Shown here piece by piece: positions 1-64,000 of a stretch of DNA of 64,000 nucleotides; position 1 is the stretch's first letter, and each line of letters begins with the position of its first letter. The stretch lies in IMG/VR virus record IMGVR_UViG_3300031957_001651, positions 27,807-91,806 of that record; one strand, 5' to 3'. Source of the stretch: a virus. The translations under genes and the position numbers were made by a program. The notes under the pieces were generated by a model that was not told the DNA's origin, made no database searches, and saw only the letters and a list, made by a program, of their open reading frames with translations.

Positions 1-1
1 A

Positions 2-2050
2 AAACCTTTTGAAGTCAATCAGGATAACGTCAAGTATTTTCACTGCAGTACAGAACGTGGAGTTCTGCAGACTTTCTTGGACTGGTGGGAGGCAAATCCT
101 CCCGAAGTTATCACTGGATGGAATGTTCAGTTGTATGATATTCCATATATCTGTGGACGACTGGATCGTGTTCTGGGTGAGAAACAGATGAAACGTTTTT
201 CACCTTGGGGTCTTGTAACTCGCAATGAGTTAAAGATTATGGGACGTGATCAGATCTCTTATGATGTTGGTGGTATTTCTCAACTAGATTACCTTGATCT
301 TTATAAGAAGTTCACTTATAAAGCACAGGAATCTTATCGTCTAGATCATATTGCCAATGTAGAACTTGGGCAGAAGAAACTTGATCACTCCGAGTTTGAT
401 ACCTTCAAAGATTTCTATACTGGAAACTGGCAAAAGTTTGTCGAATATAATATCATTGACGTTGAACTTGTTGACCGACTGGAAAGCAAGATGAAACTTA
501 TCGAACTTGCAATCACTATGGCATACGAAGCCAAGGTAAATTATAATGATGTGTTTTACCAAGTACGCACTTGGGATGCTATCATTTATAACTACCTAAA
601 GAGAAGGAATATTGTTATTCCTCCAAAGGTTGGTGGTAGTAAAAGTGAAAAGTATGCTGGTGCTTATGTTAAAGAACCGATTCCTGGAAAGTATGATTGG
701 GTTGTGTCTTTTGACCTCAACTCTCTTTATCCTCATCTCATTATGCAGTACAACATCTCTCCCGAGACGTTACTCGACGAAAAACATCCAACGGTTAACG
801 TTGATCGAATTCTTAATGAAGAGATAACATTTGAACTATATAAAGATAACGCGGTCTGTGCAAACGGTGCGATGTACCGTAAAGATGTTCGTGGGTTCTT
901 GCCAGAACTCATGGAGAAGATGTATGGAGACCGTGTGATCTTTAAGAAAAAGATGCTCAAGGCAAAGCAGGAATATGAAAAGACTCCAACTAAAGCACTT
1001 GAAAAAGAGATTGCCAGGTGCAACAACATTCAAATGGCTAAGAAGATCTCTCTTAATAGTGCTTATGGTGCTATCGGCAATCAGTATTTCCGATATTACA
1101 AGCTCGCAAACGCAGAGGCAATCACTCTGTCGGGACAAGTAAGTATCCGATGGATTGAGAACAAGATGAACCAATACCTAAATAATCTCTTGTCAACCAA
1201 AGATGAGGATTATGTTATCGCATCTGACACTGACTCAATCTATCTTAATATGGGACCTCTTGTTAGTAAATTTTTTGCTAATAAGTCTGGCAATAAAACA
1301 GCAATTGTTTCCATACTTGACAAGATCTGCCAAGAAAAACTGGAACCGTACATCGATTCCTGTTACCAGAACCTTGCGAACTATGTCTCGGCATATGACC
1401 AGAAGATGCAAATGAAACGTGAGAATATTGCAGATCGTGGCATTTGGACTGCCAAGAAACGTTATATTCTCAACGTCTGGGATAGTGAGGGTGTTCGTTA
1501 TGAAGAACCCAAACTTAAGATTATGGGCATTGAGGCTGTCAAGTCATCTACACCAGCACCATGCCGTAAGATGATTAAGGATGGACTTAAACTTATGATG
1601 ACGGGGACTGAAGATGATGTAATTAAATTTATTGATAGGTCTAGGGAAGAATTTAAAAGGATGAGTCCAGAACAGATTGCTTTTCCACGATCAGTTTCTG
1701 ATGTTCAGAAGTATAAATCACACTCAGCAATTTACTCTAAAGGAACACCGATTCATGTAAGAGGATCTCTTCTCTTTAACTATTATATCAAGAAGAATAA
1801 ACTTGATCATAAGTATTCCTTAATTAATAATGGTGAAAAGATTAAGTTTTTGTATCTGAAAAAACCAAATACAATCCATGAGAATGTAATTTCCTTTATT
1901 CAGGATTTTCCTCATGAACTTGGAATTGACAAATACATAGACTATGACTTACAATTTGAAAAGGCGTTCTTAGAACCACTAAAGACTGTTCTTGATTCTA
2001 TTGGGTGGTCTATTGAAAAGACAGTAAATTTGGAGTTATTTTTTGTATGA
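2..2050 (+). CDS. 43: DNA polymerase gp43 (5' partial)
   Basis: This is the family B replicative DNA polymerase of a T4-like phage, which copies the genome and proofreads 3' to 5'. The frame is open from the first base, so the N-terminus lies outside the window; 682 residues are visible against roughly 820-900 in complete homologues. The Exo II motif (TGWN..LYDIPY) is near 113 and an Exo III region (YNIIDVELVDRL) near 446. Polymerase motif A (DLNSLYPHLI) is near 713, motif B (KISLNSAYG) near 1039 and motif C (SDTDSIY, both catalytic Asp present) near 1220. The stop overlaps the next ATG by four bases. uvsX and the helicase gene follow, as is usual in T4-like replication modules. Confidence 0.97.
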   Translation, partial: KPFEVNQDNVKYFHCSTERGVLQTFLDWWEANPPEVITGWNVQLYDIPYICGRLDRVLGEKQMKRFSPWGLVTRNELKIMGRDQISYDVGGISQLDYLDLYKKFTYKAQESYRLDHIANVELGQKKLDHSEFDTFKDFYTGNWQKFVEYNIIDVELVDRLESKMKLIELAITMAYEAKVNYNDVFYQVRTWDAIIYNYLKRRNIVIPPKVGGSKSEKYAGAYVKEPIPGKYDWVVSFDLNSLYPHLIMQYNISPETLLDEKHPTVNVDRILNEEITFELYKDNAVCANGAMYRKDVRGFLPELMEKMYGDRVIFKKKMLKAKQEYEKTPTKALEKEIARCNNIQMAKKISLNSAYGAIGNQYFRYYKLANAEAITLSGQVSIRWIENKMNQYLNNLLSTKDEDYVIASDTDSIYLNMGPLVSKFFANKSGNKTAIVSILDKICQEKLEPYIDSCYQNLANYVSAYDQKMQMKRENIADRGIWTAKKRYILNVWDSEGVRYEEPKLKIMGIEAVKSSTPAPCRKMIKDGLKLMMTGTEDDVIKFIDRSREEFKRMSPEQIAFPRSVSDVQKYKSHSAIYSKGTPIHVRGSLLFNYYIKKNKLDHKYSLINNGEKIKFLYLKKPNTIHENVISFIQDFPHELGIDKYIDYDLQFEKAFLEPLKTVLDSIGWSIEKTVNLELFFV

Positions 2051-2244
2051 AAGACCAATATACCATTGGTGACGAAGAATCTAAACGAGATAAATGGAAT
2101 CGAGGATTAGATCTCTTTATTGAGTCCGTCCTTAAACCAGATCCAGCATTAAGACAATGTGCTCACAATCAAAAGTGTTATCATGAACTGATGGATGTTC
2201 GTAATGATATTCTTGACTATTTAAAAACAAAACGTTGGCAATGA
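2047..2244 (+). CDS. small hypothetical protein
   Basis: A 65-residue soluble, charged protein of unknown function. It starts in an ATGA overlap with the polymerase stop and ends in another ATGA overlap with the next gene, so translation is probably coupled. It has two Cys (in a CAHNQKC stretch) spaced by five residues, too few for a clear zinc site. Its place between gp43 and an oxygenase gene suggests an early replication-associated transcript; no function can be assigned. Confidence 0.75.
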   Translation: MKDQYTIGDEESKRDKWNRGLDLFIESVLKPDPALRQCAHNQKCYHELMDVRNDILDYLKTKRWQ

Positions 2245-2984
2245 AATTATCTGTAAAATTACATCAACCATTCGGTCCATATATTATGGAGACTGCTCTA
2301 CCAAAATTTATGGTAGATGCGATTAATCAAAAAACTGAAGATGTTTGTGCAGATCCCGAAGAGATGGAAAGGTATTGTTCTTCATCTGGAAGCATTCCAA
2401 ATCTTCTTCTTAGGGATTTTGAAGTAGTTTATTTTACTGAGGACTTTCTTGAGGAAATTGGGTTTAGACAATTTGTGGAAGAACTTGGAAATTATTATAT
2501 TGAAAACTCAGTAACTAATAATATAAACTATGATCAGGTAAAACTATCAATTATTGATGGAGGGAAGAATAGAGATCCATCTTTTAAGCACTCAGATAAA
2601 CTTCGGTATTCCGATGCTTGGGTGAATAGGTATTATGCTGGTGATTTCACTCCACTCCACGATCATGGATCAGATCTTGCTGGTCTTGTTTTCTTAAAAA
2701 TCCCACGCAATTTAGAAACCGAACAGATGAGAGATCGTGATAGTGATGGGGAAGCCTATAAATCAGGTGGTCGAAATAATGGAAGAGTTCAATTTGTTTT
2801 TGGTTGCAACAATACTTTTTCTCATGATGAGTATGCTCCATCTCAAGAAGTTGGCAAACTTCTTTTGTTTCCATCATGGTTGGGTCATTTAGTTTATCCG
2901 ATGAGAACAAATGAAGAGAGGAGAACTATGAGTTTTAATCTTGTATCGTCTAAAGAGTATTATGAAAGAGAGGCACTGGACTAA
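2241..2984 (+). CDS. 2OG-Fe(II) oxygenase-like protein
   Basis: A 247-residue protein resembling the phage 2-oxoglutarate/Fe(II)-dependent oxygenases of the TIGR02466/prolyl-hydroxylase type. The iron site is suggested by PLHDHGSD (His140, His142), then SWLGHLVYP (His216), with a following Arg-rich segment (ERRTMSFN) for the 2OG carboxylate, all in the usual double-stranded beta-helix order. I start it at the ATG at 2241, which overlaps the previous stop; a TTG six bases upstream is possible but less likely. The substrate is unknown. It is one of seven such proteins in the window, three of them interspersed with the replication genes. Confidence 0.8.
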   Translation: MKLSVKLHQPFGPYIMETALPKFMVDAINQKTEDVCADPEEMERYCSSSGSIPNLLLRDFEVVYFTEDFLEEIGFRQFVEELGNYYIENSVTNNINYDQVKLSIIDGGKNRDPSFKHSDKLRYSDAWVNRYYAGDFTPLHDHGSDLAGLVFLKIPRNLETEQMRDRDSDGEAYKSGGRNNGRVQFVFGCNNTFSHDEYAPSQEVGKLLLFPSWLGHLVYPMRTNEERRTMSFNLVSSKEYYEREALD

Positions 2985-3988
2985 TGGATTTTTTAAAAGA
3001 TATTGTCAAAGAGATTGGCAATGAATACGCACAAATTGCATCGGATATAGATGAAACAGAAACTTACGTGGACACAGGTTCGTACATCTTTAACGGAGTT
3101 GTTTCAGGTAGTATATTTGGTGGTGTATCTGGGAATAAGATTACTGCCATTGCTGGCGAGTCTAGTACTGGAAAAACTTTTTTCAGTCTCGCCGTTGTCA
3201 AAAACTTCCTGGATACTAATCCTGACGGTATGTGTATATATTTTGACACTGAAGCCGCTGTTAACAAGTCTCTACTCTCAAGTCGTGGGGTAGATCTTCA
3301 ACGTACTGTTGTGATGAATGTTGTCACTATTGAGGAGTTTCGTAGTAAGGCACTCAAGATTGTTGATCGATACCTAAAAGATCCTGTAGAAGACCGCAAA
3401 CCACTGATGTTTGTGTTAGACTCTTTAGGGATGCTATCGACTGAGAAGGAGATTACAGACGCACTGAACGATAAGCAGGTTCGTGATATGACGAAATCTC
3501 AACTTATCAAAGGTGCTTTCCGTATGCTTACACTCAAGTTGGGTCAAGCAAACATTCCAATGATCGTTACCAACCACACTTATGATGTCATCGGTGCTTA
3601 TGTTCCAACTAAAGAAATGGGAGGAGGTAGTGGACTCAAGTATGCTGCTTCTACAATCATCCATCTCAGTAAAAAGAAGGAAAAGGATGGAACAGAAGTT
3701 ATTGGAAACCTTATCAAGGCAAAGACTGCTAAGTCACGTTTAAGTAAGGAGAATAAAGATGTTACGGTGCGTTTGTATTACGATGAGCGTGGTCTTGATC
3801 GATATTATGGTCTTCTTGAACTCGGTGAGATTGGCGGACTTTGGAAAAATGTAGCAGGTCGTTATGAAATGGATGGTAAGAAAGTCTATGCAAAGGCAAT
3901 TTACAAAGATCCAGAGACTTATTTCACTCCAGAAGTAATGGAGAAACTTGACAAGGTGGCAAAAAAAGAGTTTAGTTATGGAAACTGA
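2984..3988 (+). CDS. uvsX: UvsX RecA-like recombinase
   Basis: The T4-type RecA homologue that loads on single-stranded DNA and drives strand exchange for recombination-dependent replication and repair. It is 334 residues, close to the usual phage length. Walker A is GESSTGKT (near 3154) and Walker B is LMFVLDSLGML (near 3405). A GGGSGLKYAAS segment in the C-terminal half fits the RecA DNA-binding region. It starts one base into the previous stop and overlaps the next gene by 11 bases. The position between polymerase and helicase genes supports the call. Confidence 0.95.
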   Translation: MDFLKDIVKEIGNEYAQIASDIDETETYVDTGSYIFNGVVSGSIFGGVSGNKITAIAGESSTGKTFFSLAVVKNFLDTNPDGMCIYFDTEAAVNKSLLSSRGVDLQRTVVMNVVTIEEFRSKALKIVDRYLKDPVEDRKPLMFVLDSLGMLSTEKEITDALNDKQVRDMTKSQLIKGAFRMLTLKLGQANIPMIVTNHTYDVIGAYVPTKEMGGGSGLKYAASTIIHLSKKKEKDGTEVIGNLIKAKTAKSRLSKENKDVTVRLYYDERGLDRYYGLLELGEIGGLWKNVAGRYEMDGKKVYAKAIYKDPETYFTPEVMEKLDKVAKKEFSYGN

Positions 3989-4721
3989 GAATAAATCTGG
4001 GGAGGACAGGTCAGTTGAAGTTTTTCCTGGAATGCATGGATTATTTGCAAGTCCAGTTCTCACTTTAAATTTCACTGAATCTGTTCATGGTATGAATGAA
4101 CAATTGGTTTCTGATATTGCATCTGAATGTGAGAAAGATTCAAAAGGAATTGTTCAAAGTAACTTTGGTGGATGGCATAGTAAATATGGGATGGAGAAAG
4201 ATTATCAAAGTTTTCTCAGTCTTAGAAGTATTGTCACAGGATTTGCAAATAGTTATTGTGATAACTGTGGATGGGCAAAAGGATTGGAGTGCTCAGATTT
4301 GTGGGCAAACATTAATGGACCTGGTGATATTAACTTTCCTCACCAACACAATCTTTCTTCTCTCTCCGCAATATATTATCCAATAGGATGGTTAGATGGT
4401 GAAGAGACTTTCTATAATTATCACGAAGAAACTGTCTGGTTACAACCACAAACCTGTAATGGTGTTGACGGAGGATCACTTACATTCTATGATCCTAATC
4501 ATGGGAAAAGAATCCATCTAGATCCAGTGAGAGACGAATGGCATACGGTAAGTGCTATGCACATATACCCAACTGCTGGTTTACTTATTTTATTTCCGAC
4601 TTACCTAGTCCACTCTGTGAATCCTTTTAAGGAACCAAACCGCAAACGTATTAGCATATCATTTCAATTTAGTTATGGACAAGGTAGAAATTCTGATTCT
4701 GAAGAATCTATTGAACAATGA
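3978..4721 (+). CDS. 2OG-Fe(II) oxygenase-like protein (TIGR02466 type)
   Basis: A 247-residue putative oxygenase. The segment DLWANINGPGD...FPHQHN gives the first His pair and LFPTYLVHSVNPF the distal His, followed by RKRISISFQF with the Arg expected to bind 2-oxoglutarate; this arrangement matches the TIGR02466 family known from cyanophages. The ATG at 3978 is chosen over an upstream TTG at 3948 because it is the first ATG and gives the shorter overlap with uvsX. The end overlaps the helicase gene by 47 bases, which is long for this genome. Substrate unknown. Confidence 0.82.
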   Translation: METENKSGEDRSVEVFPGMHGLFASPVLTLNFTESVHGMNEQLVSDIASECEKDSKGIVQSNFGGWHSKYGMEKDYQSFLSLRSIVTGFANSYCDNCGWAKGLECSDLWANINGPGDINFPHQHNLSSLSAIYYPIGWLDGEETFYNYHEETVWLQPQTCNGVDGGSLTFYDPNHGKRIHLDPVRDEWHTVSAMHIYPTAGLLILFPTYLVHSVNPFKEPNRKRISISFQFSYGQGRNSDSEESIEQ

Positions 4722-6051
4722 AGAGTATGCAAGAAAAGTTATTCCTTTTTTGAAGAGGGAATATTTTGAAGAATCTTCTGAGCAAATTGTATATGAAGAG
4801 ATTTCAAAATTTATTAATGAGTATAATAAACTTGCTAGTAAAGAAATTCTTTGTATTGAAATTGAAAATCGAAAGGATGTTACTGACTCATCATTCAAAG
4901 ATATTATTAGTCTTGTTCAATCACTTGAAGATTCATCAAGTGAATTTGAGTGGTTGATTAATACTACTGAGAAGTGGTGTCGTGATCGTGCCATTTATTT
5001 GGCACTTATGGAATCTATTCATATTGCAGATGGTAATGATGAGAAACAGAACCGTGATGCAATTCCTTCTATTCTTTCTAATGCACTTGGTGTAAGTTTT
5101 GATAATCATGTGGGTCATGATTATCTTCAAGACTATGAAGAACGATTTGAGTCATATAATCGGAAAGAAGATAAAATTCCATTTGATCTTGAGTACTTTG
5201 ATAAAATTACAAAAGGTGGTCTTCCCAATAAGACTCTTAATATTGCACTAGCAGGAACAGGTGTCGGTAAGTCTCTGTTCATGTGTCATATGGCTAGTTC
5301 AGTTTTGCTTGGTGGACGTAATGTTCTTTACATTACAATGGAGATGGCAGAGGAGAAGATTGCTGAACGTATTGATGCAAACCTTCTGAACGTACCAATT
5401 CAGGAGATAAGTAATCTTCCTAAAGTTATGTTTGAGGATAAGGTGACAAAACTTGCACAAAAAACACAAGGTCAGCTTATAATTAAAGAATATCCAACTG
5501 CGAGCGCACATAGTGGACATTTCAGAGCACTTCTTAATGAGCTTGCACTTAAGAAGTCATTTAGACCTGATATTATTTTCATTGATTACCTTAATATATG
5601 TGCTTCCAGCAGATATCGCCAGGGTGGCTCTATCAATTCATATTCATATATTAAGTCTATTGCAGAAGAGCTTAGAGGGTTGGCTTGCGAAGCCTCGGTC
5701 CCTATCGTATCTGCCACCCAGACCACTCGTTCTGGTTATGGTAGCTCTGACGTTGACCTTACTGACACTAGTGAGTCCTTTGGTCTCCCTGCTACTGCTG
5801 ATCTTATGTTTGCCCTTATTAGCACTGAGGAACTTGAGCAACTTGGACAGATAATGGTAAAGCAGTTGAAAAATAGATATAACGACGGAAATGTCAATAA
5901 GAGATTTGTAGTTGGTATTGATCGTGCCAAGATGCGTTTATATGATTGTGAGCAATCTGCTCAGAACGATATTCTTGACAGTGGGCAGGATGAGGAGTAT
6001 AATAACGAAGATAGACCTAAAAAATCATTTGAGGGATTTAAATTTTCATGA
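4675..6051 (+). CDS. 41: Replicative DNA helicase (gp41/DnaB type)
   Basis: The hexameric DnaB-family helicase that unwinds the fork ahead of gp43 and works with the gp61-type primase encoded at 14.5 kb. At 458 residues it has the usual length. Walker A is AGTGVGKS (near 5250), Walker B is DIIFIDYLN (near 5570), and an ATQTTR segment near 5710 fits the sensor/H4 motif of RecA-fold helicases. The first 100 residues are the variable N-terminal domain. It starts inside the preceding oxygenase gene and overlaps mazG by four bases. Confidence 0.95.
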   Translation: MDKVEILILKNLLNNEEYARKVIPFLKREYFEESSEQIVYEEISKFINEYNKLASKEILCIEIENRKDVTDSSFKDIISLVQSLEDSSSEFEWLINTTEKWCRDRAIYLALMESIHIADGNDEKQNRDAIPSILSNALGVSFDNHVGHDYLQDYEERFESYNRKEDKIPFDLEYFDKITKGGLPNKTLNIALAGTGVGKSLFMCHMASSVLLGGRNVLYITMEMAEEKIAERIDANLLNVPIQEISNLPKVMFEDKVTKLAQKTQGQLIIKEYPTASAHSGHFRALLNELALKKSFRPDIIFIDYLNICASSRYRQGGSINSYSYIKSIAEELRGLACEASVPIVSATQTTRSGYGSSDVDLTDTSESFGLPATADLMFALISTEELEQLGQIMVKQLKNRYNDGNVNKRFVVGIDRAKMRLYDCEQSAQNDILDSGQDEEYNNEDRPKKSFEGFKFS

Positions 6052-6452
6052 CCGTAAACACTGATGCATATCTTGAGTTTGTGAATGCTGTCACATCTCA
6101 ACCAAGTAAAGATGCTGATGCCTTTGAGTATCGTATTCAAGAACTTCGTGGAGAAGGATTTGAAACACATCGTCTCCTCACTGCTGCTGTAGGAATGTCT
6201 GCAGAAGCAGGTGAATTCACTGAGGTAGTAAAGAAGATTATCTTTCAAGGTAAACCAGTAAACGAAGAGAACATGTTTCACCTAAAACGTGAACTCGGTG
6301 ACATCATGTGGTATGTCGCACAAGCATGTATGGGTCTCAATGTTTCTCTTGATGAAGTCATTGAGATGAACGTGGACAAACTCAAGGCACGTTATCCTGG
6401 TGGAGATTTTGATGTCCACTATTCCGAGAATCGTCAGGAAGGAGATGTTTGA
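6048..6452 (+). CDS. mazG: MazG-like nucleotide pyrophosphohydrolase
   Basis: A 134-residue all-alpha NTP pyrophosphohydrolase of the MazG family. The acidic metal-binding residues are seen in AEAGEFTEVVK (ExxE type) and KRELGDIMWY (ExxD), the pattern of the catalytic four-helix bundle. Cyanophage MazG was first proposed to lower ppGpp and is known to hydrolyse deoxynucleoside triphosphates, so a role in nucleotide balance is the safer statement. It starts in an ATGA overlap with the helicase stop and sits with replication genes. Confidence 0.93.
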   Translation: MTVNTDAYLEFVNAVTSQPSKDADAFEYRIQELRGEGFETHRLLTAAVGMSAEAGEFTEVVKKIIFQGKPVNEENMFHLKRELGDIMWYVAQACMGLNVSLDEVIEMNVDKLKARYPGGDFDVHYSENRQEGDV

Positions 6453-6987
6453 GGTTTATGATGATTTTTTAAATTCGAGAGATTCTTCTGCTATAGAAGA
6501 TGCTCTTGAATCTAGTGAGTTTCCTTGGTACTGGAATCCATGCATTGTTCATGATGAAGAATTAAAAACATTTGGTCAATTTACACATACACTTTATAAA
6601 CAAAATCGTGGTATAATCAGTGAATGGCATAATACCTTTACTGGTTCTGTTATGAATGGAATAAAGAATCTTTATCCAGACAAAAATATCATGCTCATTA
6701 GATCAAAAATGAATCTAAATTTGATGCGAGATATTAATGAACCTATCGGCATATATCATACTGATCATACTTTTCCTGGTTCAATACATAGAACAGCAAT
6801 ATATTATTGCAACACTAATAATGGATTCACTAAATTTGAAACTGGAAAACAATTTGATAGTGAATTTAATCGTCTAGTTATTTTCGATGGTAAAATTAAA
6901 CATAGAGGATATTCTTGTACGGACCAACAAACAAGAGTTGTTTTAAATATTAACTATCTTTTAATGGAGTATGATACCTATGACTAA
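6445..6987 (+). CDS. 2OG-Fe(II) oxygenase-like protein
   Basis: A 180-residue protein with the HxD...H...R layout of a small prolyl-hydroxylase-like oxygenase: IYHTDHTF supplies His and Asp, DGKIKHRGYS the distal His, and QQTRVVLNINY the Arg. The start at 6445 is directly preceded by a purine-rich AGGAAGGAG; a farther upstream ATG at 6400 would overlap mazG by more than 50 bases. The preceding mazG stop is inside this gene. Substrate unknown; a peptide or nucleobase hydroxylase are both possible. Confidence 0.75.
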   Translation: MFEVYDDFLNSRDSSAIEDALESSEFPWYWNPCIVHDEELKTFGQFTHTLYKQNRGIISEWHNTFTGSVMNGIKNLYPDKNIMLIRSKMNLNLMRDINEPIGIYHTDHTFPGSIHRTAIYYCNTNNGFTKFETGKQFDSEFNRLVIFDGKIKHRGYSCTDQQTRVVLNINYLLMEYDTYD

Positions 6988-7126
6988 AAAGGAAAAGAAG
7001 AATAGTAAAGGTGATACCTTTGAATGGGAAGAAACTCCCGAACTTAAAGAAGCACTTAAAAAACTTGATACTAATAATATTAGTGAGTTAGAAGCAACAG
7101 CACCTGATTATGGAGTAGGAAAATGA
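6980..7126 (+). CDS. small charged hypothetical protein
   Basis: A 48-residue Lys/Glu-rich protein beginning MTKKEKKNSKG, without membrane segment or recognisable domain. It starts inside the end of the preceding oxygenase gene and its stop forms an ATGA overlap with the next ATG, which argues that it is translated. Function unknown. Confidence 0.65.
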   Translation: MTKKEKKNSKGDTFEWEETPELKEALKKLDTNNISELEATAPDYGVGK

Positions 7127-7353
7127 AACTATTAACACTTGATGATTACCAAAGGGCAGGAGAAACATTCTGGCCAAAGTATTGGTACGTTGCCAAAGAA
7201 CTTGGTGAAGGTGCTAAGACAGAAGATATTCTTAAATGTATGGAAGCAGTTGGTGGTATTGCACTGAAGGCAGCACTAGAAGAAAAGGCAGCAGGTCCAT
7301 TTGGATTTAACAAAGTAAAAGAGGGTTCAGATGATTCTTCAGAATCTGAATGA
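7123..7353 (+). CDS. conserved-looking small hypothetical protein
   Basis: A 76-residue protein with an ordered-looking first half (LTLDDYQRAGETFWPKYWY) and a Ser/Asp/Glu-rich acidic tail. It is joined to the preceding small gene by an ATGA overlap and is the last gene of the replication-side cluster, since a late promoter starts one base after its stop. I do not recognise a family with a known function. Confidence 0.75.
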   Translation: MKLLTLDDYQRAGETFWPKYWYVAKELGEGAKTEDILKCMEAVGGIALKAALEEKAAGPFGFNKVKEGSDDSSESE

Positions 7354-7360
7354 CTAAATA
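7354..7360 (+). promoter_or_regulatory. late promoter CTAAATA
   Basis: CTAAATA starts at the base after the preceding stop and 28 bases before the ATG at 7382. This is the cyanophage version of the T4 late promoter TATAAATA, recognised by the gp55-type sigma factor. It marks the switch from the replication genes to a late block. Confidence 0.7.
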
Positions 7361-7381
7361 TTAGAAAGTATCTAAATTAAT

Positions 7382-8095
7382 ATGGACAGCAAGACTTTCA
7401 ACTCTCTTTCTGAAGCATATTCTGCAGTTTATTCTGATAACGTAGAAGAAACTTATACAGTCACTGCTGCTGATAAGAAAGGTAATACCAAAGCATATCA
7501 GAATTATAAGGCAGGAATGAAAAAGAAGGACGGTAGTCCTATGTACAAGTCTGCTGACCATATGGATGAGGAAAAGAAAGAACTTCCCAAGAATAAGATG
7601 TTCCGTAAGGCAGGAAACTTAGGACGTGATGTTGTAAGTCCTTCTGTGACTGATGACCAACGTCAGAAAGCATATGATCGTTCTAAGAAGATCATTAAGA
7701 CTTTGAACAAAGCAAATGAAGAACTTGAGACTGTAGATGAAGCCGAGCAGAGAGTGAAGGCAAAGGCCGATAAAAAGATGAAGGTCTATGGTGGTCCTGC
7801 ATACATCAAGAAACCTGATGTGAAGAAAGAAGAACTTGAAGCAACTGGTCTCTTTACAGAAGAGGAGATTAATGCTATCCTAGAATCTGACGAGCAGTTT
7901 GACGAAGCAATGAGTTCTTATGACCGCAATCGCAAGAGAGCAGCACAGAGAGCAGCAGACAGAAATGCAGCAAGAGCAGCAGGTAAAACTGGTGTAGTTC
8001 CTGGTGTTGGGTATGTAACTCCTAGAAAAGAAAGAGAGACTTATACTGACGAGAAGGGAACAACCCGTCATAAGTCAGGAGCAAAGATGCCCTGA
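7382..8095 (+). CDS. Lys/Glu-rich late protein, possible internal head protein
   Basis: A 237-residue, highly charged, low-complexity protein with Arg/Ala-rich stretch (NRKRAAQRAADRNAAR) near the C-terminus and no known domain. Its N-terminus KTFNSLSEA resembles the capsid-targeting sequence of T4 internal proteins, and LSE-A fits the T4 prohead protease cleavage pattern (L or I, x, Glu, then a small residue). The late promoter at 7354 and the two next late genes support a virion role. Both structure and function are otherwise unknown; the head-protein role is inference. Confidence 0.72.
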   Translation: MDSKTFNSLSEAYSAVYSDNVEETYTVTAADKKGNTKAYQNYKAGMKKKDGSPMYKSADHMDEEKKELPKNKMFRKAGNLGRDVVSPSVTDDQRQKAYDRSKKIIKTLNKANEELETVDEAEQRVKAKADKKMKVYGGPAYIKKPDVKKEELEATGLFTEEEINAILESDEQFDEAMSSYDRNRKRAAQRAADRNAARAAGKTGVVPGVGYVTPRKERETYTDEKGTTRHKSGAKMP

Positions 8096-8103
8096 GCATC
8101 TTT

Positions 8104-8176
8104 GGGGAATTAACTCAGTTGGTAGAGTGCAACCTTTGCAAGGTTGAAGTCAGGAGTTCGAGTCTCCTATTCTCCA
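8104..8176 (+). tRNA. tRNA-Ala (TGC)
   Basis: A 73-base cloverleaf. The acceptor GGGGAAT pairs with ATTCTCC and contains the G3-T70 wobble pair that identifies alanine tRNA. The D stem is CTC/GAG, the anticodon loop TTTGCAA gives anticodon TGC, and the T arm is intact. It stands alone, 7 kb from the nearest other tRNA gene, with no CCA encoded. The last base is shared with the next late promoter. Confidence 0.95.
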
Positions 8177-8182
8177 TAAATA
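8175..8182 (+). promoter_or_regulatory. late promoter CATAAATA
   Basis: CATAAATA overlaps the last two bases of the tRNA-Ala gene and lies 13 bases before the ATG at 8195. It is a seven-of-eight match to the T4 late motif and would drive the 8195 gene. Confidence 0.65.
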
Positions 8183-8194
8183 AAAATAAAAAAA

Positions 8195-9529
8195 ATGGCA
8201 ACTGTCGCAGAAACATTACTTGCCCTTAATGAGATTCTTCAGGATTATGATACTGAAGTGAAGAGTGCTGGAACTAGAGTTACAACTCTTCATGTTCGCA
8301 CTAAAGAAAGGTCAGAAGCAAGGGAAGAAATTAAAGCAGCATTTGCTAAGAAAAATATAAAGGTCGAACAAACCAAAGTTCCTGGATCTACTTTTGAAGG
8401 TCTAAAGGTATCTGAGAGTTCTTCCACATATTTAAATATTGTATTCAAACCAAAAGCAGGTGGTGGATCTGGTGCTGGTGCAGCTGTTACTAAGATGGCA
8501 GAATCTGCACAAGCAGTTTATGCCGCAGTAGCATTTGGTCTTGGTAGAGAGATAACTCACTCAGATATTACTCCAGATAATGTCAATGCAAATAAAGATA
8601 AGTTTGATGTTGATGAGAATGTTGAAAAGATATTGAATGAACTTCCTGATGATTGGATCGAGTCATCAGTTCTTGGTGCTAATGAATTGTGGAATAAATT
8701 TAAAGGAATAAAATCAGGAATAAAATTTCATAGAGGTTCAAAGACTGTAGATCATATTGAAAATCAATTTAAGAGAATTAAAAAGATTGAAGGGATTAGA
8801 GTTGATATTAATAAGTGGTCTCCAGCAGACATTTATGTGACTACTCCAGGATATAATCCTAAGTGTTTGGAAGATGAGAAATCAATTAAAGGGTTGAATC
8901 AATGTATGAATGAAAGAATCAATCCAACCAATCCAAAGATGTTTGGAGTTTCTCTTAAAAAGATGTCTAGAACTTCTAATCTAAAGATTCTTAATTATGA
9001 TAAAAAAGATTCTCTGGAGAAAGAGTTTACCAACTTCACCATGAACTATGATAGTATTGACACGTATTTGAATTTTAGTGATGGAACAAAGATTCAGTTT
9101 AGATCTTTTGGTGGTGCTACTGCATTAACTGGATGGCAAGGTGAAGTGAAAGGTCAGAAGGCAAATCAAGGAAAAATATCTTTGGGACCAGTTAACCTTC
9201 TCCTCAAGATGCACGGTGTTCCTCAGATAGACACTACATATGCTAGAAAGATAAAGTCAAATCCAGCAGATATCATAAAATATGTTACTGATGGTTTAGA
9301 TAAATATGCAACAGGATACACAGTTCAAAAGTTTGCTAAATTGCAATTAGATAAGACTAAGAAAAACCAATTTGATTCTTGGTTATATTCAAAGGTCCAT
9401 TGTATTGCGATTATAGATGCTATCAATGGTATAAAAAATTCTGAAAAACAGAAGCAAGTTTGTGAGGATTTTTACCTCTATGCCAATTCTAGATCATCAT
9501 TGTCATCTCCGTACTGGAAATTAGAATAA
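8195..9529 (+). CDS. late protein with nuclease-like (PD-(D/E)XK-like) pattern
   Basis: A 444-residue protein of unknown function expressed from its own late promoter. The middle contains KWSPADIYV followed about 45 residues later by FGVSLKKM; this spacing and the buried-strand character resemble a PD-(D/E)XK nuclease core with Ser in place of the usual Glu or Gln. A Gly-rich linker (GGGSGAG) near residue 90 separates the N-terminal region. In related phages such late proteins are usually annotated as virion structural proteins. The nuclease-like reading is inference from pattern only. Confidence 0.7.
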   Translation: MATVAETLLALNEILQDYDTEVKSAGTRVTTLHVRTKERSEAREEIKAAFAKKNIKVEQTKVPGSTFEGLKVSESSSTYLNIVFKPKAGGGSGAGAAVTKMAESAQAVYAAVAFGLGREITHSDITPDNVNANKDKFDVDENVEKILNELPDDWIESSVLGANELWNKFKGIKSGIKFHRGSKTVDHIENQFKRIKKIEGIRVDINKWSPADIYVTTPGYNPKCLEDEKSIKGLNQCMNERINPTNPKMFGVSLKKMSRTSNLKILNYDKKDSLEKEFTNFTMNYDSIDTYLNFSDGTKIQFRSFGGATALTGWQGEVKGQKANQGKISLGPVNLLLKMHGVPQIDTTYARKIKSNPADIIKYVTDGLDKYATGYTVQKFAKLQLDKTKKNQFDSWLYSKVHCIAIIDAINGIKNSEKQKQVCEDFYLYANSRSSLSSPYWKLE

Positions 9530-9532
9530 ATA
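9526..9532 (+). promoter_or_regulatory. late promoter ATAAATA
   Basis: ATAAATA overlaps the stop codon of the 8195 gene and lies 24 bases before the ATG at 9556. It matches the last seven bases of the T4 late promoter and is spaced as at the other late genes in this block. Confidence 0.6.
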
Positions 9533-9555
9533 ATACATAAGGACTAATAACATAA

Positions 9556-10779
9556 ATGAAAAGTTTTCTACAGTTCCTAAAAGAAGCAGGTGAGGGTGCC
9601 TCAGCACAGGCAAAGAAACTCAACCTTAAGAGTGATGGACATGGTGGTTGGTATGACTCTCGTGGTGAATTTGTTGCGAAAACTGAAGGTGGAAAACTAA
9701 AATTTTATAATAAGAACCAGAAGGTTGGTGAGAGAGACGGTAATCAAGATACAAATCAGGTTGCACAAAAGCAAGACGAAACTAAGAAGAAGCAAAAGAA
9801 AGAAGAACCCAAAGGTGATTCTAAGAAAGAATCACCAGAAGAAGATAAAGATGAGCAGTCTGATACCTTAACTATTGTATTTGGTAGGTTTAATCCACCA
9901 ACAGTTGGTCATGAAAAACTTCTGAGTATGGCAAAGAAATCTTCTACTGGTGGAGATTATAAAGTATACCCTTCACGTTCTCAGGATCCTAAGAAGAACC
10001 CTCTTGATCCTGACATGAAGATTTCATTTATGAAGAAAATGTTCTCTGATTATGAAGAGAACATTGTCAATGATCCAGAAATGAAAAATATATTTGATGT
10101 TCTGGTAGCAGCAAATGAAGATGGATATGGAAATGTAAATATTGTTGTTGGTTCAGATCGACAAGCAGAGTTTGAGAATCTTGCTCAGAAATATAATGGT
10201 CAACTTTATGAGTTTGATTTGATTCGTGTCATCTCTGCTGGTGTAAGAGATGCAGATGCTGAAGGTGTAGAAGGAATGTCTGCATCCAAGATGCGTAAAG
10301 CAGTTATTGCTGATGACTTTGAATCATTCCGTAAAGGAACACCTAAGAAACTTGATGATGGTGATACTAAGGCACTCTTTAATGCAGTCCGCACTGGTAT
10401 GAAACTGAAGAGTAAAGAAAAAGTTACTGCAGAGATGTGGGAAATTGCTCCCAAGTATGATCATAAAGGACTTCGTGAAAACTATATTTCTGGGAAAATT
10501 TTTAGTCTTGGAGATATTGTAGAGAATCTAAACACTGGATTGGTTGGTGAAATTATTCGTAGAGGAACTAATCACCTTATTTGTGTTACTAAAGAAAACT
10601 ATATGTTCAAGTCCTGGATTAAGGATGTGATGGAAGCAGTTGTAAATTATCCTGGTCCTTCTGGTGTACCTGGTCCAGAGAGAGAAGTTGGAACTGATTC
10701 AAATAGAAACTATACGATGAGAATGACTGGAACGACTGCTATAAAGAATTTCATAAATAAGTATAAGGCTAAAAAGTAA
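9556..10779 (+). CDS. nucleotidyltransferase-domain late protein with capsid-targeting-like N-terminus
   Basis: A 407-residue multidomain protein. Residues 1-11 (MKSFLQFLKEA) closely resemble the 10-residue capsid-targeting sequence of T4 internal proteins, with cleavage expected after Glu10. A charged linker follows to about residue 100. Residues 105-280 form a cytidylyltransferase-like domain: VFGRFNPPTVGHEKLL carries the TxGH nucleotide-binding motif, VVGSDR a Rossmann strand, and MSASKMRKA the equivalent of the ISSTxxR motif. The last 100 residues are a further domain of unknown role. Cyanophage relatives are annotated as nucleotidyltransferases or NMN adenylyltransferase-like. The substrate is unknown; packaging into the head is inference. 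Confidence 0.82.
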   Translation: MKSFLQFLKEAGEGASAQAKKLNLKSDGHGGWYDSRGEFVAKTEGGKLKFYNKNQKVGERDGNQDTNQVAQKQDETKKKQKKEEPKGDSKKESPEEDKDEQSDTLTIVFGRFNPPTVGHEKLLSMAKKSSTGGDYKVYPSRSQDPKKNPLDPDMKISFMKKMFSDYEENIVNDPEMKNIFDVLVAANEDGYGNVNIVVGSDRQAEFENLAQKYNGQLYEFDLIRVISAGVRDADAEGVEGMSASKMRKAVIADDFESFRKGTPKKLDDGDTKALFNAVRTGMKLKSKEKVTAEMWEIAPKYDHKGLRENYISGKIFSLGDIVENLNTGLVGEIIRRGTNHLICVTKENYMFKSWIKDVMEAVVNYPGPSGVPGPEREVGTDSNRNYTMRMTGTTAIKNFINKYKAKK

Positions 10780-10793
10780 AACATTTTATACTC

Positions 10794-12155
10794 ATGTCAA
10801 TGAATCCTCTTAACGATATTTCTCAAGTATATCTTGAGAAGGTATCAAACGTTTCTGAAAAGAAAGACGATTCATATCTTGAGACAGATATGAAGAAACG
10901 TCAGAAGAATAATGAGAAGGCACGTAAGGAACTTGCCAAGGGTCCTCAAATGAAGAACCCCCACTTTGAAGAGAAGCAACTTGATCCCGTAGGACAAGAA
11001 GATGCTGATGTTGACAATGATGGTAAGAAGAATACTAAGTCTGATAAGTATTTGAAGAATAGACGTAAGGCAATTGCCAAAGCAATAAAGGAAGCAAAAC
11101 ATGCTACTGCAAAGCAGATGCATTCTCCTCATGAAGTTCCAACAGGAGACATCAAAAAATTAGTAAAGAAAGCAGTTAAGAGAATTGATACTGATGTAGA
11201 TGGTGATACAGATAATAACGATAAGGCAAAGGGAGAACTTGGTGAGTTTATTCCTGGTGTAGGAAATAAGAGATTATATTCAACCACTAAAACCACAACA
11301 GCAAAAGAAGGATATTCAAACTGGAGAGATGATCTTCGTGAAGTTGTTGGTGAAGATAGTGAAGATCGGAAGCAAGTAAAAGAAAAGAATGTAAAGAATA
11401 CTATTAAGATTAATCCTAAGATTTCTGAGGAAGTTACGATCCTAGAAAACACTGAGATGGATGAAGTAGATCTTGCTGCTTATACTGTGTACGATGAACT
11501 AGTTAATGAAGGATTTGACGTATATGATGTAGAAGATGCTATTGAGTATGCGATTATTGAAGCAACAGTAACTTTCGGTCATGATACCGAGAAACCACAT
11601 GAGAAAGATACTTCTACTGGTCGCATGGTGAAGGCAGTTGGTAGACTTGCAAGACAGAAACTTAAGTCTACTGGTAAGAAAGCAAGACTAAAGTCTGCCC
11701 AAGCACAAGTTGCTGCTTACAATAAAGGTAGAGAAGTCAAGCAAAAAGTAGGTGATAAAGCAAGAGGTGCAAAATCTGGTATCAAAGCAAAGATCAGAAA
11801 GGCAGCACAGAAAGTTGTTAATCGTATGAGTGAGGAGACTTCTATGTCAATGACTCCTCAAGAAGTTGCACTTCAGAAGAAGAAGGCAATGATTGATCAG
11901 CAAATTGCACAGAAGAGAAAACAGTCTTTAAATAAAGTTGCAAAGGAAGAAACCGAAGATTCTCTAAGAGATCGTCGCATGGAACGTGGTGGTGTTGATG
12001 GCAACAACCGTTACGACAAACCAATTAGTAACACACCGAATACATTTGGTAAGAAAAAACCAAAGTATGATGGTATGTCTGCACTTGAGAAAGTAAAGGC
12101 AAGCATCCGTGCCAAGCATGGACAGGGTGCAATCATAGATACGAGGAAAAAGTAA
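10794..12155 (+). CDS. Lys-rich late protein with Ca-loop-like Asp repeats
   Basis: A 453-residue basic, low-complexity protein, probably virion-associated. It has two Asp-rich loops: DADVDNDGKKN (near 11000) and DTDVDGDTDNND (11187-11222). The second fits an EF-hand loop with Asp at positions 1, 3, 5, 9 and 12 and Gly at 6. The C-terminal half is Lys/Ala/Arg-rich (KSTGKKARLKSAQAQ) and could bind DNA. The start could be the ATG at 10794 or 10800; neither has a strong ribosome site. It overlaps the next gene by one base. No enzyme domain is visible. Confidence 0.75.
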   Translation: MSMNPLNDISQVYLEKVSNVSEKKDDSYLETDMKKRQKNNEKARKELAKGPQMKNPHFEEKQLDPVGQEDADVDNDGKKNTKSDKYLKNRRKAIAKAIKEAKHATAKQMHSPHEVPTGDIKKLVKKAVKRIDTDVDGDTDNNDKAKGELGEFIPGVGNKRLYSTTKTTTAKEGYSNWRDDLREVVGEDSEDRKQVKEKNVKNTIKINPKISEEVTILENTEMDEVDLAAYTVYDELVNEGFDVYDVEDAIEYAIIEATVTFGHDTEKPHEKDTSTGRMVKAVGRLARQKLKSTGKKARLKSAQAQVAAYNKGREVKQKVGDKARGAKSGIKAKIRKAAQKVVNRMSEETSMSMTPQEVALQKKKAMIDQQIAQKRKQSLNKVAKEETEDSLRDRRMERGGVDGNNRYDKPISNTPNTFGKKKPKYDGMSALEKVKASIRAKHGQGAIIDTRKK

Positions 12156-12373
12156 TGCCTGCAATATCTAGAGCACAGCAAAGGTTTATGGGAATGGTCC
12201 ATGCCGTAAAGAAGGGAGAGATGGAAGCACCTTCTCCCGAAGTTGCTCAAGCAGCAGCATCAATGAAGAAAAAAGATGCAAAGGATTTTGCATCAACAAA
12301 ACACAAAGGTTTACCTGAGAAGAAAAAGAAGACTTTCAAGGAGTTTTTGGAATATATAGAATATACTACTTGA
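12155..12373 (+). CDS. DUF3008-like small basic protein
   Basis: A 72-residue basic protein beginning PAISRAQQRFMGMVHAVKKG and containing KKDAKDFASTKHKGLP, which I recognise as the DUF3008 family seen in many phages and some bacteria. No biochemical function is known. It sits at the end of the late block and shares one base with the preceding gene. The ending KTFKEFLEYIE resembles the capsid-targeting motif of its neighbours but is at the wrong end of the protein. Confidence 0.85.
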   Translation: MPAISRAQQRFMGMVHAVKKGEMEAPSPEVAQAAASMKKKDAKDFASTKHKGLPEKKKKTFKEFLEYIEYTT

Positions 12374-12381
12374 GGTTAATC

Positions 12382-12594
12382 ATGCTTGCATTCCTACTTC
12401 CACTCGCATCAAAGGTAATTTCCGATGCCGTATCAAAGATTCCAGAAAATGAAGAACTCGGTGAGAAACTCGTTGAGATCTGTCTTGTTATTCTTGCTAA
12501 AGCAGTTAAGTTGACCAAGACTGATATGGATGATCAACTACTAGAGGTTGTTTCTAAAGCAATTCTTGCAAGAGAAGACGCAGCTGCCGAGTAA
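12382..12594 (+). CDS. small hypothetical protein with hydrophobic N-terminus
   Basis: A 70-residue protein starting MLAFLLPLASKVISD with one short hydrophobic segment and an amphipathic helical rest. The ATG at 12382 is preceded by GAGG at a six-base distance, which favours it over a TTG at 12370. It is the last gene before a strong terminator. Function unknown. Confidence 0.7.
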   Translation: MLAFLLPLASKVISDAVSKIPENEELGEKLVEICLVILAKAVKLTKTDMDDQLLEVVSKAILAREDAAAE

Positions 12595-12595
12595 G

Positions 12596-12603
12596 TATAA
12601 ATA
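12596..12603 (+). promoter_or_regulatory. late promoter TATAAATA (upstream copy)
   Basis: A perfect T4-type late motif beginning one base after the preceding stop. It lies upstream of the terminator at 12618, so its transcripts would stop almost at once unless the terminator is leaky. Confidence 0.55.
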
Positions 12604-12617
12604 AGAAAATAAATGAC

Positions 12618-12647
12618 ATGGAGATCATTTTGTGGTCTCCATTTTTT
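12618..12647 (+). terminator. rho-independent terminator
   Basis: ATGGAGA pairs with TCTCCAT across an 11-base loop and is followed by six T. It ends the 7.4-12.6 kb late block. The T-run's last base is the first base of the next late promoter. Confidence 0.85.
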
Positions 12648-12654
12648 ATAAATA
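12647..12654 (+). promoter_or_regulatory. late promoter TATAAATA
   Basis: A perfect match to the T4 late promoter, 34 bases before the ATG at 12688, immediately after the terminator. It should drive the structural gene at 12688. Confidence 0.8.
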
Positions 12655-12687
12655 TCTAATAGCAAATGTATTCAAAGGAAAAGAAAC

Positions 12688-13512
12688 ATGGCACTTTGGG
12701 GAAATAGTGATAATGTAACCTCTGCTGGCATCGTAACCGTAAACTATAGCACCCGTGTCGTTGAAGGACACACTACTGCTTTTGGTCTAACTGGTTCTGC
12801 ACAAGTTGGGGATGTAATTAGATTTGGTATCAAGGATGAAACTAACCCTGATGCAGTCTATTTTGGTGATGCTGTAATTGCAAGTATTGCAAGCAGTGAA
12901 TCAATTACAATTGCTTCTACTGCTGGACTCAGTGGTGCTGCAATCGGAGGAACAGATTTTCAAATTTCAGAACTTCCTGGATCTAGTACTTTGGATATGA
13001 ATTATTCTGAGTATGACGATGCAAAACATGCTGGAACATCTCAGGTAGTTGCAACAGGAACTGCAAGCACAGATTCACCAGTTGGATTTGCAACAATTTA
13101 TCTAACTGAAGATCTAACTGCAATTGCATATCCAATCAGAACCGATTCTGATACCGTTTCTTATGCATCATCAACCACAGAATTTGTAATTAGTTCTTTG
13201 GTTGATTCTACTGAAAACGATTCTGCAAGCACTGTTACATTAACTACTACTATGAATGTAGGAGTTAATACTGGAGATAAGATTACCTTTACTGGTGTTA
13301 GAGGTGCTTATGATACCTATGTCTATGGTGCAGCTAAGCAAGGAATTCAGGCAGCATCTGGAACTCAGTATGAAGCAGGTGTGGGTTGGGTTGGAGTTAC
13401 CACATATCTTGATGCACATAACAACCTAAGAGTTAAGAAAGAAATCTTAGTTGCGATGTCTGGTATCACTACTGGCAATACTCCAATTTATGATGCAGAT
13501 CCACTAAGCTGA
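12688..13512 (+). CDS. beta-rich virion structural protein
   Basis: A 274-residue Thr/Ser/Gly/Ala-rich protein beginning MALWGNSDN, a start I associate with cyanophage structural proteins. It has no Cys, few Lys, and long alternating beta-type segments, unlike its charged neighbours. A perfect late promoter and AAAGGAAAAG before the ATG support strong late expression. The exact position in the virion cannot be read from sequence. Confidence 0.8.
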   Translation: MALWGNSDNVTSAGIVTVNYSTRVVEGHTTAFGLTGSAQVGDVIRFGIKDETNPDAVYFGDAVIASIASSESITIASTAGLSGAAIGGTDFQISELPGSSTLDMNYSEYDDAKHAGTSQVVATGTASTDSPVGFATIYLTEDLTAIAYPIRTDSDTVSYASSTTEFVISSLVDSTENDSASTVTLTTTMNVGVNTGDKITFTGVRGAYDTYVYGAAKQGIQAASGTQYEAGVGWVGVTTYLDAHNNLRVKKEILVAMSGITTGNTPIYDADPLS

Positions 13513-13523
13513 TAACTTAAGTT

Positions 13524-13916
13524 ATGTTATTTGATGAATTGAATGAGGAAAATTTTTTATTATTTGCTATAAAAAATTATGAGAATCCTCAAGCCATTAC
13601 TAAAGACGATTTCCATCGTGACTTGAATCACTTCAAGTATATTAAAAGGCTTTTGAGAAAATATAAGAGCACTGGTGAACTCAAGGTACATTTGCTTCTT
13701 AATCACTTCATCATTTTGTACAACATATTTGATGATGCAACAACACCAATGCTCTTCTATAAACTTGAGGAAGATCTCTGGTCAACCACAAAAACATTTG
13801 TATTCTTTTTGAATAGGTTGCCAGAGTATCCAAAGTGCTATATACATGATATAGAAAGTGATATTATTGCATTAGATAAATTACAAATCTTATATAACGA
13901 CAATGGACAGGACTGA
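13524..13916 (+). CDS. conserved-looking hypothetical protein
   Basis: A 130-residue helical, aromatic-rich protein (LNHFKYIKRLLRKY, LLLNHFIILYNIF). Similar proteins occur in other T4-like marine phages but I cannot attach a function. It opens a cluster of overlapping genes that leads to the primase, and shares 14 bases with the next gene. Confidence 0.8.
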   Translation: MLFDELNEENFLLFAIKNYENPQAITKDDFHRDLNHFKYIKRLLRKYKSTGELKVHLLLNHFIILYNIFDDATTPMLFYKLEEDLWSTTKTFVFFLNRLPEYPKCYIHDIESDIIALDKLQILYNDNGQD

Positions 13917-14118
13917 TCGGATCATACAACTTATACGTGAAATGATCGCAGTCGGTGCTGGTGGATTTACTGGTTCCTCTCCTGCAGAAGGACCAACTGC
14001 TGGTTATGATCCTCTGATTAAATTTCAGAGACGTGGAAACACAGATTATAGAAAAGTCCCCAAGACTTACAAACAGTGGGTAAAATCTTTAGATAAGAAA
14101 AATGTTAGGTCTCGGTAA
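13903..14118 (+). CDS. small hypothetical protein
   Basis: A 71-residue protein starting MDRTDRIIQLIREM followed by a Gly-rich segment (GAGGFTGSSPAEGPTAGYDP) and a basic tail. It overlaps both neighbours by 14 and 17 bases. The composition suggests a small structural or assembly protein, but no function is known. Confidence 0.78.
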   Translation: MDRTDRIIQLIREMIAVGAGGFTGSSPAEGPTAGYDPLIKFQRRGNTDYRKVPKTYKQWVKSLDKKNVRSR

Positions 14119-14539
14119 ATTAGCAGTATTAGAATCTAAGTTGAGTATCTATGAAGATCTCTCCAAAGAGATGCTCGACAAACTTGAGAAAGCAGTCGGG
14201 ACTATTTCGGAGAACAGTAATAAGATTGCTGTTATTTTGGAACGGCATGAAAATCGTCTAGACGAATCTGATAGAGCAGATAAACTTATTATCAATATGC
14301 TTGGGGAGATGAAGGAAAGACATGAGAAGGATATTGAATTTCTTCATGATAGAATTGGTAAAATACAGAAGAAAACAGATAGCAATGCTAGGTTTGTCAT
14401 TGCTGTGTCAGCCGTTCTGACAACACTTGTGACAGTAATGCAAGTGGTCCCACCTGTGATGAAACTCTTGACACCTAATCAAAAAATGAGTATGATAGCT
14501 ACAGCAGAAGTAGCGTCTTTCGTAAATGGATCAAATTGA
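14102..14539 (+). CDS. coiled-coil protein with C-terminal membrane segment
   Basis: A 145-residue protein. Residues 10-95 are charged and helical, consistent with a coiled coil; residues about 98-122 (FVIAVSAVLTTLVTVMQVVPPVM) are hydrophobic and likely membrane-spanning or membrane-binding. It overlaps the primase gene by 14 bases, so a membrane tether near the replication machinery is conceivable, but this is speculation. Confidence 0.78.
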   Translation: MLGLGKLAVLESKLSIYEDLSKEMLDKLEKAVGTISENSNKIAVILERHENRLDESDRADKLIINMLGEMKERHEKDIEFLHDRIGKIQKKTDSNARFVIAVSAVLTTLVTVMQVVPPVMKLLTPNQKMSMIATAEVASFVNGSN

Positions 14540-15497
14540 TGTCAAATATGTAAATCTAGTTTCTGTCAGACTACAAAAATTTAAAAGAGTAAAAGCAGAT
14601 CTCTATAACTTTAGATGTCCCATTTGCGGAGACTCTCATAAGAATAAGAGTAAAACGAGAGGTTATCTATACTCTGTAAAAAATGCTACTAACTATAAGT
14701 GCCACAACTGTGGTGCTAGTTTATCGTTGAATAATTTTCTTAAGCATATTGATGTTGCTCTGCACAAGAGTTATTGTCTAGAGAAGTTTAAGGAGGGAAA
14801 AACTGGAAGACGTGGGATGCAGACTAATGAACCTAAATTTGTTTTTGAGAAACCTAAGTTTGCACAGAGGATCCTTCTTCCTCTATGCAGTGAGGTGGAA
14901 GTTGCTAGAACCTATCTTCAAAATCGTAAGATCGATCCCACCAAATTTTATTATGCAGAAAACTTTGATGAGTTTGTGCATACGTTCAAGGGATTGGATC
15001 ACGGGTATATGGGTAAAGAGCCTAGGATCATCATCCCGTTATATTGCGACAAAGATCTCATCGGATTCCAAGGTAGAAGTCTAAATTCCAAATCTATTAA
15101 ATATATTACTGTAATGCTTAAAGAGGGAGCACCGAAAATATATGGACTCGACAACATCACAAAAAGTAGCAGTGTCTACATTACTGAAGGACCATTCGAC
15201 AGCACGTTCATTCGCAATTCGATTGCTATGTGCGGAGCTGATCTTGATATCAGCAATTGGGGGATTAGCAATCCTGTTTGGGTCTATGACAATGAACCTA
15301 GAAACAGGGAAATCCTCAATCGAGTCAGTCGAACAATCGATAGTGGAGACTCCATAGTCATTTGGCCATCACACATTAATGAAAAGGACATAAATGATAT
15401 GGTCCTTGCTGGACATGATGTCCAAAATCTGATAGAATTAAATACTTACTCTGGTTTAGAAGCAAAACTTAAATTCACCACCTGGAAGAAAATATGA
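14526..15497 (+). CDS. 61: DNA primase (gp61 type)
   Basis: The DnaG-like primase that makes RNA primers for lagging-strand synthesis with the gp41 helicase. It is 323 residues. An N-terminal zinc ribbon (CPICGDSH...YKCHNCG, near 14618-14715) is followed by a Toprim domain, whose acidic motif is YITEGPFDS (near 15180) with WVYDNEPRN (near 15288) as the second. It begins inside the preceding gene and overlaps nrdA by four bases. Confidence 0.93.
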   Translation: MDQIDVKYVNLVSVRLQKFKRVKADLYNFRCPICGDSHKNKSKTRGYLYSVKNATNYKCHNCGASLSLNNFLKHIDVALHKSYCLEKFKEGKTGRRGMQTNEPKFVFEKPKFAQRILLPLCSEVEVARTYLQNRKIDPTKFYYAENFDEFVHTFKGLDHGYMGKEPRIIIPLYCDKDLIGFQGRSLNSKSIKYITVMLKEGAPKIYGLDNITKSSSVYITEGPFDSTFIRNSIAMCGADLDISNWGISNPVWVYDNEPRNREILNRVSRTIDSGDSIVIWPSHINEKDINDMVLAGHDVQNLIELNTYSGLEAKLKFTTWKKI

Positions 15498-17791
15498 GCA
15501 ACGGTATCAAGGTTAAAAAACGTAATGGGACTATTGAGGTACTAGACCTAGAAAAGATGCACAAGATGGTTGAGGCTGCCTGTGAGGGTCTCTCTGGTGT
15601 GTCTGCGAGTCAAGTAGAGATCCAATCTGGAATTCAATTTTATGATGGTGTCACCACTGACGAGATTCAAGAGATCTTGATTCGTTCTGCTTCAGATCTA
15701 ATTGATCTTGAGCATCCTAATTATCAATATGCTGCAGCAAGACTGCTACTATTCTCTATTCGTAAGCAACTTGCTGTTAACTTTAAAAGAAGTCCCACTC
15801 TTCTAGAGCAGATTAAGTATGGTATTGCTAACAATGTCTATGATGCAGAAGTACTGCAGAAGTATACTGAAGAAGAACTTGAAAAGGTAAATTCTTTTAT
15901 CTATCACGATAGAGATTATTTGTTCACATATGCTGGACTAAGGCAAGTTGTGGATAAATATCTAGTACAGGATAGAAGTAATGTTGAGGTATTTGAAACA
16001 CCTCAGTTCATGTATATTTTGATTGCATTAACGATCTTCGCAGAATATCCTAAAGAGACACGATTACTATATGTAAAGAGATACTATGACGCAATCTCAA
16101 AACACAAAATCAACATTCCCACACCTATCATGGCAGGAGTGCGAACTCCACTTCGACAATTTGCTAGCTGTGTTCTTGTTGATGTTGATGACACCCTCGA
16201 TAGCATCTTTAGTTCTGATATGGCTATCGGCAGATATGTTGCACAAAGGGCGGGTATCGGCATCAACGCAGGCAGAATCCGTGGTATCAACGCTAAGATC
16301 CGAGGTGGAGAAGTTCAGCACACAGGTGTTGTCCCATTCCTCAAAAAGTTTGAATCAACTGTCAGATGTTGCACTCAAAATGGCATCCGTGGTGGATCAG
16401 CAACTGTCCACTTCCCAATCTGGCACCAAGAAATAGAAGACATTATTGTTCTCAAAAACAATAAAGGAACAGAAGACAACCGAGTGAGGAAACTTGACTA
16501 CTCAATCCAAATTTCAAAAATTTTCTACGAACGTTTCATTGCAGATGGGGAGATTAGCCTCTTCTCACCGCATGACGTACCAGGTTTGTATGATGCTTTT
16601 GGTACTGATGACTTTGACACTCTATATCGGATGCATGAACTCAATGATGCTGTTCCAAGAAAGACTGTCGGGGCACAGGAACTAATTCTAAACATTCTGA
16701 AGGAGAGGGCAGAGACTGGTCGATTGTATCTTATGAATATCGATCACTGTAACACTCACTCTTCCTTTAAAGATAAGGTAAATATGAGTAACCTATGTCA
16801 GGAGATTACATTACCTACAGATCCTCTTCAGCATATTGATGGTGAGGGTGAGATTGCTTTGTGTATTCTCTCTGCTATTAATGTGGGCAAGGTCAAGTCT
16901 GACTCTGAACTAGAAAATCTTTGCGATCTATCTGTCCGAGGATTGGAAGAATTGATTGACTATCAGAAGTATCCTATTCTTGCAGCAGAACTTGCTACAA
17001 AGGCACGTAGATCCCTTGGAATTGGTTTTATCGGTCTAGCACACTATCTTGCTAAACTAGGGTTTAACTACGGTGATCAAGAGGCATGGGATGCTATTCA
17101 TGGACTTTCTGAATCCTTCCAATATTTCCTACTGAAGTCTTCTAATCAGATTGCGAAAGAGAAGGGTGCTTGTGAAGGTTTCTCACGAACAAAATATGCT
17201 GATGGAATTCTCCCCATTGATACATACAAGAAGGATCTAGACGAAGTTACTTCTATTGCATTGCAGCATGATTGGGAATCTCTTAGGACATCTATCACTA
17301 CCCACGGTCTACGGCACTCAACATTGTCCGCACAAATGCCATCAGAAAGTAGTTCCGTTGTGTCAAACGCAACCAATGGAATCGAACCACCTAGAGGATA
17401 TCTGTCCGTTAAAAAATCCAAGAAAGGACCTCTTAAGCAGATTGTTCCACAGTATAATACACTGAAAAACAATTATACATTGCTTTGGGATATGAAGGGT
17501 AACGAAGGTTACATCAAAATCGTTGCTGTAATGCAAAAATTCTTTGACCAGGCAATTTCTGGCAATTGGTCCTATAATCCTGAGAACTATCCTGACAATG
17601 AAGTTCCAGTTTCTGTCATGGCAAATGATTTTCTAACTACATACAAGTATGGTTGGAAGACTTCTTATTATCAAAATACTTATGATAATAAGACTGATGA
17701 AATTGATGACGATAAAAAGCAACAATTAAATGCAATTTTAGAAGAATTAAGTCAATCCGAGGAGGGAGAGTGTGAATCCTGTGCAATTTAA
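15494..17791 (+). CDS. nrdA: ribonucleoside-diphosphate reductase alpha subunit
   Basis: The large subunit of class I aerobic ribonucleotide reductase, which makes deoxynucleotides from ribonucleoside diphosphates. It is 765 residues with an N-terminal ATP-cone (KVKKRNGTIEVLDLEK). Active-site features include FASCVLVDV (redox Cys), NMSNLCQEI (the Asn..Cys..Glu set) and the C-terminal CESC pair that passes electrons from glutaredoxin. A glutaredoxin gene is present at 59791. The gene forms an operon with nrdB, whose start lies inside its end. Confidence 0.97.
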   Translation: MSNGIKVKKRNGTIEVLDLEKMHKMVEAACEGLSGVSASQVEIQSGIQFYDGVTTDEIQEILIRSASDLIDLEHPNYQYAAARLLLFSIRKQLAVNFKRSPTLLEQIKYGIANNVYDAEVLQKYTEEELEKVNSFIYHDRDYLFTYAGLRQVVDKYLVQDRSNVEVFETPQFMYILIALTIFAEYPKETRLLYVKRYYDAISKHKINIPTPIMAGVRTPLRQFASCVLVDVDDTLDSIFSSDMAIGRYVAQRAGIGINAGRIRGINAKIRGGEVQHTGVVPFLKKFESTVRCCTQNGIRGGSATVHFPIWHQEIEDIIVLKNNKGTEDNRVRKLDYSIQISKIFYERFIADGEISLFSPHDVPGLYDAFGTDDFDTLYRMHELNDAVPRKTVGAQELILNILKERAETGRLYLMNIDHCNTHSSFKDKVNMSNLCQEITLPTDPLQHIDGEGEIALCILSAINVGKVKSDSELENLCDLSVRGLEELIDYQKYPILAAELATKARRSLGIGFIGLAHYLAKLGFNYGDQEAWDAIHGLSESFQYFLLKSSNQIAKEKGACEGFSRTKYADGILPIDTYKKDLDEVTSIALQHDWESLRTSITTHGLRHSTLSAQMPSESSSVVSNATNGIEPPRGYLSVKKSKKGPLKQIVPQYNTLKNNYTLLWDMKGNEGYIKIVAVMQKFFDQAISGNWSYNPENYPDNEVPVSVMANDFLTTYKYGWKTSYYQNTYDNKTDEIDDDKKQQLNAILEELSQSEEGECESCAI

Positions 17792-18962
17792 GATGTCATC
17801 CGTAGAAGAATCCAAAACTAAAGTTGAAGGCATGACCGTCTTCAATACTGAACAAGTAAATACAAAGAAGCAACCAATGTTTTTCGGTAAACCTTTGGGG
17901 GTACAAAGGTATGATTCCTATAAGTATCCAATTTTTGATAAGTTAACTACTCAACAATTAGGATACTTCTGGAGACCAGAAGAAGTTTCATTACAGAAAG
18001 ACCGTGGAGATTATCAAACACTTCGTCCAGAACAAAAGCATATCTATACAAGTAACCTCAAGTATCAGATTATGCTTGACTCCATACAAGGGCGTGGTCC
18101 TGGGATGGCTTTTATACCTTATTGCAGTCTACCCGAACTAGAGGCATGTATGGAAGTCTGGGGGTTCATGGAGATGATCCACAGTCGTTCTTACACATAT
18201 ATTATCAAGAATGTATATGCAGACCCTTCTGAGATCTTCGATAATATTGTCACTGATCCCCGCATTCTAGAACGTGCTGCGAGTGTCACAGGTGCATATG
18301 ATGATTTCATTAATAGTGCCCAAACTTGGGGCAATGGTAGCATGTGGCAAGAAGATTTTAGAGACTCACCTTCATCCAAATGGGAAATTAAAGATGTCAA
18401 AAGAAAACTCTACAGAGCAGTTGCAAACGTTAATGTTCTTGAGGGTATTAGGTTCTACGTTAGTTTTGCTTGTTCTTTCGCCTTTGGTGAACTCAAGCTC
18501 ATGGAAGGATCAGCAAAAATTATTTCACTCATTGCAAGAGACGAAAACCAACATTTAGCAATCACTCAGAATATTCTGAATAAGTGGAAGTCAGGTGATG
18601 ATCCTGAAATGAAGCAGATTATGAAGGAAGAGGAAGAGTGGACTTATCAGATGTTTAAAAATGCTGTTGATGAGGAGAAGAAGTGGGCAGAGTACTTGTT
18701 CAAAGATGGATCTATGATTGGTTTGAATGACAAACTACTCAAGAATTATGTTGAGTGGATTGCAAATCGTCGTATGAAGTCTATTGGTCTTAAACCAGTT
18801 TATGATATTTCTGCTAAAGCAAATCCACTACCTTGGACTGAGCATTGGATCTCCTCTAAAGGACTCCAGGTGGCACCACAAGAGACTGAAGTAGAGTCAT
18901 ATGTTGTGGGAGGCATTAAGCAGGATGTTAAAGCAGATACGTTCTCAGGATTTAAACTATGA
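17772..18962 (+). CDS. nrdB: ribonucleoside-diphosphate reductase beta subunit
   Basis: The radical-bearing small subunit, partner of NrdA. The di-iron ligands are seen in EVWGFMEMIHSRSYTYI (Glu, His and the likely radical Tyr) and RDENQHLAIT. The frame permits a GTG at 17772 with a good GGAGGGAG just upstream, an ATG at 17793, or an ATG at 17832 (MTVFNTEQ); I use the GTG because of its ribosome site, but the last start would resemble other phage NrdB N-termini. The stop overlaps the next small gene. Confidence 0.95.
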   Translation: MNPVQFKMSSVEESKTKVEGMTVFNTEQVNTKKQPMFFGKPLGVQRYDSYKYPIFDKLTTQQLGYFWRPEEVSLQKDRGDYQTLRPEQKHIYTSNLKYQIMLDSIQGRGPGMAFIPYCSLPELEACMEVWGFMEMIHSRSYTYIIKNVYADPSEIFDNIVTDPRILERAASVTGAYDDFINSAQTWGNGSMWQEDFRDSPSSKWEIKDVKRKLYRAVANVNVLEGIRFYVSFACSFAFGELKLMEGSAKIISLIARDENQHLAITQNILNKWKSGDDPEMKQIMKEEEEWTYQMFKNAVDEEKKWAEYLFKDGSMIGLNDKLLKNYVEWIANRRMKSIGLKPVYDISAKANPLPWTEHWISSKGLQVAPQETEVESYVVGGIKQDVKADTFSGFKL

Positions 18963-19111
18963 TGACACAATGGGCAATTAAGTTAATTGCTGATAATACC
19001 GTTGAATTATCTGATGATGATCTTAGGTTACTGAGATTTGGACCTCAACCTTGGTTGCCTCATGAAGTTTTAAGGTATAACCTATTAAGACTCAAAGTTA
19101 AATCTGATTAA
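18959..19111 (+). CDS. small hypothetical protein
   Basis: A 50-residue protein starting at an ATG that overlaps the nrdB stop by four bases and ending five bases before a strong terminator. It contains LSDDDLRLLRFG and two Trp and looks soluble. As the last cistron of the nrdAB operon it might assist it, but nothing in the sequence shows how. Confidence 0.65.
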   Translation: MMTQWAIKLIADNTVELSDDDLRLLRFGPQPWLPHEVLRYNLLRLKVKSD

Positions 19112-19115
19112 TCTT

Positions 19116-19136
19116 AAGACCTTCGGGTCTTTTTTT
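19116..19136 (+). terminator. rho-independent terminator with TTCG loop
   Basis: AAGACC and GGTCTT form a six-base stem closed by the stable TTCG tetraloop, with T continuing to 19136. It ends the primase-nrdAB transcript. Confidence 0.88.
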
Positions 19137-19229
19137 GTAGGTATATACTCGTAGGCATAAATTTTTATTGCTAAAATGTATTGATTCGCACACAAACTGT
19201 ATACATAGTATAGAATTATGGAGGTTAAG

Positions 19230-19331
19230 ATGACTCTCTCTTGTCTACATTATGGATCTACTTTTTTACAGGAGAATGAATATGCACAACTTACTATCAA
19301 AATCTCAACTAGATCAGTGGCGATCTTTTGA
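19230..19331 (+). CDS. possible 33-residue leader peptide
   Basis: An ATG at 19230 has GGAGG five bases upstream, a better ribosome site than the overlapping gene at 19282. It encodes MTLSCLHYG followed by 24 further residues with no recognisable features and runs 50 bases into the next gene in another frame. It may be a leader that couples translation to the 19282 gene, or may be spurious. A poor sigma-70-like region (TTGATT at 19181 and TATAGAAT at 19209) precedes it. Confidence 0.3.
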   Translation: MTLSCLHYGSTFLQENEYAQLTIKISTRSVAIF

Positions 19332-19455
19332 ATCTACATTAGATGCATCGGAGGTGGAAAATCAAGCAATCAATGACTACTACGAATGTTTAATAGAGTG
19401 CGATACACTGAAACAAAACGAATGTAAACGTATATGTAGGAGAATTTTAGATTAA
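19282..19455 (+). CDS. small Cys-containing hypothetical protein
   Basis: A 57-residue protein with YYECLIECDTLKQNECKRICRR, four Cys in a helical C-terminal half that could bind metal or form disulphides. The ATG at 19282 is seven bases after AGGAG; an ATG at 19276 is too close to it. A terminator follows 12 bases after the stop. Function unknown. Confidence 0.72.
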   Translation: MHNLLSKSQLDQWRSFESTLDASEVENQAINDYYECLIECDTLKQNECKRICRRILD

Positions 19456-19467
19456 ATATTATATCTT

Positions 19468-19490
19468 GAGACCCTAGGGTCTCTTTTTTT
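19468..19490 (+). terminator. rho-independent terminator
   Basis: GAGACC pairs with GGTCTC around CTAG, with seven T after it. A late promoter begins three bases later. Confidence 0.87.
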
Positions 19491-19492
19491 GT

Positions 19493-19499
19493 CTAAATA
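19493..19499 (+). promoter_or_regulatory. late promoter CTAAATA
   Basis: CTAAATA immediately after the terminator and 23 bases before the ATG at 19522, the same spacing as other late promoters in this window. Confidence 0.65.
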
Positions 19500-19521
19500 T
19501 GCTAGACTATGGAAAATATGA

Positions 19522-19950
19522 ATGGTCGATTATGAAAATCCTTGGACTTTCTTGGAACGAAGTTTTGATAGTTGCGATGTTGGGGACTACTTTGGTTTTG
19601 TTTATCTCATTACCAATCTCACAAACCAACGACAGTACATTGGGAGAAAGTATTTTTGGTCGTTCAGAACCCCAAAAGGGAAGAAACGAAAGGTCAAGCA
19701 AGAGAGTGATTGGAAGCGGTATTATGGATCTTGTCCAGAATTAAAAGAGGATATAGAAAAGATTGGTAAAGATAAATTCAAGAGAGAAATTATATCTTTA
19801 CACAAAACAAAAGGAAAAACAAACTTTGAAGAGACAAGACAGTTGTTTCTTAACAATGTTCTTACAGAATCTCTTAACGGAGAACCAGCATATTACAATA
19901 GTAATATTTTAAGTAGATATTTTAGAAAGGATTATTATGGAGACGATTGA
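19522..19950 (+). CDS. GIY-YIG-like endonuclease
   Basis: A 142-residue protein resembling GIY-YIG nucleases of T4-like phages. FGFVYLITNL...RQYIGRKYF provides the two name motifs, SDWKRYYGS continues the fold, and EDIEKIGKDKFKREII fits the conserved later helix and strand. No separate DNA-binding domain is present, so it may be a compact Seg-like homing enzyme or a repair nuclease. It has a late promoter and overlaps the next gene by 14 bases. Confidence 0.68.
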   Translation: MVDYENPWTFLERSFDSCDVGDYFGFVYLITNLTNQRQYIGRKYFWSFRTPKGKKRKVKQESDWKRYYGSCPELKEDIEKIGKDKFKREIISLHKTKGKTNFEETRQLFLNNVLTESLNGEPAYYNSNILSRYFRKDYYGDD

Positions 19951-20656
19951 TTCATACTTCAGATATTGTGCGGAGATAAGTAAAAAATCACAAATTACAG
20001 AATACAACGAACATGTTCTTCATATTAAGAATGTTTTTAAGGATCCATATAGGATGCTTAAGTTTCAATCTTTAATTAGTAAGTGGGAATCTTGTCATAA
20101 TGCTAAACCTGGAATTATGTCATTGAAACTTCCCTATTGGACTGGTGAAGTTATTGCAAAAGATATGATACCAGACTTACCACAACATGATGAGTATTTG
20201 AATGAGAGTGAGTTTTATTATTTTTACTATAATAATACTGGACTTGATTCTACTACAGATGACCTTAGAAGTAATAATTGTACATTACCACATACTGACC
20301 CAGGTTCAGATAGATCAATACCTAATATGATTGGTCTTATTAATTTGAATCAAAGAGATGTTTCTACTGGTTTTTGGGAATTTGATGGATGTCTGACAGA
20401 AGATACTGATGAAATTGCTGATGAATATAATGATTATTGCAATGATATAAATGAACATAATTTTGAAGAAAAAACTAATAGTACTTTGAAAAAATTATTT
20501 GATGTTTCTTATGGATTTAATGAGGCAATCTTTTATGACTCCAAAGCATTTCATCAACCAAATATAGATAAGTATTATACAAGAGAAAACCCACGTATCA
20601 TGATGAGGTTGTCATATGTTCTTGACGAGGAGGAGGATGAGTGTTATGATGACTGA
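19937..20656 (+). CDS. DUF6445-like / 2OG-Fe(II) oxygenase-like protein
   Basis: A 239-residue acidic protein. TLPHTDPGSDR supplies a His-x-Asp, FYDSKAFHQPN a distal His and ENPRIMMRLSYV an Arg, matching the spacing of the 2OG oxygenase fold in the DUF6445 group. It overlaps the GIY-YIG-like gene, so the two may be co-transcribed late. The substrate is unknown and enzyme activity is not certain. Confidence 0.65.
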   Translation: METIDSYFRYCAEISKKSQITEYNEHVLHIKNVFKDPYRMLKFQSLISKWESCHNAKPGIMSLKLPYWTGEVIAKDMIPDLPQHDEYLNESEFYYFYYNNTGLDSTTDDLRSNNCTLPHTDPGSDRSIPNMIGLINLNQRDVSTGFWEFDGCLTEDTDEIADEYNDYCNDINEHNFEEKTNSTLKKLFDVSYGFNEAIFYDSKAFHQPNIDKYYTRENPRIMMRLSYVLDEEEDECYDD

Positions 20657-20670
20657 GTTGAAAGGGTACT

Positions 20671-20838
20671 ATGGAAGAGCAAGTTATCGATTGCGTTTCG
20701 GATGTTATTGATTGGGCTAACCAACGCATAGTTTCGGAAGATATTGAGTGGGAGGATGCAGCAGCATTATCCTTAGAGTTTAAAGAGTGGTTAGAAGAAG
20801 ATGAAATTGATCTCTTATACCTTGACAGACTTGACTAG
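20671..20838 (+). CDS. small acidic hypothetical protein
   Basis: A 55-residue very acidic protein (EEQVIDCVSDVIDWANQ) of unknown function. A weak AAAGGG lies upstream of the ATG. Its last codons contain the -35 element of the tRNA promoter, so coding and promoter sequence overlap. Confidence 0.6.
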   Translation: MEEQVIDCVSDVIDWANQRIVSEDIEWEDAAALSLEFKEWLEEDEIDLLYLDRLD

Positions 20839-20850
20839 ATGATCTATAAT
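20822..20850 (+). promoter_or_regulatory. sigma-70 promoter TTGACA-N17-TATAAT
   Basis: Both hexamers are perfect consensus and the spacer is 17 bases. The -35 lies in the end of the 20671 gene. Transcription would begin near 20857 and run into the tRNA-Arg gene and the following tRNAs. Confidence 0.85.
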
Positions 20851-20888
20851 TTAAGAGTTGAGAAATCAACTGCGGTAACTCCCTTGGT

Positions 20889-20919
20889 AGTTTAGAGTTA
20901 GCGGCGATAGGAACTACCA
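20889..20919 (+). other. hairpin in tRNA transcript leader
   Basis: GGTAGTT near 20886-20892 and AACTACC at 20912-20918 can form a seven-base stem enclosing a 19-base loop. It lies between the sigma-70 promoter and tRNA-Arg. It could be a processing element, a decayed tRNA or a small RNA; it does not fold as a tRNA by eye. Confidence 0.4.
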
Positions 20920-20922
20920 TTT

Positions 20923-20994
20923 GGGCTCATAGTTAAGCGGATATAACCACCGCCTTCTAAGCGGTTATCCCAGGTTCGATTCCTGGTGAGCCTG
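20923..20994 (+). tRNA. tRNA-Arg (TCT)
   Basis: A 72-base cloverleaf: acceptor GGGCTCA with TGAGCCT (the first pair is G-T), D stem GTTA/TAAC, anticodon stem ACCGC/GCGGT with loop CTTCTAA, and T arm CCAGG/CCTGG. The anticodon TCT reads AGA and AGG, which are frequent in this AT-rich genome. It is first in a group of three tRNA genes behind a consensus promoter. Confidence 0.93.
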
Positions 20995-21010
20995 TTGCCT
21001 TTCTTCTTTT

Positions 21011-21211
21011 ATGGGTAAATATGATTTTGGTGGACAACCACCAGTAGCAGTCAATATACTGAGACTCATTAGTGAGTTGGAAGGTTCTTCTCAAATGCTT
21101 AAATATATGGGATTTGAAGAAGATATGAATGCTATCAATGAAATGAAGAAGAGATACTATAAACTCTACTTCAAAACCAATAAGGAAGAAAAGGCAAACA
21201 ATCCTCTATAG
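21011..21211 (+). CDS. small hypothetical protein between tRNA genes
   Basis: A 66-residue protein (MGKYDFGGQPPVAVNILRLISELEG...) that looks soluble and helical. It lies between tRNA-Arg and tRNA-Asn and its last ten bases, including the stop, are inside the tRNA-Asn gene. The conserved-looking N-terminus suggests a real gene; function unknown. Confidence 0.68.
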   Translation: MGKYDFGGQPPVAVNILRLISELEGSSQMLKYMGFEEDMNAINEMKKRYYKLYFKTNKEEKANNPL

Positions 21212-21274
21212 CTCAGTTGGTAGAGCACGGAGATGTTAACTCTGTTGTCCCTGGTTCGAGTCCAGGTGGAGGAG
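21202..21274 (+). tRNA. tRNA-Asn (GTT)
   Basis: A 73-base cloverleaf: acceptor TCCTCTA/TGGAGGA, D stem GCTC/GAGC, anticodon stem CGGAG/CTCTG with loop ATGTTAA, T arm CCTGG/CCAGG and discriminator G. The anticodon GTT reads AAC and AAT. Three bases separate it from the next tRNA. Confidence 0.94.
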
Positions 21275-21277
21275 TAT

Positions 21278-21348
21278 GCGGGTTTAGTTTAGAGGTAAAA
21301 CTGAAGGTTTCCAACCTTTCGTCAGGAGTTCGATTCTCCTAACCCGCT
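21278..21348 (+). tRNA. tRNA-Gly (TCC)
   Basis: A 71-base cloverleaf: acceptor GCGGGTT/AACCCGC, D stem GTTT/AAAC, anticodon stem GAAGG/CCTTT with loop TTTCCAA, T arm AGGAG/CTCCT, discriminator T. The anticodon TCC reads GGA, a common glycine codon here. Confidence 0.94.
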
Positions 21349-21362
21349 TCATAGTAACATTA

Positions 21363-21369
21363 CTAAATA
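21363..21369 (+). promoter_or_regulatory. late promoter CTAAATA
   Basis: CTAAATA 15 bases after tRNA-Gly and 26 bases before the ATG at 21395, spaced as at other late genes. Confidence 0.6.
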
Positions 21370-21394
21370 CAATCATTGTTAATTTAATTTGACC

Positions 21395-21643
21395 ATGATA
21401 TCTGTACAATGCAAGATCTGTAGAACAGAATTGTCAAGTACGTCTAAAGATCAATGCTGTGGTTGTTCAAATCAAATGGTATTGAAAGACGACAAAGTAA
21501 CTGCGGTTAACTTGGGTGATGTTTTGATAACAAAAAACAATAAAAGTATTAACAATCACATCTCGTTATCAAAATCAGACTTAGAATACCAGGAGAACCG
21601 TAGACGAAGAAAGGTTCGTAAACTTGATTTTGAGGTAAGGTAG
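21395..21643 (+). CDS. zinc-ribbon-like small protein
   Basis: An 82-residue protein with CKIC near residue 6 and CCGC near residue 21, giving four or five Cys positioned like a small zinc ribbon, followed by a basic tail (ENRRRRKVRKLD). The ATG at 21395 is used rather than a TTG at 21389. Similar cyanophage proteins exist without a known role; nucleic-acid binding is plausible. Confidence 0.78.
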   Translation: MISVQCKICRTELSSTSKDQCCGCSNQMVLKDDKVTAVNLGDVLITKNNKSINNHISLSKSDLEYQENRRRRKVRKLDFEVR

Positions 21644-21876
21644 TGAGTCCTATCTACTACACAACATATCTTGTCTTGTTAATTTTCCTTACACTTGTTG
21701 TAATTGGTGGTTACGAGTCTACAATGCGGTTAGTTCATTATCTTGATCTGCAACTTAGAATGGGATTCATTAGAATTCAAATGTTTTTTATGAGACGTAG
21801 ATTGAAAAAGCAACTAATTAATTCTTTCCACAAAAAAAATGGAGGTAAAAATGCCAGAAACAAAAACTTGCCCTAA
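21643..21876 (+). CDS. small membrane protein (GTG start)
   Basis: A 77-residue protein with one N-terminal membrane segment (YTTYLVLLIFLTLVVIGGY) and a basic C-terminal half (MRRRLKKQLIN). The GTG start overlaps the preceding stop and has GAGG seven bases upstream; no ATG exists before the membrane segment. Positive-inside topology would leave the tail in the cytoplasm. Function unknown. Confidence 0.7.
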   Translation: MSPIYYTTYLVLLIFLTLVVIGGYESTMRLVHYLDLQLRMGFIRIQMFFMRRRLKKQLINSFHKKNGGKNARNKNLP

Positions 21877-22078
21877 GTGTGGTTCTACTTGGGTCGATGG
21901 ACAGCATTATTGGAGTGGCACTGGAGCACTAGGAAATGAAGATGATCTTGCGGGACTAGTCTGCAATAAGTTAGGAAACGATGACTGTATTAATCCAAAA
22001 CGTGGTTCTGAAGAAGGAATTACTTGGAACGATAGGATGGATAGTCTAAATAAAAAGCAAAATGAATTGGATCAGTGA
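21851..22078 (+). CDS. small protein with CPKCG motif
   Basis: A 75-residue protein with CPKCG at residues 6-10 and two further Cys (CNKLGNDDC), enough for one zinc site. The ATG at 21851 follows GGAGG by five bases and lies inside the previous gene. Function unknown. Confidence 0.75.
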   Translation: MPETKTCPKCGSTWVDGQHYWSGTGALGNEDDLAGLVCNKLGNDDCINPKRGSEEGITWNDRMDSLNKKQNELDQ

Positions 22079-22080
22079 TT

Positions 22081-22245
22081 ATGCCTAGAAGTAAAATGCA
22101 GAAGAATGATCTTGAAGCAAAAGTTTATAAACTAAAGAATGAACTTTATGATGAAACTCGACAAGATAAAGATGGTGAATGGCATGATGGTGCTCATTAT
22201 ACTTTAAATAGAGTTTTAGACATTCTACAAGAATATAGTAATTAA
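22081..22245 (+). CDS. small hypothetical protein
   Basis: A 54-residue charged helical protein (MPRSKMQKNDLEAKVYKLKNEL...) starting two bases after the preceding stop and sharing one base with the next ATG. It looks like a small coiled coil of unknown function. Confidence 0.65.
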   Translation: MPRSKMQKNDLEAKVYKLKNELYDETRQDKDGEWHDGAHYTLNRVLDILQEYSN

Positions 22246-22421
22246 TGGATTCAGATCAGGAGAGGGAGTTTTATAAGTCTTTGAGGGAAAGAATTCATCA
22301 ATTACGGATGGCTCATCTCTTTGAAGAACCTTGCCCACTCTATGAACCAGAGTGGGATGATGATCTTTGGGACTGTCGTCTTAGTTATGATTTCAATGAC
22401 GATGATTTGACAGATGGTTAG
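22245..22421 (+). CDS. small acidic hypothetical protein
   Basis: A 58-residue protein with a charged N-terminal helix and a Trp/Asp-rich C-terminus (EPEWDDDLWDC). Its start overlaps the preceding stop by one base. The -35 of the next sigma-70 promoter lies within its last codons. Confidence 0.62.
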   Translation: MDSDQEREFYKSLRERIHQLRMAHLFEEPCPLYEPEWDDDLWDCRLSYDFNDDDLTDG

Positions 22422-22435
22422 GAAAGTCTTATAAT
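22407..22435 (+). promoter_or_regulatory. sigma-70 promoter TTGACA-N17-TATAAT
   Basis: Perfect -35 and -10 hexamers with a 17-base spacer. Transcription would start near 22442, about 20 bases before the ATG at 22463, and would open the sugar and glycan region. Confidence 0.85.
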
Positions 22436-22462
22436 TAGTATGTTCGGAATTTTTTGATAATA

Positions 22463-23047
22463 ATGGAACCTAGTAATAAACATCAAGTTGCTGAAGATCC
22501 CTTCGTTTTTTATGAACAGATCATTCCTGATAAACTAGTAGATCTGATGGTAGAAGAACTACCAAAGTATGATGGATCATATGCAGAAGCAGAGATTGGA
22601 GATCGTCAAACTGGTGCATTGTTTGAAAATAAAAGAAACTCTAAAGTCTCTTGGATGTATGAAGATGACTGGGTTTCCTCTATGTTTGCACACTATTTCC
22701 ATTTGGCAAACAAAGAGTATTGGGAGTATGATCTTAATTGCTTAGATGGTATTCAGATCACTCGATATGATGAAGGTGATCATTATACCTGGCATTCTGA
22801 TTATGGAACTGCAGAAGATAATCGTTTTACCAGGAAACTAAGTGCAACTCTTCTAGTAACTGACCCTAGTGAGTATGAGGGTGGTGAACTAGAGTTCATT
22901 GACTATCATAATAATCTAGTTGTTGCACCTTCCACTAGAGGAACAATGATTGTGTTTGATTCACGTATTCCACATCGTGTTCGACCTGTGACTAAGGGAA
23001 CTAGGATTTCTCTTGTAACGTGGATGCTTGGTCCTAAACTAGTGTAA
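22463..23047 (+). CDS. 2OG-Fe(II) oxygenase (prolyl 4-hydroxylase-like)
   Basis: A 194-residue enzyme-like protein with the clearest 2-oxoglutarate oxygenase motifs in the window: YTWHSDYG (His-x-Asp), SRIPHRVRPV (distal His) and TRISLVTW (Arg for 2OG). This is the P4Hc/PiuC-type domain. It begins at the ATG at 22463 and is the first gene behind a consensus promoter. The setting with glycosyltransferases suggests protein or glycan modification; the substrate is unknown. Confidence 0.87.
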   Translation: MEPSNKHQVAEDPFVFYEQIIPDKLVDLMVEELPKYDGSYAEAEIGDRQTGALFENKRNSKVSWMYEDDWVSSMFAHYFHLANKEYWEYDLNCLDGIQITRYDEGDHYTWHSDYGTAEDNRFTRKLSATLLVTDPSEYEGGELEFIDYHNNLVVAPSTRGTMIVFDSRIPHRVRPVTKGTRISLVTWMLGPKLV

Positions 23048-23048
23048 G

Positions 23049-24188
23049 ATGGTTAGATATATTTCTTTTAGTCCCTATTATTCTGGACTAGTGAACATTA
23101 TAATGTCATATGAAATGTTTCTGGCAATAGCAGCAATTACTAAGAGGAAGGTTATTCTTCCTCCAGATTGTTGGATGCTCTTTTTGTCTAAGAGTCAGAA
23201 GAAAGAGGACTGGATTGATTTCTGGAAAATCTTTGATAAAGAAGTTCTTCTGGAAGAATTTGACTGCATTGAACATAGAGATGTTCCAGAGTTCCAAGGA
23301 AAACTTGGAAAGATGCAGGGAAAAGATTCATATACTAGGGATATTGGACGATGTGATTTAGATCTTTCTGAAATCATTTTTGATTCATCTACAGTTTCTG
23401 ATGAGCATACTGTATTTGTGAATGAAGAAATTGATACTCAGGACTTTCATGATTTCTGTCATAATCGAACTGTGATGGAACTTGATTGTGACGAACAGTT
23501 TTTGCATTTTGAAAATAATCTGTTTGGTCATTACTGGTATCATGTTTATCCTGGTGGTGAAAATCTTAGGAATAAACTAAAGGATAAAGTGAATAGAGTT
23601 TTGAGATATAATGATAAATTTTATTTCTATGCAGATACGGTCCACCAAGAACTCGGACCATTCAATTCTATTCACGTCAGACGAAACGATTTCTTAGATG
23701 CAAGAGAGGATGAGATTCAATGTGTAAATGCTCCTGAGAAGATTCTGGAGATGGTAGATAGACTTCCATTCTATGATAAGTCTTTACCTCTTTATATTGC
23801 TACTGACGAGCAAGATAGATCATTTTTTGATTTGCTTGGGGAAAAGTATGATATTCATTTCTATGAAGATTTTGATTATAAGTTTGGTGATGACTTTGAG
23901 GAAGATGATCTTCATATTGCGGTATTGGAACAAACAATATGTTCACAGTCTGAGAACTTCTTTGGAACTTATCTATCAACATTCTCGAAAAGAATTAATA
24001 TTATGAGAGGTCTTGAGAATAGACAAGCAGAAGATCATTTGGGTATTAATCATCTACCAGAAGAACCAGATGAGAACTTAGTAGATGTGTTTCCTTGGAG
24101 AAAGATGTCTGATAATACTTGGCAATGGAATTCATCATCACACTTGCAGTGGATGCATGAAGAGAATGGTAAATTGGTTGAACTATGA
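23049..24188 (+). CDS. O-fucosyltransferase-like glycosyltransferase
   Basis: A 379-residue putative GT-B enzyme. NSIHVRRNDF matches the HxRRxD motif of alpha-fucosyltransferases, and QTICSQSENFFGTYLSTFS near the C-terminus resembles the donor-binding part of the O-fucosyltransferase group. The donor would be GDP-fucose, which Gmd and Fcl encoded downstream can make. The gene starts two bases after the oxygenase stop and overlaps the next gene by four bases. Confidence 0.72.
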   Translation: MVRYISFSPYYSGLVNIIMSYEMFLAIAAITKRKVILPPDCWMLFLSKSQKKEDWIDFWKIFDKEVLLEEFDCIEHRDVPEFQGKLGKMQGKDSYTRDIGRCDLDLSEIIFDSSTVSDEHTVFVNEEIDTQDFHDFCHNRTVMELDCDEQFLHFENNLFGHYWYHVYPGGENLRNKLKDKVNRVLRYNDKFYFYADTVHQELGPFNSIHVRRNDFLDAREDEIQCVNAPEKILEMVDRLPFYDKSLPLYIATDEQDRSFFDLLGEKYDIHFYEDFDYKFGDDFEEDDLHIAVLEQTICSQSENFFGTYLSTFSKRINIMRGLENRQAEDHLGINHLPEEPDENLVDVFPWRKMSDNTWQWNSSSHLQWMHEENGKLVEL

Positions 24189-24880
24189 GAGATGTTTTAC
24201 AACCCATATTCAATGATGTCCCTTTCAAGAAAGTAAAGGTTCCCGATAATCTTTATTCGTTTATGATGGATGAATACAAGAATCTAGTCTTTGATATTAA
24301 AGATCAAGACATTACTTATGATAGGAACTATAGAACTTATACGAGTGGTGGAATCTCAATAAAAGGTTCTAGGACACCCTTCTGCTTAAAGACTGAGATA
24401 TCTCAGGAATTGTATGATATGTGTTATGAAGAGATTACTCCAATGATTGAGGAGTGGTCTGGTCAAGAGTTGGAGATGACATGGGCATACGGGATTAGGA
24501 ACTATGTTCGGGATTCCATACTACATCTTCATAGAGACCGAATTGAAACTCATATAATTAGTTGTATAATTTATGTTGACCAACAATCTGAAGAGAATTG
24601 GGCATTAGATTTTTTTGATCACGAACACAATCATCATAAAGTTCTTTTTGAACCTGGTGATATGCTCTTTTACGAAAGTCTATGTTTGCATGGGAGAATT
24701 GATCCTTTACAAGGAGATTATTACAGAAACATGTACTTCCATTGGAAGCCAATTGATTGGTGGTACGACGACTTACACGACCTTAGGACTGACTTTAGAG
24801 ATGCAACAGAATTTAGAAATTATTACGGAAAAGAATATCTCTACGGCAGAGAAGAAAGAATCATTCCCAGAACTCTCTGA
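24185..24880 (+). CDS. 2OG-Fe(II) oxygenase-like protein
   Basis: A 231-residue protein with LHLHRDRIETHIIS (His-x-Asp), a distal His in ESLCLHGRID and an Arg in YYRNMYFHW. The order and spacing fit the jelly-roll oxygenase fold; the C-terminal 50 residues are acidic and aromatic. It is coupled to the fucosyltransferase-like gene by an ATGA overlap. Substrate unknown. Confidence 0.78.
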   Translation: MRDVLQPIFNDVPFKKVKVPDNLYSFMMDEYKNLVFDIKDQDITYDRNYRTYTSGGISIKGSRTPFCLKTEISQELYDMCYEEITPMIEEWSGQELEMTWAYGIRNYVRDSILHLHRDRIETHIISCIIYVDQQSEENWALDFFDHEHNHHKVLFEPGDMLFYESLCLHGRIDPLQGDYYRNMYFHWKPIDWWYDDLHDLRTDFRDATEFRNYYGKEYLYGREERIIPRTL

Positions 24881-24959
24881 ACCACCTGACGAACTGTCAC
24901 AGGAAGAGGATGATGAAGAGTACATTAAGTGGTATACTAATCATGATCAAGCATCGTGA
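24801..24959 (+). CDS. possible small acidic protein
   Basis: A 52-residue reading frame starting inside the preceding gene and extending 79 bases past it. The C-terminal part (ELSEPPDELSQEEDDEEYIKW) has protein-like composition. The start is uncertain, with no clear ribosome site. It stops eight bases before the next tRNA gene. Confidence 0.42.
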   Translation: MQQNLEIITEKNISTAEKKESFPELSEPPDELSQEEDDEEYIKWYTNHDQAS

Positions 24960-24966
24960 TGCCACT

Positions 24967-25039
24967 GCTTCCTTAGCAATCTGGTGAATGCAGCAAACTC
25001 ATAATTTGCCTAAGGTGAGTTCGATCCTCACAGGAAGCA
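24967..25039 (+). tRNA. tRNA with CAT anticodon (Met, possibly Ile)
   Basis: A 73-base cloverleaf: acceptor GCTTCCT/AGGAAGC, short D stem, anticodon stem GCAAA/TTTGC with loop CTCATAA, T arm GTGAG/CTCAC, discriminator A. The paired first base and the lack of three G-C pairs in the anticodon stem argue against initiator tRNA. It is elongator Met or, if the C is modified to lysidine, an isoleucine tRNA; sequence alone does not decide. Confidence 0.88.
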
Positions 25040-25045
25040 TTGGGA

Positions 25046-25074
25046 TTGACTTTCAGTCCCAAATCTGATAAACT
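25046..25074 (+). promoter_or_regulatory. possible sigma-70 promoter TTGACT-N17-TAAACT
   Basis: TTGACT and TAAACT with a 17-base spacer, 23 bases before the ATG at 25097. The -35 overlaps a seven-base hairpin (GGGATTG/CAGTCCC). The -10 is weaker than in the other promoters here. Confidence 0.45.
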
Positions 25075-25096
25075 ACTGGAGTAATTACACAAGACA

Positions 25097-25312
25097 ATGA
25101 CTATCACTGCTAAGTTCAAGAAGGATCTCAATACCCTTCGTTCTGCTGCAAACGGTGAAATTCTTCTAGACGTGAAGAATCCAAAACTTTTTAAAAAAGT
25201 ACGTCGTTACTATGAGAACACTGGTGTTGTATTCTCTGGTGATCCACTTGATGATTATGATATCTTGATGGAATGGATTGCTAGTGATCTTGAAACCACA
25301 GAGGTTGTTTGA
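25097..25312 (+). CDS. small hypothetical protein
   Basis: A 71-residue protein (MTITAKFKKDLNTLRSAANG...) with no membrane segment. It resembles small proteins I associate with other cyanophages but has no known function. It is followed by a coupled partner sharing the stop codon. Confidence 0.78.
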   Translation: MTITAKFKKDLNTLRSAANGEILLDVKNPKLFKKVRRYYENTGVVFSGDPLDDYDILMEWIASDLETTEVV

Positions 25313-25545
25313 TGAAAGTTCTATTAGAACGTTTCCCCTATCGTTATGTTGAGTGTGGAACTCTTGAAAATGGGTTCCCAGATTACCGCATTCAAAAGGC
25401 GCATCACTACACTAAGAGGTATAGTGACATGTATCTCCTTGATAATCAGATGCAACTATTGACTGTTATTGATGACTTTGAATACACCAAATGGTTAGAT
25501 CCTGAAGGTGTACCTTGTTATATCAAAGACTCGGTAGGTCGTTAA
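25312..25545 (+). CDS. small hypothetical protein
   Basis: A 77-residue soluble protein rich in Tyr (FPYRYVECGTLENGFPDYRI). The ATG at 25312 overlaps the preceding TGA and follows GAGG by seven bases. It probably works with or is simply co-expressed with its neighbour; function unknown. Confidence 0.76.
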   Translation: MKVLLERFPYRYVECGTLENGFPDYRIQKAHHYTKRYSDMYLLDNQMQLLTVIDDFEYTKWLDPEGVPCYIKDSVGR

Positions 25546-25580
25546 ACTAGCCCTGGTCGGAGTATTATTTCAAATAAAAT

Positions 25581-27131
25581 ATGTTTAACCTAGGTATTCA
25601 TGGTTCTCACAATGCAACACTTGTATTGTCTTATGAAGATGAAGTTTTAGAAGTAGTAGAACTTGAGAGATTTATCTCTCATAAAAATGCTGCTCTATAT
25701 TTTTATGAGAATCCTCCTCATGCAATTAGTTTTGTAAGGGAGATTGGTGAATACTTTAAAAGGAAATATAATTTTGACAGGTATGATGTAGTTTGTATTA
25801 ACTCTATGCCTGAAGAGAAGTTTCCTTGGAAAGATGTATTTGGTGATGCCGATATTGAGTATTGTGATCATCATGTTGCTCATACCTGTTCTGCCTTCTA
25901 TCAATCACCATATAATCAAGCATTAGTTGTTTCTTTTGATGGTGGTTCTGATGAGGGTTTCTTTAATGTATATACCATTGAGAGAGGTGAAGACCCAGTA
26001 AAGTTGTATTCTGGTAAGAAAGATTATGCTGTCTCTTATATGGCAGCTGGTCATTTTGTTCCTGCCATTCGCAACGAAGAAGATATTTACAAAGGTAATC
26101 TAGTTTATCCTGGTAAATTGATGGGTTATGTTGGATATGGTGAATATCGTGATGATATTGCTAATAAGTTGATTCAATTTTATGAATCAAATACTTATGA
26201 CGATGTTCCAGATGCTGTCTGTAGATTTGTACAAAAGTTTGGACTAGAAGACTGGTCTGAACAATTCGGACTACAGGATGCACAAGATATTGCAACAACT
26301 AATCAAATTGTATTTGAGAAGTTGTTCAGAGAAGAGATACAACCATTTCTAGATCAGTATCCAGATTTACCTTTGGTTTTGACTGGTGGTTGTGCTCTTA
26401 ATATCATTAACAATACGAATCTAGCAAGAGAACGTGAAGTTTTCATTCCACCAAATCCTAGTGATTGTGGCATTGCATTAGGTGCGTTGCTATACATCAT
26501 TAAACCAGAACGTCAGATTGATATCACTTATTCGGGATCACCTGTGTGGGATCGAATGGAGATTGGTAGATATCTACGTGAAAGAGAGAATTGTCAAGAG
26601 ATTTCTGCAAAAGAAGTTGCAAAGATTATTCACGATGGTGGTATTGTTGGTGTAGTTCGTGGTGGATCTGAGCATGGTCCTAGAGCACTCGGGAATAGAA
26701 GTCTCTTATGTGATGCAACTAATCCCGATATGAAAGACATTATGAATCTTAAGGTGAAGAATCGAGAATCGTTTAGACCTTTTTCTCCAATTGTAAGACT
26801 TGAAGATTTAACCAAGTATTTTGATTGGGAAAAGGAGTCTAGACATATGTCCTTTTCACCAGAAGTGAGACCAGAGTATCGTAAATTACTATCTTCTGTT
26901 ACTCATGTAGACGGAACTGCAAGAGTTCAAACAGTTACTAGAACCCAGAATGAATATATCTACCAGATTCTAGGTGAACTAGACACTATGTCTGGTCATG
27001 GAGTTCTACTCAATACTTCTTTTAATGTAGCAGGTAAACCAATCTTGAATACATATAAGGAAGCATTTGAAGTTCTCGATGCAAAACCCATAACTGGGTT
27101 AGTCCTAGAAGATTACTATTTTCCAAAATGA
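25581..27131 (+). CDS. carbamoyltransferase (NodU/TobZ family)
   Basis: A 516-residue O-carbamoyltransferase, which transfers a carbamoyl group from carbamoyl phosphate, via carbamoyl-AMP, to a hydroxyl group, often of a sugar. The N-terminal Kae1/YrdC-like parts show HGSHNATLVL and DHHVAHTCSAFYQSP followed by VVSFDGGSDEG (metal and nucleotide binding). The C-terminal domain has RGGSEHGPRALGNRSLL and RPFSPIV, diagnostic for the family. It shares an ATGA overlap with the cupin gene. A role in decorating the sugar made by the downstream genes is inferred. Confidence 0.92.
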   Translation: MFNLGIHGSHNATLVLSYEDEVLEVVELERFISHKNAALYFYENPPHAISFVREIGEYFKRKYNFDRYDVVCINSMPEEKFPWKDVFGDADIEYCDHHVAHTCSAFYQSPYNQALVVSFDGGSDEGFFNVYTIERGEDPVKLYSGKKDYAVSYMAAGHFVPAIRNEEDIYKGNLVYPGKLMGYVGYGEYRDDIANKLIQFYESNTYDDVPDAVCRFVQKFGLEDWSEQFGLQDAQDIATTNQIVFEKLFREEIQPFLDQYPDLPLVLTGGCALNIINNTNLAREREVFIPPNPSDCGIALGALLYIIKPERQIDITYSGSPVWDRMEIGRYLRERENCQEISAKEVAKIIHDGGIVGVVRGGSEHGPRALGNRSLLCDATNPDMKDIMNLKVKNRESFRPFSPIVRLEDLTKYFDWEKESRHMSFSPEVRPEYRKLLSSVTHVDGTARVQTVTRTQNEYIYQILGELDTMSGHGVLLNTSFNVAGKPILNTYKEAFEVLDAKPITGLVLEDYYFPK

Positions 27132-27475
27132 ATCATATAGATAAACCGTGGGGTTGGTATAAAGATCTTGAAAGACATCATAATGTGGTGATTAAAAAGA
27201 TTTATGTTAAACCTTTTAAGAGAATTTCTCTTCAAAAACATGCTTATAGAGATGAGTTTTGGTATATTCTTTCTGGTTCTGGGGAGGTAATTGTTGGTAA
27301 TGAAAATTTACCAGCAAATCCAGGTGTATCTTTTATTATTGGTAGAGGTGAAATTCATCGAATTACAGCAAATTCTGATGGTATTACCTTCCTAGAAGTT
27401 CAAGAAGGTGAATGTAGAGAAGATGATATTGTCCGTTTAGAGGATGATTATAATAGAGTCACGGATGGACTGTAA
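27128..27475 (+). CDS. cupin, mannose-6-phosphate isomerase type (ManC C-terminal-like)
   Basis: A 115-residue single cupin. KPWGWY at the start, the metal site QKHAYRDEFWYILSG and GRGEIHRI match type II mannose-6-phosphate isomerases (the C-terminal domain of ManC). It could convert fructose-6-phosphate to mannose-6-phosphate and so feed GDP-mannose synthesis. A GDP-mannose pyrophosphorylase domain is not seen in the window, so the host would supply that step. It overlaps the carbamoyltransferase gene by four bases. Confidence 0.87.
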   Translation: MNHIDKPWGWYKDLERHHNVVIKKIYVKPFKRISLQKHAYRDEFWYILSGSGEVIVGNENLPANPGVSFIIGRGEIHRITANSDGITFLEVQEGECREDDIVRLEDDYNRVTDGL

Positions 27476-27510
27476 CAGAACTGGTGGAGTCAATTGACCC
27501 TATTAGGTTT

Positions 27511-27531
27511 CTTGTTTCCTCAAAAAACAAG
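27511..27531 (+). other. intergenic hairpin
   Basis: CTTGTTT and AAACAAG form a seven-base stem with a seven-base loop in the gap between the cupin gene and a terminator. No T-run follows. It may stabilise the 3' end of the upstream transcript. Confidence 0.4.
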
Positions 27532-27550
27532 TGGCGAGCCTGCAAGACCC

Positions 27551-27574
27551 AGAGGGAATCTTTCCCTCTTTTTT
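27551..27574 (+). terminator. rho-independent terminator
   Basis: AGAGGGA and TCCCTCT form a seven-base stem (eight with the flanking A-T) followed by six T. It ends the 22.4-27.5 kb transcript. A late promoter begins four bases downstream. Confidence 0.85.
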
Positions 27575-27577
27575 ATT

Positions 27578-27584
27578 CTAAATA
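27578..27584 (+). promoter_or_regulatory. late promoter CTAAATA
   Basis: CTAAATA directly after the terminator and 27 bases before the ATG at 27611, as at other terminator-late promoter junctions in the window. Confidence 0.65.
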
Positions 27585-27610
27585 TTACATAACGTTCAAA
27601 TTAAATTAAA

Positions 27611-27928
27611 ATGGCATACAAAGGAACAGCAGCAAAATCTTCAAGTGGTGCATCTATGTCAAAGTATGACGTAGAAGTCGAAGCAAGACTTAAAGCACTG
27701 GAAGCAGAAGCACATACAAAGCCAACTGGTGCTACTGCAGCAAAGGTTGAAGAGAGACTATCTGCTTTGGAAGCAAAAGCACACACACCTTGCGAAGGTG
27801 GTGGTAAGTCTGCTAAAGTAAATGCAGCAGCACTTCCAGCCAATGCTCCTAGAAAGACTACTCAACCACAAGGAAGAATCGACGCACTAGAAGCAAGACT
27901 TGAGGCACTAATCGCACAACTTTCCTGA
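27611..27928 (+). CDS. Ala-rich coiled-coil late protein
   Basis: A 105-residue protein with three similar heptad-type segments (VEARLKALEAEAH, VEERLSALEAKAH, IDALEARLEALIAQL), indicating an internally repeated coiled coil separated by Pro/Gly-rich linkers. Its own late promoter suggests a virion role such as a small fibre or trimerising element. No catalytic domain. Function is not known. Confidence 0.75.
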   Translation: MAYKGTAAKSSSGASMSKYDVEVEARLKALEAEAHTKPTGATAAKVEERLSALEAKAHTPCEGGGKSAKVNAAALPANAPRKTTQPQGRIDALEARLEALIAQLS

Positions 27929-27934
27929 TGACTT

Positions 27935-28549
27935 ATGTCAATTGAATTGATTCCTTTATTCTCTGTCCCTGTTATTAAGTTTAAGTTCAGTAAGCATAAT
28001 AATTACAACTTCCCAACCATTAGGAGGCAAGAACGCATTCCTGATGGTTGGGAACTTTCGCTTAATAGTACATATCCAGAAATAGAAGATGATGATCCAT
28101 TGGTTCCTCGTGAAATGAGAGAGTCTATGGAACGTGATCTATATCTTGATACTAGGGCAGTATTGAAAAGACTTGATGTATCTTATGACAATATTTTTAT
28201 AAAGGATTTTTGGTATAACGTATACCATGAAGATCAAGGACAAGAACCTCATGATCATCTTGGAAATGCGGGAGATCCATCCCTTTATTGGTCATGCATC
28301 TATTATAATAGAGGAGCATCACCAACAAAGTTTCATAATGCACATAGATATATGAAACTTTGTATGCCAGTTCACCTTGGGGAGAATTCACCACTTTCCG
28401 ATATGTATATTGATATGTATGACCAGGAAGTTGATGATGGTGATATCATTATGTTTCCACCTTGGATGGTTCATGAGGTTGTTCCTCAAAAGAAAGTTGA
28501 TAAAATGAGATTGACATTTACATTTAACATAGGATATAATCATGAGTGA
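27935..28549 (+). CDS. 2OG-Fe(II) oxygenase-like protein (TIGR02466 type)
   Basis: A 204-residue protein with [10 protein letters not shown] (His pair region), [12 protein letters not shown] (distal His) and [10 protein letters not shown] (Arg), the same layout as the 2.2 and 4.0 kb genes. It begins [16 protein letters not shown], a typical start for this family. It overlaps gmd by eight bases, tying it to GDP-sugar synthesis. Substrate unknown. Confidence 0.8.
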
Positions 28550-29570
28550 TGTGAAGAAGAAAATGAAGACAGCATTAATTACTGGTATTACTGGGCAGGA
28601 TGGTTCTTATCTTGCCGAGTTGCTACTTGAAAAGGGATATATGGTGCATGGCATTGTTCGGAGAGCATCTCTAATCAATACTGCTCGCATTGATCATATC
28701 TTTGATCATGAACGAGTTAAGTTGCATTATGGGGATCTATCTGATTCTGCAAATATTGTTCATATCCTTCAGAAATGTCAACCAGATGAGATCTATAATC
28801 TTGCTGCACAAAGTCATGTGAAGGTATCTTTTGAGATGCCCGAGTACACTGGTAATGTAGATGGTCTTGGCACACTTCGTATCCTTGAAGCAGTTCGTAT
28901 TTTAGGTATGGAGAAGAAGTGCCGTATCTATCAAGCATCAACGTCTGAGATGTATGGACTTGTTCAGGAGACTCCTCAGACTGAGACCACACCTTTCTAT
29001 CCACGTTCTCCATATGGATGTGCAAAGGTTTACTCCTATTGGATCACAAAGAACTATCGTGAGTCCTATGGAATGTATGCTTGTACTGGCATCCTATTCA
29101 ATCATGAATCACCTCGTCGTGGTGAGACCTTTGTGACTCGTAAGATCACTCGTGGTCTTTCTCGTATTTCTGTTGGAGAGCAAAAGGTTCTCTATCTTGG
29201 AAACCTAGATGCAAAACGAGATTGGGGACATGCAAAGGATTATGTTCGTGCTATGTGGTTAATGCTGCAACAGGATGAACCTGATGATTTTGTGATTGCT
29301 ACTGGAAAGCAGTATTCAGTTCGTGAATTTGTGGAAAGAGTTGCTCCTTACTTTGGAATTACAATTGAATGGGTTGGTGAGGGTGATGATGAGATTGGTA
29401 TGGATAAGCATACTAGGAAAACAATTATTGCTGTCCATCCTAAATATTATCGTCCTGCTGAAGTTGAAACTCTTCTTGGTGATTCTACCAAAGCAAAGGA
29501 GAAACTTGGATGGGAACCTGAAATTTCTTTCGATGAACTAATTGAGGATATGTGTATCTATGGACAATGA
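28542..29570 (+). CDS. gmd: GDP-mannose 4,6-dehydratase
   Basis: Converts GDP-D-mannose to GDP-4-keto-6-deoxymannose, the first step to GDP-L-fucose. It is a 342-residue extended short-chain dehydrogenase: nucleotide-binding [19 protein letters not shown] near the N-terminus, the catalytic Ser/Thr in STSEMYG, the YxxxK pair in YGCAKVY, and [15 protein letters not shown] typical of Gmd. The ATG at 28542 is used; an ATG at 28563 (MKTALITG) is also possible. It is followed by the gene for the next enzyme. Confidence 0.95.
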
Positions 29571-30570
29571 TTCAAGAATTTTTCTTGCTGGTCATAATGG
29601 TTTAGTTGGGTCAGCAATTCTTAGAAAGTTAAGGGCAGAAGGATATAAAAATATTATTCTTGCCGATAGATCTGTTGATCTTAGGTATGCTGATCAAGTA
29701 AAATCATTCATTAGTGAATCGATACCAGATTATGTTATCTGTGCTGCAGCAAAAGTTGGTGGTATTATTGGTAATAGAGATTACAAAGCAGATATCATCT
29801 GGGATAATCTAATGATTCAAACGAATCTGATTGATCTCTCATGGGATTGGAATGTTAAAAAACTTCTCTTCTTGGGATCGTCTTGCATCTATCCAAAACA
29901 TGCATCGATTCCAATCAAAGAGGAATCTCTATTGACTGGTCCTTTAGAACCAACGAATGATGCTTATGCAATTGCAAAGATTGCTGGTATTAAGATGTGT
30001 CAATCATACCATGAACAGCATGGTTTTAATGCCATCAGTGCAATGCCTTGCAATCTATATGGACCTGGTGATAACTTTCACCCAGAGAAGTCTCATGTTC
30101 TTCCTGGAATGATTCGCAGATTCCATGAAGCAAAGGAACAGAATTTGCCAACAGTAACTTGCTGGGGTGATGGTTCACCTTTACGTGAGTTCTTGCATGT
30201 AGATGACCTTGCGTCCGCATGTGTATATCTGATGAATAATTATGATGATCCTCAGCAAATCATCAACGTTGGATCTGGAATTGAAGTTTCAATTAAGGAA
30301 CTTGCAGAAACTATTGCTGATGTAGTAGGATATAAGGGTCTCATTATGTGGGACACTGAAAAACCAAATGGAACCATGCGTAAAGTAATGGATGTTTCCA
30401 GAATCAAAGCAACTGGATGGGAACCAAAGATTAGTTTGCGTGAAGGTATTGAGTTTACCTATAAATGGTTTGTTGATTCTCTGGGTGCAATTAGAGGTAT
30501 GGATGATCTTGAAGGTGAAGTGAATGAGATTCTTAAAAAGAATTGTTGTAAAGGATGTAGTGAAGAATGA
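29560..30570 (+). CDS. fcl: GDP-L-fucose synthase
   Basis: The epimerase/reductase that turns the Gmd product into GDP-L-fucose. It is 336 residues: GHNGLVGSA nucleotide-binding loop, [13 protein letters not shown] segment with the catalytic Cys and Ser, YAIAKIAG (YxxxK), and [12 protein letters not shown], all characteristic of the WcaG/Fcl family. The ATG at 29560 overlaps the gmd end by 11 bases. With Gmd it makes the donor needed by the three fucosyltransferase-like proteins nearby. Confidence 0.95.
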
Positions 30571-31556
30571 AAACAGCATTAGTTTGTGGAGCAGGTGGCT
30601 TTATTGGAAGTCATATGGTTCGTCGTCTCAAAAAAGAAGGATATTGGGTTCGTGGAGTTGATCTAAAGTATCCAGAGTTTTCAGAAACAGAAGCAGATGA
30701 GTTTATTATTGGTGATTTGACTGATGATGCATTAGCATTAAATGTTTGTAATCGATCCTTTGATGAGATCTATCAGTTTGCTGCTGATATGGGTGGAGCA
30801 GGTTATCTCTTTACGGGTGAGAACGATGCAAATATTATGCATAACTCTGTTCAGATTAATCTGAATGTTTTAAGAGCAGCATCAATTACATCGATTGATA
30901 CTACAAAGATTTTCTATTCATCTTCTGCTTGTGTCTATTCAGAACTCAACCAGGAGGATGTAAATCATATTGATACATCTGAGGCAAGTGTATATCCTGC
31001 ACAACCAGACTCTGAGTATGGGTGGGAAAAATTATTCAGTGAGAGACTGTACTTTGCTTTTGCAAAGCAGTATGAACTAGATGTAAAGGTTGCACGTTAT
31101 CATAATGTATTTGGTCCTGAGGGAACCTGGACTGGTGGTAAGGAGAAAGTACCTGCTGCTATGTGTCGTAAGGTTGCTGAAGTTCCTGAAGTTGGTGGAC
31201 ATATTCAGGTTTGGGGTAATGGTGAGCAAACAAGATCATTCCTGTTCATTGATGAATGTATTGAAGCAACATATCGTTTGATGCAATCCGATTGGAGTGG
31301 ACCAGTTAATATTGGTTCTGAAGAGATGGTTAGTATTAATGATCTTGTAGATATTGTTTCCAGTGTTGCTGGAAAACCAGTTCGTAGAGTTCATAAGATT
31401 GATGCCAATTGTATTGGTGTTAAGGCACGTAACTCAAATAATGATTTGATTCGTAAGATGCTAGAATGGGATTATACGATGTCTTTGAAAGAAGGTATTG
31501 AAATTACTTACGATTGGATTCGTACACAAGTTGAGGAGTCTAATAAATGTTCCTAG
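30567..31556 (+). CDS. GDP-mannose 3,5-epimerase-like protein
   Basis: A 329-residue extended short-chain dehydrogenase close in pattern to plant GDP-mannose 3,5-epimerase, which makes GDP-L-galactose. The Rossmann loop is GAGGFIGS. Residues matching the plant catalytic set are Cys122 in SSSACVYSE, Tyr151 and Lys155 in YGWEK and Lys194 in GGKEKVPAAMC. FAADMGGAGY, RYHNVFGPEGTW and TRSFLFIDECIEATYR also agree. It overlaps fcl by four bases. I infer GDP-L-galactose or GDP-L-gulose as product; another GDP- or NDP-hexose epimerisation cannot be excluded. Confidence 0.82.
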   Translation: MKTALVCGAGGFIGSHMVRRLKKEGYWVRGVDLKYPEFSETEADEFIIGDLTDDALALNVCNRSFDEIYQFAADMGGAGYLFTGENDANIMHNSVQINLNVLRAASITSIDTTKIFYSSSACVYSELNQEDVNHIDTSEASVYPAQPDSEYGWEKLFSERLYFAFAKQYELDVKVARYHNVFGPEGTWTGGKEKVPAAMCRKVAEVPEVGGHIQVWGNGEQTRSFLFIDECIEATYRLMQSDWSGPVNIGSEEMVSINDLVDIVSSVAGKPVRRVHKIDANCIGVKARNSNNDLIRKMLEWDYTMSLKEGIEITYDWIRTQVEESNKCS

Positions 31557-32395
31557 TAGCAACCACAAGGTCGGTATTATATGTCCGTGAAGATAATGTG
31601 ATCACTCCTGTAGATCGTGGTAAAGGTCTTTATTACGGTCTAACAAAAAACTTTGGTAAGTATTATGTTGCTTGCCGTAATAGTGATCCCACAAACACTA
31701 ATACTTTTATTCCTCCTGAAGAAGAGAGTGGAGATATTATTGTATTAGATAATAGACTAAGATCAGAGACAATTCTTGAACCAGAAGATTTCAAATTACA
31801 AGATCTTCATGGCATTGCATTCTGGGGTGGCAGACTTCTCTGTACATCTAGTTACGGTGATTACATTGCAATCTATGATGGTGAGAAGTGGGATAGATGG
31901 CAACCCATTCCACCAAGACGTAACTGCAGTTATCGAGATAGTCATCACTTAAATACTATCTACGGAACAGACAATCGTTTATATATCCTTGCACATAACT
32001 GGGATAATGGTAGTTTTATTCTTGAGTTTGATGGCATTGGTCAACCACCACGACAGATTCATAGTAATATGGGAATCCAATGTCATGATCTATGGATGTA
32101 TAAAGGTGATATCTACACTCTAAGTTCTAAAGAAGGACGTGTTCGATCTACTGGTGGTTTTGTAAAAGATCTAGGTGGATGGGTACGTGGTTTTGCTCAT
32201 GTTGATGATCATTTCTGGGTAGGTGTTTCACCTACAGCAAAGAGAAGTGATCGTGCATTTGGTGATGCTCTCATTCGTAAGTATGATGAGAACTGGAATC
32301 AAGTTGGTGAACTTGTTTTAGAAGACGAGGGTCAAATTCTATCAATCCTTGATATTGGACGCAAGGCATCAAATCCACAATTGGCAATGATATGA
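31547..32395 (+). CDS. beta-propeller-like protein
   Basis: A 282-residue protein with repeated WGGRLLCTSS / YGTDNRLYILAHN / MYKGDIYTLSS type blades, suggesting a beta-propeller of the TIGR03032/DUF4915 kind. It has no signal peptide. Clustering and coupling with sugar-nucleotide and transferase genes point to glycan or protein modification, but no reaction can be named. Confidence 0.62.
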   Translation: MFLVATTRSVLYVREDNVITPVDRGKGLYYGLTKNFGKYYVACRNSDPTNTNTFIPPEEESGDIIVLDNRLRSETILEPEDFKLQDLHGIAFWGGRLLCTSSYGDYIAIYDGEKWDRWQPIPPRRNCSYRDSHHLNTIYGTDNRLYILAHNWDNGSFILEFDGIGQPPRQIHSNMGIQCHDLWMYKGDIYTLSSKEGRVRSTGGFVKDLGGWVRGFAHVDDHFWVGVSPTAKRSDRAFGDALIRKYDENWNQVGELVLEDEGQILSILDIGRKASNPQLAMI

Positions 32396-33261
32396 AGATT
32401 TATATTTGGGGGCACAAACTCCACGAACACACTCACAGTTATATTCATAGTTCTTACTACAAAGCATTTGATTATCTTGGTCATGAAGTCTATTGGATTG
32501 ATCATAGAGATGATCCAAATATGTACGACTTCTCGGATTCAGTTTTCTTTACAGAAAATTTTGTAAAGAATGGGATGCCTCTTCGTAAGGATTGTAAGTA
32601 TATTACTCATCATATTGATACCAAATACCTAACTGATGCTGGTGTTCCTTATGAGAATGTTTTGAAGTTGGGAAACTACTTGCCAAGTTTGGAGATTCAT
32701 GAAAAGGTAGATCACTTGGCATATTGGGATGAATCTACTCGTACTCTTTATCAACCTTGGGGAACAGACTTACTACCTCACGAAATTGATGAGAATAATC
32801 CTGCAAAGTTTGATAGGAGTAAAAGGGAGTTAAACTATATTGGAATGCTTTATGAGCAAGGACCATGGTGGGCACAATCATTTGCAGACATTATTTGGGA
32901 GAAAGATAATGTAGCATTCAAAGTCTTTACACAAAATGCATCTGATGATGAGAATAGAAAACTAGTTAGATCTTCATTCTTATGTCCAGACTTTAGAAGT
33001 GATTGGCACTTGCAATGTGGATACATTCCGTGTAGAATATTCAAGAATATTAGTTATGGTAGAGTAACTGGAACTAATTCACCATATGTAAAACGTGCAT
33101 TTGGGGATTATGTTGCATATGGTGGTACACCAGACACCTTATATTCAAATCTACTAGAATCAGATGCTGGTGGAAATATTGACATTAGAGAAGCAATGCT
33201 TTTTGTCAAAGAAAAACATACATTTATCAATAGAGTCAACACTATCTTGAAGTTATTATGA
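32392..33261 (+). CDS. putative glycosyltransferase (GT-B-like)
   Basis: A 289-residue protein beginning MKIYIWGHKLHEHTHSYIH, with GYIPCRIFKNISYGRVTGTNSP toward the C-terminus, which resembles the donor-binding half of CgeB/DUF3880-like GT-B enzymes. Overlaps of four bases on both sides place it in the glycan operon. The donor and acceptor are unknown and the fold assignment is tentative. Confidence 0.6.
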   Translation: MKIYIWGHKLHEHTHSYIHSSYYKAFDYLGHEVYWIDHRDDPNMYDFSDSVFFTENFVKNGMPLRKDCKYITHHIDTKYLTDAGVPYENVLKLGNYLPSLEIHEKVDHLAYWDESTRTLYQPWGTDLLPHEIDENNPAKFDRSKRELNYIGMLYEQGPWWAQSFADIIWEKDNVAFKVFTQNASDDENRKLVRSSFLCPDFRSDWHLQCGYIPCRIFKNISYGRVTGTNSPYVKRAFGDYVAYGGTPDTLYSNLLESDAGGNIDIREAMLFVKEKHTFINRVNTILKLL

Positions 33262-34043
33262 TCGGTTTTAATCATCTAGGTCAGCACGGAAGACTTGGTA
33301 ATCAAATGTTTCAATATGCTGCACTCCGTGGTATTGCCGCGGCACGTGGATATGATTTCTGCATTCCCCAATCGGATTTTGTAGATGAGTGGAAGGATCA
33401 TCAGTTGTTTGAAACTTTTAAACTCCCACATAATAATAATCGTGGGTATCAACTTCAACCAGATTATTATCAGGAGAAGCAATTTCATTATGATCAGGAG
33501 TATGTAGATAATTGTCCTGATCAGATTTGCCTATTTGGATATTTTCAAACTGAAAGATACTTTGAAAATATTGCTGATAGTATTAGGGAAGACTATACTT
33601 TCCATGATGAGATTGTAGAGACTTGCACTGAATTTATTGAGCAAGTAGACAATCCTCTCGCACTTCATGTTCGTAGAACTGATTATGTTTCCAAGGCAGC
33701 AGATCATCCACCATGCAGTTCTGAATATTATCAAGAAGCATTGAGTAAGTTTGATGATGATCGTAATGTAATTGTATTTTCCGATGATCCTGTGTGGTGT
33801 AAAGAACAAAGTATCTTCTCTTCAGATCGTTTCATGGTTGCTGAAGGAAATGACAATCGTTATGATCTATGTTTGATGTCCCTATGTAAAGACTTTATTA
33901 TTGCCAACTCTTCTTTCTCATGGTGGGGTGCTTGGTTGGCAAATCGTGGAGGAGTAGTTGCTCCTGCTCGGTGGTTTGGTGAAGGGTATACGGCAAAAAA
34001 TGATACTCGTGATATTGTTCCCAGTAACTGGTTGAAAGTATGA
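33258..34043 (+). CDS. alpha-1,2-fucosyltransferase-like (GT11)
   Basis: A 261-residue GT11 enzyme: GRLGNQMFQYAALRG at the N-terminus, the donor motif LHVRRTDYV, and NSSFSWWGAWLA near the C-terminus are the family signatures. It would transfer fucose, or another GDP-linked sugar such as L-galactose, from the GDP sugars made upstream. Length and motif order are typical. It overlaps both neighbours by four bases. Confidence 0.92.
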   Translation: MIGFNHLGQHGRLGNQMFQYAALRGIAAARGYDFCIPQSDFVDEWKDHQLFETFKLPHNNNRGYQLQPDYYQEKQFHYDQEYVDNCPDQICLFGYFQTERYFENIADSIREDYTFHDEIVETCTEFIEQVDNPLALHVRRTDYVSKAADHPPCSSEYYQEALSKFDDDRNVIVFSDDPVWCKEQSIFSSDRFMVAEGNDNRYDLCLMSLCKDFIIANSSFSWWGAWLANRGGVVAPARWFGEGYTAKNDTRDIVPSNWLKV

Positions 34044-34792
34044 TTGATCTATCAGTTGCTATTCCTACTTATGAAATGGGTGGTGTAGGACCAGATTACC
34101 TTAGAGAATTGTTTTCAAGTATTGCAAAGCAAACGTTCAAGAATTTTGAGGTTTGCATCTCAGATCATTCTAAGGATGATTCTACTCTTGAAGTATGTGA
34201 AGAGTATTCTCAAGACTTTACGATTCAATACTTTAAGAATGTAGAAGATCGTGGTAATGGTCCAGCAAATACAAACTCAGCAGTTGAGATGTGCTCGGGT
34301 CAGTATACTAAATTAATCTTTTCTGATGATCTATTCATTAATGATAATGCCTTTGAATTGATTGTAAGAACCTTTGATGCTACTGATTGTAATTGGTTAT
34401 TCAATGGATTTAAGCATACATCTGACGGTAGAAACTTTGTAAGACCAATGATTCCTCGTTGGACTGATATGATGTTGGAGGGTAGAAATCTTCTTGGTTC
34501 TCCTTCTTGCGTTTCCTTTAAGACTGATAAGTTTGTGAGATTTGATTCTCAACTTAAACTGTTAATGGATACTGATTTTTATCATCGTATGCGTTGTGAG
34601 AATGGTTCTCCTGGATTGATTCAAGAATATCTAATTGCTAATCGTGAGCATCCAAATAGAATTAGTTCTGCTAATGTAGATTACAACCATAGGTTTGACC
34701 ATCCAGAAGGATCTTGGATTGTAAATAAGGAAGAACTAGACTATGTTCTAGAGAAAAACAAAACCAATACATATGAAAATGAGAAAGATTGA
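34040..34792 (+). CDS. family 2 glycosyltransferase
   Basis: A 250-residue GT-A enzyme. LSVAIPTYEMGG and VCISDHSKDDSTLEV give the nucleotide-binding strands, and YTKLIFSDDLFIND carries the metal-binding Asp pair. No membrane anchor. It overlaps the next gene by 20 bases. Donor and acceptor unknown. Confidence 0.88.
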   Translation: MIDLSVAIPTYEMGGVGPDYLRELFSSIAKQTFKNFEVCISDHSKDDSTLEVCEEYSQDFTIQYFKNVEDRGNGPANTNSAVEMCSGQYTKLIFSDDLFINDNAFELIVRTFDATDCNWLFNGFKHTSDGRNFVRPMIPRWTDMMLEGRNLLGSPSCVSFKTDKFVRFDSQLKLLMDTDFYHRMRCENGSPGLIQEYLIANREHPNRISSANVDYNHRFDHPEGSWIVNKEELDYVLEKNKTNTYENEKD

Positions 34793-35618
34793 TTTATCTA
34801 ATGCAACCTTTATCGTTCCTATTAGATTGGAGTCTCCAGATCGACTGAGGAATGTAATCACAAGTTTGTGCTATATCTTAGCAAACTTTAAAACTAATGT
34901 AATAGTTCATGAAGTTGATTCCGAGTCTGTATTTGCAGAAAGTGCTTTACCACAGATTACGGAATTTCTTGATGGGGATGTAGGAGATCTTAAACATATT
35001 TTTGAGCAGTCTGATGCACCATCATTTCATAGACAGAGAGTTCTCAATGATATGATTATGATGTCAACTACTAAAGTAGTTGTGAATTATGATTGTGATG
35101 TTCTACTTCCAAGAGAAACCTATCAACATGCATATGAGATCATCAACAATGATCATGCAGATGTAATCTATCCATATGGTGATGGTAATTGGCAGTATCA
35201 AGTCTTTGCTGACGATGAACTTGTTACGGAATTCCTTACCAATGACTTCGATATGAGGATCCTAAATAAGAAGTCAAAAGTCTATATGTCCAAATATGGA
35301 TTTTGTCAATTCTTCAATAGAGATGTTTATATTGAAGGTGGATTAGAGAATGAAAATTTTGTAGCATATGCTCCAGAAGATGTAGAAAGATATCATAGAT
35401 TTACAACTCTTGGATATAGAGTTGGTAGAGTACCTGACTGGGTGTATCATTTAGAACATTCTAGGACTCCAAATTCATGGGTCAATAATCCACATATGCA
35501 AGAAAATAATGCAGAGTGGGAAAATATTCGGAAGATGCAACCTAATGAATTAAGAGAGTATATCACCAGTCAGGAATATTATAAGAAAAGGTTATGTCAA
35601 ACAAAAGAATTGCAGTAA
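34773..35618 (+). CDS. putative GT-A glycosyltransferase
   Basis: A 281-residue protein with FIVPIRLESPDRLRNV at the start and VVVNYDCDVLLPR carrying a DCD metal motif, similar to galactosyltransferase-like GT2 proteins; WVYHLEHSRTPNS gives a later conserved-looking His. The start may be the ATG at 34773 or 34779. It overlaps the neighbours on both sides. Confidence 0.75.
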   Translation: MKMRKIDLSNATFIVPIRLESPDRLRNVITSLCYILANFKTNVIVHEVDSESVFAESALPQITEFLDGDVGDLKHIFEQSDAPSFHRQRVLNDMIMMSTTKVVVNYDCDVLLPRETYQHAYEIINNDHADVIYPYGDGNWQYQVFADDELVTEFLTNDFDMRILNKKSKVYMSKYGFCQFFNRDVYIEGGLENENFVAYAPEDVERYHRFTTLGYRVGRVPDWVYHLEHSRTPNSWVNNPHMQENNAEWENIRKMQPNELREYITSQEYYKKRLCQTKELQ

Positions 35619-36286
35619 TTACATCATCAATCGGATCTAATGAATTAATTAGTCCGCAAAAGTGGATGCATAAAGTTGATTATCATGCCTTTGTAGAGCC
35701 ACAATATCTACATATTGGTGATATGTGGAATCGTCATGAATATGTTAGTTTTTCACTAGATCCAAAATACAAGAATAGAAGAGATGCAAAGATCTATAAA
35801 GTCTGTCCACATTTATTTCTTCCTGGATATGATTACTATATTTGGATGGACTCTACACATATTTTAGAAGCAGATCCAGAAGAATTGATTGAAGAATATT
35901 TGAAAGGTTCTGATATTGCAGTCTTCAAACATCCAGAACGAGATTGTGTATATGAAGAAGGAAATCTAGTCAAACAGATTGGGTTTGATCATGCTAACTT
36001 AATAGAAGATCAACTTGACTTCTATAGAGAGATGGAGTATCCTGAACATAATGGTTTATATGAACTTCCCGTAAGAATTCAAAAAAATAATGGACGAACA
36101 AAACAACTTGCTTTGATGTGGTGGGAACAGATTTGTATGTTTTCATCAAGAGATCAAATTAGTTTCCCGTTTGTCTGTGAACAATTAAATATTGAACCAA
36201 ATATTATTCCTGGAAGAGCAAACACAATTCGAGGAAACAAATATATACCACAAGTTGTAAGTTCTCATCATAGTAGAGTTGGTTAA
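35594..36286 (+). CDS. DUF616-like putative glycosyltransferase
   Basis: A 230-residue protein. RDAKIYKVCPHLFLPGYDYYIWMDSTHIL with the acidic WMDS motif, followed by IAVFKHPERDCVYEE, is the pattern of DUF616 (TOD1/MUCI70-like) proteins considered glycosyltransferases. It overlaps the asparagine synthetase-like gene by one base. Confidence 0.78.
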   Translation: MSNKRIAVITSSIGSNELISPQKWMHKVDYHAFVEPQYLHIGDMWNRHEYVSFSLDPKYKNRRDAKIYKVCPHLFLPGYDYYIWMDSTHILEADPEELIEEYLKGSDIAVFKHPERDCVYEEGNLVKQIGFDHANLIEDQLDFYREMEYPEHNGLYELPVRIQKNNGRTKQLALMWWEQICMFSSRDQISFPFVCEQLNIEPNIIPGRANTIRGNKYIPQVVSSHHSRVG

Positions 36287-37611
36287 TGTGCAGTTTTCTT
36301 TTTACTGATAAAGACGTAAGTGATTTTGATTATACAAATCACTACATGAAATTTCGTGGTCCTGATGCTACGAATAGTATTCAAGTCAACGAATATACAA
36401 TTGCTCATAATATCCTCTCTATTACTGGAGAGTTTACTCCACAACCATTTGTAGATCATGATGATGAGATTGTATGTGTCTACAATGGGCAGATTTATAA
36501 TTATACTGACTTTGGTGATTATGGATCTGATGGTGAATGTATTATTCCCACATATAAGAAGTTTGGTGAACGTGCATTTGTCACACTAGACGGTGAGTTT
36601 GCAATTGTTCTTGCAGACTTTAAGAATAATCTTCTTCATTTAGTCACAGATCCATTTGCAACCAAACCACTATGGTATGGAATTGAGGATGGTAAGATTG
36701 GTGTAGCAAGTTATGAGTCTGCTGTAAAGTCTCTTGGTTTCCGAAAGGTGATCAAGCAAGATGCAAATAAAATTCTTACATTCAATCTAGAAACAAAGGA
36801 ACTAGTCAATGAATTGACTACCTATGAGTTCATTCTTCATCAATTCAGTGAATCATTTGATGGATGGATCGGTGCATTCAAAGAGTCCATTCGGAAGAGA
36901 ACCAAAGGTATTCGTGAAAAAGTATTCATTGGATTGTCTAGTGGGTATGATAGTGGTGGTATTGCATGTGAATTAAACAAACAAGATATTCCCTACAAAG
37001 CATATACTGTTGTTGGCAATGAAGATCAGAATGTGCTTCGTAAGAGATACGAAATGTTCAATGAAAACTCTTGTGGAGTAAATCTACAGGACAATCGTTG
37101 GGCATACAAAGACTACATTAATAAGAATGTAGAGGAGTTTAAGTATCGTATCTATTCCTCTAGTAGTGATTACAACGAGTTCAACACTAGACTGCAGGAT
37201 GATAATGGATCCTGTGGTCTTTCTATGATTTGTGATAATGCTCGTAAGGAAGGGCATAAAATCTATCTCTCTGGATCTGGGTCAGATGAAATTTTCTCTG
37301 ACTATGGATTCAATGGCGAGAAGAAGTTTATGCATAGTAACTTTGGTGGACTCTTTCCTGAAGATTTGTCAACAATCTTTCCATGGGCTTCATTTTATGG
37401 GAGCACTATGGTATCATATCTTGCAAAGGAGGAGTATGTTGCTGGTTCCTATGGAATAGAAACACGTTATCCATATTTGGATAAATACGTCGTCCAAGAA
37501 TTCTTATCATTAAAACATACATTGAAGAATTCAAAGTATAAGTCTGTACTTGATGAGTATCTGACTAGATCAAATTATCCATTTGAAAAAAATATTAAAA
37601 GAGGTTTTTGA
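36286..37611 (+). CDS. asparagine synthetase B-like amidotransferase
   Basis: A 441-residue glutamine-hydrolysing amidotransferase of the AsnB family. Cys2 follows the initiator Met (MCSFLF) as the catalytic N-terminal nucleophile; FRGPDA and YNGQIYN are glutaminase motifs. The ATP pyrophosphatase loop is LSSGYDSGG (SGGxDS type) and SGSGSDEIFSDY follows. It is about 110 residues shorter than E. coli AsnB. In O-antigen clusters such enzymes can amidate sugar acids or peptidyl groups, which fits better here than plain asparagine synthesis; this is inference. Confidence 0.88.
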   Translation: MCSFLFTDKDVSDFDYTNHYMKFRGPDATNSIQVNEYTIAHNILSITGEFTPQPFVDHDDEIVCVYNGQIYNYTDFGDYGSDGECIIPTYKKFGERAFVTLDGEFAIVLADFKNNLLHLVTDPFATKPLWYGIEDGKIGVASYESAVKSLGFRKVIKQDANKILTFNLETKELVNELTTYEFILHQFSESFDGWIGAFKESIRKRTKGIREKVFIGLSSGYDSGGIACELNKQDIPYKAYTVVGNEDQNVLRKRYEMFNENSCGVNLQDNRWAYKDYINKNVEEFKYRIYSSSSDYNEFNTRLQDDNGSCGLSMICDNARKEGHKIYLSGSGSDEIFSDYGFNGEKKFMHSNFGGLFPEDLSTIFPWASFYGSTMVSYLAKEEYVAGSYGIETRYPYLDKYVVQEFLSLKHTLKNSKYKSVLDEYLTRSNYPFEKNIKRGF

Positions 37612-38156
37612 TGTCGTCCACATTATCTAAAGAAGTTCTTCTAAAGCATAAGAAGAATAATGTATTTGTAGAAACTGGAACACTTTGGGGTGATGGAGTC
37701 GCAGTTGCTCTGGAGTGTGGATACGATAAGGTGATTAGTATTGAGATCGATCCTGAACGTGTCGTAGCAAACTCTGAAAGGTTTGCTGATGAGATTGCAG
37801 ATGGTCGTGTGGAATTAGTTGAGGGTGATACCTTTGATGTCTTTGAGGGCATCGTAGAGGGTTTGGAAGAACCAGCAACTTTCTGGTTGGATGCTCATTG
37901 GGATAATGATGGAGCACCAATTGGTGAGTATAAGTGCCCACTTCCATTTGAATTAGACACTATCTCAAAAAGTGATATCAGAACTCATACTCTTATGATT
38001 GATGATCGTAGACTTTTTGGTGATACGGGAAGCACTTGGGGCAATACGATTAGTGAAGATGCAATCTATGAGCAGGTAACTGCTATTAATAAGTCCTATT
38101 TCATTTCTTATGAGGATGGACATGTAGAAGATGATGTTATTGTTGCACATTGCTGA
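37611..38156 (+). CDS. methyltransferase-like protein
   Basis: A 181-residue Rossmann-type protein. FVETGTLWGDGVAVAL resembles the SAM-binding glycine loop and SIEIDPERV the acidic strand that binds the ribose; FWLDAHWD follows. Start at the ATG at 37611, ten bases after GAGG, sharing a base with the preceding stop. The substrate is unknown, perhaps a sugar. Confidence 0.72.
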   Translation: MSSTLSKEVLLKHKKNNVFVETGTLWGDGVAVALECGYDKVISIEIDPERVVANSERFADEIADGRVELVEGDTFDVFEGIVEGLEEPATFWLDAHWDNDGAPIGEYKCPLPFELDTISKSDIRTHTLMIDDRRLFGDTGSTWGNTISEDAIYEQVTAINKSYFISYEDGHVEDDVIVAHC

Positions 38157-38158
38157 TT

Positions 38159-38959
38159 ATGAAATATAATGTTTTTACTACGGCTAACAAGTCGTACTTT
38201 CCTTTTGTTGATGTGCTTGTAAATTCTCTTACTGAGAACTGTCCGAATCTCAATCGAATTTATATTGCAGATTGTGGTCTCGGTGAGTATCGTAAGTATC
38301 TTCAGGACAAGGATAATGTATCGATTATGGATACTGATGTTACTGACGAATACTCTGGTGTTCATTCTGAGGGTTGGGTAAAAGCAACACAACAGAAGAC
38401 TAGAGTTCTCAGTAAACTCTTAACCATGATGGAATTTGAAGAACCACTCATTATGATTGATAGTGATGTATGTGTGTTGGAAGATCTAGCACAGGTTGTT
38501 GATACTGAATTTGATATGCAAGTAACAACAATGAATACTGGTGGACATTCCCGTGCTGATGGAATCTTTATTAGTGAGATTGCAAGTTTCTTGATTATCA
38601 ATAATTGTGATCTTGGTAAACGTTTCGTCCGTACTTGGATTAAACAGATGGAAGAGTTTGCTGAGAATGATACTCCATTTCCTCACGAAACTCCTGCACT
38701 AAATATCACATTGCAGAATAACAAACTCCTTAATGTTGGTTATCTAAAAGAATTAGAAGTATGTGCAGATCAAGAGTTGACTTCCAATACTCTTTCTGTA
38801 CACTTTAAGAGTAATGGTTCTACAAGTGATAATCCTGTGGTAAACTTTGAAAAGAGAGTGATGTCTGTTGATAATAAAACTAAGACTGATCTTGATATTG
38901 ACAAATACTTGAACGAAGAAATTTATGATCAATGGAGATCTGAATATGAAACTAACTGA
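38159..38959 (+). CDS. putative GT-A glycosyltransferase
   Basis: A 266-residue protein. VFTTANKSYFPFVDVLVNSL and PLIMIDSDVCVLEDL (DSD metal motif) resemble GT8-type or related nucleotide-sugar transferases, with the acceptor-side HFKSNGS later. The ATG at 38159 follows the preceding stop by two bases. Donor unknown. Confidence 0.72.
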   Translation: MKYNVFTTANKSYFPFVDVLVNSLTENCPNLNRIYIADCGLGEYRKYLQDKDNVSIMDTDVTDEYSGVHSEGWVKATQQKTRVLSKLLTMMEFEEPLIMIDSDVCVLEDLAQVVDTEFDMQVTTMNTGGHSRADGIFISEIASFLIINNCDLGKRFVRTWIKQMEEFAENDTPFPHETPALNITLQNNKLLNVGYLKELEVCADQELTSNTLSVHFKSNGSTSDNPVVNFEKRVMSVDNKTKTDLDIDKYLNEEIYDQWRSEYETN

Positions 38960-39533
38960 TATTCATACGCAATTTAAAACTGATAAGGGAACTGCTCATG
39001 ACTACATTGATTGGTATGAACAGACATTTTCTGATCGTAGAACTGATGAACTGAATGTTCTTGAGGTTGGTGTTCTATTTGGTGGTTCACTCAAGATGTG
39101 GGAGCACTACTTTGAAAATTCAAACATATATGGTGTAGAAGATTTTTCTCAAGAAGATGGTCAATGGCATTATCAGTATGAACCCGTAGATGGTGATGCC
39201 GTCATGGAAGATGTGAATAGTCATGAACGGATCACATTGTTTAACTTTGATTGTGAAAAAGAAGATAGCATTAAACAAAACTTTGGTGATCTAACATTTG
39301 ATATTATTATTGATGATGCTAATCACAAACTCACTCAACAGATGAAGAATGTTAATAATTATCTACCATACCTTCGTGATGGTGGCATTTACATTTGTGA
39401 GGATGTTCAAACTGCTGAAGGTGCAAAAGAACTCTGTGATTTTATTTCTGAGTTTTATCCTGGAGCACAAACTCATATCATCGAATGTGATCTAAACAAG
39501 AAATCAGACGATAGGTTAGTAGTAGTCGTATGA
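38946..39533 (+). CDS. SAM-dependent methyltransferase-like protein
   Basis: A 195-residue protein with NVLEVGVLFGGSLKMW (SAM loop), IYGVEDF, DIIIDDANH and YLRDGGIYICEDV, typical of small methyltransferases in surface-glycan clusters. The ATG at 38946 has GGAG eight bases before it and overlaps the preceding gene by 14 bases. O-methylation of a sugar is likely but not shown. Confidence 0.8.
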   Translation: MKLTDIHTQFKTDKGTAHDYIDWYEQTFSDRRTDELNVLEVGVLFGGSLKMWEHYFENSNIYGVEDFSQEDGQWHYQYEPVDGDAVMEDVNSHERITLFNFDCEKEDSIKQNFGDLTFDIIIDDANHKLTQQMKNVNNYLPYLRDGGIYICEDVQTAEGAKELCDFISEFYPGAQTHIIECDLNKKSDDRLVVVV

Positions 39534-40321
39534 GAGTTTTAAACATCTATTGTGATGGAGGTTTTGGCAACCGTTATGGAACTTTGCTTGGTGGACTTGC
39601 CGTAGCAAAATACCATAATATGCGTCCAGTGGTTGTCTGGAGAGACACTTCTGCGTGTCGTTTGCCATTCAACGAAATCTTTTTGTCTGATATAGATGTT
39701 ATTGATAGACCACTACAAGATTTTAGTGGTTGTATTCTCTTAATGCATGAAGATTTTATTCAGGGAAAACAGAATTATAATATTAACTCCTTTGGATCTA
39801 TTGAGAGTCTACCTTTATCTGATTGTGGAGTATATCTTTATAATAACAATTGGATTCCTGAATGGATTGATGAGAAATTAATTATTGAAGCAGGAAGACA
39901 GTTAAAGTTTATAGATAAAATTAAAAATTTCTGCGGTCAATATTGTAAGAAGCATAGTGTAACTTCATTTACAATTGGTATTCATTTGAGAGCAACAGAT
40001 TTTAATACTTATATCCCTAAGTTTGATAAGGAATATAAGTGGATAGAAGGACAACCAGAGGAAAAGTTTTTTGTCTTATCTGATGATCCAAATATTGAAA
40101 AGAAATTTAATAAACTTGATAATGTAGTCGTTCGTAGAAAAGAAAACTACGTTGAAAAGGAAAATAAAGATGCTGGTTGGTGTGGAAATGTAGAAAGAAC
40201 ATCTAAGAGTGTCCTGGATGCTTTGATAGACTTGACAATTCTTTCCAAAACAAATATTATGGTAAACTCACCCAGTTCATTTTTGAAAACTGCTTTGTTA
40301 TTACGCAAGATTAATGGATAA
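39530..40321 (+). CDS. fucosyltransferase-like protein
   Basis: A 263-residue protein with GGFGNRYGTLLGGLAVAKY at the N-terminus and IGIHLRATDFNTY, a variant of the HxRxxD donor motif of alpha-fucosyltransferases (GT11/NodZ group), then MVNSPSSFLKTALLL near the end. It is more diverged than the GT11 gene at 33258. It overlaps the neighbours by four and eight bases. Confidence 0.7.
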   Translation: MRVLNIYCDGGFGNRYGTLLGGLAVAKYHNMRPVVVWRDTSACRLPFNEIFLSDIDVIDRPLQDFSGCILLMHEDFIQGKQNYNINSFGSIESLPLSDCGVYLYNNNWIPEWIDEKLIIEAGRQLKFIDKIKNFCGQYCKKHSVTSFTIGIHLRATDFNTYIPKFDKEYKWIEGQPEEKFFVLSDDPNIEKKFNKLDNVVVRRKENYVEKENKDAGWCGNVERTSKSVLDALIDLTILSKTNIMVNSPSSFLKTALLLRKING

Positions 40322-41105
40322 AAATAAATCAACATTCAAACTTCAAGGTTTTGGTCCTATCTATTATCTCAATCTCGATGGTCAACCAGAGAGACGTGAG
40401 TTTATGGAGAACCAATTTAAGTATTGGGAAATTGAAAACTATGAACGTATCTCTGCATATGATGGTAGGGATGATGATCTGAGTGATATTTTGAAAGGTC
40501 GTTATCCTGAAAAGATGACACCTGGTGAGATTGGATGTGTTACATCACACCTGAAAGCAATCGGGCATTGGTTGGACACTTCCGATTCACCTTATGCAGT
40601 CTTTATGGAAGATGATTGTAGTCTTGACCTTGTAAGGTTTTGGCCATTTACTTGGAGAGACTTTTATTCACGTCTTCCTTATGATTGGGACTGCGTACAG
40701 ATTTCTATTATCTGTACTGGTGACATTCATGTCAGGCTTCACAAACGATTTGTGAACGATTTCTCAACTGCGTGTTATATTATGAATCGTCGGTATGCTG
40801 AGAAACTCATGCATTTCCACGTCAAGGGTGCCGACAAATATAAACTTGACAACGGTGTGAAACCACGTCCTGTTGCGGACGATCTTCTGTATAATGCAGG
40901 GAATACATATGCAATTCCTTTGCTTCTATACAGGACTGAGTTGGGTTCTTCTATTCATCCAGAACATGTGGATGTATTTCATAAGCAGAACTATCAATCT
41001 CAGTGGAACTTCTGGGAGACCTCTGGGTCTACTATGAGTCTTGCGGATATCGTGAACTATGATCCATACTTGGGTCGAGTCACCGAATCATCACAGCAGA
41101 CTTGA
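40314..41105 (+). CDS. family 25 glycosyltransferase
   Basis: A 263-residue LPS-type glycosyltransferase of family GT25. PIYYLNLDGQPERREFM at the N-terminus, LTPGEIGCVTSH-like MTPGEIGCVTSHLKA, and YAVFMEDDCSL with the acidic metal motif are typical. It is the last gene of the glycan block; the next promoter begins within its stop region. Confidence 0.9.
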   Translation: MDKNKSTFKLQGFGPIYYLNLDGQPERREFMENQFKYWEIENYERISAYDGRDDDLSDILKGRYPEKMTPGEIGCVTSHLKAIGHWLDTSDSPYAVFMEDDCSLDLVRFWPFTWRDFYSRLPYDWDCVQISIICTGDIHVRLHKRFVNDFSTACYIMNRRYAEKLMHFHVKGADKYKLDNGVKPRPVADDLLYNAGNTYAIPLLLYRTELGSSIHPEHVDVFHKQNYQSQWNFWETSGSTMSLADIVNYDPYLGRVTESSQQT

Positions 41106-41130
41106 CAGAATTTTACCTTTCCTATATAAT
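41102..41130 (+). promoter_or_regulatory. sigma-70 promoter TTGACA-N17-TATAAT
   Basis: Perfect consensus hexamers and a 17-base spacer, with the -35 overlapping the stop of the GT25 gene. Transcription would start near 41137, 20 bases before the hli ATG. Confidence 0.87.
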
Positions 41131-41156
41131 TATGTTATAAATCTTTACATAAAGAA

Positions 41157-41375
41157 ATGACTGTTACTACAAACGAACAGGGACAACAAAATCTGTTTGC
41201 CAAAGAACCACAAATGTATGTCTCTAAGACCGACGCAGAGCGTTACGGTTATGAGAGCTATGCAGAACGTGCAGAGAAACTAAACGGTCGTACTGCAATG
41301 TTGGGATTTGTGGCAGCAGTCATCTCATATGCTACATCTGGTAGTCTATTCTTCTTCGGAATGTTTGGATTTTGA
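41157..41375 (+). CDS. hli: high-light-inducible protein (long form)
   Basis: A 72-residue Hli protein. AERAEKLNGRTAMLGFVAAVISYATSG carries the chlorophyll-binding ExxNGRxAMxGF signature in one membrane helix, after a 40-residue hydrophilic N-terminus. Phage Hli proteins are thought to protect photosystems or assist their repair during infection in the thylakoid membrane. It starts the hli-petF transcript behind a consensus promoter and overlaps the next tiny gene by one base. Confidence 0.94.
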   Translation: MTVTTNEQGQQNLFAKEPQMYVSKTDAERYGYESYAERAEKLNGRTAMLGFVAAVISYATSGSLFFFGMFGF

Positions 41376-41461
41376 TGACTGAGGTAATTTTCACACTCAT
41401 GACAGTAACTTTTTTCTGTCTTCTTGCATATTCTATAGAACAACTATCTGAAACTTACTAA
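41375..41461 (+). CDS. 28-residue membrane protein
   Basis: A tiny protein, [20 protein letters not shown] then IEQLSETY, with a single membrane helix. The ATG overlaps the hli stop and petF starts five bases after its own stop. Size and setting resemble small photosynthetic subunits, but no family is recognised. Confidence 0.55.
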
Positions 41462-41466
41462 AACTA

Positions 41467-41760
41467 ATGGCTTTTAATATTACATTTCGTACTCCTGATG
41501 GCACTGAACAACTTGTTCAGTGTGAGGATGACCAGTATATCCTAGATGCTGCTGAAGAAGCAGGTTTAGATATTAACTACTCATGCCGTGCTGGTGCTTG
41601 TTCATCTTGTGCTGGTAAAATTATCAGTGGTACTGTTGACCAATCAGATCAGTCCTTCTTAGATGATGATCAAATTGAATCTGGATTTGTACTCACTTGT
41701 GTTGCATATCCAACTTCTGATGTTACAATTGAAACTGAACAAGAGGAGAATCTCTACTGA
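41467..41760 (+). CDS. petF: 2Fe-2S ferredoxin
   Basis: A 97-residue plant-type ferredoxin. CRAGACSSC and a fourth Cys in FVLTCVAYP bind the 2Fe-2S cluster; the rest ([23 protein letters not shown]) follows the usual beta-grasp fold. It can take electrons from photosystem I and pass them to host or phage reductases. Its end shares a base with the next gene. Confidence 0.96.
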
Positions 41761-42113
41761 TGCACGGAAGTCTCGATCCAGATGAGTATGTTATGGAAAA
41801 CATTACCGAACCTTATTCTAGGTATCTAGAATTGTCTCAGGTTGATGAGATTAAACAACTCTTTGATAAGTATGGATGGGAAGCATCGGATAATATTGTA
41901 ATTGAAATGGCAGGAACTCAGGTTTCTGGTATTGATGTAGGTGAAGAGTATAACAAGAAGTGGCAATCACCTATTGGTACTCGTAAGTACAATAAAGACG
42001 CATTCGTTGTTATCAAAAATCTCTCACGAGATTCATTTGAGTCTTCTAAACCTATGGATAGGGAACATAAACCTCAACATCAATATGAACCAGTTAGTAA
42101 AACGAATGTCTAA
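41760..42113 (+). CDS. hypothetical protein
   Basis: A 117-residue acidic soluble protein of unknown function, with an extended, Gln/Pro-rich C-terminus. It is translationally coupled to petF by a one-base overlap and overlaps the next small gene by eight bases, so it is part of the hli-petF transcript. Confidence 0.76.
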   Translation: MHGSLDPDEYVMENITEPYSRYLELSQVDEIKQLFDKYGWEASDNIVIEMAGTQVSGIDVGEEYNKKWQSPIGTRKYNKDAFVVIKNLSRDSFESSKPMDREHKPQHQYEPVSKTNV

Positions 42114-42255
42114 TCATAATCAACTCTATGAAGACATGGAGAAACTGAATGCCCTTTACGAAGAACTCTGTTGGGCACATGATGATGAACTAGTATTCAC
42201 ACATGAAAATGGCAGAGTCATTGTTTACAACAAAACACAGGAGCAAAACAAATGA
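42106..42255 (+). CDS. small hypothetical protein
   Basis: A 49-residue protein (MSNHNQLYEDMEKLNALYEEL...) with helical first half. It starts inside the previous gene and overlaps the next hli by four bases. Function unknown. Confidence 0.7.
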   Translation: MSNHNQLYEDMEKLNALYEELCWAHDDELVFTHENGRVIVYNKTQEQNK

Positions 42256-42359
42256 ACGAAAACGCAGAACGCATCAATGGTTGGGCAGCAATGATCGGAG
42301 TCGTTGCAGCAATGGGAGCATATGCCGTTAGTGGTCAAATTATTCCAGGTATTTGGTGA
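42252..42359 (+). CDS. hli: high-light-inducible protein (short form)
   Basis: A 35-residue single-helix Hli: ENAERINGWAAMIGVVAAMGAY keeps the ExxNGxxAMxG core, with Trp in place of Arg after Asn-Gly. Such short Hli are typical of cyanophages. It is coupled to the preceding gene by an ATGA overlap, and the next late promoter begins at the base after its stop. Confidence 0.9.
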   Translation: MNENAERINGWAAMIGVVAAMGAYAVSGQIIPGIW

Positions 42360-42367
42360 TATAAATA
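42360..42367 (+). promoter_or_regulatory. late promoter TATAAATA
   Basis: Perfect T4 late motif starting right after the hli stop and 35 bases before the peroxiredoxin ATG. Confidence 0.75.
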
Positions 42368-42401
42368 TAGATATGTTTAGAACTGTACGGTTTTAGAAAT
42401 C

Positions 42402-43037
42402 ATGCCAACTTGGAGAGAGAAAAAAACAAACTTAGAAAACCATGCCATCGTAGACACTGGACTTGCTCTTCCGTTGGCACGTTTCATCTTCCGTGAAGAT
42501 GGAGAGTTTGTAGAGAGAACTACAAGGGATCTCTTTAGGGATAAAAGAGTTGTTCTCTTCGGACTTCCTGGTGCTTTCACTCCCACTTGTAGTTCAAATC
42601 AGGTTCCTGATTTTGAGGAAGCATATGACGAGATCATTGCTGCAGGTGTTGATGAAGTATACTGTATTAGTATGAATGATGCATTTGTTATGAATGCCTG
42701 GAGAGAGAGTCTCGGTGTTAATAAGGTTAAGTTTATTCCTGATGGTAACGGATTCTTTACTCGACAAATTGGAAAGAATGTGTTCAAGTCAAATCTTGGA
42801 TTTGGAGTTAGATCCTGGAGATATTCTGCAATAATTGATTCTGATCAATTTGAAGTTATCTTTAGTGAGGAAGGTCAATCTGATAACTGCACATCAGATC
42901 CATATGAAATGACAAAACCAGGAAAGATTCTTCAGTATTTGAAGGACGTTCCTAGAAGTGTTCATCCAGAGGATGAAGAATCTCAGAAAGAACTTAACGA
43001 ACTGGAATCAATTGAAAGAGATCTTTTCTTGAGATAA
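42402..43037 (+). CDS. peroxiredoxin (Prx5-like)
   Basis: A 211-residue peroxiredoxin of the AhpC/TSA superfamily, Prx5 branch. FGLPGAFTPTCSSNQVP contains the peroxidatic Cys motif PxxxTxxC, and DAFVMNAWRESLG and SWRYSAIID are also typical. It would reduce peroxides made under high light. The last 30 residues extend beyond the fold. A perfect late promoter suggests expression late in infection or packaging; no glutaredoxin domain is fused. Confidence 0.9.
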   Translation: MPTWREKKTNLENHAIVDTGLALPLARFIFREDGEFVERTTRDLFRDKRVVLFGLPGAFTPTCSSNQVPDFEEAYDEIIAAGVDEVYCISMNDAFVMNAWRESLGVNKVKFIPDGNGFFTRQIGKNVFKSNLGFGVRSWRYSAIIDSDQFEVIFSEEGQSDNCTSDPYEMTKPGKILQYLKDVPRSVHPEDEESQKELNELESIERDLFLR

Positions 43038-43044
43038 TTTTCTG

Positions 43045-43073
43045 TTGACCACAACTGAATAATGTGCTATTAT
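43045..43073 (+). promoter_or_regulatory. sigma-70 promoter TTGACC-N17-TATTAT
   Basis: Eleven of twelve or ten of twelve consensus bases, depending on register, with a 17-base spacer. Transcription would begin near 43080, within the hairpin at 43076, and reach the lysozyme-like gene. Confidence 0.7.
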
Positions 43074-43075
43074 AA

Positions 43076-43099
43076 GGGACCACCGTCAAAAGTGGTCCC
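43076..43099 (+). other. strong hairpin at promoter exit
   Basis: GGGACCAC and GTGGTCCC pair perfectly over eight bases around an eight-base loop. No T-run follows, so it is not a standard terminator. It lies just at the expected start of the transcript from the 43045 promoter, or at the 3' end of the peroxiredoxin message. Confidence 0.6.
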
Positions 43100-43132
43100 T
43101 GTGCTGTATGAGAAGTAAACCTTCTGTAACGG

Positions 43133-43744
43133 ATGTCGAGTTCACTGAATTTAATGATTAACAAAATTCTGCCACTTGCGTTGGCGACAATTATCCCATC
43201 TACGGGTTGTGCTTCTACTTATAGTAATATGAAAGAAGTTACTCCTCCTCCTGTGGTAGAAGTTCCTACAATACAGTATGAACTTACATGGAAGTGTGAA
43301 GATTGTACCCCAGAGGAACAGTATGTGCTTGAAGAACTTCAGGAACAAACTAAAATCGCTGATCGTAATGCCCTTGCTACGATCATGGGTAATATTAAAC
43401 AAGAGAGTAAGTTCATCTCCAACATCTGTGAAGGTGGTGCTCGTGTCTCTTATACTGAATGTAAGGTTGGTGGATATGGTTTGATCCAGTGGACTAGTAT
43501 TGGACGTTACAAGGGTCTTGGAAACTTCTGTGCCAAGTATATCTGTGATCCTAGTAGTCTGGAAGGTCAGACTCGGTGGATGATTAACGAACCTATCTTC
43601 CAAAAAGTCCTTCCACAATTTGAAGGTGGTGGCCAAACTGTATCTTACTACATGAAACCCGCATACTACTGGTTGGGATGGGGAATCAAAGGTAATAGGG
43701 AATTGTATGCATATGACTATACTAAGAAACTTGTTCTTGCTTGA
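43133..43744 (+). CDS. phage tail lysozyme-like exported protein
   Basis: A 203-residue protein with an N-terminal hydrophobic segment ending STGCAS, a lipobox-like site with a non-standard -3 residue. The C-terminal 120 residues (ALATIMGNIKQESKF, GGYGLIQWTSIGRYKGL) match the phage tail lysozyme domain that cuts peptidoglycan. The start may be the ATG at 43133 or 43154; the second gives a more normal signal. The active-site Glu would be in KQESKF. It could act in entry, lysis or wall remodelling. Confidence 0.82.
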   Translation: MSSSLNLMINKILPLALATIIPSTGCASTYSNMKEVTPPPVVEVPTIQYELTWKCEDCTPEEQYVLEELQEQTKIADRNALATIMGNIKQESKFISNICEGGARVSYTECKVGGYGLIQWTSIGRYKGLGNFCAKYICDPSSLEGQTRWMINEPIFQKVLPQFEGGGQTVSYYMKPAYYWLGWGIKGNRELYAYDYTKKLVLA

Positions 43745-43769
43745 CAAGACTAGAAAAGTCTGATAGTAT
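43741..43769 (+). promoter_or_regulatory. possible sigma-70 promoter TTGACA-N17-TAGTAT
   Basis: A perfect -35 overlapping the lysozyme stop, with a weaker -10 at 17 bases that overlaps the late promoter at 43767. This would allow both early and late transcription of the beta-barrel gene. Confidence 0.5.
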
Positions 43770-43774
43770 AAATA
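43767..43774 (+). promoter_or_regulatory. late promoter TATAAATA
   Basis: Perfect T4 late motif, 105 bases before the ATG at 43880. The long leader can form two small hairpins (GAAGAC/GTCTTC at 43814-43832 and TGTGG/CCACA at 43840-43857). Confidence 0.72.
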
Positions 43775-43879
43775 AACATTCATAAGGCACTTGCTTTACG
43801 AACTGTAACAAACGAAGACAAGTCGAGTCTTCTATCATCTGTGGGTTAAACTCCACAAGTAAAAAAGGTATTAAACAAA

Positions 43880-44251
43880 ATGATCAAATCTGTATTCGCA
43901 GCAACTGCTGCTCTGTCCGTATCTGCTGGTGCGGCATTTGCTGGACCCTACGTCAACGTCGAAGCAAACTCAGGTTGGACTGGTTCTGACTACTCGGGAA
44001 CCGCAACTGACCTTCACGTAGGTTACGAAGGAGAACTCGGTGAGAGTGCTTCTTACTATGTACAGGGTGGTGCTACTGTCGTCTCTCCTGATGGTGCTGA
44101 AAGTGACACTGTTCCTTCTGGTAAGGCAGGTCTCGGTCTTGCATTGACTGATGCTCTTGGTGCATATGGTGAAGTTTCCTTCGTCGGTTCAGGTGATTCC
44201 GATATCGATCGTGGATACGGTGCTAAGTTGGGTGTCAAGTACTCTTTCTGA
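43880..44251 (+). CDS. exported small beta-barrel protein
   Basis: A 123-residue protein with a clear signal peptide (MIKSVFAATAALSVSAGAAFA, cleaved before GPYVN) and alternating beta strands ending in KYSF; a C-terminal Phe is the usual outer-membrane insertion signal. The mature part is about 100 residues, enough for an eight-stranded barrel but not a general porin. It is a paralogue of the 44451 gene. It probably changes the host outer membrane; function unknown. Confidence 0.82.
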   Translation: MIKSVFAATAALSVSAGAAFAGPYVNVEANSGWTGSDYSGTATDLHVGYEGELGESASYYVQGGATVVSPDGAESDTVPSGKAGLGLALTDALGAYGEVSFVGSGDSDIDRGYGAKLGVKYSF

Positions 44252-44277
44252 TATCTAATATAAACATCTAGATGTTC

Positions 44278-44307
44278 GGAGATCCTGACGAGGGTCTCCT
44301 TTTTTTT
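44278..44307 (+). terminator. rho-independent terminator
   Basis: GGAGATCC and GGGTCTCC form an eight-base stem (one G-T pair) with eight T after it. It separates the first beta-barrel gene from the Pho-box promoter. Confidence 0.88.
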
Positions 44308-44365
44308 ATGCTTTGGTTTAGGGATGATTAACATTAGTATAACCCACTCTATATACCTAGGTTTG

Positions 44366-44395
44366 CTTTAAGTCAAGTTAACTTGATCTTAAAGA
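44366..44395 (+). promoter_or_regulatory. Pho-box-like triple repeat
   Basis: Three octamers (CTTTAAGT, GTTAACTT, CTTAAAGA) are spaced by three bases, giving an 11-base period like the cyanobacterial PhoB binding site (CTTAACCT-type repeats). The same bases form a near-perfect inverted repeat centred on GTTAAC. A TATAAT lies 19 bases downstream and pstS is in the operon, so activation by the host phosphate regulator PhoB is likely. Confidence 0.68.
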
Positions 44396-44420
44396 CAGAT
44401 CTGAAAGGATCTGTTATAAT
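44392..44420 (+). promoter_or_regulatory. activator-type promoter AAGACA-N17-TATAAT
   Basis: A perfect TATAAT at 44415 but a poor -35 that overlaps the last Pho-like octamer, as expected for a promoter that needs an activator. Transcription would begin near 44427, before the 44451 gene and pstS. Confidence 0.65.
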
Positions 44421-44450
44421 AACCAAGTAATCACATTACACAAAAAACAA

Positions 44451-44810
44451 ATGAAAGCATTCGCAGTTGCCCTGCTCGGTTTGGCGGTCTCCGCACCCGC
44501 AGCAATGGCAGGTCCATATGTAGAGTCCAAGCACGAGTTCAAAGGAACTGATGAGGACTTCTCCAAAGCAGTCCATCAAGGTCGTGTAGGATATGAATGG
44601 AAACTTGGTCGTGCCACTCCATATATTGAAGGTGGTCTTGGCGTCACTCAACCAGACGCTGGTGATCAGGAAACCTTTAAGGCACTTGAAATCGGTAGTA
44701 AAGTAAAGATCACTGATAGTTTCAGTGCTTATGGTAAGTATGAGAACATCTTCCAAGATGATTCTACCCGTGATTGGAAAGTAGAAGTCGGCACCAAGTA
44801 TAAGTTCTGA
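44451..44810 (+). CDS. exported small beta-barrel protein (pstS operon)
   Basis: A 119-residue paralogue of the 43880 protein: signal peptide ending PAAMA, mature start GPYVESK, and C-terminal KYKF. The mature part looks like an eight-stranded barrel. It lies nine bases before pstS under the Pho-like promoter, so it may help phosphate pass the outer membrane, although a barrel this small would have little or no pore. That role is inference. Confidence 0.8.
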   Translation: MKAFAVALLGLAVSAPAAMAGPYVESKHEFKGTDEDFSKAVHQGRVGYEWKLGRATPYIEGGLGVTQPDAGDQETFKALEIGSKVKITDSFSAYGKYENIFQDDSTRDWKVEVGTKYKF

Positions 44811-44819
44811 TAACTGATT

Positions 44820-45782
44820 ATGAAACTCAAAGCAATCGCAGCAGTTGTTGCTGCCACTCCACTGATGGTGGCATGTGGATCCGCAGAACAGACTACATTC
44901 AGACTTGATGGAGCAGGTGCTACATTCCCTGCTCCTCTTTATAATTCATGGTTCCAAGCATTTAATAAAGATACTGGCAATCAAGTAAACTATCAAGCAG
45001 TTGGTAGTGGATCTGGTGTCCGTCAGTATGTTGCTAAGACTGTTGACTTCGGTGCCAGTGATGGTGCTGTAAGTGATGAGAAGCAAACCATTCCAATGGT
45101 CCACATTCCTATGACTGGTGGTGCTATTGTTCCTGCTTACAATATGCCTGGTTGTGATGTCAAGATGACACAGACACAACTTGCTGATGTATATCTTGGT
45201 AAGATCACTAACTGGTCTACCTTTGGATGTGAAAGTAAAACTATCGTTCCTGTATTCCGTTCTGATGGTAGTGGCACCACAAAAGGTTTCACTAACTCAC
45301 TATCAGCATTCTCACCCGAATGGAAAGAGAATGTTGGCACAGGTAAGGCAGTAAAGTGGCCTGCTGGTGTTGGTGGTAAAGGTAACTCTGGTGTTGCCGC
45401 ACAAGTTAAACAGGTTCCTGGTTCCATTGGTTATCTGAACTATGGTTATGTGAATGGTGATAAGTTTCAACAAGTATCACTACAAAACAAAGCAGGTAAC
45501 TATGTCAAAGCAAATGCTGAAACATCTGCGGCAGGTCTATCGAGAATCATCCTTGACGATCAGCTTCGTGGTGCTGACGCTAACCCTGCTGGTGCCAATG
45601 CATACCCTATTGTCTCTCTTACTTGGATTCTTGCTTACCCTGAATCCAAACCAGGAGTAAAAGAGACTCTTCGTTATATGTTGAGTGAGAAGGCACAGGC
45701 AATGTCTGATAGTCTTGGTTATGTTCCTCTTCCTGAGGACCTGAGACAGAAAGCACTTGCTGCTGTCGAAACACTGCGGTAA
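44820..45782 (+). CDS. pstS: phosphate-binding protein PstS
   Basis: A 320-residue periplasmic phosphate-binding lipoprotein of the ABC importer. The signal peptide ends in a lipobox (LMVACGS). Phosphate-binding segments GAGATFPAPLY, GSGSGVRQY, FGASDGAVSD and RSDGSGTTKGFT are all present. Host cyanobacteria would supply PstABC. It is the second gene behind the Pho-box-like array and is followed by a terminator. Confidence 0.96.
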   Translation: MKLKAIAAVVAATPLMVACGSAEQTTFRLDGAGATFPAPLYNSWFQAFNKDTGNQVNYQAVGSGSGVRQYVAKTVDFGASDGAVSDEKQTIPMVHIPMTGGAIVPAYNMPGCDVKMTQTQLADVYLGKITNWSTFGCESKTIVPVFRSDGSGTTKGFTNSLSAFSPEWKENVGTGKAVKWPAGVGGKGNSGVAAQVKQVPGSIGYLNYGYVNGDKFQQVSLQNKAGNYVKANAETSAAGLSRIILDDQLRGADANPAGANAYPIVSLTWILAYPESKPGVKETLRYMLSEKAQAMSDSLGYVPLPEDLRQKALAAVETLR

Positions 45783-45794
45783 GTTTTGCTGCTG

Positions 45795-45823
45795 TTGACA
45801 GTATTAAATAGTATGAGTATAAT
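45795..45823 (+). promoter_or_regulatory. sigma-70 promoter TTGACA-N17-TATAAT
   Basis: Perfect hexamers and spacer, placed so that the -10 ends one base before the terminator hairpin at 45825. The expected start near 45830 falls at the end of the left stem arm. Confidence 0.85.
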
Positions 45824-45824
45824 G

Positions 45825-45847
45825 GGGGACGACAGTCCCCTTTTTTT
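45825..45847 (+). terminator. rho-independent terminator
   Basis: GGGGAC and GTCCCC pair around GACA, followed by seven T. It ends the pstS message. The ATG at 45848 follows the last T directly. Confidence 0.87.
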
Positions 45848-45988
45848 ATGAAAAAGAAAGAAATTCTGGATCAAGTCGAATTGCTTAAACATAGAATTGA
45901 TATCCTGGAATCAGACCATTTAAAAATTTTTAAGAAGTATGCTAAATTAGAATCTGAATTTGAAATCTTAAAACAAGAAAAGGATTAA
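45848..45988 (+). CDS. 46-residue coiled-coil protein
   Basis: A small Lys/Glu-rich helix (MKKKEILDQVELLKHRIDIL...) with heptad-like Leu/Ile spacing. The ATG touches the terminator T-run, leaving a leader of about 18 bases and no purine-rich ribosome site. Function unknown. Confidence 0.6.
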   Translation: MKKKEILDQVELLKHRIDILESDHLKIFKKYAKLESEFEILKQEKD

Positions 45989-46016
45989 TTGATTACTAAT
46001 GATGGCGATATATACT
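45989..46016 (+). promoter_or_regulatory. possible sigma-70 promoter TTGATT-N16-TATACT
   Basis: Four of six -35 and five of six -10 bases with a 16-base spacer, just after the preceding stop and 22 bases before the next ATG. Confidence 0.4.
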
Positions 46017-46037
46017 AATGAAGGATGATTCTTTATT

Positions 46038-46322
46038 ATGTCCGAGTTCCCAAAAGACTGGAGATACGCTGATGACCGTATGCAAATGCGAGCAGCAGTA
46101 TTTCGTGCTCTAAGTCACCATTTAGAAGACCACTGCCGTGCAGTATATGAATTTTGTCATGACTGGGTGAGTCAAGGTAATACAAACACAAACAACATTG
46201 AATTTTATTTTCAAAAATATTTGAAGGAGACACATGATGAAAAGGTTTACAAACTTGAAAAGTGCCTTGAGCTCAATCCTAATTGGTACTTGCCTATTAG
46301 GGATGACTCCAGTTCAGGCTGA
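46038..46322 (+). CDS. hypothetical protein
   Basis: A 94-residue soluble protein (MSEFPKDWRYADDRMQMRAAVFRAL...) that I associate with cyanophages without known function. Its last 29 codons overlap the signal-peptide region of the next gene by 89 bases, unusually long here, so the C-terminal part may be an extension from a lost stop. Confidence 0.7.
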   Translation: MSEFPKDWRYADDRMQMRAAVFRALSHHLEDHCRAVYEFCHDWVSQGNTNTNNIEFYFQKYLKETHDEKVYKLEKCLELNPNWYLPIRDDSSSG

Positions 46323-46929
46323 AGAAGAACTGACGCAAGGTTACTACAGTATGGATGCAATGGGATGTATGTTACTGGGAGAATGTACTGATGGAGTCGA
46401 AGAGGTCAATAGTCTTTTGGATATTTCTAGTCAGTATCCTAATACTGATTCTTTTTATCCTGTTGCTCTTGAGTTCAACTCAATGCTCGTTGCCCTTAAC
46501 CAAATCGGAGTTAAGGTGTTTCTAGCACCAGAGAAGTATTTTCCAGTAGGTCATCGTGGTGTCTATCATACTGTGAGTAATAACTTTTTCTTGAACAAAA
46601 CATTTATGGGTCGTCCTAATGTATTGATGAGTGTGATGCGACATGAAGGATGGCACGCTGCACAAGATTGTATGGCAGGTACTATTGATAACAGCATGAT
46701 TGCTATTATTAAACCTGAGGAAGAAGTTCCTATGATGTGGCAAGAGTTGGTTAATAGAACATATCCACCTGCTGCAAGACCATGGGAAAGAGAAGCAACC
46801 TGGGCAGGTAAAACTGAAGGTATGACTCAAGCAGCACTAGAATCTTGTGCAGCAGGAACTATGTGGACTGACTATGATCCAACTCCATTGACTCGTAAAT
46901 ATCTTGTGGAAAAAGGTTACATTAAATAA
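46234..46929 (+). CDS. exported protein with HExxH zinc-protease motif
   Basis: A 231-residue protein with a signal peptide (LKSALSSILIGTCLLGMTPVQA, cleaved before EEE). VLMSVMRHEGWHAAQDCMAG carries HEGWH, the HExxH motif of zinc metallopeptidases; a possible third ligand is in a later Glu-rich segment (REATWAGKTEG). Four or more Cys could form disulphides in the periplasm. No family with known activity is recognised. It may process periplasmic or wall-associated host proteins. Confidence 0.72.
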   Translation: MMKRFTNLKSALSSILIGTCLLGMTPVQAEEELTQGYYSMDAMGCMLLGECTDGVEEVNSLLDISSQYPNTDSFYPVALEFNSMLVALNQIGVKVFLAPEKYFPVGHRGVYHTVSNNFFLNKTFMGRPNVLMSVMRHEGWHAAQDCMAGTIDNSMIAIIKPEEEVPMMWQELVNRTYPPAARPWEREATWAGKTEGMTQAALESCAAGTMWTDYDPTPLTRKYLVEKGYIK

Positions 46930-46932
46930 ATA
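46926..46932 (+). promoter_or_regulatory. possible late promoter ATAAATA
   Basis: ATAAATA overlaps the preceding stop region and lies 22 bases before the ATG at 46954. Confidence 0.45.
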
Positions 46933-46949
46933 AAAGAGCCTTGCTCTTT
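46933..46949 (+). other. short hairpin before the 46954 gene
   Basis: AAAGAGC pairs with GCTCTTT around a three-base loop. It lacks a T-run beyond the stem. It may attenuate read-through or hide the ribosome site of the next gene. Confidence 0.45.
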
Positions 46950-46953
46950 ACTC

Positions 46954-47244
46954 ATGGAATCAAATCCAAAGAAGAAAGAGGAAACCAAAAAGGAAAATAA
47001 ATTTGAGTGGGCGGATGAGGGTGTATCAACTCTCGTCCGAGTTATCATACTTGGATGGTCAGCAGCAATTCTGACCCTTAATTATGTAACTGTTCCTGGT
47101 ATTCCTCAGAAAAATATTGATCCAACTTTTATCGCCAGTGTCTTTACTGGGACGTTAGCTACTTTTGGTGTCATGCCTTCTAAGAAGAAGGAAGAACCAA
47201 AACAAGCACCTACGTTGGAGAAGAAAGATAAACAAATTGATTGA
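46954..47244 (+). CDS. two-helix membrane protein, holin-like topology
   Basis: A 96-residue protein with charged ends and two hydrophobic segments (LVRVIILGWSAAILTLNYV and FIASVFTGTLATFGVM) joined by a short polar loop. Size, topology and basic C-terminus are like class II holins, and a lysozyme-like gene lies 3 kb away. No sequence family proves this, so holin is a suggestion. Confidence 0.62.
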   Translation: MESNPKKKEETKKENKFEWADEGVSTLVRVIILGWSAAILTLNYVTVPGIPQKNIDPTFIASVFTGTLATFGVMPSKKKEEPKQAPTLEKKDKQID

Positions 47245-47274
47245 CCTAATAAGTTAGGAAGTCCAAACAAATGG

Positions 47275-47303
47275 TTGATTTATAAGGAATAATCTCCTAT
47301 AGA
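47275..47303 (+). promoter_or_regulatory. sigma-70 promoter TTGATT-N17-TATAGA
   Basis: Good -35 and -10 with a 17-base spacer, 22 bases before the plastocyanin ATG. The leader is short and AAGAGA precedes the ATG. Confidence 0.6.
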
Positions 47304-47324
47304 TAGTGTAGTCGCAAGAGAAAT

Positions 47325-47648
47325 ATGAAATTCTTCTTCGCATTTTTGGCTACACTATTTTTTGCGCTTCCTGTCTGGGCAGTGGATGTATCAATGGGTT
47401 CTGGTGGCAACCTAGTATTTGAACCTAATGAGATTACAATATCTGCGGGTGACACAGTTCACTTCATCAATGAAGCACTACCTCCTCACAATATTATTGT
47501 AGAGGGTCGTGCAGATCTCTCTAGAGAAGCATTGTTATTTGCTCCTGGAGAAACACAGGACGTTGTATTTGCTGATAAAGGTGACTATAATTATTTCTGT
47601 GGTCCTCATCAGGGCGCAGGTATGACTGGTGTAATTCACGTAAATTGA
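47325..47648 (+). CDS. petE: plastocyanin
   Basis: A 107-residue copper protein of the thylakoid lumen that carries electrons from cytochrome b6f to photosystem I. The signal peptide (KFFFAFLATLFFALPVWA) is followed by a mature cupredoxin. Copper ligands are His in PPHNI, Cys and His in FCGPH, and Met in GAGM. It has its own promoter and is followed directly by gnd. Confidence 0.95.
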   Translation: MKFFFAFLATLFFALPVWAVDVSMGSGGNLVFEPNEITISAGDTVHFINEALPPHNIIVEGRADLSREALLFAPGETQDVVFADKGDYNYFCGPHQGAGMTGVIHVN

Positions 47649-47654
47649 TTTAAA

Positions 47655-48701
47655 ATGAAAGTTGGTATTATTGGTCTAGGTAGAATGGGTGAGGGTATGT
47701 CTCGCCGTATGATTAAAGCAGGCATTGAAGTTTGGGGTTATAGAAATAACTACGAGAAAGCATGTGAACAATACGAAGCAGGATATATCAGTGGGTGTGT
47801 AACTTCACTAGAGTATCTTGTACAAGCAGTTAAATCTGATGGTAAGCAATTCACTAGTGCTGGTAAAATTCCTGGCATCTTCCAACTTGTTATTCCTGCC
47901 GAATTAGTAGAGGAAACTATTAATGAATTATTACCATTTCTTAGTGATGGAGATATTATTATTGATCATGGCAATTCCAATTTTAAGGATTCAAGGAGGA
48001 GAGCACTCTACCTTGAGAAATTGGGCATCCAGTATATTGACTGTGGTACTAGTGGTGGTGTTTATGGTTTGGATCGTGGATTCTGTCTTATGGTTGGTGG
48101 TTCAACTACTGCAGTATCCGTCTGCTCTCCAATCTTTAATGCACTCAGTCCAGGTGTTGCCGCAGCTCTCAGAACAAATTCTGATGATTTCTTAAGACAG
48201 TCTGAAATGGGTTGGATGCATTGTGGTAATCCTGGAGCAGGACATTTTGTGAAGATGGTTCATAACGGTATTGAATATGGAATCATGCAAGCATACGCAG
48301 AAGGGTTTAATATCCTGCATGAAGCTAATGCTGGGGCAGTTTATGTTAAAGAGGGTGATGCTGAGGTGGCTCCGATGGAGAATCCAGAAGATTATCAATA
48401 TGATATTAACTGTGCTGAGGTTGCTGAGCTTTGGCGTAGGGGTAGCGTTGTTGGTAGTTGGTTACTCGATCTTACCGCTGATGTACTTAGCAGGGATCGA
48501 GAACTTAGCAAATTCGATGGGGGAGTATCAGACAGTGGTGAGGGTCGTTGGACGGTTCACGCTGCTGTGGATCTTGGTGTACCCGCTCCTGTCATCAGTA
48601 GTGCTTTGTTTGCGAGATTTGAGTCTCGCCGTTTGGGTGCTTTCACTGCCAAGGTTCTGAATGGTATGCGAGCAATGTTTGGAGGACACGATGTTCGATA
48701 G
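47655..48701 (+). CDS. gnd: 6-phosphogluconate dehydrogenase
   Basis: Oxidises 6-phosphogluconate to ribulose-5-phosphate with NADPH production, in the pentose phosphate pathway. It is a 348-residue short (YqeC-like) form. GIIGLGRMGEGMSRR binds NADP, DHGNSNFKDS and GTSGGVYGL bind substrate, and GAGHFVKMVHNGIEYG holds the catalytic Lys and His-Asn. With talC at 58.3 kb it would raise NADPH and ribose supply for deoxynucleotides. Confidence 0.95.
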   Translation: MKVGIIGLGRMGEGMSRRMIKAGIEVWGYRNNYEKACEQYEAGYISGCVTSLEYLVQAVKSDGKQFTSAGKIPGIFQLVIPAELVEETINELLPFLSDGDIIIDHGNSNFKDSRRRALYLEKLGIQYIDCGTSGGVYGLDRGFCLMVGGSTTAVSVCSPIFNALSPGVAAALRTNSDDFLRQSEMGWMHCGNPGAGHFVKMVHNGIEYGIMQAYAEGFNILHEANAGAVYVKEGDAEVAPMENPEDYQYDINCAEVAELWRRGSVVGSWLLDLTADVLSRDRELSKFDGGVSDSGEGRWTVHAAVDLGVPAPVISSALFARFESRRLGAFTAKVLNGMRAMFGGHDVR

Positions 48702-48867
48702 TCCAGAAGCACCAACAGATGAATTAGTTGATAAATGGGGGTTTACAATTAAACCATCTATTAGTGATGATGAATTGATTCTTCGATGTTTAAGGAATGC
48801 TCCATGTGGATCTGATAAAAAACAGGCAATGAAGTTAATTAAAATCTACGAGGAAAAAATTCAATGA
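48691..48867 (+). CDS. small protein with KWGF motif
   Basis: A 58-residue protein. VDKWGFTIKPS near the N-terminus resembles IEKWGFDIEPP of the 49496 protein. GGAGG five bases before the ATG at 48691 decides the start, inside the end of gnd. Function unknown. Confidence 0.7.
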   Translation: MFDSPEAPTDELVDKWGFTIKPSISDDELILRCLRNAPCGSDKKQAMKLIKIYEEKIQ

Positions 48868-48995
48868 CTTTAGCACATGTCCTACTTTTCGGATCACTAC
48901 CCTTTATATGTGCCACCGCATATTTCGGGTACAGAAAAGGTGAAAATAACTATTATGAAACCGACGCCTACACAGGAAATGGAACAGCGCATTAG
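48864..48995 (+). CDS. 43-residue membrane protein
   Basis: MTLAHVLLFGSLPFICATAY is a single membrane helix followed by a polar tail rich in Tyr and Asn. It starts in an ATGA overlap with the preceding stop. First of several tiny membrane proteins in this stretch. Confidence 0.52.
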   Translation: MTLAHVLLFGSLPFICATAYFGYRKGENNYYETDAYTGNGTAH

Positions 48996-49185
48996 AATGA
49001 GGTTTGCGTTTGCCATGTCTTCTTTTGGTAGAATGTTTAAACCATCTGGTATCACTATAGAAATGAGAGATATATGTAGAGAGTGGTCTGAAGATGTTGA
49101 TGAAGTACCACCAAGAACAGATTTATATCAGGTGGACCGTTACTTTCTGGATCTTTGGAAAGGTAGAAACGAGTTAACCCAATGA
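48955..49185 (+). CDS. small hypothetical protein
   Basis: A 76-residue protein (MKPTPTQEMEQRIRMRFAF...) with a charged C-terminus, whose ATG lies inside the preceding tiny gene. The frame is open farther upstream to 48877, but the first part of that extension looks non-coding. It ends in an ATGA overlap. Confidence 0.62.
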   Translation: MKPTPTQEMEQRIRMRFAFAMSSFGRMFKPSGITIEMRDICREWSEDVDEVPPRTDLYQVDRYFLDLWKGRNELTQ

Positions 49186-49271
49186 CGAATATTATTTTTG
49201 CTGGACTACTTTTAATATGTTGTGTACTATTAGGTATTTGCTGGAGTTTAGGATATGCATATTCAATCTGA
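49182..49271 (+). CDS. 29-residue membrane protein
   Basis: One hydrophobic helix (IIFAGLLLICCVLLGICWSL) with three Cys. It starts in an ATGA overlap with the previous gene and overlaps the next by 17 bases. Unknown function. Confidence 0.5.
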   Translation: MTNIIFAGLLLICCVLLGICWSLGYAYSI

Positions 49272-49341
49272 ATTTGTGATCATTGGTATCTATTGCTTCT
49301 TTGGATTATTTTTATTCATCCTATCAATCATATCAGAATAA
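49255..49341 (+). CDS. 28-residue membrane protein
   Basis: One hydrophobic helix (FVIIGIYCFFGLFLFILSII). It starts inside the preceding tiny gene and shares its last base with the next ATG. Confidence 0.48.
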   Translation: MHIQSEFVIIGIYCFFGLFLFILSIISE

Positions 49342-49499
49342 TGCTATTAGAATTTGCTAGATTTTGTGGAAGGACATTAAACAATCCATATGCATGTGGA
49401 TTTATGGCATGGTGCCTAGTCTTCGTTCCCATTTTGGGTATGTGGGCAGTCCATAAATATGGATGGCAACATTGGGAACCTTTTAAAGATCATAAATGA
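49341..49499 (+). CDS. 52-residue membrane protein
   Basis: A small protein with one membrane helix (GFMAWCLVFVPILGMWAV) and an aromatic, His-containing tail (KYGWQHWEPF). The ATG overlaps the previous stop. Unknown function. Confidence 0.6.
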   Translation: MLLEFARFCGRTLNNPYACGFMAWCLVFVPILGMWAVHKYGWQHWEPFKDHK

Positions 49500-49732
49500 C
49501 CAAATTAATTGAAAAGTGGGGTTTTGATATTGAACCACCAGACTATGTAACTAAATCTGAAGTACAGGAGATGATTGATGATGCCATACGAAAACATAAT
49601 CGTAATGCTTCGATTATTTCAATGTGTGTTGGTTGGGTTGTTCTCGCACTTTTTGCTGAGGGTCTCCTTCGACTCATTGGAGTAATTCCACCTTTGCTAC
49701 CATGGTTAAAAATTGATTTAGTGTGTTCATAA
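49496..49732 (+). CDS. small membrane protein with KWGF motif
   Basis: A 78-residue protein: soluble N-terminus with IEKWGFDIEPP, a charged helix, then a membrane segment (ISMCVGWVVLALFAEGLLRLIGVI). The N-terminal motif is shared with the soluble 48691 protein. Coupled to the previous gene by an ATGA overlap. Confidence 0.68.
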   Translation: MTKLIEKWGFDIEPPDYVTKSEVQEMIDDAIRKHNRNASIISMCVGWVVLALFAEGLLRLIGVIPPLLPWLKIDLVCS

Positions 49733-49735
49733 ATA
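49728..49735 (+). promoter_or_regulatory. late promoter CATAAATA
   Basis: CATAAATA overlaps the preceding stop and lies 40 bases before the ATG at 49776; seven of eight bases match the T4 motif. Confidence 0.55.
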
Positions 49736-49775
49736 TAGATTGCAGCACTATGAACTTTAAAACCTTTCCATAAAA

Positions 49776-49967
49776 ATGAATACGGAACCAGACTACATTG
49801 TAGATTTAAGAATAGAAGATATACGTCTCTTACATCATTGTGTAATAAAGAGAATAGAGATGTGGGAAGGATCTCCTGCTCGTCCACCAGAAGAACAAGA
49901 GCACCTATGGGTAATGAGAGATTCTCTCTATCGAATGATGTTAGATTATCAATTTAACGAACTATGA
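49776..49967 (+). CDS. small hypothetical protein
   Basis: A 63-residue soluble protein (MNTEPDYIVDLRIEDIRLL...) with a helical, Glu/Arg-rich body. It follows a late promoter and is coupled to the next gene by an ATGA overlap. Unknown function. Confidence 0.7.
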   Translation: MNTEPDYIVDLRIEDIRLLHHCVIKRIEMWEGSPARPPEEQEHLWVMRDSLYRMMLDYQFNEL

Positions 49968-50173
49968 ATCCACTAATTTTAATCGGTTGCTTCACCCCAC
50001 TGGTTACAATTTTTATAGTAATGAAACTTGCCGTGTGGGTATCTGCAGTTAATACAGAAAACTCTTATGTCGGAAAAGAACCCTTTAGAAAACGAGGACC
50101 CTTCGTGGCAGATGCATATGCAGACGTTGATGAAGAGGAAGAGGAATATGGAGATCGCACAGATTATCGATGA
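49964..50173 (+). CDS. small membrane protein with acidic tail
   Basis: A 69-residue protein with an N-terminal membrane helix (LILIGCFTPLVTIFIVMKLAV) and an acidic C-terminus (DVDEEEEEYGD). Its last bases contain the ribosome site of the next gene. Confidence 0.65.
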   Translation: MNPLILIGCFTPLVTIFIVMKLAVWVSAVNTENSYVGKEPFRKRGPFVADAYADVDEEEEEYGDRTDYR

Positions 50174-50294
50174 AGCGATTAACGAGTACTATTCGCTTCA
50201 TGGCAAACCTGTTCCAAACTGGAGATATATAAAGGACTCCGATTGGTGGATAGAATATTTAAAAAGTTTAGGAATGAATCCGAGGAACCCATGA
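50148..50294 (+). CDS. small hypothetical protein
   Basis: A 48-residue protein (MEIAQIIDEAINEYYSLHG...) rich in Tyr and Trp. GAGGAA five bases before the ATG at 50148 decides the start, within the previous gene. Unknown function. Confidence 0.65.
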   Translation: MEIAQIIDEAINEYYSLHGKPVPNWRYIKDSDWWIEYLKSLGMNPRNP

Positions 50295-50467
50295 ATTTTG
50301 AACTTACTATGGAGGATTATGCAATTATCCTCAATGCACTACACTACTATAAGAAAGTAGAGAAGAGAGGTAACTTTAAACAATATAATGAAGAACGTGT
50401 AAATAAGTTGAGAGATAAGATGGCATATCAACTAATACCATCTCCAAAGAGTGGTAATAGATTATGA
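50291..50467 (+). CDS. small hypothetical protein
   Basis: A 58-residue basic helical protein (MNFELTMEDYAIILNALHYYKK...) that begins in an ATGA overlap after GAGG. Similar short helical proteins are frequent in cyanophages; function unknown. Confidence 0.68.
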   Translation: MNFELTMEDYAIILNALHYYKKVEKRGNFKQYNEERVNKLRDKMAYQLIPSPKSGNRL

Positions 50468-50541
50468 GTGCTGTATTTGTATTTGGATTTGTTTTACTAC
50501 TAACGATAGGAATGGAACTTACTTGGCCTGTTAAGAAATGA
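50464..50541 (+). CDS. 25-residue membrane protein
   Basis: MSAVFVFGFVLLLTIGMEL plus a short polar end: one membrane helix. It overlaps both neighbours by four bases, which supports translation. Confidence 0.48.
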   Translation: MSAVFVFGFVLLLTIGMELTWPVKK

Positions 50542-50735
50542 ATTTATTATTGCGTCCTCTCGATAACGTTACCGACCCTGTGTGGTCAGTGATCTTTATG
50601 GTATTCCTTGCTGTCGCAGGAGCATTCTATTGTATCTACTATATACTAGGAATAGCATTTGCAGAGTTAGAAGATGGGAGCAATGACACCACCGAGCAGG
50701 AAGAGCTGCTACAACTTCCGAGTGACGGAGATTAA
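50538..50735 (+). CDS. small membrane protein
   Basis: A 65-residue protein with one membrane helix (VWSVIFMVFLAVAGAFYCIYYILGI) and an acidic tail. Its last 62 bases overlap the nuclease gene in another frame. Unknown function. Confidence 0.65.
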   Translation: MNLLLRPLDNVTDPVWSVIFMVFLAVAGAFYCIYYILGIAFAELEDGSNDTTEQEELLQLPSDGD

Positions 50736-51135
50736 TCGTGTTCTTGATGGTGACACTATTGACGTTACAATTGATCTCGGGTTTGATCTATACAAGAAAG
50801 AAAGAGTTAGAGTTGCAGGAGTTGATACGCCAGAGAAAAGGACGAAGAACTTAGAGGAGAAAGCACTTGGAATCGACGCAACAAACTGGCTCAAAGAGAA
50901 ACTCGAAGGCACGTTGGCTGGTGATGATGAGTTGTCTGTTAGGACTGAACTTGTTGGTGGCACTGGGAAATACGGGCGTCTTCTGGGTTGGCTTTACATT
51001 GGGGACGACAGTGTGTCCCTTAACGAGCAAATGATTGAAGAAGGATATGCACATGCATACGATGGTGGCACCAAGGATATGAATTTAGAAGCACTTCGTG
51101 AAATTCGTAGAGCACATGGGACACTTGTGGAATGA
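50674..51135 (+). CDS. staphylococcal nuclease-like (thermonuclease) protein
   Basis: A 153-residue SNase-fold nuclease. VLDGDTIDVTIDLGF and RVRVAGVDTPE match the Ca and phosphate site; KYGRLLGWLYIG and LNEQMIEEGYAHAYDGG complete the family pattern. It lacks a signal peptide, so it would act inside the cell, perhaps on host DNA or RNA. The ATG at 50674 or 50683 may start it. It overlaps the next gene by four bases. Confidence 0.9.
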   Translation: MGAMTPPSRKSCYNFRVTEINRVLDGDTIDVTIDLGFDLYKKERVRVAGVDTPEKRTKNLEEKALGIDATNWLKEKLEGTLAGDDELSVRTELVGGTGKYGRLLGWLYIGDDSVSLNEQMIEEGYAHAYDGGTKDMNLEALREIRRAHGTLVE

Positions 51136-51869
51136 GAGTATTAAGTATTGACTTGGATTATTGTATGTCAGATGAATGCGATGAGTATGAATCTGATTTT
51201 GACTCTGATAATCCTTTTGCAAAGTGGGATGTATGGTCTCAAGAAACTGGTATGTGTGACGGTGAGATTCCGATAAAACCTGCTAGAGTTTTAGAGTGTC
51301 TAGATATTTTTAAAGAAGCACTGAAGTATTGTGATGACGTTGAATTTGGATATGAGCACGATGCTATTTTATACAGATTAGAATCTGAGTATGATATTGA
51401 TATCATTAACTATGATCATCATAGTGATGTCTTGAATGGTGGTGGATTTGAAGGAGTAACCCAGGAATATGAATATAAAACCTTGAAAGATTTTGATAAT
51501 GTTTGTGAGGGTAATTGGGTTGGTTGGTTGGATGCAAAAAATAAATTAAGAAACTATACTTGGGTCAATGATAGAGAAGAAGGTTTTGATTCAACTGAAC
51601 CAGTAGAAGCATTTAGAAGGGAACTTTTGGGAGAGAGATATGAGAATATCTATCATGAAGATTTTAAATTAGATAGTTATAAATTTGATTACATTTTTAT
51701 ATGCCTATCTCCTTCATATATCCCAAAATCTCATTGGAAATATTTTAAAGTATTCATGAATGAGTATAAATTTACTAAACTAAAACAACCCAAGATGATT
51801 ACTAGAAAGTTTGAAATTGATGCTAGATATAGACTTTTGAATAAATACTTAGACACATGTAATAGGTAA
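51132..51869 (+). CDS. hypothetical protein, weakly UPF0489/arginase-like
   Basis: A 245-residue acidic protein. LSIDLDYCMSDE at the start, INYDHHSDVLNGGG in the middle and FICLSPSYIPKSHW toward the end recall the metal-binding Asp/His segments of the UPF0489/arginase-deacetylase group, though the match is weak and I cannot place all ligands. It is coupled to the nuclease gene by four bases. No substrate can be proposed. Confidence 0.6.
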   Translation: MRVLSIDLDYCMSDECDEYESDFDSDNPFAKWDVWSQETGMCDGEIPIKPARVLECLDIFKEALKYCDDVEFGYEHDAILYRLESEYDIDIINYDHHSDVLNGGGFEGVTQEYEYKTLKDFDNVCEGNWVGWLDAKNKLRNYTWVNDREEGFDSTEPVEAFRRELLGERYENIYHEDFKLDSYKFDYIFICLSPSYIPKSHWKYFKVFMNEYKFTKLKQPKMITRKFEIDARYRLLNKYLDTCNR

Positions 51870-52094
51870 ATGCAAAAAGTAATTAATGTTATTGCTCTCC
51901 TTTCTGGATTGACATCACTTGCGGTCATTAGTGGAAGTGCTTATATTCTTATAAACCAAGAAGAATGGAAAGAGCAAGCACAAGAGAAACTTGCTGAAGT
52001 AATTGCTGAGGGTATTACTGGTGCTCTTCCTGGTCTGATGGAAGGTTCTATGCCCGAATTGCCTACGACTACAGGTCCCGAATTACCATTTTAA
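51870..52094 (+). CDS. small membrane protein
   Basis: A 74-residue protein with an N-terminal membrane helix (VIALLSGLTSLAVISGSAYILI), a charged helix and a Pro/Thr-rich end. It starts directly after the preceding stop, and a paired membrane protein gene follows. Unknown function. Confidence 0.75.
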   Translation: MQKVINVIALLSGLTSLAVISGSAYILINQEEWKEQAQEKLAEVIAEGITGALPGLMEGSMPELPTTTGPELPF

Positions 52095-52096
52095 TC

Positions 52097-52723
52097 ATGA
52101 TAAATTCTAAGAAATCGACCGAGCAAGTTACCGAGCATGTACAGAGCAAGTCACCAGTCAAAGTGATTGCTCTTGCTTTAGGATCTGCATTTGCTTTAGC
52201 ACATTTAGGTTTACTTGGTTATGTAATTAACAGACCAGAAGAACCAAAACTTCCTCAAGTTCCTACTATTAACATTCCTAGGGGAGATTATTCTTCCTAT
52301 ACAATTAAAGCAGGTAAGGATGGATATGAAATTGAGTATCGTGCAAATGATCCTGCTATCTTAGAATCACAGAGGTCATTATCTTCTGATAGTACCAAGA
52401 AAGGATTCTTCGGTGGTGGTAGTGAGAGTCGTCGTGAATGGAGACGTGACCAGTTCACTATGGATGGCACTAGAAATCTAGGAGGTGCCACATTAGATGG
52501 CGAGGGAAAGTCTGCAAAAGACATCGAGTGTATCGTGGCGGACGCTGGAGCACGGACACAAGGTGCCATGGCAGGTAGTGCTATTGCTGCTGGAGTTGCT
52601 GTTCCTGCCCTTGCTAGTATTCCATATGTCGGATGGTTAGCAGGTGGATGGGCACTATTGCTAGGACAAAAAGCAGGATCGTCACTTGGTTCTCAAGTTG
52701 GGTCAGTATTTAATGACTGTTAA
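52097..52723 (+). CDS. membrane-anchored hypothetical protein
   Basis: A 208-residue protein: a cytoplasmic N-terminus, a membrane helix near residues 24-44 (IALALGSAFALAHLGLLGYVI), a polar Ser/Gly-rich middle with two Cys, and a Gly/Ala-rich hydrophobic region near 155-195 (AMAGSAIAAGVAVPALASIPYVGWLAGG) resembling glycine-zipper channel or toxin segments. No function recognised. Confidence 0.75.
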   Translation: MINSKKSTEQVTEHVQSKSPVKVIALALGSAFALAHLGLLGYVINRPEEPKLPQVPTINIPRGDYSSYTIKAGKDGYEIEYRANDPAILESQRSLSSDSTKKGFFGGGSESRREWRRDQFTMDGTRNLGGATLDGEGKSAKDIECIVADAGARTQGAMAGSAIAAGVAVPALASIPYVGWLAGGWALLLGQKAGSSLGSQVGSVFNDC

Positions 52724-52778
52724 ACTGAGAATTGTATGAAAATTGTTAAATAGGTATAGTTATTATACTAAATTAATT

Positions 52779-52898
52779 ATGTCTACATCATCAACACCTT
52801 ATAAGAAGCAACAAAAGAAAGAAGCAACTGAAACATTTTTCCTGTATGTATTCTTTCATTCTATTTTGACAGGAATTTTTAAAATATTTGAAGACTAA
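52779..52898 (+). CDS. 39-residue protein
   Basis: A Lys/Gln-rich N-terminus followed by a hydrophobic helix (TFFLYVFFHSILTGIFKIF). It shares one base with the next ATG. A TATACT at 52764 may be a -10 element but lacks a good -35. Confidence 0.5.
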   Translation: MSTSSTPYKKQQKKEATETFFLYVFFHSILTGIFKIFED

Positions 52899-53707
52899 TG
52901 CCTGAGATACCCATCATTACAGGTGGTGATATTAGTATTAAAGATATTCAAATTAATACTATACCCACCTATGACTTTAATAACACTTCAACATCTATAC
53001 CACTAGCAGCTCCAGTAGTTGTAAACATTGGTGTGCCTGTGGTTAACATTCCAGGATGTGTTGAGGCGACTGAAACTAATAGTGCTAAAAATAATCAATT
53101 AAGAGAGGACGATCCTAATGGTGTGGTTACGTTTTGCGATTCTGGTGTTCCCAATTTTAATCCTCTTTCTTTTGAACCAAACCAGATGATTAGGACTGGT
53201 CCACCAAAAGTGGATACTAGATCACCAGATACACCAACACCACCTGAAGTTAAACCACCACAAACAAAACAACCTGTTGTTAGTGCTGTAGTAGAATGTC
53301 CTACACCAGTGCAAAAGGCACAAGAACCTGTAGGAACAGTAGTAGAAGGATTAAGAAAGAAAGTTACTCGTTACGAACTCATTGATACTACATGTGTTCA
53401 GATAACAGAACCAGTAGCACTTCCTACACAAATACTTGCTGGTCTACCTAGTGGTGGACAGGTAATGCAGGTGGGTGGTATTGCTGTCATTGCTACATCA
53501 TCAGCACTATTAGCAAAACCGCTGGCAGACATACTATTGAAAGCAGTCAAACCAGCGGTTAAGAAAGTTATGAAAAAGATTGCTAAAATAAGAGGAAAGA
53601 AACCTCCTATCTTGTCGTCAGGGGAGCGCCGAGCAGAGCAGCGTCAGATGAATCATGCAGTGAAGGCATTGCGTTCTGTGTTTCCGAGACGGAAGAAGAA
53701 ACCTTAG
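52898..53707 (+). CDS. Pro-rich hypothetical protein with basic tail
   Basis: A 269-residue protein. The first half is Pro/Thr/Val-rich, with PDTPTPPEVKPPQTKQP in the centre and four Cys, and a hydrophobic segment near 200-225 (GGIAVIATSSALLAKPLADILL) precedes a strongly basic C-terminus (KKVMKKIAKIRGKK ... RRKKKP). It may be structural. Its last 101 bases are antisense to the end of the minus-strand gene at 53607. Confidence 0.72.
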   Translation: MPEIPIITGGDISIKDIQINTIPTYDFNNTSTSIPLAAPVVVNIGVPVVNIPGCVEATETNSAKNNQLREDDPNGVVTFCDSGVPNFNPLSFEPNQMIRTGPPKVDTRSPDTPTPPEVKPPQTKQPVVSAVVECPTPVQKAQEPVGTVVEGLRKKVTRYELIDTTCVQITEPVALPTQILAGLPSGGQVMQVGGIAVIATSSALLAKPLADILLKAVKPAVKKVMKKIAKIRGKKPPILSSGERRAEQRQMNHAVKALRSVFPRRKKKP

Positions 53708-54518
53708 GAATCTCATGATAGTGTGGATGCTTATGTCCTGGTGGATTGTTTACCACAACATCAGCACACACTTTATAGTAAGGACTCTTAGGGTGGAATT
53801 GAATTCCTTTTAATTTTAACTCACCACAATTTTTAAGTCTGGCTATCTCAAAGTCTAATCTTTTATTGGCAACTAACTGACTAGTCAATTCAATCTGTGT
53901 AGTTGCTGCTTGTTTACAGAGATCTTGTAATTTTTTATCTGTAGGTGTGCTCCATGTCATAGAGAAACCTAAACCCAAACTATAGTTATCTTTCTGTCCT
54001 GTTCTAGTTTTTTTAGTGAACAAGACATCACCAGGATTATCTAAGATGCCATCTCCAATTGGATTCCCGTCACCATCAAAGGCACCAAAGTTATCGGTAA
54101 CATCATATACTGGGTCGTCATAATAATCTTCGTATGGTTTAGAAGCAGATACACTTCCTGTTACATACGGTGTGAAATTGCGAGTGGGACCCTGACACTG
54201 TATACCACCTCCGTATGTGTTTGTAATGTATGGTCCCTGAAGGACTTGTATAGCCTGGTTTGTAACGGAGCCTGAAGAGTTAGCAACAGGATTAGCAGTA
54301 GCAGACACACCACCAACAGTTTCAGCATAAGAAGGATTAGCAAATAATAATGTTATTGAGAGAAGATACTTGTTGTATCGGTGAAACTTTCGACCTCGGT
54401 CACTCTTTGGATAATTGTTTGATTGCTTAAACCAGGTCCTCGATAAGTTTCTGTAAACTGAAATGCTGCTCCTGGTACTGTTTGTGTGAATTGAGGTTTG
54501 CTTGTTACTCCCGTCCAT
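53607..54518 (-). CDS. exported hypothetical protein, start uncertain
   Basis: A reading frame of 303 codons from the only upstream ATG (54518). The biologically sensible N-terminus is a signal peptide near residues 50-65 (KYLLSITLLFANPSYA, cleaved before ETV), close to 54380, but no ATG, GTG or TTG is next to it; the first 45 residues look like an out-of-frame shadow of the neighbouring gene. The mature protein has a Gly/Asp-rich middle and a His-rich end (HKHPHYHEIP). Proteins like this in cyanophages are probably virion- or envelope-associated. Confidence 0.65.
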   Translation of the reverse strand: MDGSNKQTSIHTNSTRSSISVYRNLSRTWFKQSNNYPKSDRGRKFHRYNKYLLSITLLFANPSYAETVGGVSATANPVANSSGSVTNQAIQVLQGPYITNTYGGGIQCQGPTRNFTPYVTGSVSASKPYEDYYDDPVYDVTDNFGAFDGDGNPIGDGILDNPGDVLFTKKTRTGQKDNYSLGLGFSMTWSTPTDKKLQDLCKQAATTQIELTSQLVANKRLDFEIARLKNCGELKLKGIQFHPKSPYYKVCADVVVNNPPGHKHPHYHEIPKVSSSVSETQNAMPSLHDSSDAALLGAPLTTR

Positions 54519-54820
54519 GATGAAGTCACTCCATTAATAGTTACATTTGTAGCACCTGTTCCTGGTGAAAGGTTTCCAGATGCTGATACACCAGAACCAG
54601 TAGCAGAATACTGGTATCCAGTGTTATAATCCATCGAATTGATAGTCTCTGTTATCTTTTGTGTTGTCTCAGTCCTGCTCGTCATTGAGCCCTGTGTGAA
54701 GTTTGGGACCACTGGAACTGCTTTTGCTTGCCCAAAAGACATCACAATGAGAACAACAACGGCAAAAAGAGGTGCCTTTACAATTTGAGCAACGACATCC
54801 TCTTTGATTAGGAAATCCAT
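54353..54820 (-). CDS. exported Thr/Ser-rich protein
   Basis: A 155-residue protein with a signal peptide (IVKAPLFAVVVLIVMSFGQAKA, cleaved before VPVV) and a Thr/Gly/Ser/Asn-rich beta-type mature part with no Cys. It is the middle gene of the minus-strand group, 15 bases after the 54836 gene. Possibly a fibre-like or envelope protein; function unknown. Confidence 0.75.
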   Translation of the reverse strand: MDFLIKEDVVAQIVKAPLFAVVVLIVMSFGQAKAVPVVPNFTQGSMTSRTETTQKITETINSMDYNTGYQYSATGSGVSASGNLSPGTGATNVTINGVTSSWTGVTSKPQFTQTVPGAAFQFTETYRGPGLSNQTIIQRVTEVESFTDTTSIFSQ

Positions 54821-54835
54821 AATTAAGATTCTCCA

Positions 54836-55330
54836 TTAGTCTATTATAGTGATCTCAGAGACGAATTGTCCTGTTGCACTACTGCCAGCTCCACCAGCCG
54901 TCACGGTAAGAAGACCTGCAGAAGTTACAGTACCTGCTAGAGTTCCAGCAGTTCCAGCAGTGTAAGAAGTTACATTACTGAAGTTAGGTACTGCACCTAC
55001 AGTAGGAGCAGCAGCTGGGACTGCATCACCTTGAGTATATGACTGACTGAATGAGAAAGCAGATTCTGCAGTTCCTTGGACTGCTTCAATAGTACCAGGA
55101 GAATAAATTCCACTAGTAATGGTGCCAGTAGAAACAGCATCTGCAGTGGTGCCGTCAGTAGTACCAATGTTTGTTCCCGAGATACTAAATGAGGAACCAA
55201 TTCTTGTTGCTTGTGTCCGAGCAGCATCAACAGTAAGTTGTACACTGGAAGAATGTTTTGATACAAGTCCGCCTGCATTTGCTGCACTTGCGGCCATCAG
55301 TAACATAATGATAGGAAGGAATCTCTTCAT
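54836..55330 (-). CDS. exported Ala/Thr/Gly-rich protein
   Basis: A 164-residue protein with a signal peptide (MKRFLPIIMLLMAASAANA, cleaved before GGLV) and a low-complexity, beta-prone mature part without Cys. It is the first minus-strand gene, 23 bases downstream of a minus-strand late promoter. A Sec signal on a late phage protein suggests action at the host envelope; the exact role is unknown. Confidence 0.78.
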   Translation of the reverse strand: MKRFLPIIMLLMAASAANAGGLVSKHSSSVQLTVDAARTQATRIGSSFSISGTNIGTTDGTTADAVSTGTITSGIYSPGTIEAVQGTAESAFSFSQSYTQGDAVPAAAPTVGAVPNFSNVTSYTAGTAGTLAGTVTSAGLLTVTAGGAGSSATGQFVSEITIID

Positions 55331-55352
55331 ATTCGTTCTGATTAAGTAATTT

Positions 55353-55359
55353 TATTTAG
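55353..55359 (-). promoter_or_regulatory. late promoter CTAAATA (minus strand)
   Basis: Reads CTAAATA on the minus strand, 23 bases before the ATG at 55330. It would drive the three exported-protein genes. Confidence 0.65.
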
Positions 55360-55373
55360 TCATGTAAGAGGGC

Positions 55374-55403
55374 TTGACAGAAAGCGGGGTTCACTGTTAT
55401 ACT
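55374..55403 (+). promoter_or_regulatory. sigma-70 promoter TTGACA-N18-TATACT
   Basis: A perfect -35 and a five-of-six -10 with an 18-base spacer upstream of psbA. The last two bases of the -10 are the first two of the late promoter CTAAATA at 55402. Confidence 0.78.
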
Positions 55404-55408
55404 AAATA
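55402..55408 (+). promoter_or_regulatory. late promoter CTAAATA
   Basis: CTAAATA fused to the sigma-70 -10 upstream of psbA, 163 bases before the ATG, so early and late RNA polymerases could start at nearly the same place. Confidence 0.65.
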
Positions 55409-55499
55409 AGTCAACAAGTTAAGAAATGTAAAGTTCTTTGCTTATTTCAACACACTCCTCAAACCAAGACCTATAGGGTGTCTAAACACGTCTTTAATA

Positions 55500-55522
55500 C
55501 CTGTATCTAAGGGTGATACAGG
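55500..55522 (+). other. hairpin in psbA leader
   Basis: CCTGTATC and GATACAGG pair over eight bases with a TAAGGGT loop, in the long psbA leader. Another smaller stem (ATCAT/ATGAT) follows near 55534 before a T-rich stretch. Such structures could affect stability or translation of psbA mRNA. Confidence 0.5.
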
Positions 55523-55571
55523 AATAGTAAAACCATCATTTCCCTGATGATCTTACTTTTTTTCAATTACA

Positions 55572-56651
55572 ATGGCTACAACTCTTTCTAGACAACAATC
55601 TACCTCACCGTGGGAATCATTCTGCGAGTGGGTAACATCAACTAACAATCGTTTGTATGTTGGTTGGTTCGGTGTACTGATGATTCCTACGTTGCTTGCT
55701 GCAACTATCTGTTTCATCGTTGCTTTCGTAGCAGCACCTCCCGTCGATATTGACGGTATCCGTGAACCCGTTGCTGGTTCACTCATGTATGGTAACAACA
55801 TCATCTCTGGTGCAGTTGTTCCTTCTTCAAACGCAATCGGTCTACACTTCTACCCCATTTGGGAAGCAGCATCACTCGATGAGTGGCTTTACAATGGTGG
55901 TCCTTTCCAACTCGTAGTCTTCCACTTCCTTATCGGCATCTATGCATATATGGGACGTGAATGGGAACTTTCTTACCGTCTAGGTATGCGTCCATGGATC
56001 TGCGTAGCATACTCTGCACCTGTTGCAGCAGCATCTGCTGTATTCCTCGTCTATCCTTTCGGTCAAGGTTCATTCTCTGATGCGATGCCTTTGGGTATCA
56101 GTGGTACATTTAACTACATGCTTGTCTTCCAAGCAGAGCACAACATCTTGATGCATCCCTTCCACATGTTGGGTGTCGCAGGTGTTTTTGGTGGTTCACT
56201 GTTCAGTGCAATGCACGGTTCTTTGGTTACATCTTCACTCGTCCGTGAGACGACTGAAACTGAGTCACAGAACTATGGTTACAAGTTTGGTCAAGAAGAA
56301 GAGACCTATAACATCGTTGCTGCACACGGATACTTCGGTCGTTTGATCTTCCAATATGCTTCATTCAACAACTCACGTTCATTGCACTTCTTCCTTGCTG
56401 CATGGCCTGTTGTTGGTATCTGGTTCACCGCACTTGGTGTCTCCACGATGGCATTCAACCTCAACGGTTTCAACTTCAACCAGTCCATCATTGATGGTCA
56501 GGGTCGTGTCCTTAACACTTGGGCAGATGTATTGAACCGTGCTGGTCTTGGTATGGAAGTTATGCATGAGCGTAACGCACACAACTTCCCACTAGATCTT
56601 GCTGCTGCTGAGTCAACTCCTGTTGCACTTGTAGCACCTTCTGTTGGTTGA
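55572..56651 (+). CDS. psbA: photosystem II D1 protein
   Basis: The D1 reaction-centre subunit of photosystem II, 359 residues with five membrane helices. [52 protein letters not shown]-like [38 protein letters not shown] and [17 protein letters not shown] are diagnostic; the quinone-binding His and the C-terminal processing region (LDLAAAES...) are present. It is uninterrupted by an intron. Phage D1 replaces light-damaged host D1. Codon use is less AT-rich than its neighbours, consistent with a host origin. Confidence 0.99.
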
Positions 56652-56659
56652 TACTAATT

Positions 56660-56680
56660 CCTAATTTGGAATAAATTAGG
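56660..56680 (+). other. hairpin after psbA
   Basis: CCTAATTT pairs with AAATTAGG around GGAAT, ten bases after the psbA stop. No T-run; it probably protects the mRNA 3' end ahead of the terminator at 56689. Confidence 0.55.
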
Positions 56681-56688
56681 AGATACTT

Positions 56689-56716
56689 AGGACCCTTAGG
56701 GGTCCTTTCTTTTTCT
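56689..56716 (+). terminator. rho-independent terminator
   Basis: AGGACCC and GGGTCCT form a seven-base stem with TTAG loop, followed by a T-rich run broken by one C. It ends the psbA message. Confidence 0.82.
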
Positions 56717-56732
56717 CTTCGTATGTAAAGAT

Positions 56733-56876
56733 ATGATAAGTAAAAATACTCCATCGAAACTTGCCGAGATCACCCGTGATACTTGGCCACAACTGTACTA
56801 CTTAAAAGGAATGAAAAAAAATGACTACAAGCACACTCAATCCACCACAGAGAGGATGGTTCGATGTCCTCGATGA
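56733..56876 (+). CDS. possible small protein before psbD
   Basis: A 47-residue frame whose first 27 codons look coding ([19 protein letters not shown]), then run into psbD in another frame for 56 bases. It is basic and has no membrane segment. It may be a real leader protein or chance. Confidence 0.35.
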
Positions 56877-57876
56877 CTGGCTTAAGCGGGATCGTTTCGT
56901 TTTTGTTGGCTGGTCTGGACTTCTTCTTCTACCCACTGCTTATCTTGCTATTGGGGGTTGGCTTACTGGCACGACTTTCGCAACGAGCTGGTATACCCAT
57001 GGTCTCGCTAGTTCCTATCTTGAGGGTGCAAACTTTCTTACAGCAGCAGTTAGCACTCCAGCTGACGCTATGGGTCATTCTCTTCTTCTTCTCTGGGGTC
57101 CTGAGGCTCAGGGAGATTTCGTCCGTTGGATCCAACTTGGGGGACTCTGGAATTTTGTGGCACTCCACGGAGCATTTGCCCTCATTGGTTTCATGCTTCG
57201 TCAATTCGAGTTGGCTAGGTTAATTGGAATTCGTCCGTACAATGCTATTGCGTTCTCTGGGCCTATCGCTGTTTTTGTCAGTGTGTTTCTCATCTATCCT
57301 CTCGGACAGTCCAGTTGGTTCTTTGCGCCGTCGTTTGGTGTTGCAGCGATCTTTAGGTTCCTACTCTTCCTACAGGGCTTCCATAACTGGACGCTCAACC
57401 CATTCCATATGATGGGAGTTGCTGGTATACTGGGAGGAGCATTGCTATCAGCAATCCATGGTGTAACTGTAGAGAATACATTGTATGAAGACGGTGAACA
57501 GGCAAACACATTTAAAGCCTTCGATTCCACTCAAGAAGAAGAGACCTATTCGATGGTTACTGCGAACCGTTTCTGGTCGCAAATCTTCGGGGTTGCGTTT
57601 AGCAATAAGCGTTGGTTGCACTTCTTTATGTTGTTTGTTCCTGTCATGGGTCTTTGGACATCTTCTATTGGCATCATTGGGCTTGCTCTTAATCTTCGTG
57701 CCTATGATTTTGTGAGTCAAGAGATTCGTGCAGCAGAAGATCCTGAATTTGAGACTTTCTACACAAAGAACATCCTACTCAATGAAGGACTACGTGCTTG
57801 GTTGGCACCTGCTGATCAACCTCATGAAAACTTCATTTTTCCAGAGGAAGTATTACCTCGTGGAAATGCATTGTGA
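56821..57876 (+). CDS. psbD: photosystem II D2 protein
   Basis: The D2 reaction-centre subunit, 351 residues, partner of D1. [63 protein letters not shown] and [10 protein letters not shown] at the end are diagnostic. AAAAGGA lies upstream of the ATG. It is complete and uninterrupted. Together with psbA it maintains photosystem II during infection. Confidence 0.99.
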
Positions 57877-58091
57877 ATAGTTTTGAAGTCTCACTTTACT
57901 TTATATGCTTTGCTCTCATTGCTGGTGCTGCCTTTGCTATGATGTGGAGTAACATTCAATCTATTAACATAGAGATGAGGAATCCTCCCAAACCAAAGCA
58001 TCCTGAAGCACCACAGGCAGGTGAAGAGTTGATGTATGTAGATCTGTCTAGAGAAAAACTAGAAGACCTTTACAAACAAACTGAAGAATGA
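57873..58091 (+). CDS. small membrane protein after psbD (GTG start)
   Basis: A 72-residue protein with one membrane helix ([18 protein letters not shown]) and a polar Pro/Lys-rich tail. The GTG start overlaps the psbD stop, so it is translationally coupled to D2. It may assist or sit near photosystem II, but no family with that role is recognised. Confidence 0.75.
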
Positions 58092-58097
58092 TATACT

Positions 58098-58120
58098 AAG
58101 GACCTACGAGTCCTTTTTTT
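58098..58120 (+). terminator. rho-independent terminator
   Basis: AAGGAC and GTCCTT pair around a six-base loop, followed by T to 58120. It ends the psbD transcript. The next ATG is immediately after the last T. Confidence 0.85.
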
Positions 58121-58318
58121 ATGTTGACTATTGCAAATTACCTGACAGCATTTTGGACCGTCGTAGTGATGAACTGTATTCAACCAGCCAATTGGCAATA
58201 CTGTTATCGTATTGATCAATGGTTATTACCAGATCTTTATCAGGGTGCTCAAATATACCTTGACAAAAGAATGGATTTCTTGTATAAATCAGAACGGGAG
58301 TACCTAAAAGATATATGA
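58121..58318 (+). CDS. small hypothetical protein before talC
   Basis: A 65-residue protein with a hydrophobic N-terminus (MLTIANYLTAFWTVVVMNCI) and a charged C-terminus. Its ATG directly follows the terminator T-run, so any transcript must start upstream and read through, or be nearly leaderless. It overlaps talC by four bases. Confidence 0.65.
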   Translation: MLTIANYLTAFWTVVVMNCIQPANWQYCYRIDQWLLPDLYQGAQIYLDKRMDFLYKSEREYLKDI

Positions 58319-58962
58319 AAATTTTCCTAGACACAGCAGACACAGAACTTATTCGCAATTATTTTGAGACTGGACTAGTTGATGGTGTCACAACTAATCC
58401 ATCATTGATTATGAAGTCAGGACGAGATCCTGAAGTCGTATATCAAGAGATCAAAGACATTGGTGTGCAAGACATCAGTATGGAAGTCATGGGTGATGCT
58501 CAGACTATGTTGAATGAAGCAATCCGACTGGTTGATAAGTTTGGTAGTGTGAGCACAATTAAACTTCCTATGACCCGTGATGGTCTAAAAGTCTGTAAGG
58601 AACTCTCTAAAGAGAAGGTTCGCACTAACGTAACATTGATCTTCTGTGCTGCTCAGGCAGTCCTAGCAGCAAAGGCTGGTGCAACTTATGTCTCACCTTT
58701 TGTAGGACGTTTGGATGACCAGTCAGTGGCAGGTCTGGAGGTCGTTCGTTCTATCTCTGAACTCTATCGGATCCATCGTATGGAAACTCAGGTTCTTGCA
58801 GCATCAATCCGCAATGTTCAACGTGCAATTCGTTCCTGGTACAATGGTGCTGAGATCTGCACAATGCCACCCAAGGTATTTGATGGAATGTACGATCACA
58901 TTCTTACTGATGCTGGTCTTGAGATCTTTGATCGTGATGCTGCTAAAATTGTAAAGCAATGA
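58315..58962 (+). CDS. talC: transaldolase
   Basis: A 215-residue TalC-type transaldolase of the pentose phosphate pathway. FLDTADTELI at the start, VTTNPSLI, the Schiff-base Lys in STIKLPMT, and YVSPFVGRLDDQ all match the short FSA/TalC family. It would increase sugar-phosphate exchange and, with gnd, ribose and NADPH supply. It overlaps neighbours by four bases on both sides. Confidence 0.97.
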   Translation: MKIFLDTADTELIRNYFETGLVDGVTTNPSLIMKSGRDPEVVYQEIKDIGVQDISMEVMGDAQTMLNEAIRLVDKFGSVSTIKLPMTRDGLKVCKELSKEKVRTNVTLIFCAAQAVLAAKAGATYVSPFVGRLDDQSVAGLEVVRSISELYRIHRMETQVLAASIRNVQRAIRSWYNGAEICTMPPKVFDGMYDHILTDAGLEIFDRDAAKIVKQ

Positions 58963-59183
58963 CTCAACTAATTGATTCTGCAGACCCACAATATTTCACA
59001 CAAACCTCTGACGGTACATATGACCGCCATACTTACAAGTTAACTGTACCTGGATATAATTCTATAGTAATTGAAGACTATGAAATTCTTCGGGCAGTAT
59101 GGTTTGAACAATGCAGAAACTTCAAAGGTTGTAAGGTAGAAGTATTGGATGCAACAAAGAAATCGAATAAAGGATTTGGATGA
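58959..59183 (+). CDS. small hypothetical protein after talC
   Basis: A 74-residue soluble protein (MTQLIDSADPQYFTQTSDGTYDR...) coupled to talC by four bases. It is of the size of metabolic regulators but does not show the Cys pairs of CP12. Function unknown. Confidence 0.75.
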   Translation: MTQLIDSADPQYFTQTSDGTYDRHTYKLTVPGYNSIVIEDYEILRAVWFEQCRNFKGCKVEVLDATKKSNKGFG

Positions 59184-59190
59184 CTAAATA
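59184..59190 (+). promoter_or_regulatory. late promoter CTAAATA
   Basis: CTAAATA begins at the base after the preceding stop. Its transcript would meet a terminator within about 90 bases, so it would make only a very short RNA. Confidence 0.5.
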
Positions 59191-59195
59191 AAAAC

Positions 59196-59240
59196 ATGAG
59201 AGTTGGAACACTCTATATGCAAAGTCAAAATTACTTTTAA
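59196..59240 (+). CDS. possible 14-residue peptide
   Basis: MRVGTLYMQSQNYF, the only open frame between the late promoter at 59184 and the terminator at 59249. There is no ribosome site worth noting. The short RNA may matter more than the peptide. Confidence 0.25.
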   Translation: MRVGTLYMQSQNYF

Positions 59241-59248
59241 TACTCTCT

Positions 59249-59281
59249 AGGCAAGATCCATTATGGGTCTGCCTTTTTTTT
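59249..59281 (+). terminator. rho-independent terminator
   Basis: AGGCA and TGCCT plus GATCC and GGGTC form a ten-base stem with one bulged A and an ATTAT loop, followed by eight T. It ends the talC transcript. Confidence 0.87.
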
Positions 59282-59299
59282 GTCCTTTACTCGTATCGC

Positions 59300-59686
59300 A
59301 TGGAACTTTACGCATCTCCTCAAGGATATCTCTATAACTTGCACACCGTAAATAGAAAGGAAGCTAGAAAAATGTGGAGAAAGAGAATTAAAGAACAGTG
59401 GGATAATCAATGTGCCTATTGTGGTTCTACTGAAAATCTAACCATAGACCATGTAGTTCCAAAGTCAAAAGGAGGAACTAACTATACAACAAATGTTGTT
59501 TGCTCTTGCCTATCATGTAACGGATCTAAAGCAAATGCAGAGTGGCAAGAATGGTATTTAAATCAAGAATTTTTCCAGGAAGTAAATAAACGAAAAATTC
59601 AGGACTGGATAGGACATCAAGAGGACGGTAAAGTCAAGTTATATCAATATAAACCTAGAAGAAATTTTATCCCAGGAGTAGCATAA
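59300..59686 (+). CDS. HNH endonuclease
   Basis: A 128-residue HNH nuclease. CAYCGSTENLTIDHVVPKSKGG contains the zinc Cys pair and the catalytic DH, followed by CSCLSCNGSKAN with the Asn and second Cys pair. It is free-standing, close to psbA, psbD and talC. Such enzymes often spread by cutting a related genome near their own site; it could also serve in packaging or exclusion of other phages. Confidence 0.9.
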   Translation: MELYASPQGYLYNLHTVNRKEARKMWRKRIKEQWDNQCAYCGSTENLTIDHVVPKSKGGTNYTTNVVCSCLSCNGSKANAEWQEWYLNQEFFQEVNKRKIQDWIGHQEDGKVKLYQYKPRRNFIPGVA

Positions 59687-59713
59687 TCCTATATAAAAAT
59701 TGAATGTGTAATT

Positions 59714-59740
59714 AGGAGTCTAAATTATAGACTCCTTTTT
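59714..59740 (+). terminator. rho-independent terminator
   Basis: AGGAGTCTA and TAGACTCCT form a perfect nine-base stem with AATTA loop and five T. It ends the HNH gene transcript. Confidence 0.88.
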
Positions 59741-59741
59741 G

Positions 59742-59769
59742 TTGCATATTAAAAAATATCTGGTATAAT
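59742..59769 (+). promoter_or_regulatory. sigma-70 promoter TTGCAT-N16-TATAAT
   Basis: A perfect -10 with a four-of-six -35 and 16-base spacer directly after the terminator, 21 bases before the glutaredoxin ATG. Confidence 0.6.
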
Positions 59770-59790
59770 TATACTGTTTGGAGGAATTCT

Positions 59791-60039
59791 ATGTACACAA
59801 TTTATTCAAAGCATGGTTGTCCATATTGTGACAAAATTAAGCATATTATGGAACTTGCAGAACAGAAGCATGTTGTTTATCAACTTGGACTCGATTACAC
59901 TCGTGAAGAATTCTACACGATGTTTGGAAATGGTTCTACCTTTCCTCAAGTAGTTCTTAATGCCGATGATGATGATTCAGTTAAACTTGGTGGTTGTACT
60001 GAAACAGTTGCATATCTAAAGGAGCAGAAAGTAATCTAA
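59791..60039 (+). CDS. grx: glutaredoxin
   Basis: An 82-residue glutaredoxin. GCPYC is the redox motif, STFPQV holds the cis-Pro, and LGGCTETVAYL fits the glutathione-binding end. It is a likely electron donor to NrdA, playing the role of T4 NrdC. GGAGG six bases before the ATG gives strong translation. It overlaps the next gene by one base. Confidence 0.95.
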   Translation: MYTIYSKHGCPYCDKIKHIMELAEQKHVVYQLGLDYTREEFYTMFGNGSTFPQVVLNADDDDSVKLGGCTETVAYLKEQKVI

Positions 60040-60398
60040 TGAAACAAAAATTAGCAGAAGTCTATATCCTTATTGAAGGTGCTGTAGATGATGCGTTTTT
60101 GAGACAGAACTTAAATTTAAGGTTATATGATTATTTAAAACAAAATAATTTTACCAGAGATGATTTAGGTGAGATATTAGATAGTTCAAGTGCTAATAGT
60201 ATCTCATCTATAAGTTCAGAACTTAGTGATTACCTTGAAGGTGGTTCTGATAATGAACATAAGCAGCTTCGTGAAGCATATGGATATCTATCAAAACCAC
60301 TTGCAAGAAAAGTGAAAATATATTTAGACAGCATATTAGATGATGTAGTAAGGTATAGAAATGACAAGGGAAAAAGGATCCGAAAAAGATCTAAATAA
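60039..60398 (+). CDS. hypothetical protein
   Basis: A 119-residue protein with helical, Ser-rich middle (SSSANSISSISSELSD) and a basic C-terminus (KGKRIRKRSK). It is coupled to the glutaredoxin gene and overlaps the next by 38 bases. Function unknown. Confidence 0.75.
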   Translation: MKQKLAEVYILIEGAVDDAFLRQNLNLRLYDYLKQNNFTRDDLGEILDSSSANSISSISSELSDYLEGGSDNEHKQLREAYGYLSKPLARKVKIYLDSILDDVVRYRNDKGKRIRKRSK

Positions 60399-60570
60399 GA
60401 AAGATATCCGCGTTGACCGTGGATTGGAACTTATGTTAGAATCTGGGAGGGAGATCGTAAAACCACAAGAAAAAGCATTTGAATTTAAAATTAAGTTGTT
60501 TAAGTTTGAAATGACTTTGGAAATAAAAAAACGTTCTCAGGGAGAGTATCCATGCAAGCAGCAATCATAG
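60361..60570 (+). CDS. small hypothetical protein
   Basis: A 69-residue charged protein (MTREKGSEKDLNKKDIRVDRG...) starting inside the preceding gene. No known domain; it overlaps the next membrane-protein gene by 19 bases. Confidence 0.65.
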   Translation: MTREKGSEKDLNKKDIRVDRGLELMLESGREIVKPQEKAFEFKIKLFKFEMTLEIKKRSQGEYPCKQQS

Positions 60571-60785
60571 CAATCAGCATCGTGTTAGGAATATGTTTAC
60601 TAGCACTCGGTTTAGTTATTGGATTTCTAGTGAAAGAGAACTTATATTCCTATAAGGGATATACACACCCAGAGATGTTTGACCAAAATGGTAACATCCT
60701 ACCAGATGAAATTTTAGCAGTACGATTTGAAAACAGTTATGACGACTACTACGAAAAAGAAGACGACGACGACAGCTCTTCCTGA
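60552..60785 (+). CDS. small membrane protein with acidic tail
   Basis: A 77-residue protein with an N-terminal membrane helix (IIAISIVLGICLLALGLVIGFLV) and a strongly acidic end (YYEKEDDDDSSS). The last 47 bases overlap the next gene. Proteins of this shape recur in cyanophages; function unknown. Confidence 0.75.
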   Translation: MQAAIIAISIVLGICLLALGLVIGFLVKENLYSYKGYTHPEMFDQNGNILPDEILAVRFENSYDDYYEKEDDDDSSS

Positions 60786-61302
60786 ACTTCCAACAAATGC
60801 TTTTATGCATGAAATTCTTGAGGTAGTTTCTAAGCAACGTAGTAATGCGAAGAAAGTGGAGGCACTCAAAAAGTATGATTGTCTCCCACTCAAGAGCATT
60901 CTGATTTGGAACTTTGATGAAAGTGTAATCTCGTTGCTTCCTCCTGGAGAAGTTCCATATGGAAATCTTAAAGAGGATGTGACAGCATCTGGAAACCTAT
61001 CAGATAAGATTAGAGTATCTTCACAGACACAAAATTCTATTGCCGAAGAATCTCAACGGGCAAAGAAAACTTCTATACGAAAAGAATCTACAAAACTTTA
61101 TAATTTTGTGAAAGGTGGTAATGATTCTTTATCTTCTATCCGAAGAGAAGTAATGTTTATTAATATTCTTGAAGGTTTGCATCCTGAAGAGGCAGAAATT
61201 CTTGTTCTTATTAAAGATGGAAATTTATCTAATAAGTATAAAATTTCTTTTGATAATGTAAAGCAGGCATATCCAGACATTACTTGGGGAGGACGTAGTT
61301 GA
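60739..61302 (+). CDS. DUF6433-like protein
   Basis: A 187-residue soluble helical protein beginning with a Thr/Lys run, then a conserved-looking core (NAFMHEILEVVSKQRSNAKKVEALKKY and EAEILVLIKDGNLSNKYKI). I place it with the DUF6433 phage proteins, which have no known function. The ATG at 60739 is preferred to the TTG at 60727. Confidence 0.72.
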   Translation: MTTTTKKKTTTTALPELPTNAFMHEILEVVSKQRSNAKKVEALKKYDCLPLKSILIWNFDESVISLLPPGEVPYGNLKEDVTASGNLSDKIRVSSQTQNSIAEESQRAKKTSIRKESTKLYNFVKGGNDSLSSIRREVMFINILEGLHPEEAEILVLIKDGNLSNKYKISFDNVKQAYPDITWGGRS

Positions 61303-61559
61303 AATTTGTTATTCTCCATGAGGACTGCGATCCTAAACTAGCAGAAGACACATCTCTACCAACCAATTCATATATGGTAGAGTATGTTCTTGATAAAAAA
61401 ATCCATTATGATATCGTAATGGCAAATAAAAAGGTGGATATTTTTGATCATTATTATGATCTTTTTAGATATGATCTACTAACATTCAATCAAACTGCAG
61501 GAAGAATTAGACCTAACTTGTATGGATACAAAGCACCAGAAGAAAAGAAAAAGAAATGA
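61299..61559 (+). CDS. hypothetical protein (TTG start)
   Basis: An 86-residue protein (MKFVILHEDCDPK...) whose only credible start is TTG at 61299, overlapping the preceding stop and six bases after GGAGG. The next in-frame ATG would remove 25 residues. It ends in a Lys-rich tail. Function unknown. Confidence 0.72.
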   Translation: MKFVILHEDCDPKLAEDTSLPTNSYMVEYVLDKKIHYDIVMANKKVDIFDHYYDLFRYDLLTFNQTAGRIRPNLYGYKAPEEKKKK

Positions 61560-61777
61560 ATAAAGGATTTGGTGGATTCTCTAATAATGAAATCGATGAT
61601 TCCTATAATGGAAAAGCAAAGGTTACAATTGATCAACGTGAAGTTGATAAACTTATGAAAGAATATAAGGGTATCAAGAAGTACATGAGATCTACAGTGT
61701 TTGAAGTCAAGAAACTTGACGGAACCGAAAAATATATTAGCTCACTCATTGAGGAAGCAAAGGATATTGAAATTTAA
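61556..61777 (+). CDS. small hypothetical protein
   Basis: A 73-residue charged protein (MNKGFGGFSNNEIDDSYNG...) starting in an ATGA overlap. It ends 12 bases before the -35 of the next promoter. Function unknown. Confidence 0.7.
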   Translation: MNKGFGGFSNNEIDDSYNGKAKVTIDQREVDKLMKEYKGIKKYMRSTVFEVKKLDGTEKYISSLIEEAKDIEI

Positions 61778-61789
61778 CTACAAAGTTTC

Positions 61790-61818
61790 TTGACAATCAG
61801 TCGAGATGCGTATATAAT
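61790..61818 (+). promoter_or_regulatory. sigma-70 promoter TTGACA-N17-TATAAT
   Basis: Perfect hexamers with a 17-base spacer, 24 bases before the ATG at 61842. It should drive the purC-purM transcript. Confidence 0.87.
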
Positions 61819-61841
61819 TTAAAAATATCAAACGCATTATT

Positions 61842-62036
61842 ATGGAATACAAACCTTATAGTCCTGAGTGGCATAGATTACGTTATCTTAAAGATGCGAT
61901 TGATAAATATCTTGATGACTACGTTGATGCAGAAGTTATCTTAGAAGATATTCAAACTATTCTTAAATATCGTTCTGAGAATGCTCTTGACGAGTATCAA
62001 CGAGTTTCAGACCTACAGAAAAAACTGCGAGACTAA
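61842..62036 (+). CDS. small hypothetical protein
   Basis: A 64-residue charged helical protein (MEYKPYSPEWHRLRYLKDAI...). First gene after a consensus promoter, one base before the next ATG. Function unknown. Confidence 0.75.
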   Translation: MEYKPYSPEWHRLRYLKDAIDKYLDDYVDAEVILEDIQTILKYRSENALDEYQRVSDLQKKLRD

Positions 62037-62037
62037 C

Positions 62038-62352
62038 ATGATATCTACTCAATACAGACTAAGACTAGAGTCTATTTGTAGATGTATCGCAAATAAAGAA
62101 AATGTCCCACTTGAGGACATGATCTGGGCAGAAAAACTAGCAAAATCTCATACACTTGCTAGAGATTGGTTGCAGAAGGCAAGACGCCAAGCAGCACAAG
62201 ACATTGAAGAGGGCAGTATAGACGATTTTATGAATAGGATGGGACTAGGAGATCCCGACCCATCCAATCATAAAACGGGATTTGATAGTGCTGATGATAT
62301 TAAAGATTGGTTTCAACGTGATAAACCTGACGACTGGAGACAAAGAGATTAA
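62038..62352 (+). CDS. hypothetical protein
   Basis: A 104-residue protein with helical N-terminus (YRLRLESICRCIANKENVPLEDMIWAE contains the core) and an Asp-rich end. The ATG at 62038 is used; the open frame extends upstream over the preceding gene. It shares one base with purC. Function unknown. Confidence 0.76.
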   Translation: MISTQYRLRLESICRCIANKENVPLEDMIWAEKLAKSHTLARDWLQKARRQAAQDIEEGSIDDFMNRMGLGDPDPSNHKTGFDSADDIKDWFQRDKPDDWRQRD

Positions 62353-63050
62353 TGGAAGTAATTATTGAAGGCAAAGTCAAAACTGTTTATCAGGGAGACG
62401 ATGCTGATCGTGTCATCATTGAGTATCATGATAAGGTAACTGCTGGGAATGGGGAGAAGGAAGATCATCCTTTAGGAAAAGGATCTCTCTGTTGTAGTAT
62501 TTCATCTATCATTTTTGAGAAACTTTCCAAAGAACATATCCCAACTCATTATATTAATATGGTTGGTGCGAACAAGATGATCTGTAAGAAAGTAGATATC
62601 GTTCCATTAGAAGTTATTTGTCGTAATCGTGCTGCTGGATCTATTGTTCGTGAGACAACTCTCCAAGAAGGTGCTCCACTACCACAACCGATTGTAGAAT
62701 TCTTTCTCAAGGATGATAGTAAGCATGACCCTCTACTTACACCAGACCGTGTGCGTCTGATGGGATATGATCCAGAACCTTTCATTGAGATGACACTACG
62801 GGTCAATGATTACCTTCGTCAGATGTTCTACATCATGGGTATTGATCTGGTTGACTTTAAGATTGAGTATGGTTATGATGCTCATGGTGATTTGTATCTT
62901 GCCGATGAGATCAGTCCTGATAGTATGAGACTATGGAAGATTGGTGGTGAGGAAAGATTTGATAAGGATCTATTCAGGAATGATGAAGGTGATATTGTAC
63001 CTGCCTATCGTGAGATCCTTGACCGACTACAACCCTTGGCAATCCAATGA
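62352..63050 (+). CDS. purC: SAICAR synthetase
   Basis: Joins aspartate to CAIR using ATP in purine synthesis. It is 232 residues, the usual bacterial length. EGKVKTVYQGDD at the N-terminus, VICRNRAAGSIVRE and LADEISPDSMRLW (the family signature) are present. With purM downstream it would raise purine supply for phage DNA. It overlaps the next gene by four bases. Confidence 0.96.
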   Translation: MEVIIEGKVKTVYQGDDADRVIIEYHDKVTAGNGEKEDHPLGKGSLCCSISSIIFEKLSKEHIPTHYINMVGANKMICKKVDIVPLEVICRNRAAGSIVRETTLQEGAPLPQPIVEFFLKDDSKHDPLLTPDRVRLMGYDPEPFIEMTLRVNDYLRQMFYIMGIDLVDFKIEYGYDAHGDLYLADEISPDSMRLWKIGGEERFDKDLFRNDEGDIVPAYREILDRLQPLAIQ

Positions 63051-63322
63051 CTGAAAAACAACTTGACAAGATCCGTTTTAGATTTGGTGGAGGATGGTAT
63101 GATACTTGGTGGTTAGCAATCAGTGAAAGATTTGATTCATTAAACTCATTAGCATCATGGGAACCAGACTTCTTTGAACTTATTAATCAAGGATGGTTAG
63201 ATATGTATTATGTACCACCAACAGATGAAGATCGTAAGCAATCATTTATCAAGTCTATTACTATAAACAGTAACCCATACTACAACGAGAAGTATTACGG
63301 ATATGAAACACGAAATCCCTGA
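63047..63322 (+). CDS. hypothetical protein
   Basis: A 91-residue aromatic-rich protein (RFRFGGGWYDTWWLAISERF) coupled to purC by an ATGA overlap and overlapping the next gene by 20 bases. Function unknown. Confidence 0.72.
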   Translation: MTEKQLDKIRFRFGGGWYDTWWLAISERFDSLNSLASWEPDFFELINQGWLDMYYVPPTDEDRKQSFIKSITINSNPYYNEKYYGYETRNP

Positions 63323-63575
63323 TGAGATTAGGAAGAACTGCTTTGCTTGTTTCACGAGTTTGAATCAAGCAGAGAGAGCAGTTGTTATGTATGGTGAGGA
63401 GGAGTATCGTAAATCATTAGACCTTGAGAATGATGATGCTCCCTGTTGGAAGATCCCAAGTAAGGAATCCACAACATTTGTAGGTTGGAACCCTATGTGT
63501 ATCCCAACAATGGATTACATAGTATGGAAACTAAAACGTCGTGAACAAATTGCCAGAGGTGAAATCATTGGATAA
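63303..63575 (+). CDS. hypothetical protein
   Basis: A 90-residue protein with four Cys (CFACF near residue 13, later C48 and C66 region) that might bind metal, and Trp-rich segments. It starts inside the preceding gene. Function unknown. Confidence 0.72.
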   Translation: MKHEIPDEIRKNCFACFTSLNQAERAVVMYGEEEYRKSLDLENDDAPCWKIPSKESTTFVGWNPMCIPTMDYIVWKLKRREQIARGEIIG

Positions 63576-63741
63576 GTTGACAAACGAAGAGATGAGGTCT
63601 AAAATTAAAGAGTTTTCTGCACTTCTTAGAAGTCAAAGAGAACACTGGGATAAGGAAGATCAAATTGGATTCACATATTCTTGTGATCTAATCTCACAAT
63701 CACTCATCACATTATACATTCGACTAGGAAAAACTGACTGA
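63541..63741 (+). CDS. small hypothetical protein (GTG start)
   Basis: A 66-residue helical protein. The GTG at 63541 gives MNKLPEVKSLDKLTNEEMRS and a 35-base overlap; a later ATG at 63592 would lose the conserved-looking start. It shares a base with purM. Function unknown. Confidence 0.68.
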   Translation: MNKLPEVKSLDKLTNEEMRSKIKEFSALLRSQREHWDKEDQIGFTYSCDLISQSLITLYIRLGKTD

Positions 63742-64000
63742 TGGACTACAAAACTTCTGGTGTTGACATTGAAAAAGGTAGAGCATTTGTAGAATATCTC
63801 AAGGTAATGGCACCTTCTATTGGTGGGTTCAATGGAATGATGGAGATCTCACCAGGATATGAGAAACCTGTGTTGGTATCTGGTGCTGATGGTGTCGGAA
63901 CTAAAATTAATATCTGTAGAATTGCTGATGATTACACCACTATTGGTCAGGATCTCGTTGCTATGTGCGTCAATGACGTTATATGTTCTGGTGCTAAACC
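63741..64000 (+). CDS. purM: AIR synthetase PurM (3' partial)
   Basis: Phosphoribosylaminoimidazole synthetase of purine synthesis, cut by the window end after 86 residues. DYKTSGVDIEKG at the N-terminus, VSGADGVGTKI (ATP-binding) and QDLVAMCVNDVICSGAKP are family signatures. It is co-transcribed with purC. Confidence 0.95.
   Translation, partial: MDYKTSGVDIEKGRAFVEYLKVMAPSIGGFNGMMEISPGYEKPVLVSGADGVGTKINICRIADDYTTIGQDLVAMCVNDVICSGAK

Follow-up and report, generated by a model that had tools for sequence, protein, structure and literature searches.

The locus and its genes

The window analyzed here (64,000 nucleotides, positions 27,807 to 91,806 of IMG/VR record IMGVR_UViG_3300031957_001651) lies in the 91.8-kb record of a T4-like cyanomyovirus that is close to S-SCSM1. 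Its relevant features, with genes named by their start positions in the window, are as follows.

7382–8095, + strand: gene for a mosaic protein of 237 aa, counterpart of S-SCSM1 virion protein ORF89; no capsid-targeting sequence (CTS)
8195–9529, + strand: gene for the counterpart of S-SCSM1 virion protein ORF90; no CTS
9525–9532, + strand: late-promoter-like NATAAATA box, placed by pattern position (consensus match only)
9556–10779, + strand: gene for a CTS-tagged adenylyltransferase-fold protein (NMNAT-like) of 407 aa, from the open frame; orthologue of S-SCSM1 ORF91, a virion protein labelled NMNAT
9556–9585, + strand: CTS MKSFLQFLKE, codons 1 to 10, with a predicted prohead-protease cut at 9585/9586 (from conservation, T4 mutagenesis positions 4, 7, 8, and 10, and portability)
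9586–9609, + strand: hypervariable spacer of the 9556 protein, with indels among homologues (alignment)
9610–9711, + strand: small SDGHGGW module, codons 19 to 52, also present in other virion proteins
9715–9855, + strand: charged linker, predicted to be disordered, codons 54 to 100 (pLDDT <50)
9865–10341, + strand: adenylyltransferase-type catalytic domain (fold match, invariant residues)
9883–9912 and 10276–10296, + strand: catalytic-domain motifs GRFNPPTVGH and MSASKMR
10462–10776, + strand: C-terminal helix and beta domain of the 9556 protein (structure model)
10794–12155, + strand: gene for the counterpart of S-SCSM1 virion protein ORF92, with a second N-terminal motif, LNDISQVY
12155–12373, + strand: gene for a DUF3008 protein, counterpart of S-SCSM1 virion protein ORF93

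Late promoters had been proposed ahead of the 7382 and 9556 genes, and these are plausible: a pattern search places an ATAAATA or CTAAATA box 20 to 42 nt upstream of each of the 7382, 8195, 9556, 10794, and 12688 genes.

A T4-type tag on the 9556 protein

The frame translation of the 9556 gene begins MKSFLQFLKEAGEG, confirming the start (MKSFLQFLKE|A) that the original prediction had read as a T4-type CTS. The T4 sequence to which it was compared, MKTYQEFIAE|A, was also correct and starts both IPII and IPIII (NC_000866). The 9556 protein has a CTS profile score of +28.9 (T4 IPII, +20.3), and the likeness of its N-terminus to the CTS is far above chance. Like the 9556 protein, T4 IPI, IPII, and IPIII bear a ten-residue N-terminal tag with key positions 4, 7, 8, and 10 and an L/I-x-E|A site; mutagenesis of IPIII assigns positions 4 and 7 to targeting and positions 8 and 10 to processing. 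Among 35 homologues of the 9556 protein, with identity down to ~45%, the motif is fixed or nearly fixed: M1, K2, F7, and E10 are invariant (F7 and E10 each in 35/35), position 4 is F in 33 and L in the other 2, and L8 and A11 are each present in 34. The homologues have an aromatic or large hydrophobic residue at positions 4 and 7, followed by L/I-x-E and a small residue, and synonymous variation at the conserved tag residues is free.

A gp21-type prohead protease (Peptidase_S77) is encoded in the same record at 3897–4352, and a gp23-like sequence, GSFLAE|A, was found, which we count in favor of packaging with cleavage. When the entire record was scanned with a strict motif, the 9556 protein was the sole match, so the tag does not mark a series of genes within this phage. 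A related CTS had also been claimed for the 7382 protein. Its N-terminus (MDSKTFNSLSEAYSAVY) begins as described, but the CTS reading is not supported: the profile score is −3.6, the F-x-x-F-[LI]-x-E spacing (F/Y-x-x-F-[LI]-x-E at positions 4/7/8/10) is missing, and on the score together with family comparison we reject this candidate. The 7382 N-terminus fits weakly (−0.8) to the second motif, LN[DE][IL]S[KQ]VY, which occurs on the 10794 family. A second, divergent CTS cut at SLSE|A would conform to the bare L/I-x-E rule and would suit a protein whose S-SCSM1 counterpart is in the virion, but we consider it improbable given the negative CTS score and the residues (K, Q, R, D, or N) found at the supposed P1 position in related N-termini.

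Tagged proteins in virions and across IMG/VR

The 9556 orthologues in S-SCSM1, S-SM1, S-SZBM1, and S-CREM2 are virion proteins according to published mass spectrometry (MS), and every one is tagged, i.e., the tag is present on 4/4 published virion nucleotidyltransferases of T4-like cyanophages. These NMNAT-like or cytidylyltransferase virion proteins belong to the same family as the 9556 protein, and the publications consulted on them name no packaging signal. A tag was likewise expected on the virion NMNAT of S-CBWM1, whose protein proved to be without one. Neighboring virion proteins of the 8195 type are also untagged, so the tag is not required for virion presence.

To gauge the tag across a proteome, a CTS profile trained on tagged IMG/VR families was applied to the 219 proteins of S-CREM2: the best five of the 219 scores all belong to MS-detected virion proteins (p = 6.5e-4), including a SAM lyase, a kinase, and the cytidylyltransferase. 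S-SCSM1 has two tagged proteins, of which one was detected (the other, ORF30, was not detected in the virion proteome), a number too small to serve as a test alone. In both the S-SCSM1 and the S-CREM2 proteome study, carry-over is acknowledged by the authors as possible, and unique peptides of the orthologue are few (3 in S-CREM2 and 2 in S-SZBM1). The 9556 enzyme could accordingly be an ordinary intracellular auxiliary metabolic protein, abundant late in infection, with an N-terminus that forms an interaction helix for some other purpose; we regard this as unlikely in view of the detection repeated in four phages, the ability of the tag to predict detection among unrelated proteins, and the existence of untagged homologues in phages that place the gene in other settings.

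The same N-terminal motif was sought on other proteins, as the original prediction had suggested, and was found. In IMG/VR, the CTS pattern yields at least 122 matches, corresponding to at least 114 proteins in at least 36 unrelated clusters, and a charge-swapped control pattern, run on the entire collection, gives 10 stretches. When position 10 is left free, Glu occupies it in 65 to 75% of cases, against a background of 6.7%. (A Lys-6 pattern, tried as a control, was dropped because it catches CTS-like proteins itself: 30 of its 51 matches have Glu as residue 10.) The tag thus occurs on unrelated cargoes and is separable from its cargo, as in the S-CRM01 homologue, where it is retained and the spacer, module, and linker are gone. 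Most tagged families received no name from Pfam. Four of the 10 larger tagged contigs, including both that exceed 150 kb, encode Peptidase_S77; because these contigs are fragments, its absence tells little.

One tagged protein has an ART-PolyVal domain, a point of contact with the polyvalent proteins of phages and conjugative elements, whose host-directed domains have been proposed to be packed and injected (PMC5512222). Polyvalent proteins are, however, defined by fused domains and not by a capsid-targeting tag, whereas the 9556 protein has one catalytic domain.

Of the original proposal that the 9556 enzyme is packed in the head, the targeting part is well supported by CTS agreement, conservation, portability, the protease in the record, and tagged orthologues in the virions of four phages, whereas cleavage after Glu10 and injection are steps that we infer. 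We are highly confident that the protein is packaged by its CTS; cleavage at Glu10 is very likely, and packaging and cleavage together are a quite likely combination.

Enzyme fold, probable substrate, and proposed delivery

The TxGH motif noted at the outset is real (TVGH, residues 116 to 119). The predicted model of the 9556 protein, of moderate confidence, matches folds of the PPAT/NadD/NMNAT type with motifs intact, i.e., a nucleotidylyltransferase fold that retains both (H/T)xGH and S-x-x-x-x-R, although this fold does not fix the substrate. With PF01467 the protein scores 14.6 bits, below the cut-off of 21 that its tagged relatives L199 and L267 reach. Family members are often deposited under the name cytidyltransferase.

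The packaged enzyme might instead be a pantetheine-phosphate adenylyltransferase (PPAT) or another nucleotidylyltransferase unconnected to NAD, an identity that we hold to be possible but not probable. The best fold matches include PPAT structures, no NCBIfam model, NMNAT included, matches the protein, and the frequent deposited name points away from NAD; yet no sequence family places the protein in PPAT, the best fold matches are adenylyl- and not cytidylyltransferases, and GRFxPxxxGH resembles the motif of NadM/NadR-type enzymes. NMN or NaMN is somewhat favored as the substrate.

In the mechanism that we propose, the late gene 9556 would produce an adenylyltransferase-fold enzyme with a cleavable T4-type CTS. 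As an amphipathic helix (F4, F7), residues 1 to 10 would bind to the core of gp22-type scaffold, and the protein would in this way be incorporated into the prohead. The gp21-type protease would then cut L-K-E|A after Glu10, and the enzyme, now with Ala11 as its first residue, would stay behind with the DNA. At infection, the enzyme would be ejected together with the DNA and might then add AMP to a substrate from the host, of which NMN or NaMN is the likeliest, to give NAD. In this scheme we infer the docking on the scaffold, the cleavage, the ejection, the identity of the substrate, and the benefit.

By analogy with T4, whose internal proteins share this tag and, once injected, act on the defenses of the host, injection of the 9556 protein is likely. 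The tag could alternatively bring the protein into the prohead as a scaffold-stage helper that is not ejected, having a role in head assembly or being left in the emptied head. The data address packaging and not ejection, but we think this rather unlikely, given the T4 precedent and tagged cargo families that comprise unrelated enzymes and no assembly proteins.

The 9556 system resembles that of the T4 internal proteins in two further respects: its record encodes a T4-type prohead protease, and its orthologues are located in the virion. Unlike those small restriction inhibitors, its cargo is a large enzyme plus the SDGHGGW module, and its host is a cyanobacterium, with processing and injection predicted. 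The T4 ADP-ribosyltransferase Alt is likewise a head-packed enzyme whose N-terminal propeptide is cleaved off by gp21 (predicted for 9556), but it is a different enzyme, its propeptide has 7 residues, and its C terminus is cut too.

A virion NMNAT and the T-even CTS are already known. The CTS appears to be unreported in cyanophages, and a literature search for the tag letters gave no match. A bolder reading, which we hold to be possible but less likely than not, is that the T4 CTS serves T4-like phages of marine and freshwater bacteria as a general code for delivery, by which enzymes of dozens of unrelated kinds (adenylyltransferases, SAM lyases, ART-PolyVal ADP-ribosyltransferases, kinases, and GNAT acetyltransferases) are packed and injected, and that the 9556 enzyme rebuilds NAD in the new host ahead of all phage gene expression, e.g., against NAD-depleting defenses. 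A delivery system of T-even coliphages, whose best-known cargoes are small restriction inhibitors, would be extended by the tag to abundant marine viruses and to various enzymes. Enzymes in cyanophage virions have so far been puzzling, and a ten-residue tag readable from genes offers a mechanism: for uncultured T4-like viruses, it allows a prediction of the proteins that are carried inside the head and, through its presence on dozens of unrelated proteins in related viruses, supplies a readable list of those that may be brought into the hosts. It also predicts exact mature N-termini, which existing proteome data could confirm.

The tag of the 9556 protein and its cargo enzyme

9556-10779, plus strand: 407-residue protein of adenylyltransferase fold (NMNAT-like)
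9610-9711: SDGHGGW module, behind the tag of this protein

The 9556 protein begins with MKSFLQFLKEAGEG, and its first 10 residues form a predicted capsid-targeting sequence (CTS) of the T4 type, to be cut after Glu10 by a gp21-type prohead protease. The likeness to T4 internal proteins, which the original prediction had pointed out, is borne out by the T4 record, in which IPII and IPIII start MKTYQEFIAEA and IPI starts MKTFKEFTST. On a CTS profile derived from tagged IMG/VR proteins, 9556 scores +28.9 and T4 IPII +20.3; the former value is partly circular because relatives of 9556 are among the training proteins, and the T4 value is not. A 54-residue T4 protein (NC_000866 19101-19130, minus strand) starts MKTFKEFIKED, scores +19.5 and is possibly an unrecognised packaged T4 protein.

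The window is positions 27807-91806 of a 91,806-base virus record. In the part upstream of the window lie genes for a prohead protease of the gp21 type (120 bits to Peptidase_S77), a core protein resembling gp22 and a capsid protein resembling gp23; the last contains GSFLAE↓A (arrows mark presumed cleavage sites), which corresponds to the position at which T4 gp23 is cleaved. The closest relative with an annotation is Synechococcus phage S-SCSM1, a member of the Kyanoviridae; 81% of the queried 4 kb aligns to it at 83.8% identity, and its gene order is that of the region queried.

All of 35 homologues of 9556, down to about 45% identity, have M1, K2, F7 and E10, and nearly all have F4, L8 and A11 (two homologue sets, different in one member, lie behind these figures). 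Synonymous codons vary at conserved positions (F7, TTT in 19 and TTC in 16; E10, GAG in 20 and GAA in 15), indicating that constraint acts on the protein. Directly after A11 the alignment enters a variable spacer with indels. The homologue of S-CRM01 starts MKLFNQFFKEAE and passes at once into the catalytic domain, lacking spacer, SDGHGGW module and linker, so the tag is a separable unit. The conserved positions are the same as those defined by mutagenesis of the T4 CTS, in which residues 4 and 7 serve targeting and residues 8 and 10 processing, with the cut after L/I-x-E (PMC9026906). An exception is the S-CAM9 homologue, at whose start the tag is shifted and of poorer match.

An AlphaFold2 model of 9556 (mean pLDDT 72, pTM 0.47; catalytic core mostly >80) comprises a helix (4-12), a small beta module (31-50), a disordered linker (54-100) and, after these, the catalytic domain and a beta domain at the C-terminus. 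Foldseek matches the model to PPAT, NadD and NMNAT structures (E about 3e-5, target TM about 0.65); as modelled, the fold alone does not choose between the three. The protein falls below the PF01467 cut-off of Pfam. Its GRFNPPTVGH is of the GRFxPxxxGH kind, as in NadM and NadR, and because of this resemblance we favour NMN or NaMN as the probable substrate.

The tag on unrelated proteins

A DNA pattern for M-K-x-F-x-[Q/E/D/H]-F-[L/I/M/F]-x-E-A matched at least 120 stretches in IMG/VR. Among the matches listed, 117 newly fetched loci gave 122 matches, all but one of which (121/122) lie at the start of an open frame of 60 codons or more, or of a frame truncated by a contig end, and 114 tagged proteins of at least 60 residues fell into 36 mutually dissimilar clusters (blastp, 1e-4, first 14 residues removed). 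When Lys and Glu were swapped as a control, the pattern matched 10 stretches across the entire collection, most of them short or mid-frame. With a looser pattern, 18 records gave 38 forward matches, a few of them not at gene starts, versus 1 for the reversed control.

Whether Glu is part of the motif was addressed by scanning for M-K-T-F-x-[QE]-F-[LIMF] with positions 9-11 left free. Glu occupied position 10 in 91/121 proteins, a count biased upwards by loci that had originally come from the Glu-Ala scan, and in 55/84 from loci new to the scan, which is biased downwards; the background is 6.7%. Position 11 was Ala in 32% and Ser in 14%. On one 14-kb IMG/VR contig, four MKTFx[QE]F starts lie at 9.4-7.0 kb on the minus strand, so tagged genes can be clustered.

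The majority of tagged families have no Pfam name. Those with an assignment include nucleotidyltransferases (two loci, L199 and L267; PF01467), a GNAT acetyltransferase (L210), an RlpA-like double-psi barrel (L191), DUF192 (L153) and DUF6267 (L213) proteins, an ART-PolyVal protein (L308; E 9.7e-24), an NTP_transf_2 protein (L255) and a protein weakly similar to RNA 2'-phosphotransferase (L106).

Tagged proteins in virion proteomes

For S-CREM2, 52 of 219 proteins were detected by mass spectrometry (MS) (PMC10665884). A profile containing one representative per IMG/VR cluster was applied to the N-terminus of each of the 219 annotated proteins.

The five best CTS scores in S-CREM2, all MS-detected
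ORF154, cytidylyltransferase: MKNFSSFLTEA
ORF136: MQTFSMFFSED
ORF6, SAM hydrolase (Pfam S-AdoMet lyase): MKDFDSFLEEF
ORF14, kinase: MKRFDAFLTEE
ORF13: MKDLHSFLTEQ

The chance of 5/5 is 6.5e-4, with the cut at five chosen after these N-termini had been seen; at a cut of score >0, 4/4 were detected (p 0.003). Internal Met windows (n=800) never scored above 2.8. ORF12, a further enzyme of this proteome, has RFASFMAE↓A after a 15-residue lead, and the S-CREM2 capsid protein has LLTE↓A at the corresponding site. The SAM hydrolase (L464, the S-CREM2 locus, 3837-5081, minus strand; PF23780, E 2.3e-19) is plausibly an injected anti-restriction enzyme.

Two annotated S-SCSM1 proteins bear the strict tag: ORF91, the 9556 orthologue, was detected in virions and ORF30 was not. 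Nucleotidyltransferases reported from virions start MKSFLQFLKEA in S-SCSM1 (PMC9602691), MKKFSAFLNEA in S-SM1 (PMC3037559), MRFRQFIIEA in S-SZBM1 (PMC9146016) and MKNFSSFLTEA in S-CREM2 (PMC10665884). In S-CBWM1, which is not T4-like, Peptidase_S77 is absent and the NMNAT has no tag; untagged homologues are also present in jumbo phages and one Pseudoalteromonas phage, and the HTVC008M start is degenerate. This distribution is consistent with a tag linked to heads of the T4 type, but the S-CBWM1 NMNAT shows that a protein can be associated with virions and yet be untagged. Both the NMNAT-like proteins of virions and the CTS of T-even phages have been published, and there is a general suggestion that T4-like phages use the CTS to pack a variety of proteins; in the open-licence literature searched, neither a CTS in cyanophages nor enzymes as its cargo in these phages were described.

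The 7382 protein and other packaging-like elements

7382-8095, plus strand: 237-residue protein
8103-8177: tRNA-Ala (TGC) gene, between the 7382 and 8195 genes, arranged likewise in S-SCSM1
10794-12155, plus strand: gene whose S-SCSM1 counterpart is a virion protein
12155-12373: DUF3008 protein

A second CTS, with an SLSE↓A cut, had been proposed for the 7382 protein, which starts MDSKTFNSLSEAYSAVY, and did not hold up: its profile score is -3.6. This N-terminus is conserved in close relatives only and is somewhat closer to LN[DE][IL]S[KQ]VY, the start of the 10794 gene and its relatives. Such starts mostly have K, Q, R, D or N where the P1 Glu should stand, and we therefore do not accept a cleavage site in 7382. 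Separate pieces of the 7382 protein match different cyanophage proteins, and its S-SCSM1 counterpart is labelled a virion protein. LN[DE][IL]S[KQ]VY itself stands at the start of about 50 divergent homologues of the 10794 virion protein, often with [IV]-x-E a few residues past it.

The SDGHGGW module recurs in unrelated virion proteins (as SDGHGSY in S-CREM2 ORF12 and in degenerate form in cluster-C kinases); it may be another element that serves packaging or contact with DNA. CTS-like sequences also occur at C-terminal ends: the DUF3008 protein ends KKKTFKEFLEYIEYTT, with a CTS-like core, and one tagged protein (L100) ends NFAQFMLEGG; a propeptide at the C-terminus is also known from T4 Alt.
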